NCBI RefSeq assembly: GCF_025371035.1
Contig: NZ_JANZXB010000016.1
Coordinates: 1 to 60,554, forward strand
DNA from: Sphingomonas sp. LC-1
GTDB lineage: Bacteria; Pseudomonadota; Alphaproteobacteria; Sphingomonadales; Sphingomonadaceae
Length of the DNA stretch: 60,554 nucleotides
Reading direction: 5' to 3'
Positions 1 through 60,554 of this stretch are shown here, piece after piece. Made by a program: the position numbers and the translations under genes. Within the stretch, counting starts at the first letter, position 1. Every line of letters starts with the position of its first letter. The notes beneath the pieces were generated by a model. That model searched no databases, was not told the origin of the DNA, and saw only the letters and a list, made by a program, of their open reading frames with translations.

Positions 1-108
1 TTCGGTCGCCTCAAGGACTGGCGCCGCGTCGCAACCCGATACGATCGCTGCCCTACCGCCTTCTTTTCCGCCATCACCCTCGCTGCCACCGTCATCTTCT
101 GGCTGTGA
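1..108 (+). CDS. IS5-family transposase, C-terminal fragment (cut by window edge)
   Basis: The first 35 codons read in frame to TGA and encode the typical C-terminus of IS5-family DDE transposases: a start FGRLKDWRRVATRYDR and an end LAATVIFWL. The catalytic residues lie upstream, outside the window. The sequence GAGTCCTGACCC shortly after the stop (about 113-125) resembles the terminal inverted repeat of such elements, but the other end is not visible, so the exact boundary is inferred. A decayed relative of the same family occurs at 38713-39159. Confidence 0.85.
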   Translation, partial: FGRLKDWRRVATRYDRCPTAFFSAITLAATVIFWL

Positions 109-244
109 TCAACGAGTCCTGACCCTAAAGCAGCAGGACAAGCGGTCACTCGTTCGCCGGGGTTCCGCGAGCTCGGTATCGTGCGTGTCACTTAAAGCGT
201 CGTTGTGACAGTGTTATCGCGCCGCAGCGCCTGAAACAACCCCG

Positions 245-320
245 TGGTGGGTCCGCCGGGACTCGAACCCGGGACCTCTCGATTAAAAGTCGCTTGCTCT
301 ACCAACTGAGCTACGGACCC
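245..320 (-). tRNA. tRNA-Lys (anticodon TTT)
   Basis: The reverse complement starts GGGTCCG and ends CGGACCC-A-CCA, giving a full 7-bp acceptor stem and an encoded CCA. The D-arm GCTCAGTTGGTAGAGC and T-arm GGTTCGAACCC are canonical. The anticodon loop CTTTTAA holds TTT for lysine. It lies between the IS5 fragment and folK, so the element sits just past the 3' end of a tRNA gene, a common landing zone. Confidence 0.97.
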
Positions 321-340
321 TCCATCGGGGTGGAAGCGAC

Positions 341-817
341 CTAGGGGCGTGGACGCCTGCGGTCAACACCATGTCGCACATGACGCACGCGCCGACCATC
401 GCGCGGGTCCCGCCAGTCCCCCGCGATCGCAGCCAACGGGTGCAGGACGAAGGTGCGGATGGCATAAGCGCCGTGCGGTACGGTCAATCCCGCCGAGCGC
501 CAATGCCCGCCCGACCACAGGATGATGTCGAGATCGATCACCCGCGCGCCCCAGCGCTGGCCGCGCCGTCGCCCAAAAGCTCGTTCGATCCTCTTCAGCG
601 ACGCCAGCATCTCGGGTGGGGTCAGCGTGCTGCGCACCAGTGCGGCGGCATTGGCGAAGGCGCGGATCGACGGACCGACCGGCGCGGTGGTGATGATCGG
701 CGACACCGCATAGACGCCGTCGAGCGCCGCCAGCGCCGCACGAATTTCGGCGCGCGGGCCTCCGTGCCGCCCGGGACGGTTGGAACCCAGCGCAATGGCA
801 TAGCTTGTCGTCGTCAT
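341..817 (-). CDS. folK: 2-amino-4-hydroxy-6-hydroxymethyldihydropteridine pyrophosphokinase (HPPK)
   Basis: FolK transfers pyrophosphate from ATP to 6-hydroxymethyl-7,8-dihydropterin in cytoplasmic folate synthesis. The 158-residue product has the family length. Seen motifs are the N-terminal ALGSN, the RR.G.RWGARVIDLDIIL stretch that binds Mg-ATP through its two aspartates, and the closing VPHGAYAIRTFVLHPL, where the usual HP..RxFVL pattern is recognisable. Its start codon overlaps the first possible start of the divergent glycosylase gene, so there is no intergenic region unless one gene starts further in. Confidence 0.95.
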   Translation of the reverse strand: MTTTSYAIALGSNRPGRHGGPRAEIRAALAALDGVYAVSPIITTAPVGPSIRAFANAAALVRSTLTPPEMLASLKRIERAFGRRRGQRWGARVIDLDIILWSGGHWRSAGLTVPHGAYAIRTFVLHPLAAIAGDWRDPRDGRRVRHVRHGVDRRRPRP

Positions 818-1514
818 GCCCCCCGACTACCGCAGCGCGATGCCCGATGCATCCTTTCCCACCATTCCCGCGCCGTTGATCCCCGTCCAGCCGCCGCGCG
901 ACTGCCCGCTCTGCCCACGCCTCGCCGCGGTTCGCGCCGCGGTCGCCGCCGAATATCCCGGTTGGTGGAATGCGCCGGTCCCACCCTTCGGCGATGCCGA
1001 TCCCTGGCTGGCGGTGGTCGGCCTCGCCCCCGGCAAGCATGGCGCGCATCGGACGGGTCGTCCCTTTACCGGCGATGGCGCGGGGCCGCTTCTCTATGGC
1101 ACGCTCGCCAAATTCGGGCTCGCCGAGGGGAATTTCGAGGCGCGGGTCGATGACGGCCTGACACTGACGGGTGCGGTCATCCTGAACGCGGTCAAATGCC
1201 TGCCGCCCGAGAACAAGCCGACGCCCGACGAAATCCGGACCTGCCGCCCGTTTCTGGAGCAGGAACTGGCCGCGCTGGGCGGACTGAAGGTGGTCATCGC
1301 CCTGGGCCAGATCGCGCACCAGTCGGTGGTCAAGGCGCTGGGCGGCAAGCTGCCCAAGACTCGATTCGCCCATCTCGCCGAGCACCGGATGCCGGGCGGC
1401 GGGCCGGTGGTGCTCGATAGCTATCACTGCTCGCGCTACAACCAGAATACCGGAAGACTGACACCCGATATGTTCGAGGCCGTCTTCGCCCGCGCGGTGG
1501 CGTTGCGGGGCTGA
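816..1514 (+). CDS. Uracil-DNA glycosylase family 5 (UdgB-type)
   Basis: Likely removes uracil, hypoxanthine and related damaged bases from DNA. The 232-residue product shows family 5 hallmarks: two Cys pairs for the 4Fe-4S cluster (CPLCPRL near the N-terminus, KCLPP and later C of TCRPF), the motif GLAPGKHGAHRTGRPFTGD, and the C-terminal HCSRYNQNTGRLT. The active-site GLAPG lacks the Asp of family 1, as expected for family 5. The start at 816 overlaps the folK start; an in-frame ATG at 840 would leave 22 bp between the genes and is a credible alternative. Confidence 0.9.
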   Translation: MPPDYRSAMPDASFPTIPAPLIPVQPPRDCPLCPRLAAVRAAVAAEYPGWWNAPVPPFGDADPWLAVVGLAPGKHGAHRTGRPFTGDGAGPLLYGTLAKFGLAEGNFEARVDDGLTLTGAVILNAVKCLPPENKPTPDEIRTCRPFLEQELAALGGLKVVIALGQIAHQSVVKALGGKLPKTRFAHLAEHRMPGGGPVVLDSYHCSRYNQNTGRLTPDMFEAVFARAVALRG

Positions 1515-1520
1515 ATCCCG

Positions 1521-1598
1521 ATCGTCGCCTCAGCGAAGGCTGGGGCCTCTGACGAACAAAGCCCGGCCGAGAGGGGTCCCAGCCTTCGCTGGGACGAC
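1521..1598. repeat. Palindromic intergenic repeat (AGCGAAGGCTGGG family)
   Basis: Two inverted arms around CAGCGAAGGCTGGGG and CCCAGCCTTCGCTGGG face each other across about 35 bp, in the gap between two convergent genes. This is the structure of REP/BIME-like elements common between sphingomonad genes; it may also act as a bidirectional terminator. It resembles the pair at 13637-13791. Confidence 0.7.
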
Positions 1599-1602
1599 GA
1601 CC

Positions 1603-2451
<849 letters not shown>

Positions 2452-2470
2452 GGCCACGCCCTTTAATGGC

Positions 2471-3490
2471 TCAAATTTCCTCCGTCACGCACCGAGTGGC
2501 CAGACGCGCATGCAATTTGTCGAGGAAGGGGCCTGGCTCATCGAGCCGTAGCGCCACGGCCCGCACCGGATCGCGCCGCCAGCGCGACCGGGGCGGCAAA
2601 GGTGGGTCCAGCCGGAGGAGCAGATTGGGCCAGGCCAGCAGCGCGATGTTCCAACTGTCCGGCGCCCGCACCGTCGCGCCGTCGGGGTTCGCCTGTACGG
2701 CGGTGATGGCGGCATAGGGGATCATATGGTCGACCAGGATACCGGCGCGTATCCGCACCCCGGTATCGGTCAACAAAATGGGGGCCAGCCGCAGCGACTT
2801 GATGAGCCCGATCAGATAGAGAAGCGATACGTCGCTGACCACGAACAGGATCAGCGCCAGCGTCCGGTTCCAATGCGCGATCAGCAAATGGGTGACGCCG
2901 ATCTCGACACAGGACAACAGCAGCAGCGCGATCATCATCGGTTGAAGCTGCCGGTGATAACCAAAGCCGATCGCGCCCGGCGGAATGTCGGGCGCGGCCT
3001 TCCAGCGGAACAGCGCCAGATGGAGCAATGCCGCCCCCGCGACCGCGAGGCGGGCAAGCGGACGCGGCAGCATTTCGGCGAGCAGGTCGATCCAGCGATC
3101 CGCATCGCTGCGTCGCCAGTGCCGGACCCGCTCGGCGGCGCGCCACATTCCCCATCCGCCATGCAGGGCGATCGCCACGACCGGTACCGCCAACGCCCAG
3201 GGCATGGCGATCAGCGCCGCCCGAATCGGCGCGGGCGACAGGCTGAGCACCGCTATCCCCGCCGCCGCCATCGCCGCAATCCCTGCCCGCCAGCCGGGGC
3301 GACGGTCGCGCGCGATCAGGCCCAGCATCATCGCATCCGACGCGATCCACAGGAACAGCAATGCCGCCACATGCGGATGCGCCGAAGCGAGGGGCAAGCG
3401 GAGCAGCGCCGCCGCCCCGGCGATGACGATGGGCGGCACCAACCCGGAAAGCGTAAATCCACCTGTGTCGGTCGACCGGGCGATCATCAT
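2471..3490 (-). CDS. Polytopic membrane protein of unknown function
   Basis: The 339-residue product has about seven or eight hydrophobic segments (roughly residues 15-35, 40-60, 70-90, 93-112, 145-163, 180-205, 210-232) and then a soluble tail of about 100 residues starting ILLTDTGVRIRAGILVDHMIPY, with a beta-rich look resembling bacterial PH-like (bPH2) tails. I do not recognise the family. Two ATG codons in a row (3490, 3487) follow AGGGGGA. It sits between aguA and aguB, but a terminator separates it from aguA, so it probably forms a unit with aguB, 19 bp downstream. A transport role for polyamines would be a guess. Confidence 0.8.
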   Translation of the reverse strand: MMIARSTDTGGFTLSGLVPPIVIAGAAALLRLPLASAHPHVAALLFLWIASDAMMLGLIARDRRPGWRAGIAAMAAAGIAVLSLSPAPIRAALIAMPWALAVPVVAIALHGGWGMWRAAERVRHWRRSDADRWIDLLAEMLPRPLARLAVAGAALLHLALFRWKAAPDIPPGAIGFGYHRQLQPMMIALLLLSCVEIGVTHLLIAHWNRTLALILFVVSDVSLLYLIGLIKSLRLAPILLTDTGVRIRAGILVDHMIPYAAITAVQANPDGATVRAPDSWNIALLAWPNLLLRLDPPLPPRSRWRRDPVRAVALRLDEPGPFLDKLHARLATRCVTEEI

Positions 3491-3631
3491 GGCGCGTCCC
3501 CCTGTAGATGCGGGGCGATCCTATCCCACCCTATGATCGGCGTCACGCGGTTCGGCGCCCCCTCCTCCATTCCACCTGAACGCAGGGCAAGTTACGGGGA
3601 AAGGCCGATCCCGTCCCTACCGACCATCACG

Positions 3632-3668
3632 AAAAGGGCCTACGCTCCCTATGGAAGCGCAGGCCCTT
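3632..3668 (-). terminator. Rho-independent terminator after aguA
   Basis: On the minus strand an 8-bp arm AAGGGCCT pairs with AGGCCCTT, extended by a 4-bp inner stem (AGCG/CGCT), and a TTTT run follows. It lies 24 bp past the aguA stop. The rest of the 3491-3691 gap probably holds the promoter of the membrane-protein/aguB unit. Confidence 0.75.
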
Positions 3669-3691
3669 CGTCTTCCGACAGGCTCGGCGCG

Positions 3692-4693
3692 TCAGAGCGC
3701 CGGTATCTGCTGCGAAATGCAGTGGAAGCTGCCGCCGCCGGTCAGGATCGCATCGGCGCGCAGGCCCACCACTTCGCGGTCGGGGAAGATCGCCTGGATC
3801 GCCGCGACGCCCGCCGCGTCGTTCTCGCTGCCATAGAGCGGCACGACGACCGCCGCATTGCCGATATAGAAGTTCATATAGCTGGCGGGCACGATCTCCT
3901 CGTCGCGCAGCACCCGACCCGGCGAGGGGATGGTCACGACCTCCAGCCCCGCCGCCTCGGCTGTGCGCTTGGCGGCGGCATAGACCTGCCAATTGGGATC
4001 ATTCTCCGCCGCTTCCGGCAAGGCGATCCGGTTCGGCCCGACGAAGCGCGCCAGATTGTCGACATGGCCATCGGTGTGATCGTTGAGCAGTCCGTCGCCC
4101 AGCCACACCACGCGGGTCAGCCCCAGATCCTGCGCCAGCCGTTCGGTGATCGCTTCCTCGGTCAGTTCGGGATTGCGATTGGGGTTCAGCAGGCACTGGC
4201 GCGTGGTGACGACCAGGCCGGTGCCGTCGCCGTCGATCGCACCGCCCTCCAGCACCCAGTCGCAGGGCGTGGCGGCGATGCCGCGATCCTCGGCCAGCCG
4301 CGCGCCGACCGTGTCGTCGCCCGGCAGGTCATATTTCCCGCCCCAGCCATTGAACCGGAACAGCCGGGCCGAACCATCGCCCGTGACGATCGGTCCGGTA
4401 TCGCGCAACCAGATGTCACCGAAAGGCTGCACTACCACATCGGCGAGATCACCCGCCATGTCGCGGGCGGCATCGGCGGCCTCGCCATCGGCGGCGACCA
4501 GGATCACCCGTTCGCCCCGGCCCCCGGCATGGACGGCGCGGGCAAAGGCCAGAACCTCCTCGCGCGCGGGTTCCAGATCGTCTTCCCACAGCTCGGGATG
4601 GCTGGGAAAGCCGATCCATACGGCCTCATGCCGGGCCCATTCGGGTGGCGGAGGCGTCGTCGCGGATGGCGTGGTCACCGATGACGTGGTCAC
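3692..4693 (-). CDS. aguA: Agmatine deiminase
   Basis: Converts agmatine to N-carbamoylputrescine and ammonia. The 333-residue product belongs to the guanidine-modifying superfamily: WLRDTGP and [10 protein letters not shown] near the middle, the acid/His pair in [14 protein letters not shown], and the catalytic Cys in [13 protein letters not shown] at the C-terminus. I chose GTG 4693, whose GTGA overlaps the stop of the upstream peptidase gene; the open frame runs 46 codons further but that part lies inside the peptidase gene and is not conserved-looking. With aguB it makes putrescine. Confidence 0.94.
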
Positions 4694-6327
4694 TGGGCGT
4701 TCTTCCTGCTTTGATCGCGGATGCTGCGAAATTCGGCGGTGGGATACCAGTTGGGCCACAGGCCCGGCCGGTCCGCCAGCGTCCTGCCCAATTGATAATA
4801 GACCGTCAAATCCTCGACCGCGCCCGACCAATCCCAGTTGGGATCATATTCGTCGGCGGGCTTGTGATAGCGGTGGGCGACATAGTCCTCCGCCGCCGCC
4901 TTGCCCGCCGCGACGCCGCCCATCACCTTGTCCTGTCCCGACCCGCCATCGAGCATCGGCACGCCCAGCTTGGCGAAGGAGAAATGGTCGGACCGGTAAT
5001 AGCTGCCCCGTTCCGGATTGGCTTCCTCGCCGATATAGCGGCCCTGCGCGCCGACCAGCCCCTTGGCGATGTCCTCGATCTCGGACTTGCCCTTGCCGAT
5101 CAGCACGAAATCCTTGGACCGGCCGGTGACGTTCAGCCCGTCCATATTGACCCCGCCCACCGTGCGAGCGAGCGGAAAGACCGGGTGCTGCGCATAATAG
5201 CCCGAGCCGAGCAGCCCGCTTTCCTCCGCCGTCACCGCCAGGAACGCGATCGACCGCTTGGCCGGTCCCGCCTTGGCCTGCGCCTCTGCCAGCGCGACCA
5301 GTCCCGCCACGCCGCTCGCATTGTCGAGCGCGCCGTTGCAGATATCGTCGCCATCCACCGCGTCGCACCGTCCCAGATGGTCCCAATGCGCGGAATACAG
5401 GACATAATCCCCCGGCTCGGTGGTACCGGGCAGCAGGCCGACGACATTCTTCGACGCCTGGCGCCGGATCGTGTTGGTGAACCCGCCCGACAAAGTCAGG
5501 CCGAGCGGCACCGCCTTGAACCCCTTGGTCTGCGCCGCCTTGGTCAGGGTGGCGAGGTCCTTGCCCGCCGCCTTCAGGATGCGCTCCGCCACCGGCTGTT
5601 GCAGCCAGCCGATCACCTGGCTCTGGTCCATGTGATCGCCCGCCTCGTCCAGTTCGAGCTGCGGCCCGGTCCAGGAGGATTGCACCACCGCCCAAGGATA
5701 GGCGGCCGGTTCGGTCTGATGCACGATCAGCGCGGCCGCGGCGCCGTGCTTGGTGGCATTCTCGAACTTATAGGGCCATCGACCATACCAGGTCATCGCC
5801 CGCCCCTCGAACGGCCCCTCGCGCCCCATGGTCTGCCAGTCGGCGTCGTTCACCAGGATGATCACCGTCTTGCCGCGCACATCGACCCCGGCATAATCGT
5901 CCCAGCCCTTTTCGGGCGCGGTGATGCCATAGCCGACAAAGACCATCTCGCTATTCGCCACATCGATCTTCGGTGTGACGCGATAGGTGCCGACCACCAT
6001 ATCGGTCCGATAGGCCAGCGACATGGGTTGCCCCTTGCCCCTGACCGTAAAGGGCTGGACGTCGGTCGCGGTGATCTCGACCATGGGCACGTCCTGGGTC
6101 CAGCTTCCCTTGTTGCCGGGCTTCAGCCCCGCCTTCTGAAAGCGGTCGATGATATAGGCGACCGTCTTGTCCTCGGCGGGCGTGGTGGGCGCGCGTCCTT
6201 CATATTCGTCGGACGACAGCGTCTGCGTGACGGTCTTCAGCGTATCGACCGAAATGGCGGGCCGCTCCTGCGCAAGGGCGGTGCCGGACATGAGGGCGAT
6301 CAGTGACAGGGCAAGAAGACGCGACAT
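4690..6327 (-). CDS. Secreted M28-family zinc peptidase with PA domain
   Basis: A 545-residue exported metallopeptidase. Residues 1-19 form a signal peptide ([19 protein letters not shown]). A PA-like insert spans about 115-270. The M28 core follows with its metal ligands: His/Asp in YSAHWDHLG, Asp in GALDNASGV, the Glu pair in [12 protein letters not shown], Asp in NMDGLN and His in [13 protein letters not shown]. Start chosen at ATG 6327 because GGGAG lies 7 nt upstream and the signal peptide begins there. It is the first gene of a coupled unit with aguA (4-bp overlap). Confidence 0.92.
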
Positions 6328-6520
6328 AACAAGCTCCCGAATGCGATGCGTGCATGTCTGACATGCACCCCCCACGACGCGCAAGCGAACAGCCCACAAG
6401 CGAAAATGTCGCCATATCCGATCTTCTTGCGATTGAGTTCATGCGATGCGGAGCGTCAGCATCGATGCGCCACTTCCAATTCCGGCCTGTCTGCGTCTCG
6501 TTCCGTTCTCGTCGAAAGGC

Positions 6521-7276
6521 ATGATGATGACGATGCGCATTGTCGCAATGGCCCTCGTGCTATTGGCAGCAACAAGTTGTGGATCGGCCTCGACTGATCG
6601 CGACATTACAACGGAGTCGGCCTCGGTACCACCACCACCTCCTCCTCCTCCTCCGCCGCCGCCTGCCGCGGAGCCGATTGTAATGATACGGATGCCAAAT
6701 TTCCCTTGGCCGCCACCCGCCCCTTCCGCGCGCGCTACCATTTCGGCGGCGAGGTTCGGACGCATTCAAACCCTGGGCGAAGCGGCGGATCGACTAAGCA
6801 GCGCTTTGGAAAGGTCAGGCTATACGGAGATCGGCTATTATGCCGCACCCGGCGGCTTCGCACTTGTCACGCGTATCGAACGCATGCGCGATGATGGCCG
6901 TCCATGGTCTCAGGTCGGGCGGTTCGACATCGAGTCACAAGCGTCGTTGCCGGACCCGTTCACGCTCTCGGACTATCTTACCGCATTACTACGTGCGCCA
7001 CCCGGTCGGTATCGATTGATCGCATTCATCGTCAGCGATCATATCACCCCCAGCAACGGGCCATCGATAGGTTTCAACGATGTCGACCGCATTCTCGAAA
7101 ATGGGAGCGACAGGCTCGACAACCAAACGAAAAGCCAGGCCTTCACGCCCAATCATAAGGTCATCGCCCTGATATACGAGTTCGTCCGGCGGCGCGGTGA
7201 GGCCGCGACACAGGCCAAACCCAGTCGACTGGAAGCCAGCCAACACCTCCGCGGCGCTCAACTTCTACAGTATTGA
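6521..7276 (+). CDS. Putative lipoprotein with polyproline linker, function unknown
   Basis: The 251-residue product starts MMMTMRIVAMALVLLAATSC, a lipoprotein-type signal with Cys as the likely lipidated residue. A run of 12 prolines follows, then a folded domain of about 170 residues containing GYTEIGYYAAPGGFALVTR and RYRLIAFIVSDH. The pattern suggests a surface-tethered domain on a stiff linker. I do not recognise the family. AAAGG stands before ATG 6521; an upstream ATG (6446) would put 25 odd residues before the signal. The gene after it, 31 bp away, is likely co-transcribed. Confidence 0.8.
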   Translation: MMMTMRIVAMALVLLAATSCGSASTDRDITTESASVPPPPPPPPPPPPAAEPIVMIRMPNFPWPPPAPSARATISAARFGRIQTLGEAADRLSSALERSGYTEIGYYAAPGGFALVTRIERMRDDGRPWSQVGRFDIESQASLPDPFTLSDYLTALLRAPPGRYRLIAFIVSDHITPSNGPSIGFNDVDRILENGSDRLDNQTKSQAFTPNHKVIALIYEFVRRRGEAATQAKPSRLEASQHLRGAQLLQY

Positions 7277-7307
7277 TGCAACAATCGAAGACAACAGGAG
7301 CGATCCG

Positions 7308-7733
7308 ATGCAAAGTTATCGCACTATACTGATGACGACATGGCTGATCGGTGGCGGTATAATCATTTTGCTCTTCATCGTTCAGACCCAATTGGGTGCA
7401 TTCAGTGGCGATGAAGCGAAAGCCTGGGAATGGCTTTCGCCAAACCTGTTTCCGACGTTGACGCTCGTTTTGGGAGTTACCCAATTGACGAAACCGGGGT
7501 CGGCACACGTGTCGAAACGACGCCCCCCGCTATTCCTGCCGTCATTGCTGACAAGCATCTTGTTTCTGGCTGCCCTTATCCTGTCGATTCTTCTTCAGCC
7601 ATTTACGAACAAGAAACCGATTGAAGCTTTGTACCAAGCCAATGTATGGCTTGGACCGCTGCAAGGGTTCGTCAGTTCGACGCTCGGCGTCTTCTTCGCG
7701 CGCGAAATTCCCAAAGGGGCCAGCAACTACTGA
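7308..7733 (+). CDS. Small membrane protein, function unknown
   Basis: The 141-residue product has two clear transmembrane helices (about residues 9-26 and 74-94), a moderately hydrophobic stretch near 50 and a possible third one near the C-terminus. AGGAG lies 7 nt before ATG 7308; the open frame extends upstream but overlaps the lipoprotein gene. The pair with the preceding lipoprotein, lower in GC than the surroundings, looks like a small acquired or fast-evolving unit. Family not recognised. Confidence 0.75.
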   Translation: MQSYRTILMTTWLIGGGIIILLFIVQTQLGAFSGDEAKAWEWLSPNLFPTLTLVLGVTQLTKPGSAHVSKRRPPLFLPSLLTSILFLAALILSILLQPFTNKKPIEALYQANVWLGPLQGFVSSTLGVFFAREIPKGASNY

Positions 7734-7744
7734 TACCCGAAACG

Positions 7745-7771
7745 AAAAAAGGCGGCCCCGAAGGACCGCCT
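7745..7771 (-). terminator. Rho-independent terminator after rpsD
   Basis: On the minus strand AGGCGG-TCC-TTCG-GGG-CCGCCT forms a GC stem with a UUCG-type tetraloop, followed directly by seven T residues. It lies 27 bp past the rpsD stop and also before the end of the convergent membrane-protein gene. Confidence 0.88.
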
Positions 7772-7797
7772 CTTCGTATTCGGTAAGACCCGAAAAC

Positions 7798-8412
7798 TTA
7801 GCGCGAATAGAATTCGACGACCAGGTTCGGTTCCATCTTCACCGGATAGGGCACCTCGTCCAGCGTCGGCACGCGGGTCAGGGCGACCTTGGTGTTGCCG
7901 TCGGCGGTGACGTAATCGGGCACTTCACGCTCGGCGAGCTGCTGTGCCTCGAGGACCAGCGCCATTTCGGTCGCCTTCGAGCCCAGCGAGATCTCGTCGC
8001 CGACGAAGCAGCGGCGCGACGCGATGTTGCACTTCACGCCGTTGACGCGGATGTGGCCGTGGCTGACCAGCTGGCGCGCGGCGAAGATCGTCGGCGCGAA
8101 CTTGGCGCGGTACACGATCATGTCCAGACGCTGCTCGAGCAGGCCGATCAGGTTCTGCGAGGTATCGCCCTTCATGCGGGCGGCTTCCTGGTAGCAGGCC
8201 TTGAACTGCTTCTCGGTCACGTCGCCATAATAGCCCTTCAGCTTCTGCTTGGCGCGCAGCTGCAGACCGAAGTCCGACATCTTGCCCTTGCGACGCTGAC
8301 CATGCTGGCCGGGGCCGTATTCACGCTTGTTGACCGGGCTCTTGGGACGACCCCAGATGTTCTCGCCCATACGGCGGTCGAGCTTGTACTTCGCGCTCTG
8401 ACGCTTCGACAT
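7798..8412 (-). CDS. rpsD: 30S ribosomal protein S4
   Basis: S4 nucleates assembly of the 30S body. The 204-residue product has the usual alphaproteobacterial N-terminus ([21 protein letters not shown]) and the S4 RNA-binding domain at about 94-155 ([20 protein letters not shown], then SHGHIRVNG). It is encoded alone, away from the large ribosomal operons, and ends in a strong terminator. Confidence 0.98.
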
Positions 8413-8525
8413 GTATATTCCTTAGCAACTACGAACGACGTTGGTCCCGGTATCGCACCATGCCAGTCTTTGTGGGACGAGCGCAGGCCCACCGCTTCAC
8501 CGGGATGCGGGGGCAATTGCGAAGG

Positions 8526-8550
8526 GGCGCGCCTAACGGACGGGCGCGCC
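8526..8550. repeat. Inverted repeat of GGCGCGCC
   Basis: Two copies of the self-complementary 8-mer GGCGCGCC are separated by 9 bp in the gap between rpsD and the small secreted protein gene. It can form a very stable hairpin without a T-run; it could end transcription of the small gene or be part of the rpsD leader. Confidence 0.45.
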
Positions 8551-8570
8551 GGAGTCAAGCGAGGCGGCGC

Positions 8571-8801
8571 TCAGCTGCCCTGCACGGTGCTTAGCCGGCT
8601 CGCGGCGTCGTCCACATCCTTTCGCGCATCGGCGGCGATCATGTCCCATTCCTCACGCGTGTGGCAGACCTTGCGCCCACCCAGGCGCGATCCGGTGGGG
8701 GCCTCCGAACGACAAATCCTCTTCTCCTTCGGCTTGGGGGCCGGCGGTGTCGACTCGGCCTGTTGTCCCGCCAGGGTCAGCAGCAGCAAGGTGGTCAGCA
8801 T
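8571..8801 (-). CDS. Small exported protein with CR...TGSRL...C motif
   Basis: The 76-residue product has an N-terminal hydrophobic segment (LTTLLLLTLAG), a Pro/Lys linker and a conserved-looking core CRSEAPTGSRLGGRKVCHTR followed by EEWDMIAADAR. Two cysteines 15 residues apart could form a disulfide in the periplasm. The core resembles short exported proteins often seen in sphingomonads; no function is known to me. Confidence 0.75.
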   Translation of the reverse strand: MLTTLLLLTLAGQQAESTPPAPKPKEKRICRSEAPTGSRLGGRKVCHTREEWDMIAADARKDVDDAASRLSTVQGS

Positions 8802-8901
8802 CGTCCTCTTCTCCCATCGGAACAGCCGGGCGGGATGCTAACGCCATCCCTTCCCCCACCGCAAGCCGGGCTGGACAGCGCGCGCGCCGCCCGGCAGAGC
8901 C

Positions 8902-9216
8902 ATGGCCATGACCCAGATACTCGCCGGCCCCGATTGCACGACCATGGCGGAGGTCCGCGCAGGCGTCGACCAGCTCGACCGCGAACTCGTGGCGCTGCTC
9001 GCGCGCCGCTTCGGCTATATGGACGCCGCCGCGCGGATCAAGCCGAGCCGCGACCGCGTGCGCGACGAGGGTCGCAAGGCCCAGGTGATCGACCAGGCGC
9101 GCGTCGAGGCAAAGCGGCTAGGTGTGCCGGAGATGGTCGTGGCGGAGATGTGGGAAACGCTGGTCGAGGGGTCGATCGCCTATGAGCTGGCAACCTTCGA
9201 TCGGACGCGGGGGTAA
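8902..9216 (+). CDS. Chorismate mutase, AroQ class (PchB-like)
   Basis: The 104-residue all-helical protein matches stand-alone AroQ chorismate mutases, which turn chorismate into prephenate for phenylalanine and tyrosine. The N-terminal helix EVRAGVDQLDRELVALLARR and the later R..VI...R and W..L.E..I.YEL pattern are typical. Length and pattern also fit isochorismate pyruvate lyases (PchB); without salicylate genes nearby the mutase role is more likely. Confidence 0.85.
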   Translation: MAMTQILAGPDCTTMAEVRAGVDQLDRELVALLARRFGYMDAAARIKPSRDRVRDEGRKAQVIDQARVEAKRLGVPEMVVAEMWETLVEGSIAYELATFDRTRG

Positions 9217-9230
9217 GGCGCCCCCAACTC

Positions 9231-9332
9231 CGTTCAGGCTGAGCGTAGTCGAAGCCCACGCCGCAGGCTGCGCCACAAGCGCTGTTGGGCACAGCCAATC
9301 CCTTGGCCTTCGACTTCGCTCAGCCTGAACGG
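9231..9332. repeat. REP-like pair, GTTCAGGCTGAGCG-AGTCGAAG family
   Basis: An arm CGTTCAGGCTGAGCGTAGTC (extended by GAAG) and its inverted partner CTTCGACTTCGCTCAGCCTG (extended by AACGG) lie 53 bp apart between convergent genes. Other copies are at 10079, 10440-10535, 25841 and 32789-32870, making this the main dispersed repeat of the core part. Confidence 0.85.
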
Positions 9333-9342
9333 AGGTAGTGCG

Positions 9343-10074
9343 TTACCGCTCGCGCGGGCGGGCCAGTGTCGACAGCACGCCGCGCAGGGTGCGGATTTCC
9401 TGGCTCGACCAGCCGGGCTTGGTCAGCAGGGTACGCAGCGTCCGCTTGGTCGCAGGCGTCCGGTCGGGCGGGAAGAAATAGCCCGCGCCATCGAGCATCT
9501 CCTCCAACTGGCCGATCATCCCGTCCAGCTCGAATTGCGGCGCGACCTCGGGCAGTTCGACCTCGGGCGGCTGGGCCAGTTCGACGCCCTTCGACCATTC
9601 ATAGGCGATCAGGATCACCGCCTGGGCCAGGTTCAGGCTGCCGAATTCGGGGTTGATCGGCACGGTGACGATCTTGCGCGCGATCGCCACGTCGTCGGTC
9701 TCCAGCCCCGATCGCTCGGGCCCGAAAAGGAAGGCCGCCCGGCCCACCGTGTCGGCATGGATTTCGCGCGCCGCCTCTTCCGGGGTCACCACCGGCTTGG
9801 TGACGCCGCGCTTGCGCACGGTGGTGGCATAGACCTGCGCACAGTCGGCGACTGCCTCGGCGACGCTCTCAAAGACCTTGGCCTGTTCCAGCACGCTGTC
9901 CGCGCCCGAGGCGGCGGGCCCCGCCTGCGGATTGGGCCAGCCGTCGCGCGGGGTGACGAGGCGCATCTCGACCAGCCCGAAATTGAGCATGGCACGCGCG
10001 GCCTTGCCGATATTCTCGCCCAGCTGCGGGCGGACCAGGATGATGACGGGGGGCTGGGACTTGTTCACGTTCAC
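9343..10074 (-). CDS. trmJ: tRNA (cytidine/uridine-2'-O-)-methyltransferase TrmJ
   Basis: A SpoU-class enzyme that methylates the ribose of position 32 in tRNA using SAM. The 243-residue product has the trefoil-knot motifs: ILVRPQLGENIGKAARAM (motif 1), FLFGPERSGLETDD (motif 2) and VPINPEFGSLNLAQAV (motif 3), and a C-terminal helical extension of about 80 residues found in TrmJ. The start is GTG 10074, overlapping the stop of the GIY-YIG gene by 4 bp (GTGA), which indicates coupled translation. Confidence 0.92.
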   Translation of the reverse strand: MNVNKSQPPVIILVRPQLGENIGKAARAMLNFGLVEMRLVTPRDGWPNPQAGPAASGADSVLEQAKVFESVAEAVADCAQVYATTVRKRGVTKPVVTPEEAAREIHADTVGRAAFLFGPERSGLETDDVAIARKIVTVPINPEFGSLNLAQAVILIAYEWSKGVELAQPPEVELPEVAPQFELDGMIGQLEEMLDGAGYFFPPDRTPATKRTLRTLLTKPGWSSQEIRTLRGVLSTLARPRER

Positions 10075-10391
10075 TCTTCCGTTCGCCCTGAGCGAAGTCG
10101 AAGGGCACGTTCCGCGCGCGGTATCGCGGCTTCTTTCAGGCGCGTCCAGTCCGATACGACCAAGGCGGCCTTCTTGGTGCGGGACCAGCCTTTGATCTGG
10201 CGTTCGGCGGTGAGGGCTTCATGGCGGGTGGGGAAGTCCTGCACCCATGCTAATTCGACCGGGCGACGGGTCTGGGTGTAGCAGGGGATTTCGCCGCACT
10301 GGTGCTGGGCGATGCGGTGGTCGAGATTGTCGGTGTGGCCGGTGTAATAGCTGCCGTCCGAGCAGCGGAGGATGTAGCAGTAGAAGGCCAT
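10071..10391 (-). CDS. GIY-YIG domain protein with repeat-derived C-terminus
   Basis: Residues 1-80 form the small stand-alone GIY-YIG domain (YCYILRCSDGSYYTGHT, later EIPCYTQTRRPVELAW and AERQIKGW), as in the YhbQ/UPF0213-like group, presumed structure-selective nucleases. The last dozen residues, RALRLRSGRTEE, are encoded by a copy of the REP-like repeat (10079-10104), so the native end was probably replaced when the repeat inserted. The stop overlaps the trmJ start. Confidence 0.85.
   Translation of the reverse strand: MAFYCYILRCSDGSYYTGHTDNLDHRIAQHQCGEIPCYTQTRRPVELAWVQDFPTRHEALTAERQIKGWSRTKKAALVVSDWTRLKEAAIPRAERALRLRSGRTEE
10079..10104. repeat. Single REP-like arm inside a coding region
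   Basis: The sequence CGTTCGCCCTGAGCGAAGTC followed by GAAGGG is one arm of the dispersed repeat family, here read through as the C-terminal codons of the GIY-YIG gene. Confidence 0.8.
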
Positions 10392-10439
10392 TCCCTGAGG
10401 CTATCGCTTTGAGGGTTGGGGGCAAGGGTTTCCCTTGGG

Positions 10440-10535
10440 CTTCGACTTCGCTCAGCCTGAACGGAGGTCGGGGATGAAGGACATGAAGCGGCGAGCTATA
10501 ATACAAACAGCCGTTCAGGCTGAGCGCATTCGAAG
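10440..10535. repeat. REP-like pair
   Basis: Arms CTTCGACTTCGCTCAGCCTG and CCGTTCAGGCTGAGCGCATT face each other across 46 bp in the gap between nrdR and the GIY-YIG gene, which holds no other feature I can see. Confidence 0.85.
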
Positions 10536-10562
10536 CCCACGCCCGAACCCTCGCCACAAATC

Positions 10563-11030
10563 CTATTCCCCCCGAGGCGCCACTTCCTCAACAGTCCCGG
10601 CAAATGCCTCGAAATCCTTGGCCTCGCCGAACTCGCGATACACGCTGGCGAAGCGGATATAGGCCACCGAATCCAGGCCCTTCAGCCCTTCCATCACCAT
10701 CTCGCCGATCCGCTTGGACGACACCTCGCCCTCACCGCTGGTTTCCAGCTGGCGCTGGATGCCGGACACGAGCTTTTCCACCCGCACAGGGTCGATCGGT
10801 CGCTTGCGCGTGGCGATGGCGATGGAGCGGAGCAGCTTTTCGCGCTCGAACGGCTCGCGCCGATCCTCGCTCTTCAGCACGAACAGCTCGCGCAACTGGA
10901 TGCGCTCGAACGTAGTGAAGCGCGCGCCGCAGCCTTCGCATTGGCGACGGCGGCGGATGGCCGCCCCGTCTTCGGTGGGGCGGCTGTCCTTTACCTGACT
11001 GTCTTCATGGCCACAAAAGGGGCAGCGCAT
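10563..11030 (-). CDS. nrdR: Transcriptional repressor NrdR
   Basis: Zinc-ribbon and ATP-cone repressor of ribonucleotide reductase genes. The 155-residue product starts with the ribbon [17 protein letters not shown] and [13 protein letters not shown], then the ATP-cone from about residue 49 ([18 protein letters not shown] to [13 protein letters not shown]). Its start directly abuts the stop of the upstream small gene, giving a run small protein - nrdR after glyA, the usual alphaproteobacterial neighbourhood. Confidence 0.97.
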
Positions 11031-11222
11031 TCAGGCCTTCTTCTTTGCCTTGAAATAGGCATAACCGGCACCCGCCGCCGCGCCGAGGACCGGACCGACG
11101 AACGGCACCGGGATCGCGACCACGGCGCCGAGCGCGCCCCATTTCGCCATGCTCTTGCCTAGGCCCGGCGTCGACTTGATGTCGTTCTGCACCTCGGAAA
11201 ATTTCTGGTCGAACTTGGCCAT
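11031..11222 (-). CDS. Small membrane protein, function unknown
   Basis: The 63-residue product has a charged amphipathic N-terminus (MAKFDQKFSEVQND), one Gly/Ala-rich hydrophobic hairpin (GALGAVVAIPVPFVGPVLGA) and a Lys-rich end. It lies between glyA (12 bp upstream) and nrdR (0 bp), so it is part of their transcript. Possibly a membrane-associated accessory; the family is not one I can name. Confidence 0.8.
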   Translation of the reverse strand: MAKFDQKFSEVQNDIKSTPGLGKSMAKWGALGAVVAIPVPFVGPVLGAAAGAGYAYFKAKKKA

Positions 11223-11234
11223 GCGTTTATGTCC

Positions 11235-12533
11235 TTATCCCTGATAGATCGGAAAGCGTGCGCAAAGCTCACGCACACGGGCACGAACGTTCGCCTCGAC
11301 CTCGGGGTCCCCATGTTCGCCCTTGGCCTTCAGACCGTCGAGCACATCGGCGACCATATGGCCGATCTGCTCGAACTCCGCCGGGCCGAAACCGCGCGTG
11401 GTGCCCGCGGGCGAGCCGACGCGGATGCCGCTGGTTTTCATCGGGGGCAGCGGATCGTTGGGGATGCCGTTCTTGTTGCAGGTGATGCCCGCGCGCTCCA
11501 GCGCCTCGTCGGCGTCGCGGCCGGTGATGCCCAGCGGGGTCAGGTCGACCAGCGCCAGATGCGTGTCGGTGCCGCCCGCGACCAGGTTCGCGCCGCGCGC
11601 CTTCAGCGTCGCCGCCAGCGTGCGGGCGTTCTCGACGACCGCCGCGATATAGGTCTTGAACTCGGGCTGCAGCGCCTCACCGAACGCGACCGCCTTGGCG
11701 GCGATGACGTGCATCAGCGGGCCGCCCTGAAGGCCGGGGAAGACCGCCGAGTTGATCTTCTTCGCGATCGCCTCGTCATTCGTCATGATCATGCCGCCAC
11801 GCGGACCGCGCAGCGTCTTGTGCGTGGTGGTGGTCACGACATGCGCATGGCCGAACGGGGTCGGATGCAGACCGCCCGCGACGATGCCCGCAAAGTGCGC
11901 CATGTCGACCATGAAATACGCGCCGACCTCGTCCGCGATGGCGCGGAACTTGGCGAAGTCGATGACGCGGGGATAGGCCGATCCGCCCGCGATGATGATC
12001 TTGGGCTGGCACTCGCGCGCGATGCGGGCGACCTCATCATAGTCGATCAGATGCGTCTCGGGGTCGACGCCATATTGGACCGCGTTGAACCACTTGCCCG
12101 ACAGCGCCGCCTTGGCACCGTGCGTCAGATGGCCACCGGCATCCAGCGACAGGCCCATGATCGTGTCGCCGGGCTTGGCCAGCGCCAGCATCACCGCGCC
12201 GTTCGCCTGCGCGCCCGAATGCGGCTGCACGTTGACGAAGTCGCAGCCGAAAATCTGCTTGGCGCGGTCGATCGCCAGCTGCTCGACCTCGTCCGACGGG
12301 GCGCAGCCCTGATAATAGCGCTTGCCCGGATAGCCCTCGGCGTACTTGTTCGTAAAGACCGAGCCTTGCGCTTCCATCACCGCCTTGGAGACGATGTTCT
12401 CGCTGGCGATCAACTCGATCTGGGTCTGCTCGCGCTCCAGCTCGTGCGACACACCGGCGAAGACGGCGGGGTCGGCATCGGCCAAGGTGCGGGTGAAGAA
12501 GCCGGCGGGCTGGACGTCGTTAAGCGTGCTCAT
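11235..12533 (-). CDS. glyA: Serine hydroxymethyltransferase
   Basis: PLP enzyme interconverting serine and glycine while charging tetrahydrofolate with a one-carbon unit. The 432-residue product has [16 protein letters not shown], the substrate loop [20 protein letters not shown] and the PLP lysine in [14 protein letters not shown]. Full family length. It follows rpiB (19 bp gap) on the same strand. Confidence 0.98.
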
Positions 12534-12552
12534 TGCGGATATCCTTGGGCGT

Positions 12553-12996
12553 TCAATTCTGGGCGGGGGCTGCGGACAGCATGTCGACGCGGCGCTGATG
12601 ACGTCCGCCCTCGAACGGGGTGGACAGAAAGGCGGTCAGGCAGGCCTTGGCCATTTCCTCGCCGATGACGCGCGCGCCCATGGCGATGGCGTTGGCGTCG
12701 TTATGCTGGCGGGCGAGCGCGGCGGACAGCGGCTCGGAGACAAGCGCGCAGCGGCAGGCGGGATGGCGGTTGGCGGCGATCGAAATGCCGATGCCGGAGC
12801 CGCACAGCGCCACGCCGCGCTCGGCGCGACCATCGGCCAGGGCCTCGGCCACCGCATGGCCGAAATCGGGATAATCGACGCTGGCCGTGCCGTCGGTGCC
12901 CAGGTCGATCACCTCATGCCCCTCGCCACGCAGCCAGTCCGCCAGCACGGCCTTCAACGAGACGGCGGCATGATCGGATGCGATCGCGATGCGCAT
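12553..12996 (-). CDS. rpiB: Ribose-5-phosphate isomerase B
   Basis: Interconverts ribose-5-phosphate and ribulose-5-phosphate. The 147-residue product begins [11 protein letters not shown], has the catalytic Cys loop [17 protein letters not shown] and the helix [15 protein letters not shown] 12996 is chosen because the family starts at MRIAIASDH; the open frame upstream is not homologous. Heads the rpiB - glyA - small protein - nrdR run. Confidence 0.96.
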
Positions 12997-13083
12997 GGGA
13001 CGGGCGCTCCTGACGGGGTGGGAATGGAATGGGTGCGCCTTTACGCGCGCGCGGGGCGGATGGCTACCCCTTGGAGAGGGAAC

Positions 13084-13563
13084 ATGTGTCCGTCCCGGCC
13101 GGTTTTGCGCGAGATGAAGCCAATCATGATCCTCGCCGCCCTTCTGCCCCTTGCCGCCTGCTCGCGCGAAACGCCTGAGGTGGTGAACAACAGCGCCGCC
13201 GCCTCGATCGGTGGGCCGAGTGCCCCGGCCACGGCAGGCCCGGCCGGCGATGGCGCCACCTTCACCGGCATGCCCAAGGCCAAGGCCCCGGACTATGTCG
13301 GCCGCTGGATCGGGGTGGAGGGCATGGTGCTGAACGTGAAGCATGCCGCGACACCCGGCCGCTACCGGCTGGAGATGCAATGGGACCTCGACCACAAGGG
13401 CGAGTTCAAGGGCGATGCGGTGGGCGACACGATCGTGTTCGAGCGCAACGGCGTGCGCGAGACGCTACGCCCGACAAATGGCGATGCGACCGGGCTGAAA
13501 TATCTGGCGGGAAAAACGGAGTGCCTGACGGTGAAGACGGGCGAGGGTTACTGCCGGAAATAA
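13084..13563 (+). CDS. Lipoprotein, function unknown
   Basis: The 159-residue product has a lipoprotein signal ending LLPLAAC (Cys about residue 26), an Ala/Pro/Gly linker, and a compact domain from about 73 (YVGRWIGVEGMVLNV to TGEGYCRK) resembling small beta-barrel lipoproteins. GGAGAGGG sits 4-5 nt before ATG 13084; ATG 13114 lacks a ribosome site. It is divergent from rpiB. Confidence 0.82.
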   Translation: MCPSRPVLREMKPIMILAALLPLAACSRETPEVVNNSAAASIGGPSAPATAGPAGDGATFTGMPKAKAPDYVGRWIGVEGMVLNVKHAATPGRYRLEMQWDLDHKGEFKGDAVGDTIVFERNGVRETLRPTNGDATGLKYLAGKTECLTVKTGEGYCRK

Positions 13564-13636
13564 GGCGCCGCCGGGCCAGCGATCACGGACTGGCCTCCCC
13601 GCGAAATTGCGACGTCCGAAAGCCCTATCACCCCCT

Positions 13637-13791
13637 GTTCCCCGGCGAAGGCCGGGGCCCAGTTGCCACGACCTTGAAGCGGACTGGTCAAGCGTAAGAG
13701 GCCAAAGCGATGCCTTGGCGCATGCCTCCCACGCACCGCTCTGCGTTCCATTGCCTTTGCCGCAACTGGGCCCCGGCCTTCGCCGGAGAAC
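13637..13791. repeat. REP-like inverted pair (CCGGCGAAGGCCGGGG family)
   Basis: Arms CCCCGGCGAAGGCCGGGGCC and GGGCCCCGGCCTTCGCCGGA lie 95 bp apart and extend on both sides (GGCAACT/AGTTGCC), spanning the gap between two convergent genes. The arms are themselves palindromic. A divergent relative is at 1521-1598. Confidence 0.85.
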
Positions 13792-13810
13792 ATGGAATTA
13801 CGGAGAGGCC

Positions 13811-15052
13811 TTACGCCGCCATCTTGAGGTCGAGCCGCTCCCAGATTTCGACCAGCGCCGAGACAAGTTCCGCCATCATCGCCTCGTCATGCGCGGGGCC
13901 GGGGGTGAAGCGCAGCCGTTCGGTGCCGCGCGGGACGGTCGGGTAATTGATCGGCTGGACGTAGACGCCATACTCGGCGAGCAGGATGTCGCTGATCTTC
14001 TTCGCCTTGACCGGATCGCCGACCATGACCGGCACGATATGCGTCTCGCCCAGCATGACGGGCAGCCCGGCGTCGCGCATCATCGCCTTCAGCTTGGCGG
14101 CGGCGGCCTGCTGTCCTTCGCGCTCGACCGAGCTTTGCTTCAGGTGGCGCACGCTTGCCAGCACGCCCGCGACCAGCACCGGCGACAGCGAGGTGGTGAA
14201 GATGAAGCCAGGGGCATAGGAGCGGATCACGTCGACGATCATCCGATCAGCCGCGATATAGCCGCCCATCACGCCGAACGCCTTGCCCAGCGTCCCCTCG
14301 ATCACGGTCAGCCGATGGGCGACGCCATCGCGCTCCGAAATGCCGCCGCCGCGTGCGCCGTACATGCCGACCGCATGGACCTCGTCGAGATAGGTCAGCG
14401 CATTATACTTGTCCGCCAAGTCGCAGATCGCCGCGATCGGGGCAACATCGCCCTCCATCGAATAGACGCTTTCGAAGGCAATCAGCTTGGGCAGGCTCGG
14501 GTCCGCTGCTGCCAGCAGTTCCTCAAGATGCGCGAGGTCGTTGTGGCGGAAGACCTGCTTCTCGCATCCCGAATTGCGAATCCCCGCGATCATCGAGGCA
14601 TGGTTGAGTTCGTCCGAGAAGATCACGCAGCCGGGCAGGATCTTCGCCAGCGTCGCCAGCGTCGCCTCGTTGGAGACATAGCCACTGGTGAAGAGGAGCG
14701 CCGCTTCCTTGCCATGCAGGTCGGCCAGCTCGCCTTCCAGATCGACATGATAATGCGTGTTGCCGCCGATATTGCGCGTACCGCCCGAGCCCGCACCGAC
14801 GTCATGGAGCGCTTCCTCCATCGCGGCGATGACCTTCGGATGCTGTCCCATCGCCAGATAGTCATTGGAGCACCAGACCGTGATCGGCTTGGGTCCGTTA
14901 TGACCGGCGAAGCAGCGCGCATTGGGGAACATGCCCTTGTTGCGCAAAATGTCGATGAAGACGCGGTAACGTCCCTCGGCGTGCAGGCGGTCGATCGCCT
15001 GGGTGAAGACGCGGGAATAATCCACGCGCGCGTCCGTACCGTCGATGCTCAT
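13811..15052 (-). CDS. hemA: 5-aminolevulinate synthase
   Basis: PLP enzyme condensing glycine with succinyl-CoA, the alphaproteobacterial (C4) entry to heme. The 413-residue product has [13 protein letters not shown] near the N-terminus, [19 protein letters not shown], the PLP-binding [12 protein letters not shown] and the lysine in [14 protein letters not shown]. Full length. The enzyme's presence excludes the glutamyl-tRNA route as the sole heme source. Confidence 0.97.
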
Positions 15053-15190
15053 GGGTTGGGAACGTACGACGATATGGCGGATGAATCGAGTCGATAACCG
15101 CGCTTACTGTGATCGATCATGGTGGACATATTGTCCCAACGCCGGAAGTGTTCCTGATGCGGGTGTTTCGCAAGGCCCGCGCGCCACTCC

Positions 15191-15218
15191 GCCCCTGCCC
15201 CATCGCCCCTGCCCCATC
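15191..15218. repeat. 14-bp tandem duplication
   Basis: GCCCCTGCCCCATC occurs twice head to tail in the 187-bp gap between murI and hemA. The rest of the gap shows no gene; it should contain the hemA promoter. Confidence 0.7.
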
Positions 15219-15239
15219 ATCATTCCGGTCGAGCGAAGG

Positions 15240-16037
15240 TCAGAGCGCCTCGATCGTCGTGAAACCGCGTGCCGCCAGGCCCGGGGCCAGCGCGCGTTCG
15301 CGGTCGCCCAGACGGGTGAACACCGCGACGCCCTCCCCCGGATCGGCGGGCCAGTCCTGCCCGTCCGTGAGATACGCGATCCGACGCGCGATCCCCGGTC
15401 CGCCATCGACGAAGCGCACCGCGTGAGGCGCGGCCGCCGCCAGTTCCGCCTCGACCAGCGGGAAATGGGTGCAGGCATTGACGATCACGTCGATCGCCTC
15501 GCCGCCTTCCTGCCCGAACAGACCGGCCAGCACCGCCGCGAAGGAATCGGAGGCCAGCGCCTCGCCGCGCAGCTTCGCCTCGGCCAGTTCGACCAGTTCG
15601 GCCGAGCCATGCCGGATCACCCGGCAATCCCCCGCGAACCGCGCCGCCAGATCGTCCACATAGGCCTGACGCACCGTCGCACGGGTGCCGAGCACGCCGA
15701 TGGTGCGGGTCTGGCTCATCGCGGCGGCGGGCTTGATCGCAGGCACCGTGCCGACGACCGGCAGGTCCAGCGCCGCGCGCACGGCGGGCAGCGCGATGGT
15801 CGAGGCGGTGTTGCACGCGATCACGATCAGGCGTGGCCGATACCGCTCCGCCAGCCGCCCCAGCAGGGCGGGTACGCGGCCCGCAATCTCGGCCTCGGTC
15901 TTTTCGCCATAAGGGTAGCCGGCACTGTCCGCGACATAGACGAAAGGCGCGGTCGGCAAGGCGGCGCGCGCGGGCCCCGCGATCGACAACCCGCCGACGC
16001 CGGAATCAAAGAACAGGATCGGGCGCAAATCGCTCAT
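15240..16037 (-). CDS. murI: Glutamate racemase
   Basis: Supplies D-glutamate for peptidoglycan. The 265-residue product has the N-terminal FDSGVGGLS, the first catalytic Cys in VIACNTAST and the second in VNACTHFPLVE, and the C-terminal DGGPGIARR. Divergent from plsY. Confidence 0.96.
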   Translation of the reverse strand: MSDLRPILFFDSGVGGLSIAGPARAALPTAPFVYVADSAGYPYGEKTEAEIAGRVPALLGRLAERYRPRLIVIACNTASTIALPAVRAALDLPVVGTVPAIKPAAAMSQTRTIGVLGTRATVRQAYVDDLAARFAGDCRVIRHGSAELVELAEAKLRGEALASDSFAAVLAGLFGQEGGEAIDVIVNACTHFPLVEAELAAAAPHAVRFVDGGPGIARRIAYLTDGQDWPADPGEGVAVFTRLGDRERALAPGLAARGFTTIEAL

Positions 16038-16139
16038 TCCTGCCTCTTAGGGGGTTTGCGGATGCGAAACCAGCATGCCCCGGATTGGACAGGCCGGAGC
16101 CGATGTTCTATGTCTGTCCTGGAGCACAGGGGAAGACTA

Positions 16140-16745
16140 TTGCCGACCGAAATCATCTGGGGGCCGCCCACTCTGGCCTTGCTGATCGGCTATCTGCTGG
16201 GGTCGATTCCGTTCGGCATCATCCTGACGCGCCTGGCCGGTGCGGGTGATCTGCGGAGCATCGGGTCGGGCAATATCGGCGCGACCAACGTCCTGCGTAC
16301 GGGGCGCAAGGGGCTGGCCGCCGCGACTCTGATTCTCGACCTGCTGAAGGGGGTGGCTGCCGTCCTGCTGGTCCGCCACTGGATGCCCGGCGAAGAGGCG
16401 CTGGCGGCGGCGGCCGCATTTGTCGGCCACTGCTATCCTATCTGGTTGAAGTTTCGCGGCGGAAAGGGTGTCGCCACGCTGATGGGCGTGGTCGTCGCGC
16501 TCCATTGGCCGCTCGGCCTGGTCTATGCGGTCGTGTGGCTGGGGCTGCTCGCCACCATCCGCATTTCGGCGGTGGCGGGAATGGCGGCAGCGATCAGCGC
16601 CCCGCTGGCCGCCGCCATCATGGGGCGGTTCGATCTCGTCCTGCTGCTGATCGCGCTGGCGCTGATCGTGGTGTGGAAACACGGCTCCAACATCGAACGG
16701 CTGCTGGCGGGGACCGAGCCCCGCATCGGCAAGAAGCGTGACTGA
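16140..16745 (+). CDS. plsY: Glycerol-3-phosphate acyltransferase PlsY
   Basis: Integral inner-membrane enzyme transferring acyl from acyl-phosphate to glycerol-3-phosphate. Three family motifs are present: GYLLGSIPFG with SGNIGATNVLR, the phosphate-binding KFRGGKGVAT, and the C-terminal WKHGSNIERLLAGTE. Five hydrophobic segments. TTG 16140 follows AGGGGAAG at good spacing and gives the usual family length (201 residues); ATG 16110 would add ten residues. The end overlaps dprA by 8 bp. Confidence 0.93.
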   Translation: MPTEIIWGPPTLALLIGYLLGSIPFGIILTRLAGAGDLRSIGSGNIGATNVLRTGRKGLAAATLILDLLKGVAAVLLVRHWMPGEEALAAAAAFVGHCYPIWLKFRGGKGVATLMGVVVALHWPLGLVYAVVWLGLLATIRISAVAGMAAAISAPLAAAIMGRFDLVLLLIALALIVVWKHGSNIERLLAGTEPRIGKKRD

Positions 16746-17817
16746 CGCCCGGTTCGCGCAGCTTCGGCTGCTGCGGACGCATGGCATCGGCCCGGTCACC
16801 TGGCGACAGTTGATGGCGCGGTTCGGCGAGGCGGGGGCCGCGCTGGAGGCGGTGCCGATGCTGGCCCGACGCGGCGGCGGCGACGCCCCGCGCGCCGCCG
16901 ATCCCGCCCTGATCGCGCGCGAGATGGAGGCCGTGGCCCGGCTGGGCGCGCGCCATGTGATGCTGGGCGAGGCGGACTATCCACCGCTGCTGGCCGAATG
17001 CGACACCGCGCCACCCGCGCTGATCGTGCGCGGAGACATCAGGCTGGCGCATCGCGGCGGCGTGGCGCTGGTCGGTGCGCGCAATGCCTCGGCCGCGTCG
17101 TGCCGCTTCGCACGCGGGCTGGCGCAGGATCTGGCGAGCCATCGGGTGCCGGTCACCTCAGGACTGGCGCGCGGGATCGACACGGCGGCGCATATCGGTG
17201 CGCTCGACGGCGGCACGATCGGCGTCATCGCCTGCGGGATCGACATCGCGTTCCCGCCCGAAAATGCCCGGTTGCAGGAAGAGGTGGCGACACGCGGCCT
17301 GCTGATCGCCGAGCAGCCGCCGGGGACCCAGCCATTGGCGCGCCACTTCCCCTCGCGCAACCGGATCATCGCCGGGCTGGCACAGGGAACCGTGGTGGTG
17401 GAAGCCGCGCCACGTTCCGGCTCGCTCATCACCGCGCGACTGGCGGGGGAAGCGGGACGCGAGGTGATGGCGGTGCCCGGCCACCCCGCCGACCCCCGAG
17501 CGCAAGGCTGCAACATGCTGATTCGCGAAGGCGCGACGCTGATCCAGTCGGCCGGCGACATATTGGAGCAGATTCGGCCGATCGATCCGCGTATGGTCCG
17601 CGCGCCCGACCACCCCTATGCGCCCCCGCCCCCACAAGAGGCGAACAGCGCCGACCGCGCCCGCGTCACCGACCTGCTCGGCCCGGTGGCGGTCAGCGTG
17701 GACGAAATCATCCGCCAAAGCGGCCGCCCGCCCGCCATCGTCCAGACGATCCTCTTGGAACTGGAACTGGCCGGACGGCTGGAACGACATGCCGGGGGGC
17801 GGGTGGCTTTGGCATGA
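16738..17817 (+). CDS. dprA: DNA-processing protein DprA
   Basis: Loads RecA on incoming single-stranded DNA during natural transformation. The 359-residue product has a SAM-like N-terminal region, the Rossmann DprA core (VALVGARNAS, TSGLARGIDTAAHIGAL, FPSRNRIIAGLAQGTVVVEA) and a C-terminal winged helix from about 295 (DRARVTDLLGPVAVSVDEI). The start is GTG 16738 inside plsY. Its stop overlaps the acetyltransferase start. Confidence 0.96.
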   Translation: MTDARFAQLRLLRTHGIGPVTWRQLMARFGEAGAALEAVPMLARRGGGDAPRAADPALIAREMEAVARLGARHVMLGEADYPPLLAECDTAPPALIVRGDIRLAHRGGVALVGARNASAASCRFARGLAQDLASHRVPVTSGLARGIDTAAHIGALDGGTIGVIACGIDIAFPPENARLQEEVATRGLLIAEQPPGTQPLARHFPSRNRIIAGLAQGTVVVEAAPRSGSLITARLAGEAGREVMAVPGHPADPRAQGCNMLIREGATLIQSAGDILEQIRPIDPRMVRAPDHPYAPPPPQEANSADRARVTDLLGPVAVSVDEIIRQSGRPPAIVQTILLELELAGRLERHAGGRVALA

Positions 17818-18341
17818 AGGATCTGCGCCTGCTCCACACCGAGCGTTTGATCTTGCGGCCCTATGAGGTTGCGGATTTCGACTCCTATGCCGCGATGGTG
17901 GCCGATCCCGTCGTGGTTCGTCATGCCGGTCAACCCATGACGGGCGAGGAAGCCTGGATGCGGCTACTGCGCTATATCGGCCATTGGTCGGCATTCGGGT
18001 ATGGGCTGTTCGCGGTACTGGACCGGTCGAGCGGCCGCTATCTGGGCGAAACGGGCTTCATGGAATATCGCCGAGAGGTGACGCCCAGTCTGGCGGTGCC
18101 GCTGCCCGAGGCGGCCTGGGTCTTCACCAGCGCCGCGCATGGCAAGGGCTATGCGTACGAAGCTGCCACCGCCACGCACCGGTGGATGGGGGAAACACAC
18201 GCCCCCACCGCGACCCAGTGCATCATTTCGCCCGCTAATCTGGAATCGATCCGATTGGCGAACCGGCTGGGCTATCGCCCGCACGACGAGCCGGAATATC
18301 GGGACCATAGGGTTTCCCGTCTGGTCCGCACCGGTCCCTGA
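17814..18341 (+). CDS. GNAT-family N-acetyltransferase (RimJ/RimL-like)
   Basis: The 175-residue product begins LHTERLILRPYEVADFDSYA, characteristic of the RimJ/RimL group (Acetyltransf_3), and carries the acetyl-CoA loop region HGKGYAYEAA and the C-terminal NLESIRLANRLGYRP. Substrate unknown. ATG 17814 overlaps the dprA stop (ATGA), so translation is coupled. Confidence 0.9.
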   Translation: MKDLRLLHTERLILRPYEVADFDSYAAMVADPVVVRHAGQPMTGEEAWMRLLRYIGHWSAFGYGLFAVLDRSSGRYLGETGFMEYRREVTPSLAVPLPEAAWVFTSAAHGKGYAYEAATATHRWMGETHAPTATQCIISPANLESIRLANRLGYRPHDEPEYRDHRVSRLVRTGP

Positions 18342-18347
18342 CGTCGA

Positions 18348-18869
18348 TCAGCCCGCGCTACAAACCGTCCGGCTGTCCCCGGTGGCGCAGAGCGTCGCCC
18401 CGGCGACCAGCGCCTCGACCCGGCCGATCGCCTGTGGCGTCGCGGGTCCCCGAATTGCGGCCTGGATGTTGTGAAGCTGTTCGCTTCCGGTGACGTAACG
18501 GCCGACGACCAGTTCGGCCAGGCCGGTCTGCGGGTTGCGCGGGCAGTCGATGCGTAACGTCACCGACTCATGCCCGGCCAGCGGCGTATCGCGCATTTCG
18601 CCGACCGTCGCACCGGGACAGGCGCGCTGCATCAACTGGGCCCAGACCATGGCATAGCGGCGCGGCCCCATGCCTGGCTTCCAGCCGAGTTGAAGGATCG
18701 TCACCATTCGGGTCCAGCGTTGGACGGTCTCGCCGCGCGGCACATATTCGCGGATCGGTGCGCCCCCCTGCCCGGCAAAGCCGAGGACGAAACCCGGCTC
18801 GGCGGGCGGCGCGATATGTTCGGCCACGCGGACGGCATCGGCCAGACCCATCAACAGAGCAAGAATCAT
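18348..18869 (-). CDS. Exported protein, function unknown
   Basis: The 173-residue product begins with a short signal (MILALLMGLADA) and has about four cysteines, two of which (ACPG, DCPRN) could pair. AAGGAGGGGGGATT right before ATG 18869 is a strong ribosome site and settles the start. The stop is 6 bp from the end of the convergent acetyltransferase gene. No family recognised. Confidence 0.78.
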   Translation of the reverse strand: MILALLMGLADAVRVAEHIAPPAEPGFVLGFAGQGGAPIREYVPRGETVQRWTRMVTILQLGWKPGMGPRRYAMVWAQLMQRACPGATVGEMRDTPLAGHESVTLRIDCPRNPQTGLAELVVGRYVTGSEQLHNIQAAIRGPATPQAIGRVEALVAGATLCATGDSRTVCSAG

Positions 18870-19010
18870 AATCCCCCCTCCTTGCCATCCGCAGATCACG
18901 AGTGCGCTTCGATCGTTACGCCGACAAGACAGCACAAGCCATGCGGCTTGACGACCCCCCGCCCCCTCCCCATCCTCGCGTACACACGTAAGGGACGTTC
19001 TTTACCACTC

Positions 19011-21602
<2,592 letters not shown>

Positions 21603-21729
21603 TCGCGATTGCATGACGTCGGAAATGGTCGGCGGGAATTACGCCTCGTCGATCATTCCCGTCGGCCGATGACGGAGCCGTTACCGCGCCTGCGATTCCG
21701 AATCCCTCATGTCGCGGACATGACGGCCT

Positions 21730-21978
21730 CTACGCTCCGCCTTTCCCCTGCACCGGGAACACCTTATTTAGCATTCGCCGTGCGAGAAGACCGAGCGACA
21801 GCCCGATCAGCCAGACGAACGACCTGCCTCTTGCGTTATTGACCACCATCCAGTGCGGTAAATGGCCGTATCGCTCCAGCATGATCGTGACCGACACGCA
21901 GACCAATATCGCGACCCCGACATGAACAGCGACGCGCCCAAGACTGAGGGTCACTTGGCCGTCACTCTTGTCTGCCAT
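21730..21978 (-). CDS. Small membrane protein, function unknown
   Basis: The 82-residue product has two hydrophobic helices (about 16-33 and 54-66) with a short loop between. GGGGGG precedes the ATG. Base composition is less GC-rich than topA. Real but unrecognised. Confidence 0.6.
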   Translation of the reverse strand: MADKSDGQVTLSLGRVAVHVGVAILVCVSVTIMLERYGHLPHWMVVNNARGRSFVWLIGLSLGLLARRMLNKVFPVQGKGGA

Positions 21979-22032
21979 CGCCCCCCGAAATCGAAAACGA
22001 TCTAGGCAATCTATCAGCGGGGTGTCAGGACC

Positions 22033-22338
22033 TCAAGCCGCGCGCATCTGCTGCATTCCGCCCTGGAGGAAGGTCCGCGCCTGACGCTGCGCCTCGGCGA
22101 TTTCGCGGGCGGTCATGTCTTCGGCGACTTCGGCCCGCGCGATCTGCCCGGGCAAAAAGCCTGCGACCGCCGCTAGGTTGAACCACTTATGCGCCTCGAT
22201 CAGGTCGATTCGCGTGCCGCCCGACCCCGTCGAATAGGCGACCCCCAGATCGTACAAGGTCGCGCCATCATCGGTTGCGACCTGATCGGCATACCGGCTC
22301 TCCATCAGGAAAAGCGCGGACTTGCTGCTATTGGCCAT
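22033..22338 (-). CDS. SEL1-like repeat protein
   Basis: The 101-residue product contains one SEL1-like unit, LYDLGVAYSTGSGGTRIDLI followed by EAHKWFNLAAVAG, at about 28-60, then a helix with conserved-looking EVAEDMTAREIAEAQRQAR. Short proteins of this make are common in Rhizobiales and Sphingomonadales and probably act in protein-protein contacts in the cytoplasm. GTAGGA precedes the start. Confidence 0.82.
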   Translation of the reverse strand: MANSSKSALFLMESRYADQVATDDGATLYDLGVAYSTGSGGTRIDLIEAHKWFNLAAVAGFLPGQIARAEVAEDMTAREIAEAQRQARTFLQGGMQQMRAA

Positions 22339-22413
22339 GTCCTACCCCGTTTCCGGACATCCTGTGTCCGAGGATAGATCTATGACCAAAACGGTCACAA
22401 ATTCGTTAACTCG

Positions 22414-23256
22414 TTAACCATCCGATATAGCGATATTGTCGATCAGTCTGGCCGATCCCATGCGCGCCGCGGCCAGCAGGCGACGGGGGCGATCGGCGGC
22501 GGGATCGGGGTTCAGGGTCTCCGCATCCGCCAATGCGACATAGTCCACCTCGAAGCCGGCGGCGGTCAGCATGGCCCGTGCGTCGGCAAGGACCGTCGCG
22601 ACATCCTCGCCCCGCCCGATCGCCCGTGCAGCAACGCCCAGTGCGCGGGGCAGCGCCACGGCCTTGGCCCGCTGTTCCTCGTCCAGATAGATGTTGCGCG
22701 ACGACAGGGCGAGGCCGTCATCGTCGCGCTGGGTCGGCACGCCCACCACCTCGATCGGGAAATCGAGATCGAGGACCATCCGGCGGATCACCGCCAGTTG
22801 CTGAAAATCCTTCTCGCCGAAATAGGCCGCGTCAGGGCCCACCTGGTTGAACAGCTTGGCGACGACGGTGGCGACGCCGTCGAAGTGACCGGGCCGCGAC
22901 TCGCCGTCAAATCCTTCGCTGACGCCCGCGACACGGATATTGGTCGCATGTCCCTCCGGATACATGGCCTCGACACCCGGCATCCACACCAGATCGCATC
23001 CCGCCTCGGTCAGCATCCGCAGGTCGGAGGCTTCGCGCCGAGGATAGCGGCCCAGATCCTCGCCCGCGCCGAACTGCTTGGGATTCACGAAGATGGACGC
23101 GACGACCTTGGTACCGGGGCGTTTCGCTGCCTCGATCAAGGCGATATGGCCGGCATGGAGCGCACCCATAGTGGGCACCAGCGCCACGCGCGCGCCCTCG
23201 ACCCGCATCGTGGCGAGCGCCGCAGCCAGGGCTTCGCGATCCCGAATAACTTGCAC
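22414..23256 (-). CDS. panC: Pantothenate synthetase
   Basis: Joins pantoate and beta-alanine with ATP to give pantothenate, the CoA precursor. The 280-residue product has VPTMGALHAGHIALI (HIGH-like), VSIFVNPKQFG-type stretch ASIFVNPKQFG, YFGEKDFQQL and ALSSRNIYL (KMSKS-like region). I chose GTG 23256, preceded by AGGGGT, because it gives the family length; the frame extends 20 codons further upstream. Confidence 0.95.
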   Translation of the reverse strand: MQVIRDREALAAALATMRVEGARVALVPTMGALHAGHIALIEAAKRPGTKVVASIFVNPKQFGAGEDLGRYPRREASDLRMLTEAGCDLVWMPGVEAMYPEGHATNIRVAGVSEGFDGESRPGHFDGVATVVAKLFNQVGPDAAYFGEKDFQQLAVIRRMVLDLDFPIEVVGVPTQRDDDGLALSSRNIYLDEEQRAKAVALPRALGVAARAIGRGEDVATVLADARAMLTAAGFEVDYVALADAETLNPDPAADRPRRLLAAARMGSARLIDNIAISDG

Positions 23257-23331
23257 TGATTTTACCCCTCGTTCCCCACGCCCGGGGCTTCTATGAAGGG
23301 TGGCAACGGGGATCAATAAGGAAGCGACGAG

Positions 23332-24165
23332 TTGCCGGAACGGCTATCTTCAACCCATGTGATCGTATTTGCCAATGAAAAGGGCGGAACGGGCAAATCG
23401 ACGACGGCCGTCCATGTCGCCATTGCGCTGGCGGCAAAGGGCGCACGCGTCGCATGTCTTGATCTGGATCATAGGCAGCGTACCGTGGGGCGGTATCTCG
23501 ACAATCGGGCGGAGACGATTCGTCGCACCGGCCATGCCTTGCCCATGCCGGTCCACGCCACCCATAGCAGCCAGACCGAGGACGGGTTCGAAGAACTCTG
23601 GTTCCGCCTATCGCAGGATGCCGACTTCCTGATCGTCGACACGCCCGGCCGCGACGATCATTTCGCGCGTACCGCGGCGGCGCTGTCCAACACGCTGGTC
23701 ACGCCGATGAACGACAGCTTCGTCGACTTCGACCTGATCGGCCAGGTCGATCCCGAAAGCTTCCAGGTCACCCGCCCCAGCTTCTATTCCGAACTGATCT
23801 GGGATGCGCGCAAGCAGCGCGCGCGCGCGGACGGCACCACCATCGACTGGGTCGTGCTGCGCAACCGGCTTCAGCATATCGAGGCGCGCAACATGCGCCG
23901 CGTGTCGGATGCGCTGACCGACCTGTCGCGCCGGGTGGGCTTCCGGGTCATTCCGGGGCTGGGCGAACGCGTCATCTATCGCGAGATGTTCCCCAACGGT
24001 CTGACCATGATCGACGCCAAGGAATTCGGTGCGATGGGGCTGGGCCATGTCGCCGCGCGACAGGAACTGCGCGAGATGATGGCCGCGCTGCAACTGCCCG
24101 AGGCCTGGGCGGAAGACGCCGCCAAGCCCGGCGGCGACGGCAAGAAGACCCCGACCGCCGCATGA
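23332..24165 (+). CDS. mipZ: Division-plane positioning ATPase MipZ
   Basis: ParA-type ATPase that forms a pole-to-midcell gradient and keeps FtsZ from assembling away from midcell in alphaproteobacteria. The 277-residue product has the deviant Walker A box NEKGGTGKSTTAVH, Walker A' CLDLDHRQRTVGRYLDNR and Walker B FLIVDTPGRDD, with the MipZ-specific DWVVLRNRLQHIEARN. The start is TTG 23332, with AAGGAAG upstream. ParB is not in the window. It is followed by a DnaJ gene and a phosphohexomutase gene. Confidence 0.94.
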   Translation: MPERLSSTHVIVFANEKGGTGKSTTAVHVAIALAAKGARVACLDLDHRQRTVGRYLDNRAETIRRTGHALPMPVHATHSSQTEDGFEELWFRLSQDADFLIVDTPGRDDHFARTAAALSNTLVTPMNDSFVDFDLIGQVDPESFQVTRPSFYSELIWDARKQRARADGTTIDWVVLRNRLQHIEARNMRRVSDALTDLSRRVGFRVIPGLGERVIYREMFPNGLTMIDAKEFGAMGLGHVAARQELREMMAALQLPEAWAEDAAKPGGDGKKTPTAA

Positions 24166-24193
24166 GCCCATCCGCGCCGGGAGCCCGTTTGCC

Positions 24194-24463
24194 GTGAAAT
24201 GGCTGATCGCCCTGGCGGTGATCTGGCTGGTGTGGCGCTATATGCCCCGCCCGACCAGGCCCGCCCCCAAGCCCCGCCTGCCCCGTGACGAGGCGGAGGC
24301 GCTGGCGATCCTGGACCTGCCGCCGCATGCCGATGCGGAGGCGATCCGGCAGGCGCATAGGCGGCTGGTGGCACAGGTTCATCCCGATCGCGGCGGCTCG
24401 GCGGATCTGACGCGGCGGGTGAATGCCGCGCGCGACCTGTTGCTGGAGCGCCGCCATGGCTGA
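24194..24463 (+). CDS. Membrane-anchored DnaJ-domain protein
   Basis: The 89-residue product has one N-terminal membrane helix (WLIALAVIWLVWRY) and a shortened J domain with the HPD motif (VAQVHPDRGGSADLTRRVN). The layout matches Tim14/Pam18-like bacterial J proteins that recruit DnaK at the inner membrane. Starts with GTG 24194 and overlaps the next gene by 8 bp. Confidence 0.9.
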   Translation: MKWLIALAVIWLVWRYMPRPTRPAPKPRLPRDEAEALAILDLPPHADAEAIRQAHRRLVAQVHPDRGGSADLTRRVNAARDLLLERRHG

Positions 24464-25829
24464 GCGCCCCGCCGCGATCCACCCCAGCGCATGCCGCGAA
24501 TATGATGTGCGCGGCACGGTTCCCGAAACGCTCGACGAAGCGGCCGCCTATGCCGTCGGGCGGGGCTTCGCCACGCGGGTGCGGCGGGCGGGTGGCACGC
24601 GGGTCGCGGTCGGCCGCGACGGGCGGCTGAGTTCCCCCGCGCTGGAGGCGGCGCTGGTCGAGGGGCTGACCGACAGCGGCGTCGACGTCGTCCGCCTGGG
24701 CCTGGGCCCCACGCCGATGGTCTATTTCGCCGAGGCGACCCTGGAAGTGGACGGTGCCGTACAGGTAACGGGCAGCCATAATCCCCGCGACGACAATGGC
24801 TTCAAGATGGTGCTGCACCACCGCCCCTTTTTCGGCGAGGATGTGCAGGATCTGGCGCGGATGGCCGCCGCGCGCGACTGGACGCAAGGGGCGGGCCGGG
24901 TCGAATCCCACGACATTCTGGATGCCTATGTCGACCGGCTGATGGCGGGCTATGCCGGGGGCAGCTACCGCATCGGCTGGGACTGCGGCAGCGGCGCGGC
25001 GGGCCCCGTGATCGAGAAGCTGGTCCAGCGCCTGCCGGGTGAGCATCACACGCTGTTCACCGATGTGGACGGTCATTTCCCGCATCATCACCCCGATCCG
25101 ACGGTCGAGCGCAATCTGGACGCGCTCAAGCGACTGGTCGCGGACAGGAAGCTCGATTTCGGATTCGCTTTCGATGGCGATGGTGACCGGATCGGCGCGG
25201 TCGATGGACAGGGGCGGGTGATCTGGGGCGACCAGATATTGATGCTGCTGGCGGCCCCTATGCTCGCCGAACATCCCGGTGCGCCGATCGTCGCGGATGT
25301 GAAGGCCAGCCAGGCGCTGTTCGATCATGTCGAGCGGCTGGGCGGGCAGGCGGTGATGTGGAAGACCGGCCACAGCCTGATGAAGACCAAGATGGTCGAA
25401 ACCGGCGCGCCGCTGGGCGGCGAGATGTCGGGCCATATGTTCTTCGCGGGCGAATGGTACGGGTTCGACGATGCCCATTACGCCGCGATCCGCCTGATCC
25501 GCGCGGTGCATCTGGCGGGCCGCTCGATGACCGAGCTGCGCGGGGCGATGCCCGCCATGGTCGACATTCCCGAAACGCGAATCGTCGTGCCCGAATCGGA
25601 AAAGTTCGCCATCGTCGACCGGGTGGAGGCGGCGCTGCGGCGTGAAGGGGCCACGGTCAACGACACCGATGGCGTCCGGGTGCGGACAGCGGATGGCTGG
25701 TGGCTGCTCCGCGCCTCCAACACGCAGGCCGCGCTGACGGTGCGCGCCGAGTCGGCCGATGCGGCGGGGCTGGAGCGGGTGCTGGCCGAGCTGGACCGCT
25801 ATCTGACGGCGGAGGGCGTGCGGCGATAG
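24456..25829 (+). CDS. pgmG: Phosphomannomutase/phosphoglucomutase
   Basis: Alpha-D-phosphohexomutase interconverting hexose 1- and 6-phosphates, feeding sugar nucleotides for exopolysaccharide and LPS. The 457-residue product has the phosphoserine loop VTGSHNPRDDNG, the Mg loop FAFDGDGDRIG, the sugar loop GGEMSGHMFF and the phosphate-binding LRASNTQAAL. In Sphingomonas the dual-specificity enzyme is named PgmG; assignment of both activities is by family. ATG 24456 lies inside the DnaJ gene. Confidence 0.92.
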   Translation: MAERPAAIHPSACREYDVRGTVPETLDEAAAYAVGRGFATRVRRAGGTRVAVGRDGRLSSPALEAALVEGLTDSGVDVVRLGLGPTPMVYFAEATLEVDGAVQVTGSHNPRDDNGFKMVLHHRPFFGEDVQDLARMAAARDWTQGAGRVESHDILDAYVDRLMAGYAGGSYRIGWDCGSGAAGPVIEKLVQRLPGEHHTLFTDVDGHFPHHHPDPTVERNLDALKRLVADRKLDFGFAFDGDGDRIGAVDGQGRVIWGDQILMLLAAPMLAEHPGAPIVADVKASQALFDHVERLGGQAVMWKTGHSLMKTKMVETGAPLGGEMSGHMFFAGEWYGFDDAHYAAIRLIRAVHLAGRSMTELRGAMPAMVDIPETRIVVPESEKFAIVDRVEAALRREGATVNDTDGVRVRTADGWWLLRASNTQAALTVRAESADAAGLERVLAELDRYLTAEGVRR

Positions 25830-25840
25830 TGTCGGGCGTG

Positions 25841-25877
25841 CCCTTCGACCTCGTTCAGGCTGAGCATAGTCGAAGGC
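25841..25877. repeat. REP-like element (compact)
   Basis: CCCTTCGACCTCGTTCAGGC followed by TGAGCATAGTCGAAGG is a compact head-to-head version of the dispersed repeat, 12 bp past pgmG and between convergent genes. Confidence 0.75.
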
Positions 25878-25917
25878 CAAGGGAAGCCCTATCCCAAGGC
25901 CTCCCCCGACAGCCGGA

Positions 25918-27024
25918 TCAGATTTCCCCGATCATCTCCGACAGAACCTCCAGGCACGACACGCCCAGCTTCGCGGACCGTTCGCCCGACCAGCCATGCA
26001 GCGCATCCGGGTTGGGATCATGGTCCTTGAACGGCATTTCCAGCGTCACCGACACCGCGCCGAAGCGCTCGGCGACCTGATTGGTCGACATGGCGAGATT
26101 GGCATTGCCCGCGCTCGCCTTTTCATAGCCCATCTGGGTCTGGAAATCGGGCGTGTGCCCGGCCAGGCGACGGCCATATTCGTAGAATTTGGCGCCATGC
26201 TCTTCGGTCCAGCTCGGAATGCCCTCAAACCCGGCGATGAAGTTGGCCGGAATCGCCTCGTCGCCATGCACGTCGATCGCGAAATCGACGCCCGTCTGGT
26301 CCATCCGGTTGCGCACGCACAGCACTTCGGGGCTGCGTTCGGGGGTGGGCGCGTGCCATTCGCGGTTGAGGTTCACGCCCACCGCATTGGTGCGCAAATG
26401 CCCGCGACGCGTGCCGTCCGGATTCATGTTGGGGACGACATGGACGGTCCCCTTGGCCAGCAGCGGCCCGGCGGCCGAGCTGGTCAGCCAGTCGAGCGCG
26501 CCCTCCATCCACCATTCGGCCATCGACTCGCCCGGATGCTGCCGGGCATAGAGCCAGACCTGCCTCGGCCCCGAACCGATCCGGAAATAGTCGATCGCCT
26601 GACCGTCAAGCGTCTGGCCCAGTTCTTCGTGATGCACGCCCCTGGCCGCGATCCGCGCGACCAGATCATGGTGACGCTCCATCGTATAGGGCTCGAAATA
26701 GGCGAACCAGACCAGGTCGCTGTCACCGCGCCATTGCCACTCGATCACACCATCGGCGTAGGCGGTCGGCGTCATCCGCCAATCCTGTCGATCGGTGGAA
26801 GCGCGGACGTGATAGCCGGGCCAACCTTGCGGAAAAGCGGAACCCGCGCCGTTCAGGATGCGAAAGGTCAGATCGCGCCCCTTCGCCCCGCCGACGCGGA
26901 AATAGAACCACTGATAGAAGTCCGAGTCGGTGTCGGCCACGATCTCCAGATCGACCCGGTCGCCCTCGACACGCACGACGCGGATATTGCCGCCGTCGAA
27001 CGCCGCGTTGATGGTCAGCGTCAT
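25918..27024 (-). CDS. M14-family zinc carboxypeptidase (cytosolic-carboxypeptidase-like)
   Basis: The 368-residue product lacks a signal peptide and has an N-terminal beta domain (about 1-115) and the M14 catalytic domain: zinc ligands His/Glu in ARQHPGESMAEW and His in IDVHGDEAI, substrate residues in GVNLNREWHAP, and the general base Glu in VTLEMPFKDHD. The N-terminal domain plus this layout is that of the CCP/Nna1-like subfamily, whose bacterial substrates are unknown. The downstream lipoprotein gene is in the opposite order, 4 bp away upstream. Confidence 0.9.
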   Translation of the reverse strand: MTLTINAAFDGGNIRVVRVEGDRVDLEIVADTDSDFYQWFYFRVGGAKGRDLTFRILNGAGSAFPQGWPGYHVRASTDRQDWRMTPTAYADGVIEWQWRGDSDLVWFAYFEPYTMERHHDLVARIAARGVHHEELGQTLDGQAIDYFRIGSGPRQVWLYARQHPGESMAEWWMEGALDWLTSSAAGPLLAKGTVHVVPNMNPDGTRRGHLRTNAVGVNLNREWHAPTPERSPEVLCVRNRMDQTGVDFAIDVHGDEAIPANFIAGFEGIPSWTEEHGAKFYEYGRRLAGHTPDFQTQMGYEKASAGNANLAMSTNQVAERFGAVSVTLEMPFKDHDPNPDALHGWSGERSAKLGVSCLEVLSEMIGEI

Positions 27025-27028
27025 GCTC

Positions 27029-27649
27029 TTACTTCACCTCGACCGTGCGGCCCGACTCGCCGGGGAATTTGGTGAACAGCGCATCGGCCAGCTTGGCGGC
27101 CTGAACCTGCGCATCGACGCGGGCCAGCGCCTCGACCGGCGCGATGTTGCGCGCGCTGCCCTCCCAGATCGGCGACTGGTCCACGCGACGCTTGATCTGG
27201 ACCGAGAGTTCGGTGCCGATGATCTCTTGCGGGCGGCTCTTGCCGATGGGGAAGCTCAGGCCCCCGCCCAGGCCGACGCCGCCACCGCCGCGACCGCCCG
27301 AAAAGCCGCCCCCGCCCAGGCCGATCGAGAAGGGCGACGGGCGCGGCGGGCCCAGCCGGTTGGCACGGGTAAAGGCGACGGTGGCGATGAAGTCGGGCTG
27401 CGCATCGCCCTGCGGCAACGAATAGCCGTTGCGCAGCAGCGCGGTCTCCACCGCCGCGGCATAGGTCTTGAACTCGATGCTGGCGGGCCCGGTGCTGGAC
27501 AGCGGTTCGACCCGGACCGTTCCGCGCGCGATCGGCTCACCCAGATGATAGCGAATCACCTCGGTCGGGGGCAGCCGCCCGCCCGTGGTGGAACAGGCGG
27601 CCAGCGTTCCGGCGGCGGCCGCGAGGATCAGGAGCGAACGGGCTTTCAT
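27029..27649 (-). CDS. DUF4136-type lipoprotein
   Basis: The 206-residue product has a lipoprotein signal (MKARSLLILAAAAGTLAAC), then a domain with ARGTVRVEPL, YAAAVETALLRNGY and QPDFIATVAF typical of DUF4136, interrupted by a long glycine-rich loop (about 110-135), and a C-terminal helix KLADALFTKFPGESG. The start at 27649 fits the signal peptide; the longer open frame upstream does not look coding. It ends 4 bp before the M14 gene start, so both are one transcript. Confidence 0.87.
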   Translation of the reverse strand: MKARSLLILAAAAGTLAACSTTGGRLPPTEVIRYHLGEPIARGTVRVEPLSSTGPASIEFKTYAAAVETALLRNGYSLPQGDAQPDFIATVAFTRANRLGPPRPSPFSIGLGGGGFSGGRGGGGVGLGGGLSFPIGKSRPQEIIGTELSVQIKRRVDQSPIWEGSARNIAPVEALARVDAQVQAAKLADALFTKFPGESGRTVEVK

Positions 27650-27857
27650 GGACAACAGCACCTTGGAGGATGTTACGGATGGGCAACGCATGACATATGG
27701 GGGTTGATCCTGCGGCGGAAGAGCCCGCGTGGATCGTGATGCCGAAGAACAGATGGATGTCATCCGCCGACCCGGCCAACCTTGACTTGCGCAGCCTTTG
27801 CCACTAGGCGGCGACGCTTTCCAGATCACCCTCCAGTTCAAAAGAAGCGAATCGATC

Positions 27858-27983
27858 ATGAAGATCCGCAATTCCCTGAAGTCGCTCAAGGATCGTCACC
27901 GGGACAACCGCGTGATCCGCCGTCGCGGCCGCACCTATGTCATCAACAAGACCAACCGTCGTTTCAAGGCGCGCCAGGGCTAA
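27858..27983 (+). CDS. rpmJ: 50S ribosomal protein L36 (zinc-free form)
   Basis: The 41-residue product [20 protein letters not shown]... continues [20 protein letters not shown]. It lacks the CxxC..C..H zinc ligands of the classical L36 and therefore belongs to the longer, Cys-less type. In alphaproteobacteria this is the usual single copy. The 200 bp upstream should hold its promoter. Confidence 0.97.
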
Positions 27984-28022
27984 TCGCTCTTGGGGCTGAT
28001 CGAACAGGACGAGGTCGGCGGC

Positions 28023-28652
28023 GTGTCCGCGGCCCGTTCCAATCGGCCGACTGCCGTCATCTTCGATGTCGGCCGTGTCCTGTACGACTGGGATCCCCGG
28101 ATCCTGTATCGGCGCCTGATCGCAGACGATCGGGCGCTCGATGCGTTTGTGCGCGACGTCGTCACCACCGAATGGCATTTCCAGCATGATGCCGGCCGCG
28201 ACTTCGCCGACACGTCGGCGGAGCTGATCGCGCTGCATCCGCAGCATCGCGACCTGATCGCCGCCTGGGGCCCGCGCTTCAACGACAGCATCGGCGATCC
28301 GATTCCGGGAATGCACGAACTGGTCGCCGAGCTCGACTCGGCGGGCGTGCCGCTCTTTGCGATCACCAATTTCAGCCACGAGTTCTGGCCGCCTTTTCGC
28401 GCGCGGGAAGCGGCGCTGTTCGACCGTTTCCGCGACGTGGTGGTGTCGGGAACCGAGAAGCTGGTGAAGCCCGATCCCGCCATCTACCGCCTCGCGCTCG
28501 CCCGTTTCGGGCTCGAGCCTGCGCAGGCGGTTTTCATCGACGACAATCTGGCCAATATCGACGCAGCGGCCGCCATGAGCATCCATGCGCTGCACTTCAC
28601 CGATGTGGCGAGCCTGCGGCCGCGATTGCGGGACTTGGGCTTGGTCGCTTAA
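28023..28652 (+). CDS. HAD-family hydrolase
   Basis: A cytosolic haloacid-dehalogenase-like phosphatase. Motif I is VIFDVGRVLYDWDP (nucleophile Asp; the second Asp of DxD is replaced by Gly, as in the epoxide-hydrolase/YihX-like branch), motif II ITNF, motif III lysine in EKLVKPDPAIY and motif IV FIDDNLANID. Cap helices lie between. GTG 28023 follows a GAGG; TTG 27990 would add 11 residues. Substrate unknown; sugar phosphates are plausible for this branch. Confidence 0.88.
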   Translation: MSAARSNRPTAVIFDVGRVLYDWDPRILYRRLIADDRALDAFVRDVVTTEWHFQHDAGRDFADTSAELIALHPQHRDLIAAWGPRFNDSIGDPIPGMHELVAELDSAGVPLFAITNFSHEFWPPFRAREAALFDRFRDVVVSGTEKLVKPDPAIYRLALARFGLEPAQAVFIDDNLANIDAAAAMSIHALHFTDVASLRPRLRDLGLVA

Positions 28653-28699
28653 CACACGCGCCAATCCCGACGCCGAACACCGACGTCGAAGACTCCGCC

Positions 28700-29305
28700 T
28701 TACCGATCCAGCGACGCCAATTGCGTCTGGTTCGCCTGCGAGGTCTCGGTCGCCAGCAGCGCCGGATCGAAATGATCTCCGACCATTTCATCCGTCACGA
28801 TCACCGTCGTGCCGACCGAGGTGATCGAAAACAGCTTCTTGGCGAAGGCGGTGGGCAGACGGATGCAGCCATGCGAATCCGGAAAGCCCGGATTATTGCC
28901 CGCGTGGAGCGCGACGCCATCCCAGGTCAGCCGCTGCATGAACGGCATCGGCGCGTCGTTGTACAGGTTGCTGCGATGCATCTCGCGCTTCTGCAGGATC
29001 GGGAAGATGCCGGTGGGCGTGTCCTTCCCATCCTTGCCGGTCGACACGGAGGCGGCCGCGATCATCGCGTCGCCGCGATAGACATAGGCACGCTGCATCG
29101 GCAGGCTGATCACCACCGTCACCGGCTGTGCGACCGGATCGACCGCGGTCATCTGCGGGTCGGCCCAGACGAAGCGGTTGGGGGCCAGCGCGGCGGCGGC
29201 CTGCGCCACCGTGGCCGTTGCCGGACCGTCATCGGCCGCGATGGCGGGCGCCGCGAAACCCAGCGTCGTGGCACCCAACAGGGCGGCAAAAGCGAAAGCC
29301 TTCAT
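28700..29305 (-). CDS. L,D-transpeptidase, YkuD type
   Basis: Exported enzyme making 3-3 peptidoglycan crosslinks or attaching proteins to the wall. Signal peptide residues 1-24 (MKAFAFAALLGATTLGFAAP), then the YkuD domain with QRAYVYRGDAMIAAASVSTG and the catalytic HAGNNPGFPDSHGCIRLP (His and Cys present). 201 residues from ATG 29305 with AGGAAAAGGG upstream. Divergent from another L,D-transpeptidase-like gene, 198 bp away. Confidence 0.93.
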   Translation of the reverse strand: MKAFAFAALLGATTLGFAAPAIAADDGPATATVAQAAAALAPNRFVWADPQMTAVDPVAQPVTVVISLPMQRAYVYRGDAMIAAASVSTGKDGKDTPTGIFPILQKREMHRSNLYNDAPMPFMQRLTWDGVALHAGNNPGFPDSHGCIRLPTAFAKKLFSITSVGTTVIVTDEMVGDHFDPALLATETSQANQTQLASLDR

Positions 29306-29503
29306 ATCCCTTTTCCTTGGCGAGTTCACAATTTGTTAAACCCGTCAATAGACAATTTGTGCCGATCAATATTTTTTGCAGTGGGACGGAACTTTCCGCC
29401 GAGTCGATGGAACCAAGCGATCAACCGAGCCGGGACGGGCAGAAAAATCGCCCCTTGTCTGCTACATCGGAGTCGCGGGATTTCTGGGGTTTGAAGGATC
29501 ACG

Positions 29504-30223
29504 ATGCTCGATAATCTGGACGCTGCGCCGGGTCGGCGCGCGCTGTTGAAGAACGCTCTGGTTCTGGCTGGAGCGCTCGCGGTACCGGGGGCGGCCAATG
29601 CCCGGGAACGTCTGACCGCCGGCGATTTGCGCCCGACGCGTCAGCCACCGCTTCCCCATCATCCGACTCTGCCCTCGCCGATCCCGGCAGAACCGATCCT
29701 CGCCTCGTCGCGGGTCGTCCGCCCCGCCTTGCTGCGGGCGGCGATGGCCTCGCTGCAACAGCATGGGTCGCGGGTCCGCCAGCGCGACCGGATGGCGATC
29801 GTCGATTTCGCGGTCGGCTCGTCCGAGCCCCGTCTGCATCTGGTCGATCTGGTCAGCGGCAAGAGCCAGTCGCTCCTCGTCTCGCACGGCAGCGGCTCGG
29901 ACCCGTCGCATAGCGGCTATCTCCAGCGCTTCTCCAACGCGTTCAACTCGAACGCCAGCAGCGAGGGCGCCTTCCTGACCGACGATTATTATGTCGGCAA
30001 GCATGGCCGGTCGCAGCGTCTGGTCGGGCTCGACCCGACCAACGACAATGCGCTGGGTCGCGCGATCGTGGTGCACTCGGCCTGGTACGCCAATCGCGAC
30101 ATGATCAAGACGCACGGCATGCTGGGGCGTAGCCAAGGCTGCTTCGCGGTCGGCGAAAACGACCTCGATCGGGTGTTCGCGAACCTGGGCCCCGGCCGGA
30201 TGATCTACGCGGCGAAGGTGTAA
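29504..30223 (+). CDS. Murein L,D-transpeptidase catalytic-domain family protein (YkuD_2 type)
   Basis: The 239-residue product has a twin-arginine-like leader (RRALLKNALVLAGALAVPGA), a Pro-rich linker to about 75, and the distinct YkuD_2 domain with IVDFAVGSSEPRLHLVDL, VSHGSGSDPSHSGYLQRFSN and the catalytic-looking HGMLGRSQGCFAV. Its closeness to the classical YkuD gene suggests shared control of wall crosslinking; both could read from the 198-bp region between them. Confidence 0.88.
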   Translation: MLDNLDAAPGRRALLKNALVLAGALAVPGAANARERLTAGDLRPTRQPPLPHHPTLPSPIPAEPILASSRVVRPALLRAAMASLQQHGSRVRQRDRMAIVDFAVGSSEPRLHLVDLVSGKSQSLLVSHGSGSDPSHSGYLQRFSNAFNSNASSEGAFLTDDYYVGKHGRSQRLVGLDPTNDNALGRAIVVHSAWYANRDMIKTHGMLGRSQGCFAVGENDLDRVFANLGPGRMIYAAKV

Positions 30224-30228
30224 ATCCC

Positions 30229-30362
30229 AAATCCTCCCCGGCGCGGGGAGGTGGCAGGGCGAAGCCCTGACGGAGGGGGATTGCCACGCAGTACGTCCCT
30301 TGCGGCATGCCCCCTCCACCACCGCTGCGCGGTGGTCCCCCTCCCCTTTCTGGGGAGGATAA
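30229..30362. repeat. Palindromic repeat cluster (TCCTCCCC...GGGGAGG family)
   Basis: The whole gap between the transpeptidase gene and hisG consists of stacked palindromes: TCCTCCCCGGCGCGGGGAGG, GGCAGGGCGAAGCCCTGACG, and a mirrored CACCGCTGCGCGGTGG with CCCCTCCCC...GGGGAGGAT at the far side. The outer arms are inverted copies. This is a BIME-like mosaic; it leaves little room for a separate hisG promoter. Confidence 0.85.
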
Positions 30363-30404
30363 GAATTGCGATCCCCGGTGGCGGGGGTTAAGCCCCCGAT
30401 CCTC

Positions 30405-31067
30405 ATGGTCCAGCCGCTCATCATCGCCGTCCCCAAGGGACGCATCCTGGCCGAGGCGCTGCCGCTGCTCGCCGCCGCCGGCATCCGGCCCGAACCGGCC
30501 TTCACCGACAAGGACAGCCGCGCGCTGCGCTTCGCGACCGATGTCCCCGGCATCGAGCTGATCCGCGTGCGCGCCTTCGACGTCGCCACCTTCGTCGCGC
30601 ATGGCGCGGCACAGCTGGGCATTGTCGGGTCGGACGTGCTGTCCGAATTCGGCTATTCCGAGCTATACGCGCCCGTCGACCTGAAGATCGGCCATTGCCG
30701 CATCTCGGTCGCAGAGCCCGTCGCGATGGCGGAGGGCGACGATCCGCGCGGATGGAGCCATGTCCGCGTCGCGACCAAATATCCGCATATCACCAGCCGT
30801 CACTTCGCCGCGAGGGGCGTGCAGGCCGAGTGCGTCAAGCTGAACGGCGCGATGGAGCTGGCCCCGACGCTGGGCCTGGCGCCGCGCATCGTCGACCTGG
30901 TGTCGTCGGGCCGCACGCTGAAGGAAAACGGGCTGGTCGAGGTGGAGGTGATCGAGGAGGTCACCTCGCGGCTGGTCGTCAACCGCGCCGCGATGAAGAC
31001 GCGCAGCGCCGTGGTGCCGCTGGTCGAGGCGTTCCGCCGCGCGGTGGCCGAGAGGGAAGCGGCATGA
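30405..31067 (+). CDS. hisG: ATP phosphoribosyltransferase, short (HisZ-dependent) form
   Basis: First step of histidine synthesis. The 220-residue product has the catalytic core only ([61 protein letters not shown]) and lacks the C-terminal regulatory domain, so it must work with HisZ, which is not in the window. ATG 30405 fits the family start; TTG 30366 has the better ribosome site (GGGGAGGATAAGAA) within the repeat. Overlaps hisD (ATGA). Confidence 0.94.
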
Positions 31068-32359
31068 TCCGGCTGGATACGCAAGAATCGGGCTTTGCCG
31101 CCGCGTTCGACGAACTGGTCGACGCCCGGCGTGAGAGCGATGCCGATGTCGCGCGCGACGTGCAGGTGATCCTGCGCGCGGTCCGCGACGATGGCGAGGC
31201 GGCGGTGGAGGCCTTCACCAGGCAGTTTGACGGCCATGACCTGGCCGAAACCGGCTGGCGGATCGAACCGGCCGACTGTCGCGCCGCCTATGACGCGCTG
31301 GAGCCCGAACTCCGCGCCGCGCTAGACCTCGCCGCCGCGCGCATCCGGGCCTATCACGAAAAGCAGAAGCCGACCGACACCGACTATGTCGATGCGCAGG
31401 GCGTGCGGCTGGGCGCGCGCTGGACGGCGGTCGATGCGGCCGGAATCTACGTCCCCGGCGGCCGCGCCGCCTATCCCTCCTCGCTGCTGATGAACGCGAT
31501 CCCCGCCAAGGTGGCAGGCGTCGAGCGGCTGGTGATGGTCACGCCGACCCCCAAGGGCGAGATCAACCATCTCGTCCTCGCCGCCGCGCATCTGGCGGGC
31601 GTGGACGAGGTATGGCGGGTCGGGGGCGCGCAGGCCGTAGGCGCGCTGGCTTATGGCGCGGGCCGCATCCAGCGGGTCGATGTCGTCACCGGCCCCGGCA
31701 ATGCCTGGGTCGCGGAGGCCAAGCGCCAGGTGTACGGCATGGTCGGCATCGACATGGTCGCGGGCCCCTCCGAGATCGTCGTGGTCGCGGACGGGAAGAA
31801 CGACCCCGACTGGATCGCCGCCGACCTGTTGAGCCAGGCCGAGCACGACACCGTCACCCAGTCGATTCTGTTCACCGACGATGCCGACTTTGCGACCCGC
31901 GTGGCCGAAGCCGTCGACCGGCAGATCCCCGAACTGGCGACCGCCAGCGTCGCGCGCACCGCCTGGGATGCGAATGGCGCGATCATCGTGGTCGACTCGC
32001 TGGAGGCCGCGATGCCGCTGGTCGACCGGCTCGCGCCCGAGCATCTCGAACTGGCGGTGGACGATCCGCAGCCCCTGTTCGACCGGCTGCGCCATGCGGG
32101 CTCGGTGTTCCTCGGCCGCCATACCCCGGAAGCGATCGGCGATTATGTCGCCGGGCCGAACCATGTCCTGCCCACGGGGCGCCGCGCGCGCTTCGCCAGC
32201 GGACTGTCGGTGCTCGACTTCATGAAGCGGACCAGCTTCCTAGGCCTGACCGAGACCGCGCTGGCCGAGCTCGGCCCCGCGACGGTCGCGCTCGCCCATG
32301 CCGAGGGGCTTCCGGCGCATGCCAAGTCGGTGGCGCTGCGGCTGCGGTTGAACCGGTGA
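31064..32359 (+). CDS. hisD: Histidinol dehydrogenase
   Basis: Zinc enzyme for the last two oxidations of histidine synthesis. The 431-residue product has [48 protein letters not shown], the zinc/catalytic QAEHDT and the Glu-His pair in LAPEHLEL. Start ATG 31064 in the hisG stop; its own stop overlaps the next gene's GTG. Confidence 0.97.
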
Positions 32360-32772
32360 TCGTCGCGCCCGCCACGCCGGGGCATCGGGAAGGATGGCTG
32401 GCGTTGCGGGCGGCGCTTTGGGGCAAGGAGGCGGGCGATCCGGCGGATTTGCCCGTGGGTGACGGGAATTTCGTTGCGCTGGCGGACGGCCGGGTGATCG
32501 GCTTTGCCGAGGCGGCGGTGCGGCATGATTACGTCAATGGATGCGACGGCTCGCCGGTACTGTTTCTCGAAGGGCTGTATGTCGATCCAGGCCATCGCCG
32601 CCAAGGGGTGGCCGGGGCGCTGGTCGCGGCGGTGGCGGATTGGGGCCGGGCGCAGGGCTGTGCCGAGTTTGCGTCAGACGCCGAACTGGCCAATACCGAC
32701 TCGCATGCGATGCATCGCGCACTGGGGTTCGTCGAGACCGAGCGGGTGGTGTATTTTCGTCGGGAATTGTGA
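32356..32772 (+). CDS. AAC(6')-like GNAT acetyltransferase
   Basis: The 138-residue product closely follows the pattern of aminoglycoside 6'-N-acetyltransferases of the AAC(6')-I type: WLALRAALWG at the N-terminus, AVRHDYVNGCDGSPVLFLEG, the acetyl-CoA loop HRRQGVAGALV, and SHAMHRALGFVETERVVYF at the end. GTG 32356 overlaps the hisD stop by 4 bp, so it is translated with histidine genes. Resistance is inferred from the family; a housekeeping substrate is equally possible for a chromosomal copy. Confidence 0.85.
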   Translation: MIVAPATPGHREGWLALRAALWGKEAGDPADLPVGDGNFVALADGRVIGFAEAAVRHDYVNGCDGSPVLFLEGLYVDPGHRRQGVAGALVAAVADWGRAQGCAEFASDAELANTDSHAMHRALGFVETERVVYFRREL

Positions 32773-32788
32773 GGGTTTCGGCCCTTGG

Positions 32789-32870
32789 CCTTCGACTTCG
32801 CTCAGGCGGAACGGAGAGTGGGAAACGGGGCTGGATTCCAAACCCCGTTCCGCCTGAGCGAAGTCGAAGG
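32789..32870. repeat. REP-like inverted pair
   Basis: CCTTCGACTTCGCTCAGGCG (extended by GAACGG) and its inverted partner CCGTTCCGCCTGAGCGAAGT lie 30 bp apart between the acetyltransferase gene and nusB. The arms are perfect complements over 26 bp, the best-preserved copy in the window. Confidence 0.88.
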
Positions 32871-32947
32871 CCACGCCCCGCACCACGTCCCACCCAGTCT
32901 CTCCCAAAATACGTGACGAATTGGCGACAGCCCGGTAAAGGCCCGCC

Positions 32948-33403
32948 ATGACTCGTCCTCCTGCCCGTACCCAGGCGCGCGCCGCCGCGCGCCTTGCCGC
33001 CGTTCAGGCGCTTTACCAGCATGACATGGAACAGACGCCGCTCGCCGCGCTGCTGCACGAATTCCACAATCACCGGATCGGCGCGACGATCGAAGACGTC
33101 GAATATGCCGATGCCGATACCGATTTCTTCGACGACATCGTCAAGGGCGTCCATGCCCGTCTGGGCGAGATCGACCGGATGATCGAGGACAAGCTGGCCA
33201 AGGGCTGGACGCTGAACCGGCTGGACAAGCCGATGAAGGCGATCCTGCGCGCCGGCACTTACGAACTGCTCGCGCGTCATGACGTGCCGGTCGGCGCGGT
33301 GATCAGCGAATATGTCGATGTCGCCCACGCTTTTTACGAGAAGCGCGAATCGGGCTTCGTCAACGGCCTGCTCGACGCGATCGCCAAGGTCGCGCGGGCC
33401 TGA
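32948..33403 (+). CDS. nusB: Transcription antitermination factor NusB
   Basis: Binds boxA RNA with S10 in ribosomal RNA antitermination. The 151-residue all-helical product has RAAARLAAVQALYQHDME, FFDDIVKGVHARLGEID, ILRAGTYELLARHDVP and VISEYVDVAHAFY with FVNGLLDAIAK. Followed 28 bp later by thiL, a common pairing. Confidence 0.96.
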   Translation: MTRPPARTQARAAARLAAVQALYQHDMEQTPLAALLHEFHNHRIGATIEDVEYADADTDFFDDIVKGVHARLGEIDRMIEDKLAKGWTLNRLDKPMKAILRAGTYELLARHDVPVGAVISEYVDVAHAFYEKRESGFVNGLLDAIAKVARA

Positions 33404-33431
33404 TCTCGGGAGCCGCCACGGGCATCCCGCG

Positions 33432-34337
33432 ATGAACGAGGCGGACTTCATCGCCGCGCTTCGCCGGATGCCGTTGCACCCCGGCGCGCGCGGGTTGGTG
33501 GATGACGGTGCCGTGCTCGATGCCGCGCCACTGGTCGTCACCACCGACACGCTGGTCGAAGGCGTGCATTTCCTGCCCCATGACCCGCCCGCCGATGTCG
33601 CGTGGAAACTGGTCGCGACCAACCTGTCCGATCTGGCGGCCAAGGGGGCATTGGTCGAGGGGGTGATGCTCAACTATCCGTTGGGCGACGCCGCCTGGGA
33701 TCGGGCCTTTCTGGACGGGCTGGGCGCGGTCATGAATCGCTTTCACGTCCGGCTGATCGGCGGCGATACGGTGTCGCTGCGCGGATGCCGGGTCCTGACC
33801 CTGACCGCGTTCGGACGCGACGCCCCCGCCCCGGCGCGCGACGGAGCAAGGCCCGGCGATGCCCTGTGGGTCACCGGCACGATCGGCGATGCCGGGCTGG
33901 GCCTGGCGATCGCGCGGGGCGGCTATGGCCCGATCGCGCTCCGCGACGCCTATCGCCGCCCGCTGCCCCGCCTGACCGAGGGGCGTGCGCTGGGGCCGCT
34001 GGTCCATGCGATGATGGACGTGTCCGACGGGCTGCTGATCGATGCCGCGCGGATGGCGCTGGCGAGCGGATTGGCGGTGTCGATCGACCTGGATGCCGTG
34101 CCGCTGTCGTCGGAGGCGCGCGTCCATGGCGGCGAGGATCGCGCGGCGCGACTGGCTGCGGCGACGGCCGGCGACGATTATGAATTGCTGTTCGCGCTGC
34201 CCGCCGATGCGACCCCGCCGGTCGCCGCGACGCGGATCGGCGCCTTTGCCCCAGGCCAAGGTCTGTCGCTTTACGACGCAGGGGGCCCCGTCGCCCTGCC
34301 CCTACGCCTGGGCTTCGAGCATAAACCCGATCGCTGA
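33432..34337 (+). CDS. thiL: Thiamine-monophosphate kinase
   Basis: Makes thiamine diphosphate from thiamine monophosphate. The 301-residue product has the metal/ATP motifs VDDGAVLD, TTDTLVEGVHF, TNLSDLAAKGA, IGGDTVSL and MDVSDGLLIDAARM, and TAGDDYELLFALP near the end. Full length; ATG 33432 after nusB. Confidence 0.96.
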   Translation: MNEADFIAALRRMPLHPGARGLVDDGAVLDAAPLVVTTDTLVEGVHFLPHDPPADVAWKLVATNLSDLAAKGALVEGVMLNYPLGDAAWDRAFLDGLGAVMNRFHVRLIGGDTVSLRGCRVLTLTAFGRDAPAPARDGARPGDALWVTGTIGDAGLGLAIARGGYGPIALRDAYRRPLPRLTEGRALGPLVHAMMDVSDGLLIDAARMALASGLAVSIDLDAVPLSSEARVHGGEDRAARLAAATAGDDYELLFALPADATPPVAATRIGAFAPGQGLSLYDAGGPVALPLRLGFEHKPDR

Positions 34338-34412
34338 ACCCCCTTCCGCCCACGCGTGGCCGTGATATTCTGGGCCGACCGGATCCTGGGGAGACGATCC
34401 GGCCAAGGGGGA

Positions 34413-36389
34413 ATGATGAAGATTGGTGTGACGAGGATGCTGGGTGCGTCGGTGGCGGCGTTTGCCCTGATGGCGCTGACGGGCGTGACGCAGGAACCGG
34501 CGAAGCCCGCAGCGACCTCCGCGCCCGCTGCTCCGGTCAAGTCGGGCCCGCTACCGGTGGAGGCCTTTGCCGCGCTGCCCGAAATGGAAAAGCCCTCGCT
34601 GTCGCCCGACGGCACCCGGATCGCGGGCAAGCGCGCGCTGAACGGCCAGCAATATCTGATGGTCGTCCCCCTGGTCAAAGGACAGAGCAAGCCTGCGATC
34701 GTCCCGATCAACGAGAAGGTCGATGTCAACTGGTGGCGCTGGGTCAATGACGAGTGGCTGCTCGTCGGGCTGGGCGCGAAGCAGGTGATCGAGGGAGAGG
34801 AATATTATATCACCCGGATGCTCGGCATCCGGGCCGACATGACCAAGACCAATCGGATCGACTGGGAACGATCGGGCTTCCGCGCCGACGAGGTACTATG
34901 GGCCGCCAGGGACGGCAGCCCGCGCATCCTGTTCGCCAAGCAGACCGGCATCTATTCGATGGACGATGTCTATCCCTCGGTCTTCGAAGCCGATGTCTCG
35001 ACCGGCAAGGTCAAGCGGATCGCCGCCGGGCAAACGGATGTGTGGGACTGGTATGCCGATGGCCAGGGCCAGTTGCGCATGGGCGTCCGCTATTCTGATT
35101 CGACCCGACAGAAGAGCCTTCTCTATCGTCAGTCCAACGCCGAATCCTTCCGCACCATCGCGCGCGCCGATGGCCGCAAGGACGAATCGGTACTGGTGCC
35201 CAGCATCTTCCGGGCGGACGGCACCGCCCTCGCGATCGATGACAGCGATGGCTATGATGCGCTGTACGAAGTCTCGCTGCCCGACCTGAAGCTGGGCCGC
35301 AAGCTCAGCACCGTTTCGGGTTACGACATAGACGGGATCATCGGGAACGAGACGGGCGACGATCTTTCGGCGATCCGCTACACCGACCAATATTATCACG
35401 ATGCCTGGACCGACCCGCGCGTCAAGGAATTGCAGGCGCAGCTCGACAAGGCGGTGGCGCCGCGCCGGGCGGAGATCGTGTCGTGGAACCGCGCCCGGAC
35501 CCGCTTCCTGATCGATGTCAGCGGACCGACGACGCCGGGCGCACTATATTATTGGGACACGGATTACGGGAACATGCAGTTCCTGGCCTGGAACAACCCG
35601 CAGTTGAAGGGCCAGCGGCTGTCCGCGGTGCGCACGTTGCGCTATCCCGCGCGCGACGGCACGCAGATCGAGGCGATCCTGACCCTGCCACGCGGGCGGG
35701 GGGACAAGAATCTGCCGCTGATCGTGCTGCCGCATGGCGGACCGTTCGCGCGCGATTCGGAAAGCTGGGACTGGTGGAGCCAGTATCTTGCCGAGCTCGG
35801 CTATGCGGTGATCCAACCCAATTATCGCGGCTCCTCCGGCTATGGCACCGCCTTCGCGCTGAAGGGCCAGGGCGAATGGGGCCTGAAGATGCAGGACGAC
35901 CTGAACGACGCGGTGACCTGGCTCGCCAAGCAGGGGATCGCGGACCCCAAGCGGGTGTGCATGGTCGGCGCCTCCTATGGCGGCTATGCGGCGATGCGCG
36001 CGGCGCAGCGCGACGGGGCGCTGTACCGGTGCGCGGTATCCTATGCGGGCGTGTCCGATCTCCAGGCGATGAAGCGTTACGACTCGCGTTTCCTGTTCAG
36101 CAAGACGCGCGCCGACTGGCTGCACAAACAGGCCCCCGATTACCGTGCCGTCTCGCCCCGCTTCGGCGCGGCCGACATGACCATCCCGTTACTGATCGTG
36201 CACGGCAAGGAGGACAAGCGCGTGCCGGTCAACCAGTCGCGGATGATGGTCTCGGCGCTGAAGGCCGCGGGCAAGCCGGTGAATTATATCGAGCAGCCGC
36301 TGGCGGACCACCATTTCACTCGCTCGGAGGATCGGCTGGAATTCCTCAAGGCAATGGCGGCGTTCCTCGCCGAGCATAACCCGGCGTAG
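34413..36389 (+). CDS. Exported S9-family prolyl oligopeptidase-like peptidase
   Basis: The 658-residue product has a signal peptide (about 1-25), a beta-propeller from about 50 to 400 and an alpha/beta hydrolase domain. The catalytic triad is Ser in GASYGGYAAMRA, Asp in VHGKEDKRVPV and His in LADHHFTR; the oxyanion loop is LPHGGPFARD. AAGGGGGA precedes ATG 34413. Likely acts on peptides in the periplasm. Confidence 0.93.
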   Translation: MMKIGVTRMLGASVAAFALMALTGVTQEPAKPAATSAPAAPVKSGPLPVEAFAALPEMEKPSLSPDGTRIAGKRALNGQQYLMVVPLVKGQSKPAIVPINEKVDVNWWRWVNDEWLLVGLGAKQVIEGEEYYITRMLGIRADMTKTNRIDWERSGFRADEVLWAARDGSPRILFAKQTGIYSMDDVYPSVFEADVSTGKVKRIAAGQTDVWDWYADGQGQLRMGVRYSDSTRQKSLLYRQSNAESFRTIARADGRKDESVLVPSIFRADGTALAIDDSDGYDALYEVSLPDLKLGRKLSTVSGYDIDGIIGNETGDDLSAIRYTDQYYHDAWTDPRVKELQAQLDKAVAPRRAEIVSWNRARTRFLIDVSGPTTPGALYYWDTDYGNMQFLAWNNPQLKGQRLSAVRTLRYPARDGTQIEAILTLPRGRGDKNLPLIVLPHGGPFARDSESWDWWSQYLAELGYAVIQPNYRGSSGYGTAFALKGQGEWGLKMQDDLNDAVTWLAKQGIADPKRVCMVGASYGGYAAMRAAQRDGALYRCAVSYAGVSDLQAMKRYDSRFLFSKTRADWLHKQAPDYRAVSPRFGAADMTIPLLIVHGKEDKRVPVNQSRMMVSALKAAGKPVNYIEQPLADHHFTRSEDRLEFLKAMAAFLAEHNPA

Positions 36390-36398
36390 AAGCCCCTC

Positions 36399-36424
36399 AT
36401 TCCTCCCCTGAAAGGGGGAGGAAT
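36399..36424. terminator. Perfect 10-bp hairpin after the S9 peptidase gene
   Basis: ATTCCTCCCC-TGAAAG-GGGGAGGAAT lies 10 bp past the stop. There is no T-run, so it could be a terminator-like stem or another palindromic repeat. A second, 6-bp hairpin GACCCC/GGGGTC is at 36459-36476. The remaining gap should contain the infA promoter. Confidence 0.55.
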
Positions 36425-36564
36425 CACAGGGTCAGTCATCTTGTCCGAACCCCGTTCCGACCCCATATCCGGGGTCGAACGACCGCGCCTTTCCTTTTCG
36501 AGCCTTTGCGGCTATGGCGGCGCCTCTTCGACATACCCTATAACACGACGAACCGAGGTATTTT

Positions 36565-36783
36565 TTGGCCAAGGAAGAACTGCTCGAGATGCGCGGCCGC
36601 GTGGTGGAACTGCTCCCCAATGCGATGTTCCGCGTCCAGCTCGAGAATGATCACGAGATCCTGGGGCACACGGCGGGCAAGATGCGCAAGAACCGCATCC
36701 GCGTGCTGGTCGGCGACGAAGTGCTCGTCGAGCTGACGCCGTATGACCTGACCAAGGGCCGGATCACCTACCGCTTCAAGTGA
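36565..36783 (+). CDS. infA: Translation initiation factor IF-1
   Basis: The 72-residue OB-fold protein [20 protein letters not shown]... ends GRITYRFK, matching IF-1 throughout. The start at 36565 is a TTG codon. First gene of an overlapping run infA - maf - rng - yacG. Confidence 0.98.
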
Positions 36784-37367
36784 GCGACCGGCCTCTCATG
36801 CCGCTCGTCCTTGCATCCTCCTCGCCGCGCCGCCGCGATCTGCTGGCGCGACTGGGAGTCGTGCCCGAGCGCACCGCCTCGCCCGATATCGACGAAGCGC
36901 CCCGCGCCGCCGAGCTTCCCCGCGTCTATGCACTGCGCCTGGCGGTGGAAAAGGCGCAGGCGGTCACCCGTGCCGAAGGTGAGATCGTCGTCGCAGGCGA
37001 CACCACCATCGCGGTCGGCCGCCGCATCCTGCCCCCCGCCGATACGCCGGACGTGCAGCGCAAGCTGCTGCGCCTGCTGTCCGGGCGACGCCATCATGCG
37101 CTGTCGGCGGTGTGCGTGATCGACGCGGGCGGAAAGGTCCGTACCCGGCTGGCCGACACCATCGTCGCGTTCAAGCCGCTCTCCGAGGACGAGATCGACG
37201 CCTATATCGCGTGTGGCGAAGGACTGGGCAAAGCCGGGGGCTATGCCATCCAGGGCCGTGCCGAGGCGTTCGTGCGCTTTCTGCAGGGCAGCCATTCGGG
37301 GGTGATCGGCCTGCCGCTGTTCGAAACCCGCGCCCTGTTGAAAGCCGCCGGACTGCCGCTTGTCTGA
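36780..37367 (+). CDS. maf: Maf-family nucleotide pyrophosphatase
   Basis: House-cleaning enzyme that hydrolyses non-canonical nucleoside triphosphates (dTTP/UTP-type). The 195-residue product starts [18 protein letters not shown], has the catalytic [23 protein letters not shown], and the [14 protein letters not shown] segment. GTG 36780 overlaps the infA stop; ATG 36798 is six codons later. Confidence 0.94.
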
Positions 37368-38313
37368 ATGGCTCTATGAGGCCGGGATCGGCGAAGCGCG
37401 CGCCGCGCTGGTCGAGGATGGCCGCATCGTCCAGGCCGCGATCGAGCTGACCGGCACGCTGACCGTCGGCACGGTGGCGCAAGGACGGCTGGTGGAACTG
37501 CTTCCCGGTCGTCAGGGGCGGGTGACGCTGGCGCAGGGTGGCGAGGTGCTGCTCGCGCCGGTACCGAAGGGGATGACGCAGGGCGCCAGCCTGACCGTCT
37601 TGGTCACCCGCGAGGCGATCCCCGAACGTGGCCGCTCGAAGCTGCCCAAGGCAGTGATCGCTCCCGAAGACGCGACACCAGCGCCGGGCCCCGACCTCCA
37701 CGCGCGGATTTTGGCGTCGGGCGTGCCGGTCCGCGAACTTCGTGCGCATCAGCCGGATGATCTGGAGGCAGCGGGCTGGTCCGAACTGCTCGACGAAGCG
37801 GTGACGGGGGAGATCGGCTTCGGCCCCGGCGTACTGCGGATGACGCCGACCCCGGCGATGACGCTGTTCGACGTCGATGGCTCTCCGCCGCACGAACCAT
37901 TGTCGATTGCGGCGGCGCGGGCGGTGGCGGAGGCGATCCTGCGCCACGGCATCGGCGGGTCGATCGGCATCGACTTCCCGACGCTGGAGGGCAAGGCCCC
38001 GCGTCAGGCGGTGGCGGAGGCACTGGACGACGCCCTGCCCCTTCCCTTCGAACGCACGGCGGTCAACGGTTTCGGCTTTCTCCAGATCGTGCGGCCCCGC
38101 CCGCGTGCCTCGATTCCCGAGCGGCTAGGCATCGATCCGATCGGCGCGCGCGCCCGTGCGCTGCTGCGGCAATGGGAGCGCGAGCCGCCGGGCCCGGTTC
38201 CCGTGCACCGGCTCTCCGGCTCCCTATATGATCGATTGATGGCGAATCCCGACTGGCGCGACGACATCGCGCGCCGCACCGGTCGCCCGCTGAAACTGGA
38301 ACGAGCGTCATGA
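37360..38313 (+). CDS. Ribonuclease E/G-like protein
   Basis: The 317-residue product resembles the RNase E/G catalytic half: N-terminal EAGIGEARAALVEDGRIV, a central weak S1-like part, and C-terminal IGIDFPTLEGKAPRQAVAEAL and FGFLQIVRPRPR, corresponding to the DNase I-like subdomain (where intact enzymes read DFIDM and GLVEMTRKR). The first Asp of the metal site is kept but the second region is degenerate and the zinc-link Cys pair is absent, so it may bind RNA rather than cut it. Starts with TTG 37360 inside maf. Confidence 0.87.
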   Translation: MSEWLYEAGIGEARAALVEDGRIVQAAIELTGTLTVGTVAQGRLVELLPGRQGRVTLAQGGEVLLAPVPKGMTQGASLTVLVTREAIPERGRSKLPKAVIAPEDATPAPGPDLHARILASGVPVRELRAHQPDDLEAAGWSELLDEAVTGEIGFGPGVLRMTPTPAMTLFDVDGSPPHEPLSIAAARAVAEAILRHGIGGSIGIDFPTLEGKAPRQAVAEALDDALPLPFERTAVNGFGFLQIVRPRPRASIPERLGIDPIGARARALLRQWEREPPGPVPVHRLSGSLYDRLMANPDWRDDIARRTGRPLKLERAS

Positions 38314-38477
38314 CCACCTGCCCCATCTGCGACAAACCCAGCGCCGCCGACCATGCTCCTTTCTGCTCGCGCGGGTGCAAGGATCGCGACCTGTTACAAT
38401 GGCTGGGCGAAGGTTATCGCATTCCCGTCAAGGAAAGTGACGAAGAAGGGCTGGACATGGGCGAAAACCACCCCTAA
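38310..38477 (+). CDS. yacG: DNA gyrase inhibitor YacG (zinc ribbon)
   Basis: A 55-residue protein, MTTCPICDKPSAADHAPFCS then RGCKDRDLLQWLGEGYRIP, with the four-Cys zinc ribbon (CPIC...FCSRGC) of YacG, which binds GyrB and blocks gyrase. ATG 38310 overlaps the stop of the RNase-like gene (ATGA). The gene order maf - rng - yacG is typical of alphaproteobacteria. Confidence 0.95.
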   Translation: MTTCPICDKPSAADHAPFCSRGCKDRDLLQWLGEGYRIPVKESDEEGLDMGENHP

Positions 38478-38508
38478 AGGCACGCCTCCAATCGCAATCG
38501 CGGTGTGG

Positions 38509-38584
38509 GCCCAAGTAGCTCAGTTGGTAGAGCATGCGACTGAAAATCGCAGTGTCGGTGGTTCGATCCCGCCCTTGGGCACCA
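38509..38584 (+). tRNA. tRNA-Phe (anticodon GAA)
   Basis: GCCCAAG pairs with CTTGGGC to form the acceptor stem, followed by A and encoded CCA. The D-arm is GCTCAGTTGGTAGAGC, the anticodon stem-loop GCGACTGAAAATCGC holds GAA, and the T-arm is GGTGGTTCGATCCCGCC. It lies 31 bp past yacG and marks the left edge of the accessory region. Confidence 0.97.
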
Positions 38585-38712
38585 TTTTCCTGTAATCAGA
38601 CCCGTTAGAAGCGTCGGCATGGCCCGCTAACGTGTCTGTAAACCCACTAAGATCACTATCTCCTCGATTTCGGCATAGCTCCGGGGCGGCGACTATTTGG
38701 GTTAAAGCCTGC

Positions 38713-39159
38713 CTATCGCATCTCGAAGATGGCGGCGCTACCGAGGGTGACAGCGGAAAAGCAGGACGTTGGGCAGCGGTCCTAGCGGTTGCAATCCGTC
38801 GCCGATCCTAAAAGCTGGCGAAGGTGATTTCGGTTCGGCCCCTGAGCCGGAAGCGGTGCTTCTCGTGTGTGATCGTCTGGTTGTGTGATTACCGTCCGGG
38901 ATGAAGGACTTTATGCCTTCAGCCTGGAAAACGTCCCCGAACCAATCGTCATAGCCGCGGTTGTCGAACTACCACGTTGCTTTTGATAGGTCGTCCAGCA
39001 GCGCTCCAGCGTTGATGTAGCGCTGCCCCGCTTAGCCGTCACAATGAAGCTTGAGGGGTAACCGTCAGCATCAGTGACGGCATAAAGCTTCGTGTCCAGG
39101 TGTTCGATCAGGCGGCTGGACGGCTCGACCGTCCGGATGTTGGTCCAGCGATACGGCAT
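38713..39159 (-). pseudogene. Decayed IS5-family transposase
   Basis: Minus-strand translation in two or three frames recovers an IS5 transposase: TKLYAVTDADGYPSSFIVTA, then in another frame RYINAGALLDDLSKATW-stop, FDNRGYDDWFGDVFQAEGIK, then TEITFASF-stop-DRRRIATA and AVTLGSAAIFEMR-stop. These match the order of the intact family sequence, including the DRGYDADWFRD region and the C-terminus seen at 1-108. Several frameshifts and stops prove it is dead and old. No complete ends are visible. The 38585-38712 stretch shows no gene. Confidence 0.85.
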
Positions 39160-39162
39160 CTT

Positions 39163-39507
39163 TCAGGTCGCCGCCCTGACCAGTCTGGGTGGCGCTACGT
39201 ATCCGATCATGAGGTGCTCCTGCAGCCGGCGGTTCGAATTGCTGGGTCGCCCGTTCTTACGGAAGGGCACCTTCCTAGCCTGCTCCAGGTCATCCTTCAG
39301 GATCTTGTGATCATGACACAGCGGATCGAGATTGCTCCAACCGTTTCCGCCATTGGGATCGCGATGATCGATGTTGGTATGATCGACGTCATGGCCCTCT
39401 TCGAGACAGCGGACGCAAGGTGATGCCAATTCGCGGTGCTTCCTGCGGTTCGTCCGGAACTCCGACATCTGATTGTCAACGTTTGATCGGTACTTCGGCT
39501 TAGACAT
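39163..39507 (-). CDS. HNH-like endonuclease domain protein
   Basis: The 114-residue product has a CVRCLEEG zinc knuckle, then VDHTNIDHRDPNGGNGWSNL and DPLCHDHKILKDD, the order Cys-Cys / Asp-His / Asn-Leu / Cys-His of phage-type HNH nucleases, with His-Asp at the usual DH motif. A basic tail follows. The start is ATG 39507, set by GGAGG nine bases upstream; it overlaps the preceding gene's TAA. Family match is by motif only. Confidence 0.75.
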   Translation of the reverse strand: MSKPKYRSNVDNQMSEFRTNRRKHRELASPCVRCLEEGHDVDHTNIDHRDPNGGNGWSNLDPLCHDHKILKDDLEQARKVPFRKNGRPSNSNRRLQEHLMIGYVAPPRLVRAAT

Positions 39508-39958
39508 GACGAGCATCCTCCAGCACGGTCACCTTGAGGCGGCGGCGCACGGCGGTGGCCTGGAAGGGTATGTCGACGACGGGCGCAGGCGCGGCGTGCA
39601 CCTTCGCCAGCTCCTTCAAATTCGCTTCGACAAGCTGGACGACGTCCGCCAGGGTCTGATCCGTTGGGACGATGAAGATGGACTTGTCCTTCGATGTCCC
39701 ACGATGCTTCGGATATCGGAGTAGGAACGCGCGCCACAGACACCATTCCGCGTCGTTGATCTGCTCCTGAGTCCAGTCGGCGAGCGACCAGGCGTGAACG
39801 ACCTCAAACGGCTGCAGCTTGTGCGTCTCGCAGTCGGCCTCCTTCCTCCAAGGCTTCACGTGGGAACGAAGGCGGCTCAGCAGGCCGAGCGTGCCTCCCT
39901 TGTTGCCACCCGCTCCAATCCGTACCCGGTCCTCGTAACCACTCACCGTGGATCGCAC
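39500..39958 (-). CDS. GIY-YIG-like protein, probably frameshifted at its N-terminus
   Basis: The listed 152-residue frame carries DRVRIGAGGNKGGTLGLLSR, LRSHVKPW and a glutamate-rich helix WTQEQINDAEWCLWRAFLLR. Just before it, the same frame encodes GLYIVRSTVSGYEDRVRIG, which resembles the start of a GIY-YIG domain, but it has no good start and a stop ten codons upstream. The neighbouring frame from TTG 40073 to about 39970 encodes NNFLVLPFIKWEAGTAHQRR and DIDLKAGENPGR, which would join it after a one-base shift. So the natural gene probably began near 40073 and is now broken, or there is a sequence error. It overlaps the HNH gene. Confidence 0.6.
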   Translation of the reverse strand: MRSTVSGYEDRVRIGAGGNKGGTLGLLSRLRSHVKPWRKEADCETHKLQPFEVVHAWSLADWTQEQINDAEWCLWRAFLLRYPKHRGTSKDKSIFIVPTDQTLADVVQLVEANLKELAKVHAAPAPVVDIPFQATAVRRRLKVTVLEDARHV

Positions 39959-40265
39959 GATGTACAGACCTTCCCGGGTTCTCTCCTGCTTTCAGGTCGA
40001 TGTCACGTCGTTGATGCGCAGTGCCTGCCTCCCATTTGATGAAAGGGAGAACTAGAAAGTTGTTTCTCAACAACTCCCTAATCGCGCTCGGAGAACAACA
40101 TCCGATTTGGCGGCAAGCCTCCCCGCAGCCTCCCGATGCGCTCGAGGTCTGCACTCGGTCGAAGCGCCGATCGGAGCATCAAGCCGGCATTCGACAGGGG
40201 AAAGCAAGGTCCAGCCTCAGCAGGCCAGTCGACCCGAGCCCATCGGACTGAAGCGGATTCCGAGA

Positions 40266-41009
40266 TCAGGGAACGTTCGTGGGCCGGGCTCGCGGGTTTC
40301 CCGCGTAGACCGCAAAGCAGACGACAAGCAGGATGAGACCGCACGCGATCTCAAGCAACGTCAGCCCCTGCACCATCATGCCGCCCGGCACGAATCCGCC
40401 CCCACCGCTCGTCGTGATCGTGGACGCGCTATAGAAGAGGACGTCGGTCACGAGAGCGGGTGACGCGGCCCCGGTCTGCCAACCCGTGTATGGGACGAGC
40501 GTCATCAACAAACCGAAATTCAGGATCAGTTCGAGATAGCTGGTGAGCGCGAGGCCGATTCGTCGACGTCCATCCAGATCACTCTCGGGCTCTTCATCCG
40601 CCAGCTTCGCGAACGCATCGCGGCAGAAGGCGAAGAGCACCTCGATCACCCTCGACATGCAATAGCTGGCGAGCACGGAGGTGAGAGCCAGGAAGATGGG
40701 ATCGTCGTTCTGCGCGTTCCACTGCATCGCGCTCAGATCGTTCCGGCTCCACGCGATGACCACGCCGGTCAGCACCACGGAAGTTCCCAGATTCCACCGG
40801 TTCAGTGTGACGATGACGGCAGTCCGTTCGGCACCTCGCAGCCCCTTCTTGCGCCATGTCGCCTTCGCGAGCGTCCAGGAGAGGAACAGTGCGATCCATT
40901 CCAGACGCGAGCGCCGTAGCGTCGCCTGGGCAGTCCGCGCGACGTCCTCTGCGGTGTCTATCTCGTTCTCGTCCATTGGCGCACGTTCGCATTCCCGACG
41001 CCGAATCAC
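40266..41009 (-). CDS. Ion-channel-like membrane protein with degenerate filter
   Basis: The 247-residue product has about four membrane helices (near residues 75-95, 105-130, 165-185, 218-238) and, before the last one, the segment FYSASTITTSGGGGFVPG. This has the shape of a two-helix potassium-channel pore, where the loop reads TTVGYGD, but the GYG signature is replaced by GGGG. The last helix LTLLEIACGLILLVVCFAVY fits the inner pore helix. GTG 41009 follows AGGAATCGGAT; ATG 40976 is the alternative. Conductance is not predictable. Confidence 0.7.
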   Translation of the reverse strand: MIRRRECERAPMDENEIDTAEDVARTAQATLRRSRLEWIALFLSWTLAKATWRKKGLRGAERTAVIVTLNRWNLGTSVVLTGVVIAWSRNDLSAMQWNAQNDDPIFLALTSVLASYCMSRVIEVLFAFCRDAFAKLADEEPESDLDGRRRIGLALTSYLELILNFGLLMTLVPYTGWQTGAASPALVTDVLFYSASTITTSGGGGFVPGGMMVQGLTLLEIACGLILLVVCFAVYAGNPRARPTNVP

Positions 41010-41071
41010 ATCCGATTCCTCGATGGCGGACGCGACGGAGGCGGGGCACGCTCGGCCCCGCCCCCCCGTGG

Positions 41072-41812
41072 TTAGAACTGCTGTGCGGTCGGTCGAATGA
41101 CGATCGCGTTGATGTCGACGTCGTCGGGCTGCTCGACGGCGAACGCGATGGCGCGCGCAACCGACGCCGCCGGAATCGCCTGCTTGTAGAAGTCGAGGAC
41201 CGTCTCGGCAGCCGTACCCGACGTCGTGAACTTCAGGTCGCTCTCGACGGCTCCGGGCTCGATCGACGTGACGCGGATCTTCTCGCCCACCTCCTGGCGA
41301 AGACCCTCGCTGATCGCGCTGACGGCGAACTTGGTGCCGGAATAGACCGTGCCGCCCGGTGCGAAGACCTTGATGCCCGCGACCGAGCTCAGGTTGATGA
41401 TGTGGCCGCTGCCCTGCTCCAGGAAGCCAGGAAGAGCCGCGGCGATACCGTAGAGCGTGCCCTTCAGATTGACGTCGATCATCTGGTCCCACTCGTCGGT
41501 GTTGACCTCGGCCATCGGACGGATCGGCATCAGACCGGCGTTGTTGATCAGCACGTCGAGACGGCCGAAGTCGGCTACGATCGCGGCGACGACGGCCTGG
41601 ACCGCAGCCTTGTCGGTGACGTCGAGCGCATAGGCGCGTGCCGTTCCGCCGTTCGCGGCGACCTGCGCGACGACCTCGTCGAGCCTGTCCTTGCGCCGCG
41701 CTGCGATGGCGACCTTCGCACCGCGTTCGGCGAGAAGACGCGCGGTCTCGGCGCCGATGCCGGTGCTGCCGCCGGTGATGAGGACGACCTTGTCTTCGAT
41801 ACCCTTGATCAT
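41072..41812 (-). CDS. Short-chain dehydrogenase/reductase
   Basis: Classical SDR of 246 residues: cofactor motif TGGSTGIGAETARLLAERG, NNAG at about 87-90, Ser in NLSSVAG and YSGTK as the catalytic Tyr-Lys. The arginines after the first strand (AARRKDRLDE) favour NADP(H). It is the last gene of a unit with a DJ-1 protein, a monooxygenase-fold protein and a tiny gene, suggesting detoxification of carbonyl or quinone compounds. Confidence 0.92.
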   Translation of the reverse strand: MIKGIEDKVVLITGGSTGIGAETARLLAERGAKVAIAARRKDRLDEVVAQVAANGGTARAYALDVTDKAAVQAVVAAIVADFGRLDVLINNAGLMPIRPMAEVNTDEWDQMIDVNLKGTLYGIAAALPGFLEQGSGHIINLSSVAGIKVFAPGGTVYSGTKFAVSAISEGLRQEVGEKIRVTSIEPGAVESDLKFTTSGTAAETVLDFYKQAIPAASVARAIAFAVEQPDDVDINAIVIRPTAQQF

Positions 41813-41865
41813 GACTGTATTCCCTTCGATTTAGATTCCGGCTCGTGCCGGATCGTGGCACCGCC

Positions 41866-42006
41866 TCAGCCGTGCCCACGTGGATGCATGAGGCCCATCA
41901 GGCTCATGCGGAGCGCAGGCGCCATCAGGCCGATCATCCGCAGCTCCTCGGTGTAGAACGTCTGGGCCAGCAGTGCCGAACCCACCCAGTCCTTCAGCTT
42001 ACCCAT
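41866..42006 (-). CDS. Possible 46-residue protein
   Basis: ATG 42006 opens a 46-residue frame (MGKLKDWVGSALLAQTFYTE... MGLMHPRGHG) between the monooxygenase-fold gene (10 bp) and the dehydrogenase gene (53 bp). GGTGCGGGC before it is only a weak ribosome site. Its amphipathic, methionine-rich sequence is unlike random frames here, but no homolog comes to mind. Confidence 0.45.
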   Translation of the reverse strand: MGKLKDWVGSALLAQTFYTEELRMIGLMAPALRMSLMGLMHPRGHG

Positions 42007-42016
42007 GCCCGCACCG

Positions 42017-42313
42017 TCAGGTCGCGGAGACGGGGTCGAGGACGAACGCGACGCGCTCGGCCAGATCGCCGATCCGCGAGAGATAGTTCTGGAAGTGCGG
42101 CGTCGCGCGGTGGGCGGCGACCGCGTCCGCGTCCGTGTACAGCTCGTCGAGTACGAAGCGGTTCGGGTCGCTCTGGTCCTGCCAGAGATCGTAGCGCAGG
42201 TTGCCCGGCTCGGCGCGGCTCGGCTCCAGCATGCCGTCGAGCAGGGCGCGCAGGCGGTCGACGGAGTCGGCACGGGCGGTAAGCACGGCGACGATCTTCA
42301 CGCTGGCGGTCAT
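42017..42313 (-). CDS. Antibiotic biosynthesis monooxygenase (ABM)-fold protein, putative quinol monooxygenase
   Basis: The 98-residue product follows the ABM/YgiN fold: VKIVAVLTARADSVDRLRAL, EPGNLRYDLWQDQSDPNRFV, LDELYTDADAVAAHRATPHF. YgiN-type enzymes oxidise quinols. ATG 42313 lies after AAGGAACG. Part of the DJ-1 - ABM - SDR unit. Confidence 0.88.
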   Translation of the reverse strand: MTASVKIVAVLTARADSVDRLRALLDGMLEPSRAEPGNLRYDLWQDQSDPNRFVLDELYTDADAVAAHRATPHFQNYLSRIGDLAERVAFVLDPVSAT

Positions 42314-42384
42314 GGCATCGTTCCTTGTGTCGGGTTGGTTGGGTGCGGGGCGCATCCTGAGCGCCCCGCCGGTCATCCTGGTAC

Positions 42385-43179
42385 TCACGCCGCAGCGCGA
42401 TCGAGGGCTTCGATCAGAGCGTCTGCCAAGGCCCGGTCCGACGCCGGGTTCTGACCCGTGATCAGCTCCCGATCCACGACGACGTTCGAGGCGAAGTTCG
42501 TGCCCGTGACCGAGACGTCGCCACCGGCCGACCGCAGCGCCTTCTCCATGTCGAAGTGGAGCTCGCCCTTCAGCAGATGCTCCTCGGCGATCTTCTCCTC
42601 GTTCGCGGAGAAGACGGTCATGCGGTAGCCCGCATAGATCCAGTCGCGCGCCAGATCGGCCGCGCCGGCGTCATCGCCTTCGATCAGCGCCTTGCGGAAG
42701 GCCGGAGCATCGTCGAGCGCGGCGGCGACGACCACCGGTCCGTGGCAGAGGAGCGCGGTCGGCTTGGCCGCCGCGTGGAAGTGACGGAGGATCGTGCCCG
42801 CGTCACGGTCCTGCATAAGATCGACGACGGGCGCGTGACCGCCCGGTACGAAGACGCCGACGAAGCCGTCCAGGCCGCCCTCGACGACCGAGCGCAGGGT
42901 GCGGACGTCGCTCATCGCCGGGTGGTTGGCGAAGAACTCCCTGGCACGGTCGTAGGCCGCCTCGTCGCCGCCGAAGTGGTCCACCGAATCGGAGACCGCG
43001 TCGATGTGAGGCTTGGTGCCGTCCGGCGTCGCGAGGACGATTTCGTAGCCCGCGTCGAGCAGAGCCAGCGAGGGGACCGCCGTCTCGTTGAGATACTGAC
43101 CGATCGTCGCGGTACCGCCGCCACGCAGCTCGATCTGCGTCGCATTCGACCCGAGAACCAGAACCTGACCCTTGCTCAT
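42385..43179 (-). CDS. DJ-1/PfpI-family protein (type 1 glutamine amidotransferase fold)
   Basis: The 264-residue product has the class I amidotransferase-like fold with the nucleophile elbow ALLCHGPVVV (Cys, followed by His-Gly-Pro) and VFVPGGHAPVVDL. It resembles Hsp31/HchA-like proteins linked to methylglyoxal handling and protein repair. ATG 43179 has GGAGG upstream; a longer start at 43239 is less likely. It heads a minus-strand unit divergent from a LysR gene, the usual layout of a regulator with its target. Confidence 0.88.
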   Translation of the reverse strand: MSKGQVLVLGSNATQIELRGGGTATIGQYLNETAVPSLALLDAGYEIVLATPDGTKPHIDAVSDSVDHFGGDEAAYDRAREFFANHPAMSDVRTLRSVVEGGLDGFVGVFVPGGHAPVVDLMQDRDAGTILRHFHAAAKPTALLCHGPVVVAAALDDAPAFRKALIEGDDAGAADLARDWIYAGYRMTVFSANEEKIAEEHLLKGELHFDMEKALRSAGGDVSVTGTNFASNVVVDRELITGQNPASDRALADALIEALDRAAA

Positions 43180-43244
43180 CTGAACCTCCATGTTCGCGGC
43201 GTCCGTCGCCGATGGGTGGAAGATGGGCTTTGCCGACATATTCG

Positions 43245-43259
43245 AGAAGTTTATCTTCT
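43245..43259. promoter_or_regulatory. Short inverted repeat AGAAG-N5-CTTCT
   Basis: A perfect 5-bp inverted repeat with a 5-bp AT-rich spacer lies in the 113-bp region between the divergent DJ-1 and LysR genes. It may be one of the LysR-type sites or overlap a promoter. Confidence 0.45.
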
Positions 43260-43264
43260 TGATT

Positions 43265-43292
43265 TCAGATATACGGCTGACAGTATGTCTGA
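43265..43292. promoter_or_regulatory. Likely LysR-type operator next to the regulator gene
   Basis: TCAGATATAC and GTATGTCTGA are 10-bp inverted arms with one mismatch and an 8-bp spacer, ending at the base before the lysR ATG. Autoregulation through such a site is typical for LysR regulators. Confidence 0.6.
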
Positions 43293-44228
43293 ATGCGTTA
43301 CGACCTGAACCTGCTGCCGATCTTCGTCGCCTTGATGGAGGAGCGCAGCGTCACCCGCGCCGCCGAGCGCATGGGCATGACGCAGCCCGCCCTGTCCAAC
43401 GCCCTGTCGCGTCTCCGACTGATGCTTCAGGACCAGCTGTTTGTCCGCGAGCGCTATGGAATCCAGCCGACGCCGATCGCGCTCGAACTCGCGCCGCTCA
43501 TCGCCGAGGCGCTCGCGCAGCTCGACGACGCGGTCCTAGGCCAGCAGGCATTCGACCCCGCCCAGGCCGAACGGCTCTTCACCATCGCGCCGAACGGCTA
43601 CGTCGAGTTCGTCCTCGTGCCCGCGGTCGTGGCGCGACTGCAGAAGGTCGCGCCCGGCATCAAGCTCCGCCTGACGCCCTACGGCAACGATCTCGTCGAG
43701 ACGGGCGTCGTGTCCGGCACGACCGCGCTCGTGCTGGGCCGCATCGTCGACCCGCCCGACAACCTCGTCGTCCAGCACCTGATGGACGAAGGGCTCGCCT
43801 GCGCGGTCCGCGCCGACCATCCGGACGTCGGCGATTCCATGACGCGCGAGCAGTTCGAGACGATGAAGCACGTCAACATCGTGCCGCCGGGCCGGATGCG
43901 TGCCGGACTGTTCCAGGCGCTGGCGCAGCAGCAGCTGAAGCGCGAGGTCGCGATCTCCGTGACCAACTTCTTCGCGGTCGCCGAGATGGTGGCGGTGACC
44001 GACTACTGCGCCACCCTGCCCTCGCTCATCTGCAGGCGGCTGATGCACGACCCCCGTCTGAGGATTCTGCCGGCCCCGGTCGACCTCGGCAGCTTCCCGG
44101 TCGAGATGGCGTGGCACGTCCGCTATCGGCACGACCCGGCGCATCGCTGGCTGAGGGCACTGATCGGCGAGGTCATCACCGACCTCAAGGGGAAGACGGG
44201 GGCGACCGCCATGGCGCCGCCGGCCTGA
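43293..44228 (+). CDS. LysR-family transcriptional regulator (NodD/LinR-like)
   Basis: The 311-residue product has the N-terminal winged helix MRYDLNLLPIFVALMEERSV followed by TRAAERMGMTQPALSNALSR, and an effector-binding domain from about 90. The variant MRYDLNLL...ERSVTRAAERMGMTQPA is typical of NodD-like members. It probably controls the divergent DJ-1 - ABM - SDR unit through the repeats in between. Confidence 0.93.
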   Translation: MRYDLNLLPIFVALMEERSVTRAAERMGMTQPALSNALSRLRLMLQDQLFVRERYGIQPTPIALELAPLIAEALAQLDDAVLGQQAFDPAQAERLFTIAPNGYVEFVLVPAVVARLQKVAPGIKLRLTPYGNDLVETGVVSGTTALVLGRIVDPPDNLVVQHLMDEGLACAVRADHPDVGDSMTREQFETMKHVNIVPPGRMRAGLFQALAQQQLKREVAISVTNFFAVAEMVAVTDYCATLPSLICRRLMHDPRLRILPAPVDLGSFPVEMAWHVRYRHDPAHRWLRALIGEVITDLKGKTGATAMAPPA

Positions 44229-44284
44229 CGGACGCCTTTCGAACCGGCAGCGTCGATGTCCATCGCCCTTCGGGATGCGCTCTC

Positions 44285-44485
44285 TTAGAGGCTGATCTTC
44301 CGCCTCCGCATTTCGGCTTCCGCCATGTCACGGATCGGCGTCGGCTCACCGCTGGCGAAGATGTCCGCGAGATCCAGCAGGTCCTCGTTCCCCAGCGCCG
44401 TCACGGCCGCTTCGACGGCAGCGAGGCGTTCCATCGTACGTCGCTGCTCGGCGGCCAATCGTCTCATTCTCGTCTTCAGCATCAT
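44285..44485 (-). CDS. Small helical protein, function unknown
   Basis: The 66-residue product is rich in Arg, Glu and Ala, with a predicted long helix or coiled coil (RRLAAEQRRTMERLAAVEAA). It lies between the convergent LysR gene and the divergent DUF427 gene. GGGGC precedes ATGATG. No recognisable domain. Confidence 0.5.
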   Translation of the reverse strand: MMLKTRMRRLAAEQRRTMERLAAVEAAVTALGNEDLLDLADIFASGEPTPIRDMAEAEMRRRKISL

Positions 44486-44585
44486 GCCCCGTTACCAAGA
44501 TCCGGGAAAAAGCGGTGTCCCAATCGTTGTCGCGCTCGAGAGCGGATCGGTACGATCCGACGCACGCCTGCATTGGAGACGTCAA

Positions 44586-44867
44586 ATGGTCGAGGCTCGC
44601 TGGAACGGATCGGTCATCGCGAAGAGCGACGATACCGTGATCGTCGAGGGTAATCACTATTTCCCGGTCGAGGCCGTTGATCAGGCGGTCCTGCGGCCGA
44701 GCGAAACCACGTCGTTCTGCCCATGGAAGGGCACGGCACGATACTACGGCCTCCATGTCGATGGGGCCGACAATCCCGATGCCGCCTGGTACTATTCCGA
44801 TCCCAAGCCCGAAGCGGAGAAGATCCGGGACCGCATCGCATTCTGGAAGGGCGTGACCGTCACCTGA
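44586..44867 (+). CDS. DUF427 domain protein
   Basis: The 93-residue product spans the DUF427 domain: VIAKSDDTVIVEGNHYFPVE, LRPSETTSFCPWKGTARYY and PDAAWYYSDPKPEAEKIRDR. The conserved CPWKG and AWYYP/S are present. Function of the family is unknown. ATG 44586 fits the usual start. Confidence 0.92.
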   Translation: MVEARWNGSVIAKSDDTVIVEGNHYFPVEAVDQAVLRPSETTSFCPWKGTARYYGLHVDGADNPDAAWYYSDPKPEAEKIRDRIAFWKGVTVT

Positions 44868-45573
44868 CGCTGGCGTGGTCGATCACGATGCCGGTCGACC
44901 GAGGACCGCGACCTTCGCGCTCGTCGAGGCGCCTGTCTCGGCCGCGGTTTGCTCCAAATCGAAGTCGTTGCGATCGGGACCATGGTCTTCCGGAGGGGGT
45001 ACCCCGGCTGCAGTGGGCCGGACCGGCCGACGAGTTCCCGAATGACCGCCAAGCCAATGCCTTTCCGCTTCGTGGCGATCAGCACCGCGCCACATCGAAG
45101 AACGAGCCTGAGGAGGCGGAGCGCGCCGACGTCCCGGATGAATGGACCGGCCAGACAAGGGTATCTCGGTCGCCTCGGGGCGAAGCCCGGCTGAAGGAAT
45201 GGTTGCGGCGGCACGAGCGGTAGCCGACGGTCCTTTGAACCGAGATACGCGCGGAGCACGTTTCCGCAGGGATACATGAGCGGGAAGTCGTCGGGCGAGG
45301 CGTGGGAGCGGTTCCGCCGGAAGCAGATCCAGTATCTGCGCACGCTGTGCTTCGGAGAACGGGTGACACCGCAATCCAGCCTGGCGTCATCCCCGTAGCT
45401 TCAGAGGAACTCGGGCTCGCAATCGAGAACGTTCTGATATTAAGCATGTTTCTTCACCGTATCACCATGTCCATGCTGGACTGCACACGGGCTTCAGGCA
45501 ATGTACGTGCCTTGGTTCACGAGTTCTTCGAAGAACCAATCGGCCGTTCGGGCCGCTTCGGGAGGGGTAGAAG
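44868..45573. other. 706-bp stretch without a convincing gene
   Basis: No frame here looks coding along its length. On the minus strand near 45015-45064 one frame reads KGIGLAVIRELVGRSG, which resembles the G2 box of a histidine-kinase ATPase domain, but the flanks change frame and degrade, so at most it is a relic. The right end contains GGGAGGGGTAGAAG, the ribosome site for the vWA gene, and the stretch must hold the triad's promoter. Confidence 0.5.
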
Positions 45574-46251
45574 TTGACGGATTTCGGACAGACACCATTC
45601 GGAGCCGCGGAGTTCGCGGAAAATCCCGAACCGCGTTGCGCCTGCCTTCTTCTTCTGGACACGTCCATGTCCATGTCGGGCGCGCGCATCGCCGAACTGA
45701 ATGCGGGACTGTCGGCATTCAAGCAGGAACTGCTCTCCGACTCCCTGGCGTCCAAGAGGGTCGAGATCGCCGTCGTGACCTTCGGCCCCGTACGCGTCGT
45801 GTCCGAATTCACGTCGGTCACGAGCTTCTATCCGCCCGAGCTCACACCCGAGGGCATGACGCCGATGGGCGAGGCGATCGAACGCGGGATCGCACTGCTG
45901 CGGGCGCGCAAGTCGGAGTACAGGACGAACGGGGTCGCCTACTACCGACCGTGGGTCTTCCTGATCACTGACGGCGGTCCGACGGACTCCGTGACGGCGG
46001 CCACCGATGCCGTCCACCGCGGCGAGGCGGCCAAGGAATTCATGTTCTACTCGGTCGGCGTCGAGGATGCCGACATGTCGGTCCTCCAGAACATCGGCGT
46101 GCGTGCGCCTCTGAAGCTCAAGGGCCTCGCCTTCCGCGAGCTGTTCGCCTGGCTGTCGGCCTCGCTGAGTTCCGTCTCGAAGTCCAATCCGGGCGAGCCG
46201 GTGCCGCTCGCCAATCCCACGGCACCGGACGGCTGGGCGGTGGCGGGCTGA
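45574..46251 (+). CDS. von Willebrand factor A protein of a vWA-PP2C-kinase triad (TerY/YegL-like)
   Basis: The 225-residue cytoplasmic product is one vWA domain with an intact metal site: DTSMS at 29-33, the Thr at about 96 in MTPMGEA and Asp 133 in ITDGGPTD. This is the TerY/YegL type. Such proteins bind a partner through the metal ion. TTG 45574 is the start, with a strong GGGAGGGG before it. It stops 2 bp before the phosphatase gene, so the three genes form one operon. Confidence 0.93.
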
Positions 46252-46253
46252 GG

Positions 46254-47006
46254 GTGCCTGCCTGGAGCTGGGCGGGCGCCTCCTGCCGGGGCGTCTCGCA
46301 CGCCAAGACCGAAACGCGCAAGCAGGATGCCCTCTCCTGCTTCTCGGCGAACGACGGCGGCGTCCTCGTCGCGATCGTGTCCGACGGCGCGGGAAGCGCG
46401 AGCCATGGGGGAGAAGGAGCATCCCTCGTCTGCCGGACCCTTGCCGGAGCGCTCCGCGATCATTTCAGGACCGGGGCCGGCATGCCGGACGATGAGCGGA
46501 TCTGGCAGTGGGTGGACGACGCGCGCGACCGCATCGCGCTCGCGGCCGCCCAGCGAGCCCTGTCGCCACGCGACTTCGCCGCCACGATGGTGATGATCGC
46601 CTCCGACGGCGATCAGACGGTCGTGGCGCACGTCGGAGACGGCGCCGCCGTTGCGCGCGTCGACGGCGAGTGGAAGGCCGTGAGCTGGCCGGAACAGGGG
46701 GAATACGCCTCCACCACCTTCTTCGTCACCGACGATTCCGGACCTCGCATGAGAATCTCCAGGCACGATGCGGCGGTCGACGCGCTCGCCGTATTCACCG
46801 ACGGCATCGAACGGCTCGCGCTCGACCTGGGCAGGGAGGAGGCGTTCCAACCCTTCTTCCGGGGAATGATCAGACCCCTGGATGGCAAGGCGACGTCTGG
46901 TCCAGACCGCGACCTGGGGTTTGCGCTCGCCGCCTATCTTGACAGCCCTGCCGTCTGCGAACGCACCGACGACGACAAGACGCTGATCCTGGCCGTCCGC
47001 CGGTGA
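46254..47006 (+). CDS. PP2C-family protein phosphatase of the triad (YegK/PphC-like)
   Basis: The 250-residue product is a PP2C (PPM) phosphatase domain: KQDA near residue 23, the metal motif AIVSDGAGSASHGGEGA (Asp about 44), FAATMVMI, AHVGDGAAVA, FTDGIERLAL and TDDDKTLILAV. Arrangement and the SDGAGS motif match the atypical PP2C of E. coli YegK (PphC). It presumably reverses phosphorylation by the neighbouring kinase. GTG start; its stop overlaps the kinase start (GTGA), so production is coupled. Confidence 0.94.
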   Translation: MPAWSWAGASCRGVSHAKTETRKQDALSCFSANDGGVLVAIVSDGAGSASHGGEGASLVCRTLAGALRDHFRTGAGMPDDERIWQWVDDARDRIALAAAQRALSPRDFAATMVMIASDGDQTVVAHVGDGAAVARVDGEWKAVSWPEQGEYASTTFFVTDDSGPRMRISRHDAAVDALAVFTDGIERLALDLGREEAFQPFFRGMIRPLDGKATSGPDRDLGFALAAYLDSPAVCERTDDDKTLILAVRR

Positions 47007-49963
47007 CGGTACCTGCGCTCTTTCATAATGGCCGGCGAATCCAGCTGGGAAGGCGCATCGGCAAGGGCGGAGAGGGCGAGGTCTACGCCATCGACGGCAG
47101 GAAGAACGTCGCCCTGAAGTTCTATACCAGCCCGGATCCTGGCGACCGGGCCGGCAAGGTCATGGCGATGGTTCGGTCGGGTCTGGCCGAGAAATCGAAG
47201 CTCGTCTCTTTTCCAAGCGCCGTGGTCGAGGACGGGAAAGGCCGGCTGGTCGGCTTCCTCATGCGGCTCGTCCATGGCCATCAGCCGATCCACCACCTCT
47301 ACGGGCCGGCCGATCGCAAGGCGAACTTTCCGGGAGTGACCTACGCCTTCCTCGTGCATGCGGCGCTGAACGTCGCCCGTGCCGTGGCCGAGGTGCATCT
47401 GCGCAACTGCGTGATCGGCGACATCAACCATTCCGGCATCCTCGTATCGACGGCGGCGATGGTGGCGCTCATCGATGCCGACAGCTTCCAGATCACAGAC
47501 GGTGTAAGCGAATTCCTCTGCGCAGTCGGCGTACCGGAATACACGCCTCCGGAACTGCAGGGCCGCAGCCTCACTGGTATCAGACGCTCTGCGAACCACG
47601 ATGCATTCGGATTGGCGGTCATCGTCTTCCAGCTGCTGTGCTTGGGGCGCCACCCGTTCGCGGGCGCCTACGAGCACGGGGAGATGCCCTTGGAGAAGGC
47701 TATCGAGGAGCACCGCTTCGCCTATTCGACGAAGCGCGCCGTCGGGATGCGTCCGCCCCCCGGCACGGTCGCTCTCGGCGACTTCCCTCCTCCGCTGCGT
47801 GCAGCGTTCGAGGCCGCCTTCGATCCCGGAGCGCAGCGGCCGACCGCAGCGCACTGGGTCGCTCTCCTGGAGATGCTCGCGGGCGATCTGCGTCGCTGCC
47901 CATCCGACCCCCAACACCACCATTCGCGCAGCGCACCGGAATGTCCTTGGTGCCGGATAGAGAGTGCGGTGGGCGTCGTCCTCTTCCCGTCGTCCGGATC
48001 CACCAAACCTTCAGGCATCAATTCGTCGGCAGGCGGTTTCGATCTTCGAGCCGTTTGGGATGCGATCAAGGCCGTCCCGCTGCCTCCCGTGACACCGCCC
48101 GATCCGAGACTGCCGGACGTGAACCCCGCCGCATCGAAGGAGGCGCAGGGCGCGGCTCGAGCGATGCGGATTCAATGGACCCGCAACTGCGCTCTGATGG
48201 TCGTCGCGATCTGCGGCTATTTCGGTGCCCCGCTCTTCTCCGTGGGATGGATGCTCCTCGGGTTCTACAACGCCTTCCGCTTCGCTGTACCGCTCGGCGT
48301 CGGTAAGACGTTCAGGAAGCGCCGCGCGGACGCCGACAAGCAGTGGAACATCCGCCTCGACGAATGGCGAAATAGAAGCAGCGGCCGTGATGCACACAAC
48401 CTGCGAGCCTCGCTGACCACAGCGGTTCAGGAACTGCAGTCGGCACCGGAGCGGCTGCGCGCCGAGCTCGCGGGATATGATTCCCGAAGGCGGGAGACAC
48501 AACTTCGCGCCCATCTGGAGCGGCATCGCATCCGTGACGCGTCGATCAAGGGGATCCGCGACAATCTGAAGACGGCGCTTTCGAATGCAGGCATAAGGAA
48601 CGCCCTCCAGGTCAACGCCAGGAATGTCCTTGCCGTCAACGGCATCGGCCAAGCTAAAGCAAGATCGCTCGAGGCCTGGCGCCAGCAGGTCGTGGCAAGC
48701 TTCAGGTTCGACGTGAATCCCAACGCCACGGATGCTGCGGAAAAGGATAGGATCAAGCAGGACTACAAAAGGGCCGAGGATCGGCTGAAGGTCAGACTCG
48801 CCCAAGGCCCGAAGGAACTGGACGTCGCCGCCAGGAAGGCATTCGCCTGTCAGCAGGCGATCGATCCGACGCTCGCTCAGGCGGTCACCGACTTGAGACA
48901 GGCATGGAGGGACGACGAACTCGTCAACGTGGCCTTGCGCGAGAGGCCCGCCCGGCTCGGCCTCAAGGGTTTGATCCTCGTCTGTCTCGCAGGCGTCGGT
49001 ACGTCTCTCGGCCTGAACGCCCTTCCGGCCTTCGACTGGACCTCGCCGACGACCGCTGCGTCCACGAAATCCGAGGCCGCTCTGGACCGTTTCGACCCGC
49101 CCCGCTCGTTCAGGGTCGCACCAGGCCGAGGCGTACGGACCGTCAACGTACGTGCGGAGCCGTCCGACAAGGCCGAGGTGACTGGAAGGTTGCGGGCCAA
49201 TGCGATCGTGGCGGCCGTCGGCACGACCAAGTCCGCGGACGGTCGAGAGTGGCTCGCCTTCGTACGCGCCCAGGGCAAGCTCGGCTACGTGGCGGCCAGC
49301 CTGCTCAAACCGGTGGTGGCGGCGAAGACGAGCCAGAAGGCCTGCGCCGACGGGGCCTGGCCTTCACGCGCGCTGTGCGACGATGCGGCGCTAAGACGGC
49401 AGGATCGCGACGTCGATGCCGCATACCGACGCGCCGTCTCCGCCGCCCCGCCCCCCGATAGAGCAGCCTTCGAGAATGCACAGCGCGAATGGCTGGCAGG
49501 CAGAGCCGCCTGCGAAACCAAGCGCGCACCCCGAGCATGCCTGTCGAACCTCTATCGGAGCCGGCTCCTCGAATTGAAGACAGCCGTCAGACGCGAGAAG
49601 GCGCCCGAGCAGACACTTCAGGAAGCGCCATCCGTTGAGGCGGCTGCACCGACTTCCATTCCGAGGGAGACCCCGCCGGCCCTTCTCGGCAGCATGTCGT
49701 CTCTGGTATCCGCGGATGACTATCCCGCTTCCTCGATCCGCAACGCCGAAGCCGGTCGCGTATCGGTGCGGATGCACATCGACAGGTCGGGCTCCGCCAA
49801 TGACTGCGAGGTCGTCGTGTCGAGCGGATACCGGACGCTCGACGCCGCCACGTGCCGCCTGATGATTCGGAGGGCCCGGTTCGCGCCGGCTCGGGATGCG
49901 AACGGCAGAACCGTGGATGGGGTCGCCACGCAGTCGCTGACCTGGCAACTGCCGAGGGAATGA
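47003..49963 (+). CDS. Large membrane protein kinase with HhH and periplasmic SH3-LprI-TonB-C-like tail (YegI-like)
   Basis: The 986-residue product is built as follows. Residues 1-295: atypical Hanks-type kinase with G-loop GKGGEGEVY (21-29), ATP lysine K39, catalytic loop IGDINHSGIL (Asp 140; the usual Asn is Gly 145) and DADSFQ (158-163) for DFG. About 299-317: Cys/His-rich CP...CPWC. 396-432: two membrane helices. 440-640: coiled coil with a helix-hairpin-helix at about 540-556 (VLAVNGIGQAKARSLEAW). 651-673: third membrane helix. 710-770: bacterial SH3 (RTVNVRAEPSDKAEVTGRL, LGYVAASLLKP). 780-860: LprI-like with Cys pairs. 895-984: TonB C-terminal-like (AGRVSVRMHIDRSGSANDCE). Three helices put the kinase inside and the tail in the periplasm. 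The kinase-HhH part matches E. coli YegI; the tail is extra. Confidence 0.9.
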   Translation: MTVPALFHNGRRIQLGRRIGKGGEGEVYAIDGRKNVALKFYTSPDPGDRAGKVMAMVRSGLAEKSKLVSFPSAVVEDGKGRLVGFLMRLVHGHQPIHHLYGPADRKANFPGVTYAFLVHAALNVARAVAEVHLRNCVIGDINHSGILVSTAAMVALIDADSFQITDGVSEFLCAVGVPEYTPPELQGRSLTGIRRSANHDAFGLAVIVFQLLCLGRHPFAGAYEHGEMPLEKAIEEHRFAYSTKRAVGMRPPPGTVALGDFPPPLRAAFEAAFDPGAQRPTAAHWVALLEMLAGDLRRCPSDPQHHHSRSAPECPWCRIESAVGVVLFPSSGSTKPSGINSSAGGFDLRAVWDAIKAVPLPPVTPPDPRLPDVNPAASKEAQGAARAMRIQWTRNCALMVVAICGYFGAPLFSVGWMLLGFYNAFRFAVPLGVGKTFRKRRADADKQWNIRLDEWRNRSSGRDAHNLRASLTTAVQELQSAPERLRAELAGYDSRRRETQLRAHLERHRIRDASIKGIRDNLKTALSNAGIRNALQVNARNVLAVNGIGQAKARSLEAWRQQVVASFRFDVNPNATDAAEKDRIKQDYKRAEDRLKVRLAQGPKELDVAARKAFACQQAIDPTLAQAVTDLRQAWRDDELVNVALRERPARLGLKGLILVCLAGVGTSLGLNALPAFDWTSPTTAASTKSEAALDRFDPPRSFRVAPGRGVRTVNVRAEPSDKAEVTGRLRANAIVAAVGTTKSADGREWLAFVRAQGKLGYVAASLLKPVVAAKTSQKACADGAWPSRALCDDAALRRQDRDVDAAYRRAVSAAPPPDRAAFENAQREWLAGRAACETKRAPRACLSNLYRSRLLELKTAVRREKAPEQTLQEAPSVEAAAPTSIPRETPPALLGSMSSLVSADDYPASSIRNAEAGRVSVRMHIDRSGSANDCEVVVSSGYRTLDAATCRLMIRRARFAPARDANGRTVDGVATQSLTWQLPRE

Positions 49964-50012
49964 TCACCCGACGTCGCGTTAGGTCAGTGGAGACGGTCAA
50001 GTGAGGCCCGGC

Positions 50013-50387
50013 TCAAGTCTGGGCTACGGTAGACTCGCTGAAGGCCTGCTCATGCTCGAGGGCCCACGTACAGAGCGCCTCGAACGGCACGCGTAACGAA
50101 TGGCCGAGTGGCGTGATCGTGTAGACGACGCCGATCGGCGTGGTCGGGATGACCGTGCGGGTCACCAGGCCGTGACGCTCCAGGTGCTTCAATGCATCGG
50201 CGAGCGACTTGTGGGTGATGCCATCGAGGCGTCGCTTGATCTCGTTGAAGCGGGCCGGCTGCGGGCACAGCACGGTCAGGATCATGATCGTCCACTTGTC
50301 CGCGATCTTGTCGAGGACCGGGCGGATTCGGGGTACGTCCATCATTGCCTTGCACGACAAAGCCTCCAGGTCGGTATCCTTCACCAT
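50013..50387 (-). CDS. HxlR-family transcriptional regulator
   Basis: The 124-residue product is one winged helix-turn-helix of the HxlR type: VLDKIADKWTIMILTVLCPQ, RFNEIKRRLDGITHKSLADA, LKHLERHGLVTRTV and LGHSLRVPFEALCTWA. A Cys near residue 12 (LSCKAMM) could sense redox or electrophiles as in YodB. Divergent from an SDR gene, with a perfect inverted repeat between, so it likely represses that gene and itself. Confidence 0.94.
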   Translation of the reverse strand: MVKDTDLEALSCKAMMDVPRIRPVLDKIADKWTIMILTVLCPQPARFNEIKRRLDGITHKSLADALKHLERHGLVTRTVIPTTPIGVVYTITPLGHSLRVPFEALCTWALEHEQAFSESTVAQT

Positions 50388-50418
50388 ATCTACGCTACTC
50401 CGGGTGCGTTCTTGATAG

Positions 50419-50439
50419 CAGATATGCTTCGTATATCTG
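50419..50439. promoter_or_regulatory. Likely HxlR operator
   Basis: CAGATAT and ATATCTG are perfect 7-bp inverted arms with a 7-bp spacer, in the 81-bp region between the HxlR gene and the divergent dehydrogenase gene. Size and place fit a dimeric winged-helix repressor site over the promoters. Confidence 0.65.
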
Positions 50440-50468
50440 GATCACCGTCTCGAATGGAAGGACGGACG

Positions 50469-51200
50469 ATGCAGAGAATGGCAGGCAAGGTCGCACTGGT
50501 GGTGGGCGGCGCAAAGGGAATCGGTCTCGCGACCGCCCGGGCGCTGGCGGAGGAAGGCGCAAGCGTCGTCCTCACCGGTCGTCGCGAGGGCGAGGTCGCC
50601 GTCGCAGCCCATGGCATCGGATCGTCGGCGCATGGCATCGTGGCCGATGCCGCCTCTCAGGCCGACCTCGAGCGCGTGATCGGCGAAGTCCGGCGGCAGC
50701 ATGGGCGGATCGACGCCCTGGTGCTGAACGCAGGCCTGTCGGAACCGGCGACGATCGCGCAGGAGACGGCTGAGCATTTCGACCGGCACTTCGCGGTCAA
50801 CGTGCGCGCCGCACTCTTTGGCATCCAGGCCGCCCTGCCTGCGCTCGGCGACGGCGCGTCCGTCCTGCTGGTCGGCTCTATCGCCGACGTCATGGGCGTG
50901 ACGCCGTTCAGCACCTACGGCGCGACCAAGGCGGCGCTGCGGTCCTATGCGCGCAGCTGGGCGGCCGAACTCGCGCCGCGTCGCATCCGCGTCAACGTCG
51001 TGGCGCCGGGGCCTACCGACACCGACATGATGGCTGCGGTCTCGGAGGAGATGCGCGAGATGCTGATCGCCCCCATCCCGCTCGGCCGCATGGCCCGAGC
51101 CGACGAGGTCGCGGCCGCCGCCCTGTTCCTGCTCAGCGACGAGGCCAGCTTCATCACGGGCGCCGAGCTCTGCGTCGACGGGGGCATGCGGCAGGTTTGA
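50469..51200 (+). CDS. Short-chain dehydrogenase/reductase
   Basis: The 243-residue SDR has the cofactor motif VGGAKGIGLATARALAEEG, LNAG (the usual NNAG varies to LNAGLSE), Ser in VGSIAD and YGATKAALR, and ends in FITGAELCVDGGM, typical of FabG-like reductases. TGRREGE suggests NADP(H). AAGGACGG precedes ATG 50469. Controlled probably by the HxlR protein; the substrate is unknown. Confidence 0.92.
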   Translation: MQRMAGKVALVVGGAKGIGLATARALAEEGASVVLTGRREGEVAVAAHGIGSSAHGIVADAASQADLERVIGEVRRQHGRIDALVLNAGLSEPATIAQETAEHFDRHFAVNVRAALFGIQAALPALGDGASVLLVGSIADVMGVTPFSTYGATKAALRSYARSWAAELAPRRIRVNVVAPGPTDTDMMAAVSEEMREMLIAPIPLGRMARADEVAAAALFLLSDEASFITGAELCVDGGMRQV

Positions 51201-51688
51201 CGATCAGGACGTTCGGATGGCCGGGCGTTATCAGCCAATAAGACGCGACAGCATGACAAATACCAAGATGAGGACGGCCTCTGGTTCGTACTTTCGCGCG
51301 GAAAATGTCTCCTAAGCCTGCGAGCTGATCTGCTTCGCGAGCAGTTGATGGGTTATTCCCGGTGAGGCGATGCCGCCCACCAAATCGCACCCACGGTCCG
51401 ATCCAATTGAACGGATCAGCCTCCGCACGTCGCATGCCTTACATCGCCAAGAGGCTCGATGGTTCCGAAAGGGCACAAGAATGCGGCGTATCACCTTGTG
51501 GATCGTCGTATATGTCATGGGTGACATCCCGCCCTGGCGACGCGGATGCTACTGTTGTCACTCCCTCGCTTCCAGGTTGCAACAACCATACGCGGCCGAA
51601 CATAAGACCGGCGGGCACGTATCGAAGCACAGATCCGTCGGGGGCTATCGTCGAGCCGCACGTATCGCAAAGAGGGATCGGAGTGGAG
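51201..51688. other. 488-bp stretch without a convincing gene
   Basis: Frames here lack domain-like sequence or good starts. CTGCTTCGCGAGCAG at 51330-51344 is a 15-bp palindromic hairpin that may end the dehydrogenase transcript. The region before 51689 carries GGAGTGGAG, the ribosome site of the hydrolase gene. Confidence 0.5.
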
Positions 51689-52672
51689 ATGAATACGACC
51701 GAGCGCCTGCTCCGGGTAGAAGCCAAGACAATACCGTCACCCTCCTCGATCAGCATCGAGGCCCGCGCAGCGCTCGAGCGTCTGATCGGGCAGGACGGCG
51801 TGCCGATCAACTCGCTGTTCGTCATGCCGTCCCACGAAGACGTCGAGGCGTGGGAGAACGTCAAAGCGGCGGTGGACGCCAATTACGCGCGCATGCTGGC
51901 CGGCGCGACCGACGAGCCGAAGGCGACCGTCGGAACGACGCGGTTCGAAGACGCGGTGGTCCACGTCGGCACGCCGGCGGCGATGGCCGTGCCGGACGCG
52001 ATCTACCTCGAATTGCACGGTGGCGCGCTCGTCTTCGGAGGCGGTGACGCCTGTCGCCATGGAGCGCGCGTCCAAGCCGATCAGCTCGGCATGACGGTCT
52101 GGAGCATCGACTATCGCCTACCCCCCAAGCATCCTTATCCGGCAGCGCTCGACGACTGCCTCGCGGTCTATCGAGCGGCGCTCGACCGATACCCCGCACA
52201 TCGCCTCGTCATCGGGGGACGCTCGGCGGGCGGAAATCTCGCCGCAGCGATGCTGCTGCGCGCCAGGGACGAGGGCCTGCCGATGCCTGCGGGTCTGGTT
52301 CTGCTGTCACCCGAGGTCGACCTGACGGAGAGCGGCGACAGCTTCGCCGTCAATGCCGGCGTCGACGTCATGCTGCCGGGCTCCCTGATGGCCAACAACA
52401 GGCTCTATGCCGGCGGCGCCGATCTAGCCCACCCCAATCTCTCCCCGCTCTTCGGGGACCTCGCCGGCTTCCCACCGACAATCCTGCTGACCGGCACGCG
52501 TGACCTGTTCCTGTCGAACACGGTACGCATGCACCGCCGACTCCTAGGCGCGCATGTCCCGGCCGAGCTTCACGTCTTCGAGGCGATGCCACACGGCGGG
52601 TTCGGCGGGGCGCCCGAGGATCGGGAAGCCTCGGGTGAAGTGGCCCGGTTCGTTGGCGCACGCCTCCGATAA
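51689..52672 (+). CDS. Alpha/beta hydrolase, HSL/acetyl-esterase type
   Basis: The 327-residue product has the oxyanion motif LELHGGALVFGGG, the nucleophile in GGRSAGGNLAAAM (GxSxG), Asp in TGTRDLFLSNT and His in AMPHGGFGG, as in hormone-sensitive-lipase-like esterases. An N-terminal cap of about 100 residues precedes. No signal peptide. The longer open frame upstream (from 51362) does not look coding. Confidence 0.92.
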   Translation: MNTTERLLRVEAKTIPSPSSISIEARAALERLIGQDGVPINSLFVMPSHEDVEAWENVKAAVDANYARMLAGATDEPKATVGTTRFEDAVVHVGTPAAMAVPDAIYLELHGGALVFGGGDACRHGARVQADQLGMTVWSIDYRLPPKHPYPAALDDCLAVYRAALDRYPAHRLVIGGRSAGGNLAAAMLLRARDEGLPMPAGLVLLSPEVDLTESGDSFAVNAGVDVMLPGSLMANNRLYAGGADLAHPNLSPLFGDLAGFPPTILLTGTRDLFLSNTVRMHRRLLGAHVPAELHVFEAMPHGGFGGAPEDREASGEVARFVGARLR

Positions 52673-52724
52673 TCTCTCAACGGAGCACGAACCGTCTGGA
52701 CCGAAGGTCTCGCCGGGCAGTTCT

Positions 52725-53417
52725 ATGGAGATGCACGCGATCGAGACACGGGGGCTGACGAAGACGGTGGGGCGCGACCGCCGCCTATTCCATGACCTGT
52801 CGATGGCGGTCGCGCCGGGCGAGCTCGTCGCGATCACCGGCGACTCGGGCGTGGGCAAATCGACGTTGCTCAATATCTTCGCCGGGCTCGACGATGCCGA
52901 TGCGGGCGAGGTCCGGATCGAAGGCATGGCGCTTGCCGGGCTCGGCGAGGCGCCGCGGACGCGCCTGCGCCGTGAGCGGATCGGCTTCGTCTTCCAGGCC
53001 TTCCACATCCTGCCGTATCTGACGCTCGAACAGAACGTCGCGCTGCCGCTCGCGCTGATCTCGCCCGACGCCGCAGCGGCGCGTGCGCGTGCCGGCGATA
53101 TGCTGGCTGAGGTTGGCCTTGCGAACCGCGGCCGCGACTATGCCCGCGATCTGTCCGGCGGCGAGTTGCAGCGGGTGGCGATCGCGCGGGCGCTGGTCCA
53201 CCGGCCGGCGGTGATCCTCGCCGACGAGCCGACCGGCAATCTCGATCCCGACAGCGCGACGCGCATCCTCGACCTGTTCGCGCGCGCGGTGCGGTCGAGC
53301 GGTGCGGCGGCGGTGATCGTGACGCATTCGGCGGCCACCGCCGCCGTCGCCGACCGGGTGCTCCAGCTCACCGCGCATGGCCTGATCGAACAGACGCTCA
53401 TGGCCGTGGATGGCTGA
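52725..53417 (+). CDS. ABC transporter ATP-binding protein (AttE/LolD/MacB-type)
   Basis: The 230-residue product has Walker A GDSGVGKSTLLNI, the Q-loop FVFQAFHILPYLT, signature LSGGELQRVAIARAL, Walker B VILADEPTGNLD and the H-loop VTHS, with the order of the LolD/MacB group that works with FtsX-type permeases. ATG 52725 or 52731. It overlaps the permease gene by 8 bp. Confidence 0.95.
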   Translation: MEMHAIETRGLTKTVGRDRRLFHDLSMAVAPGELVAITGDSGVGKSTLLNIFAGLDDADAGEVRIEGMALAGLGEAPRTRLRRERIGFVFQAFHILPYLTLEQNVALPLALISPDAAAARARAGDMLAEVGLANRGRDYARDLSGGELQRVAIARALVHRPAVILADEPTGNLDPDSATRILDLFARAVRSSGAAAVIVTHSAATAAVADRVLQLTAHGLIEQTLMAVDG

Positions 53418-55923
53418 GGCCGGATTGCTCCGCTCGCGGCTGGCGCTCGCCTGGCTGGTAATCGGCGAATGGCGCTGGCATCCGGGTCGCTTCGCCGCCA
53501 CCGCGGTGGCGATCGCCGTCGGCGTCGCGCTCGGCTTTGCGGTGCATCTCGTCAACGGCTCGGCGCTCGCCTCGTTCGAGCAGGCGGTGACCGGCGTCAA
53601 CGGCGCCGCCGACCTGCATATCCGCGCGCGCACTCCGCTCGGCTTCGACGAGCGCCTCTATCCCCGCGTCGCGACCGCGCCGGGTGTAGCGGATGCGAGC
53701 CCGGTGATCAGCCTGTCGGCCCGAGCCGGGACCGGACGGTTCACTTTGCTGGGCCTCGACGTGATCCGCGCCGCCGCGGTGACGCCGAGCCTCATCGGGA
53801 CGCGACCCGCCGGGCCCGACGCACGCAGCGACGACGTATGCGCCGAAGATGCCCTGTTCCTGTCACGCGCCGCGCTGACCGCGACCGGTGCCCGCGTCGG
53901 CGACCGCCTGCCCGTCACCGCCAACGGCCGCAGCGTGACGCTACGCGTCGCTGGCACGCTGCCCGGTGCACCGGCCAGTCAGGCGCTCGGCACGATCGAT
54001 ATCGCTGCGGCGCAGTGGCGCTTCGGCCGGCTGGCCCGGATCGACCAGATCGACCTGAAGCTCGCCGACCGCACCACCGCCGAGCGCGCCCTGCCCGGCC
54101 TGATCGGCACGGACGCGACCATCGTGTCGGGCGACAGCCACGCACGGCAGGGCGACGCGCTCAGCCGCGCCTACCGCGTCAATCTCGACATGCTCGCGCT
54201 CGTCGCGCTGCTGACCGGCGGCTTTCTGGTCTTCTCGGCGCAGACGCTTTCGGTGACCCGCCGGCTGCGCGCCTTCGCGCTCGTCCGCACGCTCGGCCTG
54301 CCCCGCAGCGGCATCGTCGCCGCCGTCGCGTTGGAGGGGATCATCATCGGCATCGTCGGCGCGACGCTCGGCTTGATCGCCGGCTATGTGATGGCGACGG
54401 CGGCGCTGCGACTCTTCGGGGGTGATCTTGGTGGCGGCTATTTCGGAAGCGGCGCGGCGGATGTCGTCTTCCAGCCGGTCGCGGCGGTGACGTTCTTCGC
54501 GCTCGGACTGGCGGCGGCTTTGCTCGGCAGCATCCTGCCGGCGCGCGCGGCGGCCCGGGCCGCGCCTGCCGCGGCACTCAAGAACGCCGGCGACGTGCTT
54601 GATCCGCGTGCACCGGTGCCGTGGCGGCCGGCGCTCGTGCTGCTGCTCGCCGGCGGCGGGGCGGCGGTGCTGCCCGCGGTGGGCGGCCTGCCGGTGTTCG
54701 GCTTCGTCAGCATGGCCTTGCTTCTTGCGGGCGGTGTCGCCGGTGTGCCGTGGCTGGTGCGGTGGCTGCTCTGGCCGTGGCGCGGGCGCGAGATCGCATC
54801 GGTGCAGCGGCTGCTGGCGATCCGCCACGTCCAGGGCGCGCCGGGTCAGGCGGCGATCGCGCTGTGCGGGATCGTCGCATCCACCGCGCTGATGATCGCG
54901 ATGGCGACGATGGTGACCAGCTTCCGCGGCGCCGTCGACAGCTGGCTCGGACAGGTGCTGTCGGCCGATCTGTACCTGCGTGCCGAAAGCGGCGACCTCG
55001 ATCCTGCCACGCAGCGCCGGATCGCGGCGGTCCCCGGGATCGGCCGGGTGGCGTTCAGCCGTCAGCTGCCGCTGACGGTCGTCGCCGATCGCCCGCCGGT
55101 GACGCTGATCGCCCGCCCGGTGCGCGGTGATGCCGGCGACCCGCTGCTGGTGCTGCTCGAGCGGGCGGCGGTTCCTGCCGGCGCGACGCCGATCTGGGCG
55201 TCGGAGCCGGCGGCGCGGCTCTACGGCTGGTCGCCCGGCCGCACGGTGGTCCTGCCGGTCGGCGGCCGGTCTGCCCGCTTCTTCGTCGCCGGCGTGTGGC
55301 GCGACTATGCCCGCCAGCAGGGTGCGCTGGTGATCCGGGACAGCGACTATGTCCGCCTGACCGGCGACCGCGGCCATGACGAGGCGGCGATCACCCTCGC
55401 CCCGCATGCCGATATCGCGACCGTGCGCCGCGCCGCTGCGGCGGTGCTGCCGGCGGGCGTGTCGATCGCAGAGCCCGCCGCGCTGCGCCGCTTCGCGCTG
55501 CAATTGTTCGATCGCCGCTTCGCGATCACCTATGTCCTGGAGGCGGTGGCGATCCTCGTCGGCCTCGCGGGGGTCGCGGCGACGATGTCGGCGCAGACGA
55601 TCGCGCGATCCAAGGAGTTCGGCATGCTGCGCCACCTCGGTCTCACCCGCGCCCAGGTGACCGAGATGCTGGCGAGCGAGGGGGCGCTGCTCGGGACGAT
55701 CGGCGCGGTCGCCGGCGTCGCGCTGGGTGCGCTGCTCGGCCAGGTGCTGATCCACGTCGTCAATCCGCAGTCGTTCAACTGGACGATGACCACGATCTGG
55801 CCGTTCGGCACCATCGCCGGCGTGACCGCAGCGCTGACCGGCGCGGCGGCGGTGACCGCGATGCTGGCGGGCCGGCGGGCGACCGCGGGCGATGCGGTCG
55901 CTGCGGTCAGGGAGGATTGGTGA
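53410..55923 (+). CDS. FtsX-type ABC permease, double-length
   Basis: The 837-residue product has an N-terminal helix (VIGEWRWHPGRFAATAVAIA), a large periplasmic domain, a first FtsX domain (about 255-370, LVALLTGGFLVFSAQTLSVT), a central membrane region near 400-450, a second periplasmic domain and a second FtsX domain at about 710-835 (LEAVAILVGLAGVAATMSAQ, then EFGMLRHLGLTRAQV). This equals two LolC/MacB-like halves in one chain, matching AttF and AttG fused. The stop overlaps the ATG of the lipocalin gene by one base. Confidence 0.93.
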   Translation: MAEAGLLRSRLALAWLVIGEWRWHPGRFAATAVAIAVGVALGFAVHLVNGSALASFEQAVTGVNGAADLHIRARTPLGFDERLYPRVATAPGVADASPVISLSARAGTGRFTLLGLDVIRAAAVTPSLIGTRPAGPDARSDDVCAEDALFLSRAALTATGARVGDRLPVTANGRSVTLRVAGTLPGAPASQALGTIDIAAAQWRFGRLARIDQIDLKLADRTTAERALPGLIGTDATIVSGDSHARQGDALSRAYRVNLDMLALVALLTGGFLVFSAQTLSVTRRLRAFALVRTLGLPRSGIVAAVALEGIIIGIVGATLGLIAGYVMATAALRLFGGDLGGGYFGSGAADVVFQPVAAVTFFALGLAAALLGSILPARAAARAAPAAALKNAGDVLDPRAPVPWRPALVLLLAGGGAAVLPAVGGLPVFGFVSMALLLAGGVAGVPWLVRWLLWPWRGREIASVQRLLAIRHVQGAPGQAAIALCGIVASTALMIAMATMVTSFRGAVDSWLGQVLSADLYLRAESGDLDPATQRRIAAVPGIGRVAFSRQLPLTVVADRPPVTLIARPVRGDAGDPLLVLLERAAVPAGATPIWASEPAARLYGWSPGRTVVLPVGGRSARFFVAGVWRDYARQQGALVIRDSDYVRLTGDRGHDEAAITLAPHADIATVRRAAAAVLPAGVSIAEPAALRRFALQLFDRRFAITYVLEAVAILVGLAGVAATMSAQTIARSKEFGMLRHLGLTRAQVTEMLASEGALLGTIGAVAGVALGALLGQVLIHVVNPQSFNWTMTTIWPFGTIAGVTAALTGAAAVTAMLAGRRATAGDAVAAVREDW

Positions 55924-56975
55924 TGCGTGCGCTTCTCGCGATGGTCGCCGCCGCCGGTCTGGTGGCGCCATCGCCCTATCCCGTGGTGCGTCCCGGTATC
56001 CGCCTGTCCTTCCCCGCGGATCACGGCGCGCATCCGGCGTTCCGGACCGAATGGTGGTACGTCACCGGCTGGCTGAAGGGCGAGGACGGCCGCGACATCG
56101 GCTTCCAGATCACCTTCTTCCGCGTCAATCCGCATGCCGCCGGCGACAATCCCAGCCGCTTCGCCGCGCGTCAGGTGATCTTCGCCCACGCGGCCCTGTC
56201 GGATTCGCGGGTCGGACAGATCCTCCACGCCGAGCGCGCCGCGCGCGCCGGTTTCGGGCTCGCGGGTGCGGCGACCGGCGACGCCGACGTGCGGCTCAAC
56301 GGCTGGACCTTCCGCCGGCTGGCTGACGGCCGCTTCGCCAGCCGTGTGGGCAGCCGCGACTTCACGCTCGACCTGACGTTCCGGCCGACACAGCCGCCGC
56401 TGCCGCAGGGAGAGAACGGCTACAGCCGCAAGGGGCCGAAGCTCGAACAGGCGAGCTATTGCTATTCCGTGCCGCATCTGGCGGTGACGGGATCGGTCCT
56501 CCGGGGCGGCAGGACAGAACGCGTGCGTGGCGAGGCGTGGCTCGACCGGGAATGGTCGTCCGACTATCTCGCCGGCGACGCCGCCGGCTGGGACTGGACC
56601 GGTCTCAATCTCGACGACGGCAGCGCGCTGATGGCCTTCCGGATCCGCCGCAAGGGCGGCGGGGTGCTGTGGGCCGGCGGATCCTATCGCCGCCCCGATG
56701 GTCGCACGACGCGGCTGTCGCCGGCGGACGTCACCTTCGCGCCGATGGCGACCTGGCGTTCGGCACGGACCGGCGCCCGCTATCCGATCGCGCAGATGCT
56801 GCACGTGCGACTACCCGGCGGCATCCGCACCTTCCCGCTCCGGCCGGTCTTCCCGGATCAGGAGGTCGACGCGCGCGCCGCCGGTCAGCCGGTCTATTGG
56901 GAAGGCGCCGTCCGCACCGACGGTGGACGAGGCTATCTGGAACTGACCGGCTACACCACGCCGCTCCGTATGTAG
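55923..56975 (+). CDS. AttH/CrtC-family lipocalin-like protein
   Basis: The 350-residue exported product has a signal peptide (MRALLAMVAAAGLVAPS) and the CrtC/AttH domain: HPAFRTEWWYVTGWLKGEDG, FQITFFRVN, then EAWLDREWSSDYLAGDAAGW and DWTGLNLDDGSALMAFRIR. The family includes carotenoid 1,2-hydratases and AttH proteins encoded with ABC transporters. With no carotenoid genes near and the transporter directly upstream, AttH is the better name. ATG 55923 has AGGGAGGAT before it. Confidence 0.93.
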   Translation: MRALLAMVAAAGLVAPSPYPVVRPGIRLSFPADHGAHPAFRTEWWYVTGWLKGEDGRDIGFQITFFRVNPHAAGDNPSRFAARQVIFAHAALSDSRVGQILHAERAARAGFGLAGAATGDADVRLNGWTFRRLADGRFASRVGSRDFTLDLTFRPTQPPLPQGENGYSRKGPKLEQASYCYSVPHLAVTGSVLRGGRTERVRGEAWLDREWSSDYLAGDAAGWDWTGLNLDDGSALMAFRIRRKGGGVLWAGGSYRRPDGRTTRLSPADVTFAPMATWRSARTGARYPIAQMLHVRLPGGIRTFPLRPVFPDQEVDARAAGQPVYWEGAVRTDGGRGYLELTGYTTPLRM

Positions 56976-57078
56976 ATCGAAGCACCTCGGCTTGCCCAGC
57001 GACCGATACCGGGGGCGTTCACCACGAAGTGTGGCATCCTCATTCCAGCATGCTGCGCCTGTGTCGCTCGTGAGCCGA

Positions 57079-57639
57079 TCACCGGACCTTCGCCAGACAC
57101 CGGAACGTGATCGACCAGCGCGGTCGCTCCATCGGGGCGATGCTGTGCTCCCAATCGTAACGGGCCGGGCCGCTCATGTGATATCCGCCGCGCGGAGCGA
57201 GCGGCAGGGACACCCGGTCGAACCCATCCGCCCGCCTGCGGCGGAAGCGCATCGTCGCGGGCTCGCCGAGCGAGATGCCGAGGACATGGCCGTAGATCGG
57301 CCGATCACGGTGCCAGCCGATACCGGCGCCCGGATCGTAACGTATGAGCAGCGCCTGGATCAGCTCCTCGGGCGGAAGCCCGCCGAAAGCGGCGGCCCGG
57401 TCGCGAACGGGTAGCAGCCAGTCCGGCATCGGCGGTGCATCCTTCGGCCGCCCGACCTCGAAGTCGTAGCTCCAGCCGAACGAAGTCGTCAGGCGTTTGC
57501 CTGTCCAGCCCTGGAACTTGAACGGCACGAGGTCGGCCGCGTCGATCCGCTCGACGAGCATGCGCTCCTCGTCCGCGGTGATCATTGATGCCCGCGTGAC
57601 GAGCCCCGGCAGCAACGGTGCATCGAACAGGTCTAACAT
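57079..57639 (-). CDS. AlkB-like 2-oxoglutarate/Fe(II) dioxygenase
   Basis: The 186-residue product follows the AlkB fold of DNA/RNA repair demethylases: iron ligands His and Asp in GIGWHRDRP and His in YDWEHSIAP, and the 2-oxoglutarate arginines in RWSITFR. The substrate lid carries FKFQGWTGKRLTTSFGWSYD. ATG 57639 after a weak ribosome site; a TTG precedes it. Stands alone between the Att unit and the nuclease pair. Confidence 0.93.
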   Translation of the reverse strand: MLDLFDAPLLPGLVTRASMITADEERMLVERIDAADLVPFKFQGWTGKRLTTSFGWSYDFEVGRPKDAPPMPDWLLPVRDRAAAFGGLPPEELIQALLIRYDPGAGIGWHRDRPIYGHVLGISLGEPATMRFRRRRADGFDRVSLPLAPRGGYHMSGPARYDWEHSIAPMERPRWSITFRCLAKVR

Positions 57640-57784
57640 CAAGCGGGCGCACCTCCGAGTAGCGCCAGCTTGCCACCTCTTGCCCCCTTCGAACGCATGA
57701 AGGACCAGCGCTTAAAGTTCGCGGAGGCGGACGATCTGATCGTCAAATCATTCATGCCATTTCGCAAGCTTCGCGATGCCGAAT

Positions 57785-58414
57785 TCAAGCGGAGCGATCC
57801 TCGGCCACCTCGGTCTTCGCACGTCGACGTGGCAATATCGCCTCGTCGGCAATCCTGACCGCAGCAGCTGCTAAATCGCGAAGGGGAGCGATGTCGACCT
57901 CAGCCTTGTCCAGCGGCAGGATCATCCGCGCCTTCCAGTAATCGTCATCAGTTTCCTTAGTCGCATCCAACTCGGGAAACTTGAGCGAGCGCTTGTAGCT
58001 GTCGCAACTGAACTGCAGCCTCAAACCCGAGGACGGTACAGCCAAGAGGTTGGCATAGAAGGTGAAGTCGCCCTTGGTGAACAGGCGGCCGAACCAGAGC
58101 CCTCCATCTTCTACATCGCATAGCGAAGCCACATGCAGCTTCACGTCTTCCTCATGCGCCATCTGCTCATCCAGGCTGAGCGGTTGCCAGTGGTCAAGAA
58201 GCCCGCCCCAGATCGCGTTCCAAAGTTCGAGTGCGAGCAACCCCCATTCGGCTTGCAGTTGGCGGGCGGCCAGCTGGGCGCGGTAGAAGCGTGACAGCTC
58301 ACTCCAATCCAGACCGTCGAGTATGGCATCCTCCTCCAGATCGATGAGCGATCTGACGGCACGCCTGATTCCTCCGTCGTGTAGATAGGTAAGAACGCTG
58401 TCGGGAATCAGCAC
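57785..58414 (-). CDS. Unknown protein, partner of the PD-(D/E)XK gene
   Basis: The 209-residue product is acidic and soluble, with many tryptophans and leucines (LLALELWNAIWGGLLDHWQP, DGGLWFGRLFTKGDFTFYAN) and a C-terminal segment LPLDKAEVDIAPLRDLAAAA. I recognise no domain. The GTG start 58414 directly follows the stop of the nuclease-like gene (58416), so both are translated together. Low GC relative to the core. Probably an antitoxin, sensor or nuclease subunit; that is inference. Confidence 0.75.
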   Translation of the reverse strand: MLIPDSVLTYLHDGGIRRAVRSLIDLEEDAILDGLDWSELSRFYRAQLAARQLQAEWGLLALELWNAIWGGLLDHWQPLSLDEQMAHEEDVKLHVASLCDVEDGGLWFGRLFTKGDFTFYANLLAVPSSGLRLQFSCDSYKRSLKFPELDATKETDDDYWKARMILPLDKAEVDIAPLRDLAAAAVRIADEAILPRRRAKTEVAEDRSA

Positions 58415-58415
58415 A

Positions 58416-59099
58416 TCAACGCCCCCCCACTCGCTTCCAGATCTCGCTGAACAGGGACAGCGCATCCAGACCCATGTCGTCGGGCAGGGCGCGCTGCCAG
58501 CGCAACAGCATCGGCTGCCAGCTGAGGAAGCTCCATTCGGCGTTCTCCCTTTTTGCAAGCAGGCTTGCGGTCTTTCTGGTCTTTGTTGGTGCGACCACGA
58601 AGAGGTGTCTTTGCTCGGGCCGGGCGTACCGTGTTCGAATGCCCGCCAGGTATTTGCCGAGCTGCGTATTCGACAGTTCGCTGTCCAATTTCGCTTCGAT
58701 CACAAGGCAGCCGGCAACGTCGTCGACCGTACGGAAATGAATGGCTAGATCAATGCGGTCGGCCTGATCGGCGGTGATGCCGTCTATGCGGTGCAGACGC
58801 GGCGCCAAAGGGCCGCGAAGCGAGTCGAGCAGCGCCTGACAACGCACCAAGGTCATGCTCGGCATCTCGAGGAGCATGGCGCGCAGCGCCTCGGTGATCT
58901 GCCGCTCCCACAACCGCGGCAGCAGACCGCGATGATGGCGCAAAAAATGAGTCGATCGCTTTAGGTCATAAAGACGCTCGATCGCCCCGAAGCCCGTTTG
59001 CCAATCGATGGAACTCCAGGCTCCGGCGAGTGCCAAAGAGGGATCCGAGCGCCTTGCGAACCATGCGAGCGTCTCGGTGTCGAATCTAAGACCGTTCAT
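58416..59099 (-). CDS. PD-(D/E)XK nuclease-like protein
   Basis: The 227-residue product has an all-helical first half and then the restriction-type core: Asp 117 in DRIDLAIHF, VIEAKLDSELSN with Glu 135 and Lys 137, and Gln 146 with QLGKYLAGI, followed by a strand HLFVVAP. This D...ExK...QxxxY order is that of PD-(D/E)XK enzymes, with an LxxY helix. No known name fits. It is the first of two coupled genes; a defence role is inferred from context. Confidence 0.75.
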   Translation of the reverse strand: MNGLRFDTETLAWFARRSDPSLALAGAWSSIDWQTGFGAIERLYDLKRSTHFLRHHRGLLPRLWERQITEALRAMLLEMPSMTLVRCQALLDSLRGPLAPRLHRIDGITADQADRIDLAIHFRTVDDVAGCLVIEAKLDSELSNTQLGKYLAGIRTRYARPEQRHLFVVAPTKTRKTASLLAKRENAEWSFLSWQPMLLRWQRALPDDMGLDALSLFSEIWKRVGGR

Positions 59100-59423
59100 T
59101 GCATGCAGGCTAACTAAACGTAATGCTGTGACAAGCGCCCAACCGGAAAGGACTGCGGGGCTTTCTTGACGAAGCGTAGGCGAACGAACTCCTGCTACCG
59201 CGAGCCGCTGGCGGGCGACCGCGTGACGGAATCGGCGACTAGCGCGGTGGTCGATTGTCCAAAATGTCTTTGAGGAATGGTTTCGCCCGACAGTACCTTA
59301 CGCGAACGCAGCAGTGCTTCTGGTTTGCCGCGCCCTCCCTCTCCGACAGCTCGAGGAACGCTGGCTAGGGATGTCCGTGCCGGCTGGTTCCGAGTCATCA
59401 CGAATGACGGGGCTTACTACCCC
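59100..59423. other. 324-bp stretch without a convincing gene
   Basis: Between the nuclease pair and the Cap5-like gene no frame looks coding in full. It must hold the promoter of the nuclease pair. No repeat or hairpin stands out. Confidence 0.4.
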
Positions 59424-60427
59424 TCACCTGCAAGTGGCATCGATCCTCAGCGCTCGACGAAAGCCGCCGAGGGTCCGGTTCTCGTCCCATACCTCCAGCG
59501 GAAGGTCGGCCTTCGGCATCCAGGCACGCCCCACTTCGACCGCAGCCGACACGGGCATCGCGGGCAGGATGTTGATCACGTCGGCATCAGGTCGATCGGC
59601 CTTGATGCGGTTCAACAGACGTCGCAACTCGGTTCCGAAGGCCGAAAGGTCCTCCTTCCGCTTGAGGACGTCGTTGTGGGGCCCGGGTGTGGTCAGCGTC
59701 CATATGTCGACGTCGTCGCCCAGCACCGCCCTGACCCGCGCATCGTTTACGTCCGCACTCAGCGCGATCTTCAGCGCCACCGGGCCGTTACCCAGTACAG
59801 CCGGAGACGTGGCTACCAGCGGCATCTCCGACCCGCCCTTCGGCCAGGCCCAGCCGGCCGGCTCCCGGTGCAACTGATAGACATCGGCAGGCGTGACGTC
59901 GCCGAGGAGCGATCCAAGCAGGATTAGCAGGGGCTGGGGCGCGAACGCGAAGATCGACATGTGGTCGATCTCGCCGACCTCGATGCGCTCGCTCACGCGG
60001 CGCGACATCTGGCGTCGGAGGTTGGCCGCCTCCGTTGCCCAATAAGCCTCTTCATCGTCCTCGATCACGCTGCCGCGAAGGGACAGGTCGATGGTCTCGC
60101 GACCGTTCGCAGGATGGCGATCGGGCATCATGGCGCGCGCGACCTCCTGGTAGGGGATGGTCCTGCGATGCTGTCCGACGTTCGCGGCGTAGCGAACGAC
60201 ATGGCTCGCCCTCTCGGGCAGGACGCCGGTCCGGATCGACACCCGCCGCTCGTGATCGGCCTTGATCCTCAGCAGGCGCTCGACCGGATATTCATCGACC
60301 AGTTCGACGTCGATCGCCTTGTGATGGACGTGGCAGAGCAGCATGAGATTGCCCGGATCGTCCGCGAGGAGATGGCTGAGTTCCGCATCCCCGCGCGGAC
60401 CGTCAGGCGCATCGGCGACGATGTGGG
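59424..60427 (-). pseudogene. CBASS Cap5-type effector (HNH-SAVED), 5' end cut off by an element
   Basis: From THIVADAPDGPRGDAELS onward this encodes a Cap5-like nuclease: HNH core with His in HIVAD, Asn in PGNLMLLC and HVHHKAID; a linker; and the SAVED domain (SIFAFAPQPLLILLGSLLGD, YQLHREPAGW, DIWTLTTPGPHNDVL, AMPVSAAVEVGR). In intact Cap5 about 45-50 residues with a zinc-type Cys pair precede AHIVAD; here that part is replaced by unrelated sequence from 60428 on, where a mobile-element end begins. A TTG at 60524 in the element opens an in-frame 366-residue chimera, so a damaged protein could still be made. No nucleotidyltransferase gene is visible. Confidence 0.85.
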
Positions 60428-60554
60428 TGTAGCGCGACGATCTGGATGAGAAGTTAGCGACGATCAGGATGAGAAGCGCTGATCGCGACGAGGTCGTTTT
60501 GGTGTGTTTGATTGCCGCTGGCAAGACCTATGTCTCAGGTTGATTGTCGGGGAG
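60428..60554 (+). mobile_element. Left end of an insertion element with repeated terminal motifs
   Basis: Starting at TGTAGC, two 20-bp direct repeats GCGACGATCTGGATGAGAAG and GCGACGATCAGGATGAGAAG (60434-60453, 60457-60476) stand 23 bp apart. A TG start and several end repeats are typical of IS21-like and related transposons. The rest of the element lies outside the window, so the family and target duplication cannot be seen. The boundary is placed where homology to Cap5 stops. Confidence 0.65.

What the first reader, a model, noticed from the sequence alone, without database searches (positions are those of the whole stretch)
49100..49963. Kinase fused to a periplasmic SH3 / LprI-like / TonB-C-like tail
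After a third membrane helix the kinase continues with an SH3 domain, a Cys-containing LprI-like module and a TonB C-terminal-like domain. I know of no kinase with this set; the E. coli relative ends far earlier. SH3 could read peptidoglycan, LprI-like parts bind lysozyme-type inhibitors and TonB-C domains contact outer-membrane or wall partners. The tail could sense envelope damage and signal to the cytoplasmic kinase and phosphatase.
Basis: partly seen in the sequence, partly recalled or inferred. Interest (0 to 1): 0.82.

Follow-up and report, generated by a model that had tools for sequence, protein, structure and literature searches.

The report
Stress kinase with a cell-wall-facing tail
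A bacterial signalling kinase whose relatives work inside the cell carries an extra arm that probably crosses the membrane and is built of parts known from wall-binding and outer-membrane-contacting proteins, so it may report the state of the cell envelope.

Summary
The 986-aa ORF at 47003-49963 is one open frame: kinase, Cys/His motif, membrane hairpin, coiled coil with HhH-like helices, third hydrophobic helix, then SH3b (695-770), LprI (776-865) and TonB_C (893-984). Pfam puts SH3_3 and TonB_C over cut-off here; LprI is under it here but over it in three orthologues. AlphaFold2 models and PDB comparison agree. It is the kinase of a vWA-PP2C-kinase triad (TerY-P; E. coli YegL-PphC-YegI); one annotated E. 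coli YegI has 648 aa. Three further Sphingomonadaceae kinases carry the same tail with all six tail cysteines. The kinase C-terminus is a swappable slot: of 80 loci, 43 end in a C4 motif, 8 have a further hydrophobic helix plus a long tail (SH3-LprI-TonB_C, PG_binding_1, TPR or unassigned), 29 have neither. A second, distant triad family in the same genus ends in a related SH3-LprI-like tail. Best reading: a receptor form of the triad kinase that senses envelope state by PASTA-kinase-like logic; ligand unknown, periplasmic side inferred. The label 'lysozyme inhibitor' for LprI is weakly founded. New variant of a known kind.

The parts
45574..46251 (+). TerY/YegL-like vWA-domain protein, 225 aa
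   Evidence: PF00092 32.2 bits, cut-off 23.8; a homologue beside the kinase in 77 of 80 loci; D-x-S-x-S and TDG motifs read (MIDAS label recalled)
46254..47006 (+). PP2C-type phosphatase (PphC-like), 250 aa, overlaps the kinase start by 4 bp
   Evidence: PF13672 158.2 bits, cut-off 24; a homologue in 79 of 80 loci
47003..49963 (+). kinase ORF with periplasmic-type tail, 986 aa
   Evidence: single open frame; homologues
47039..47896 (+). protein kinase domain (about residues 13-298)
   Evidence: Pkinase 30.8 bits as protein (cut-off 31.7), 34.1 bits in the genome search (over cut-off); K39, D140, N142, D158, D160 invariant in 37 rows; best PDB match of the full model is PknB
47897..47953 (+). 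probable zinc-ligand motif C299, H305, C314-P-W-C317
   Evidence: C299, H305, C314, C317 invariant in 37 rows; zinc binding inferred
48137..48286 (+). membrane hairpin, residues 379-428
   Evidence: hydropathy; two adjacent helices in the model
48296..48937 (+). coiled coil with helix-hairpin-helix-like part, residues 432-645
   Evidence: model helices; aligned in relatives; HhH label recalled and used in plasmid annotations of relatives
48941..49015 (+). third hydrophobic helix, about residues 647-671
   Evidence: hydropathy, model helix 647-669, present in all 4 orthologues
49085..49312 (+). SH3b domain, residues 695-770
49328..49597 (+). LprI-like (PF07007) helical module, residues 776-865, with C781, C792, C837, C846
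49679..49954 (+). TonB C-terminal-like domain, residues 893-984, with C935 and C951

Best explanation
The gene is the kinase of a patchily spread vWA-PP2C-kinase (TerY-P / YegL-PphC-YegI type) signalling triad that has become a membrane receptor. Kinase, probable zinc site and coiled-coil/HhH part lie in the cytoplasm, held by a membrane hairpin. A third membrane helix carries an SH3b-LprI-TonB_C arm into the periplasm. Most likely the arm binds peptidoglycan or a wall-acting protein (SH3b, LprI) and reaches an outer-membrane partner (TonB_C). A change in the envelope alters the spacing or clustering of the arms, the coiled coil passes this on, the kinases phosphorylate each other and a partner chosen with the vWA protein, and the PP2C enzyme resets the switch. 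Shown here: gene order, domain content, conservation. Inferred: periplasmic side, sensing, clustering, roles of vWA and PP2C in this organism. Unknown: ligand and substrates.
For: Triad kept with the kinase: vWA 77 of 80 loci, PP2C 79 of 80. Same three-module tail in four distinct Sphingomonadaceae proteins with six invariant cysteines. Models and PDB matches support the three folds. Other kinases of the family carry peptidoglycan-binding domains in the same place after a further helix: L083 two PG_binding_1 stretches, 51.0 bits; L096 25.0 bits. A distant triad family in the same genus (L006, L155, L162) ends in an SH3-LprI-like tail; a profile of the four group A tails alone, run over 61 genomes, found the L006 tail over model positions 18-203 at E 2.2e-18, the only match besides the window that reaches into the SH3 part. 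E. coli YegI is described as a membrane-bound, autophosphorylating kinase that PphC dephosphorylates (PMC13232886, passages).
Against: No topology, binding or activity data. LprI is under the Pfam cut-off in the window itself. The tail is less conserved than the kinase (SH3 38-40%, LprI 29-40%, TonB_C 45-54%, kinase 64-75%). The positive-inside signal is modest: L050 and L051 each have two K/R in the 18 residues after the third helix. Group B tails are not recognised as LprI by Pfam; SH3_3 is under cut-off in L155 (18.9 bits) and not listed for L006 and L162. 72 of 80 related kinases have no such long tail (two of these frames are cut), so the core works without it. The linker 669-692 has pLDDT under 50, which does not suit rigid signal transmission.
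Confidence: 0.55

Rival explanations
1. The tail is an anchor that fixes the triad to the wall or a cell site; the signal is cytoplasmic (nucleic acid or metal read by the HhH part and probable zinc site), as proposed for TerY-P kinases ending in a zinc ribbon or OB-fold.
For: 43 of 80 related kinases end in a C4 motif (loose pattern), Zn_ribbon_Top1 by Pfam in L127; the Cys/His ligands are kept in the window; PMC11090510 (passages) suggests nucleic-acid binding for such C-termini.
Against: In the window the tail stands in place of the C4 end rather than beside it; other lineages put other wall-binding domains in the same slot, which fits sensing as well as anchoring.
Confidence: 0.2
2. The TonB_C end is the business end: it binds TonB boxes of outer-membrane receptors and reports receptor state (nutrient uptake, or a phage or toxin using a receptor) to the kinase.
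For: TonB_C is the best conserved tail part (45-54%) and resembles TonB-like proteins of the genus; fold match to receptor-bound TonB domains.
Against: Group B tails lack TonB_C yet keep SH3-LprI; the L083 and L096 type tails have none; TonB-box binding not tested.
Confidence: 0.15
3. The tail is an effector, not a sensor: SH3-LprI acts on wall hydrolases or lysozymes in the periplasm and the kinase controls it from inside.
For: The LprI-domain protein ScwA changes levels of peptidoglycan hydrolases (PMC7933661, abstract and passages).
Against: ScwA had no role in lysozyme resistance; fusion to a kinase is the usual layout of a receptor (general knowledge).
Confidence: 0.07
4. The fusion is an assembly or frame artefact, or the tail stays in the cytoplasm.
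For: Hydropathy of the third helix is moderate (peak 1.85).
Against: Three further distinct proteins share the architecture; codon-position G+C is alike along the gene; six invariant tail cysteines.
Confidence: 0.03

Closest known systems
E. coli YegL-PphC(YegK)-YegI
   Same: Gene order vWA, PP2C, kinase (an IS1 transposase stands between pphC and yegI in that record); kinase 31.3% identical over residues 9-549; membrane-bound kinase and its phosphatase (PMC13232886, passages)
   Different: That YegI has 648 aa, without an SH3b-LprI-TonB_C tail
TerY-P triads of CoCoNuT and stand-alone defence systems
   Same: vWA + PP2C + Ser/Thr kinase with C-terminal extension (PMC11090510, passages; PMC7699616, passage)
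   Different: Described C-termini are zinc ribbon or OB-fold; here an arm after a third membrane helix. PADLOC listed PD-T4-6 models for the kinase (29.6 bits) and no family for the vWA protein
PASTA kinases such as PknB
   Same: Kinase in the cytoplasm, wall-binding ectodomain; the full model's best PDB match is the PknB kinase domain
   Different: No PASTA; different ectodomain, membrane part and gene partners
Synechocystis kinase-TM-SH3b (gi 1006577)
   Same: Kinase, membrane segment, SH3b (PMC1262709, passages)
   Different: No LprI or TonB_C described there
TonB energy transducers
   Same: C-terminal domain
   Different: Kinase instead of the N-terminal energy-coupling helix

Membership tests
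TerY-P / YegL-PphC-YegI triad | adjacent TerY-like vWA and PP2C genes with the kinase | tested here: met
   PF00092 32.2 bits, PF13672 158.2 bits; kept in relatives
TerY-P / YegL-PphC-YegI triad | Ser/Thr kinase with a zinc-binding motif behind it | tested here: inconclusive
   C299, H305, C314, C317 invariant in 37 rows; no Pfam zinc family listed there; whether this is the zinc ribbon meant in PMC11090510 was not checked
TerY-P / YegL-PphC-YegI triad | kinase activity and reversal by the PP2C enzyme | not testable with these tools
   residues kept; reported for E. coli
PASTA kinase | extracellular PASTA repeats | tested here: not met
   no PASTA among Pfam matches up to E 1
TonB energy transducer | TonB C-terminal domain | tested here: met
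TonB energy transducer | N-terminal membrane helix with a His for ExbB/ExbD (recalled) | tested here: not met
   TonB_C sits at the end of a kinase; no His in the third helix of 4 of 4 proteins
LprI (PF07007) family | PF07007 match over the curated cut-off | tested here: inconclusive
   not met in the window (17.7 against 22), met in 3 of 3 orthologues scanned
LprI (PF07007) family | four conserved cysteines | tested here: met
   C781, C792, C837, C846 invariant in 4 proteins; conserved cysteines of the family per PMC7933661

The most novel reading that the evidence does not exclude
TerY-P triads have a receptor branch: the kinase C-terminus is a swappable sensor socket, used inside the cell with zinc-ribbon or WYL ends and, in several lineages, pushed through the membrane with wall-binding domains. 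In Sphingomonadaceae the SH3-LprI(-TonB_C) arm detects attack on the wall (phage tail lysozyme, competitor amidases) and turns on a kinase defence programme from outside the cytoplasm, independent of nucleic-acid sensing.
Probability: 0.15. Interest if true: 0.85.

Novelty: new variant of a known kind. Interest (0 to 1): 0.6.

Why it matters
What triggers YegI/TerY-P kinases is open; [quoted passage not shown] Natural versions with a peptidoglycan- or outer-membrane-type ectodomain give a handle: the ectodomain can be purified, its ligand sought and the signal applied from outside. It also suggests that Gram-negative bacteria have reached a PASTA-kinase-like layout by another route, perhaps more than once.

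Tried and rejected
Artefact reading rejected because of the orthologues. ExbB/ExbD-coupled TonB function judged unlikely. A direct lysozyme-inhibitor role for the LprI part is not adopted. Phage carriage: one viral-contig scan gave 2 relatives; the frame of L177 ends in a C4 motif and that of L178 in a hydrophobic stretch, neither in this tail. Plasmids: 50 records with the core kinase, 40 listed; a search with the tail gave 7 records, all matching from query residue 172 on (linker and TonB_C) and annotated as TonB proteins, so no kinase with this tail was seen there (records very near the window's genome may be left out).

Papers: searches listed no paper whose title or shown abstract describes a TerY-P or YegI kinase with a periplasmic tail; I read passages of few of them. 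Rajagopalan and Dworkin 2018 and 2020 and the DOI that I recalled for Anantharaman 2012 are not held. No exhaustive architecture search (Pkinase + TonB_C over all bacteria) was possible.

Dropped before counts: the kinase tree has 91 rows; L064 (cut frame), L036-L044 (divergent) and the duplicates L002 and L003 were left out, L045-L049 were never put in; it is a quick tree with several long branches, rooted on group B by me. L051 and L130 have the same tail DNA and count once. The match list is cut.

Full report
WHAT IS THERE. The ORF at 47003-49963 (+) codes for 986 residues in one frame. Pfam finds Pkinase 15-225 (30.8 bits, cut-off 31.7), SH3_3 713-769 (30.2, cut-off 27), LprI 792-858 (17.7, cut-off 22) and TonB_C 906-978 (49.8, cut-off 24.6). 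The genome search scored the kinase domain at 34.1 bits, over the cut-off. Outside the kinase fold, hydropathy flags 394-421 and 649-677. The full-length AlphaFold2 model (37 rows, mean pLDDT 85.0, pTM 0.47) gives the kinase, two adjacent helices 379-408 and 410-428 (hairpin), a long coiled coil, HhH-like helices, a third helix 647-669, a low-confidence linker, a beta domain 695-770, a helical domain 776-865, another linker and a beta-alpha-beta domain 893-982.

THE TAIL IS REAL AND CONSERVED. The two closest, L050 (Sphingomonas echinoides, 57% over residues 1-648) and L051 (a Sphingomonadaceae MAG, 50%), carry the same tail. A search of 397 genomes of the family found L130, whose tail DNA equals that of L051, and L131, a further member; both have a genus code other than the window's. 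In the four distinct proteins the order SH3-LprI-TonB_C is kept and all six tail cysteines (781, 792, 837, 846, 935, 951) are invariant. LprI is over its cut-off in the other three: 30.0, 30.1 and 28.3 bits. SH3_3 is over cut-off in the window and L050 only. Identity to the window is 64-75% in the kinase, 38-40% in SH3, 29-40% in LprI, 45-54% in TonB_C and 12-19% in the third helix.

TOPOLOGY. The kinase is at the N-terminus, a hairpin returns the chain, and one more helix takes it across. In all four proteins two or three R/K stand directly before that helix, but L050 and L051 also have two R/K within 18 residues behind it, so charge alone is modest support. The tail cysteines are even in number and invariant. 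LprI proteins found elsewhere in the genus look exported by eye. All this points to the periplasm, but it is inference.

THE SYSTEM. Upstream lie a vWA protein (45574-46251) and a PP2C phosphatase (46254-47006) that overlaps the kinase by 4 bp. Of 80 loci, 77 have the vWA and 79 the PP2C homologue; the misses (L077, L121, L125) lie near contig ends. This is the TerY-P layout (PMC11090510, passages); yegL-pphC-yegI of E. coli has it too, with an IS1 transposase between pphC and yegI in the record looked at. PADLOC lists PD-T4-6 models for the kinase (29.6 bits), one weak model for the PP2C protein and nothing for the vWA protein. K39, D140, N142, D158 and D160 are invariant in 37 rows, the loop reading GD-x-N in place of the usual HRDxKxxN (usual motif recalled); a paper on E. 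coli YegI has 'lacking conserved motifs' in its title (cited in PMC13232886 and PMC12189002; not held).

A SWAPPABLE C-TERMINUS. Of the 80 loci 43 end in a C4 motif (loose pattern; Pfam Zn_ribbon_Top1 in L127). Eight have a further hydrophobic helix and a long tail: L050 and L051 (SH3-LprI-TonB_C), L083 (PG_binding_1, 51.0 bits, two stretches), L096 (PG_binding_1, 25.0 bits), L112, L126 and L114 (no Pfam match), L121 (TPR). Of the other 29, 25 are 625-670 residues long, L092 ends in a WYL domain, L059 is 762 residues long and was not assigned, and L064 and L111 are cut frames. S. echinoides has both kinds on one contig, L050 with this tail and L066 with a C4 end. On a quick tree of 91 kinase domains 'periplasmic tail' needs 5 changes, of which starred branches force at least 2; 'SH3-LprI' needs 2, but one origin is not excluded by starred branches. 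Gains cannot be told from losses.

A SECOND TRIAD FAMILY. In the same genus G011, G056 and G723 have another vWA-PP2C-kinase triad (G723 is 53% identical to G011's kinase). The kinase is 28-31% identical to the window's, has the usual D-x-K-P-x-N loop and lacks the hairpin/HhH part. A hydrophobic segment precedes the tail in L006 (2.59) and L155 (2.09; a second, borderline one at 455 lies in its SH3 part); in L162 none there passed the threshold. Its C-terminus aligns with the SH3-LprI part, cysteines included (L162 runs off its contig), and has no TonB_C. Pfam lists no LprI there and a weak SH3_3 (18.9 bits) in L155 only. A profile of group A tails alone found the L006 tail at E 2.2e-18, positions 18-203; the other matches at 1e-15 start at position 118 or later. 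A profile of both groups, over 61 genomes, found SH3 and LprI parts together only in the window and in G011, which are in the profile; ten other matches in eight genomes cover one part. So an SH3-LprI arm goes with two distant triad kinases, by a shared module or by separate origin.

MOBILITY AND CONTEXT. The triad kinase is patchy: 7 of 397 family genomes match at E 1e-30 or better, own included and one over 164 residues only; 18 of 385 class genomes at 1e-20, own included. No window ORF of 100 aa or more outside the triad stretch matched L050 or L051 at E 1e-8. L050 has a serine recombinase upstream; L051 a DUF3363 protein upstream and integrase-like and transposase-like ORFs downstream (the last two labels by eye).

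HOW IT PROBABLY WORKS. See Best explanation. SH3b is the part best linked to peptidoglycan by structure, LprI to hydrolase control by one published case (ScwA), TonB_C to outer-membrane receptors (general knowledge). The name 'lysozyme inhibitor' should not be used as evidence of function. The ligand cannot be named from sequence.

KNOWN OR NEW. Kinase plus SH3b across a membrane is in print (PMC1262709, passages), and TerY-P triads are described with zinc-ribbon or OB-fold C-termini. My searches listed no paper on a TerY-P/YegI kinase with an extracytoplasmic arm (searches under Tried and rejected; coverage incomplete). I therefore rate it a new variant of a known kind.

Noticed in passing
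G000:C9:13487-17607 (locus L179): The window's genome holds a ter cluster with four TerD-family ORFs over cut-off; 7 other triad-bearing genomes searched have no match, and no triad gene matched in the fetched 19 kb.
   Followed up: partly
L006:3-3552, L155:67-3276, L162 (triad, cut at the contig end): Second, distant vWA-PP2C-kinase triad family with canonical catalytic loop and an SH3-LprI-like tail.
   Followed up: yes
L083:5001-8081, L096:5001-7769, L112:5001-7793, L126:5001-7835: Rhizobial triad kinases with a further helix and a PG_binding_1 (L083, L096) or unassigned (L112, L126) tail; a C-terminal Cys-containing region looks shared by eye.
   Followed up: partly
L051:8002-8784 (-): DUF4236 protein with an SH3_3 domain next to the triad; a possible partner or only a mobile-element gene.
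   Followed up: no
L092:5001-7355: Triad kinase of Desulforhopalus ends in a WYL domain (29.6 bits, cut-off 21.8).
   Followed up: no
L050 and L066 (contig NZ_JH584235.1): Sphingomonas echinoides carries two such kinases on one contig, one with this tail and one with a C4 end.
   Followed up: partly
window 44792-45447 (-): Overlapping minus-strand frames upstream of the triad looked like transposase remnants by eye; Pfam gave no match.
   Followed up: partly
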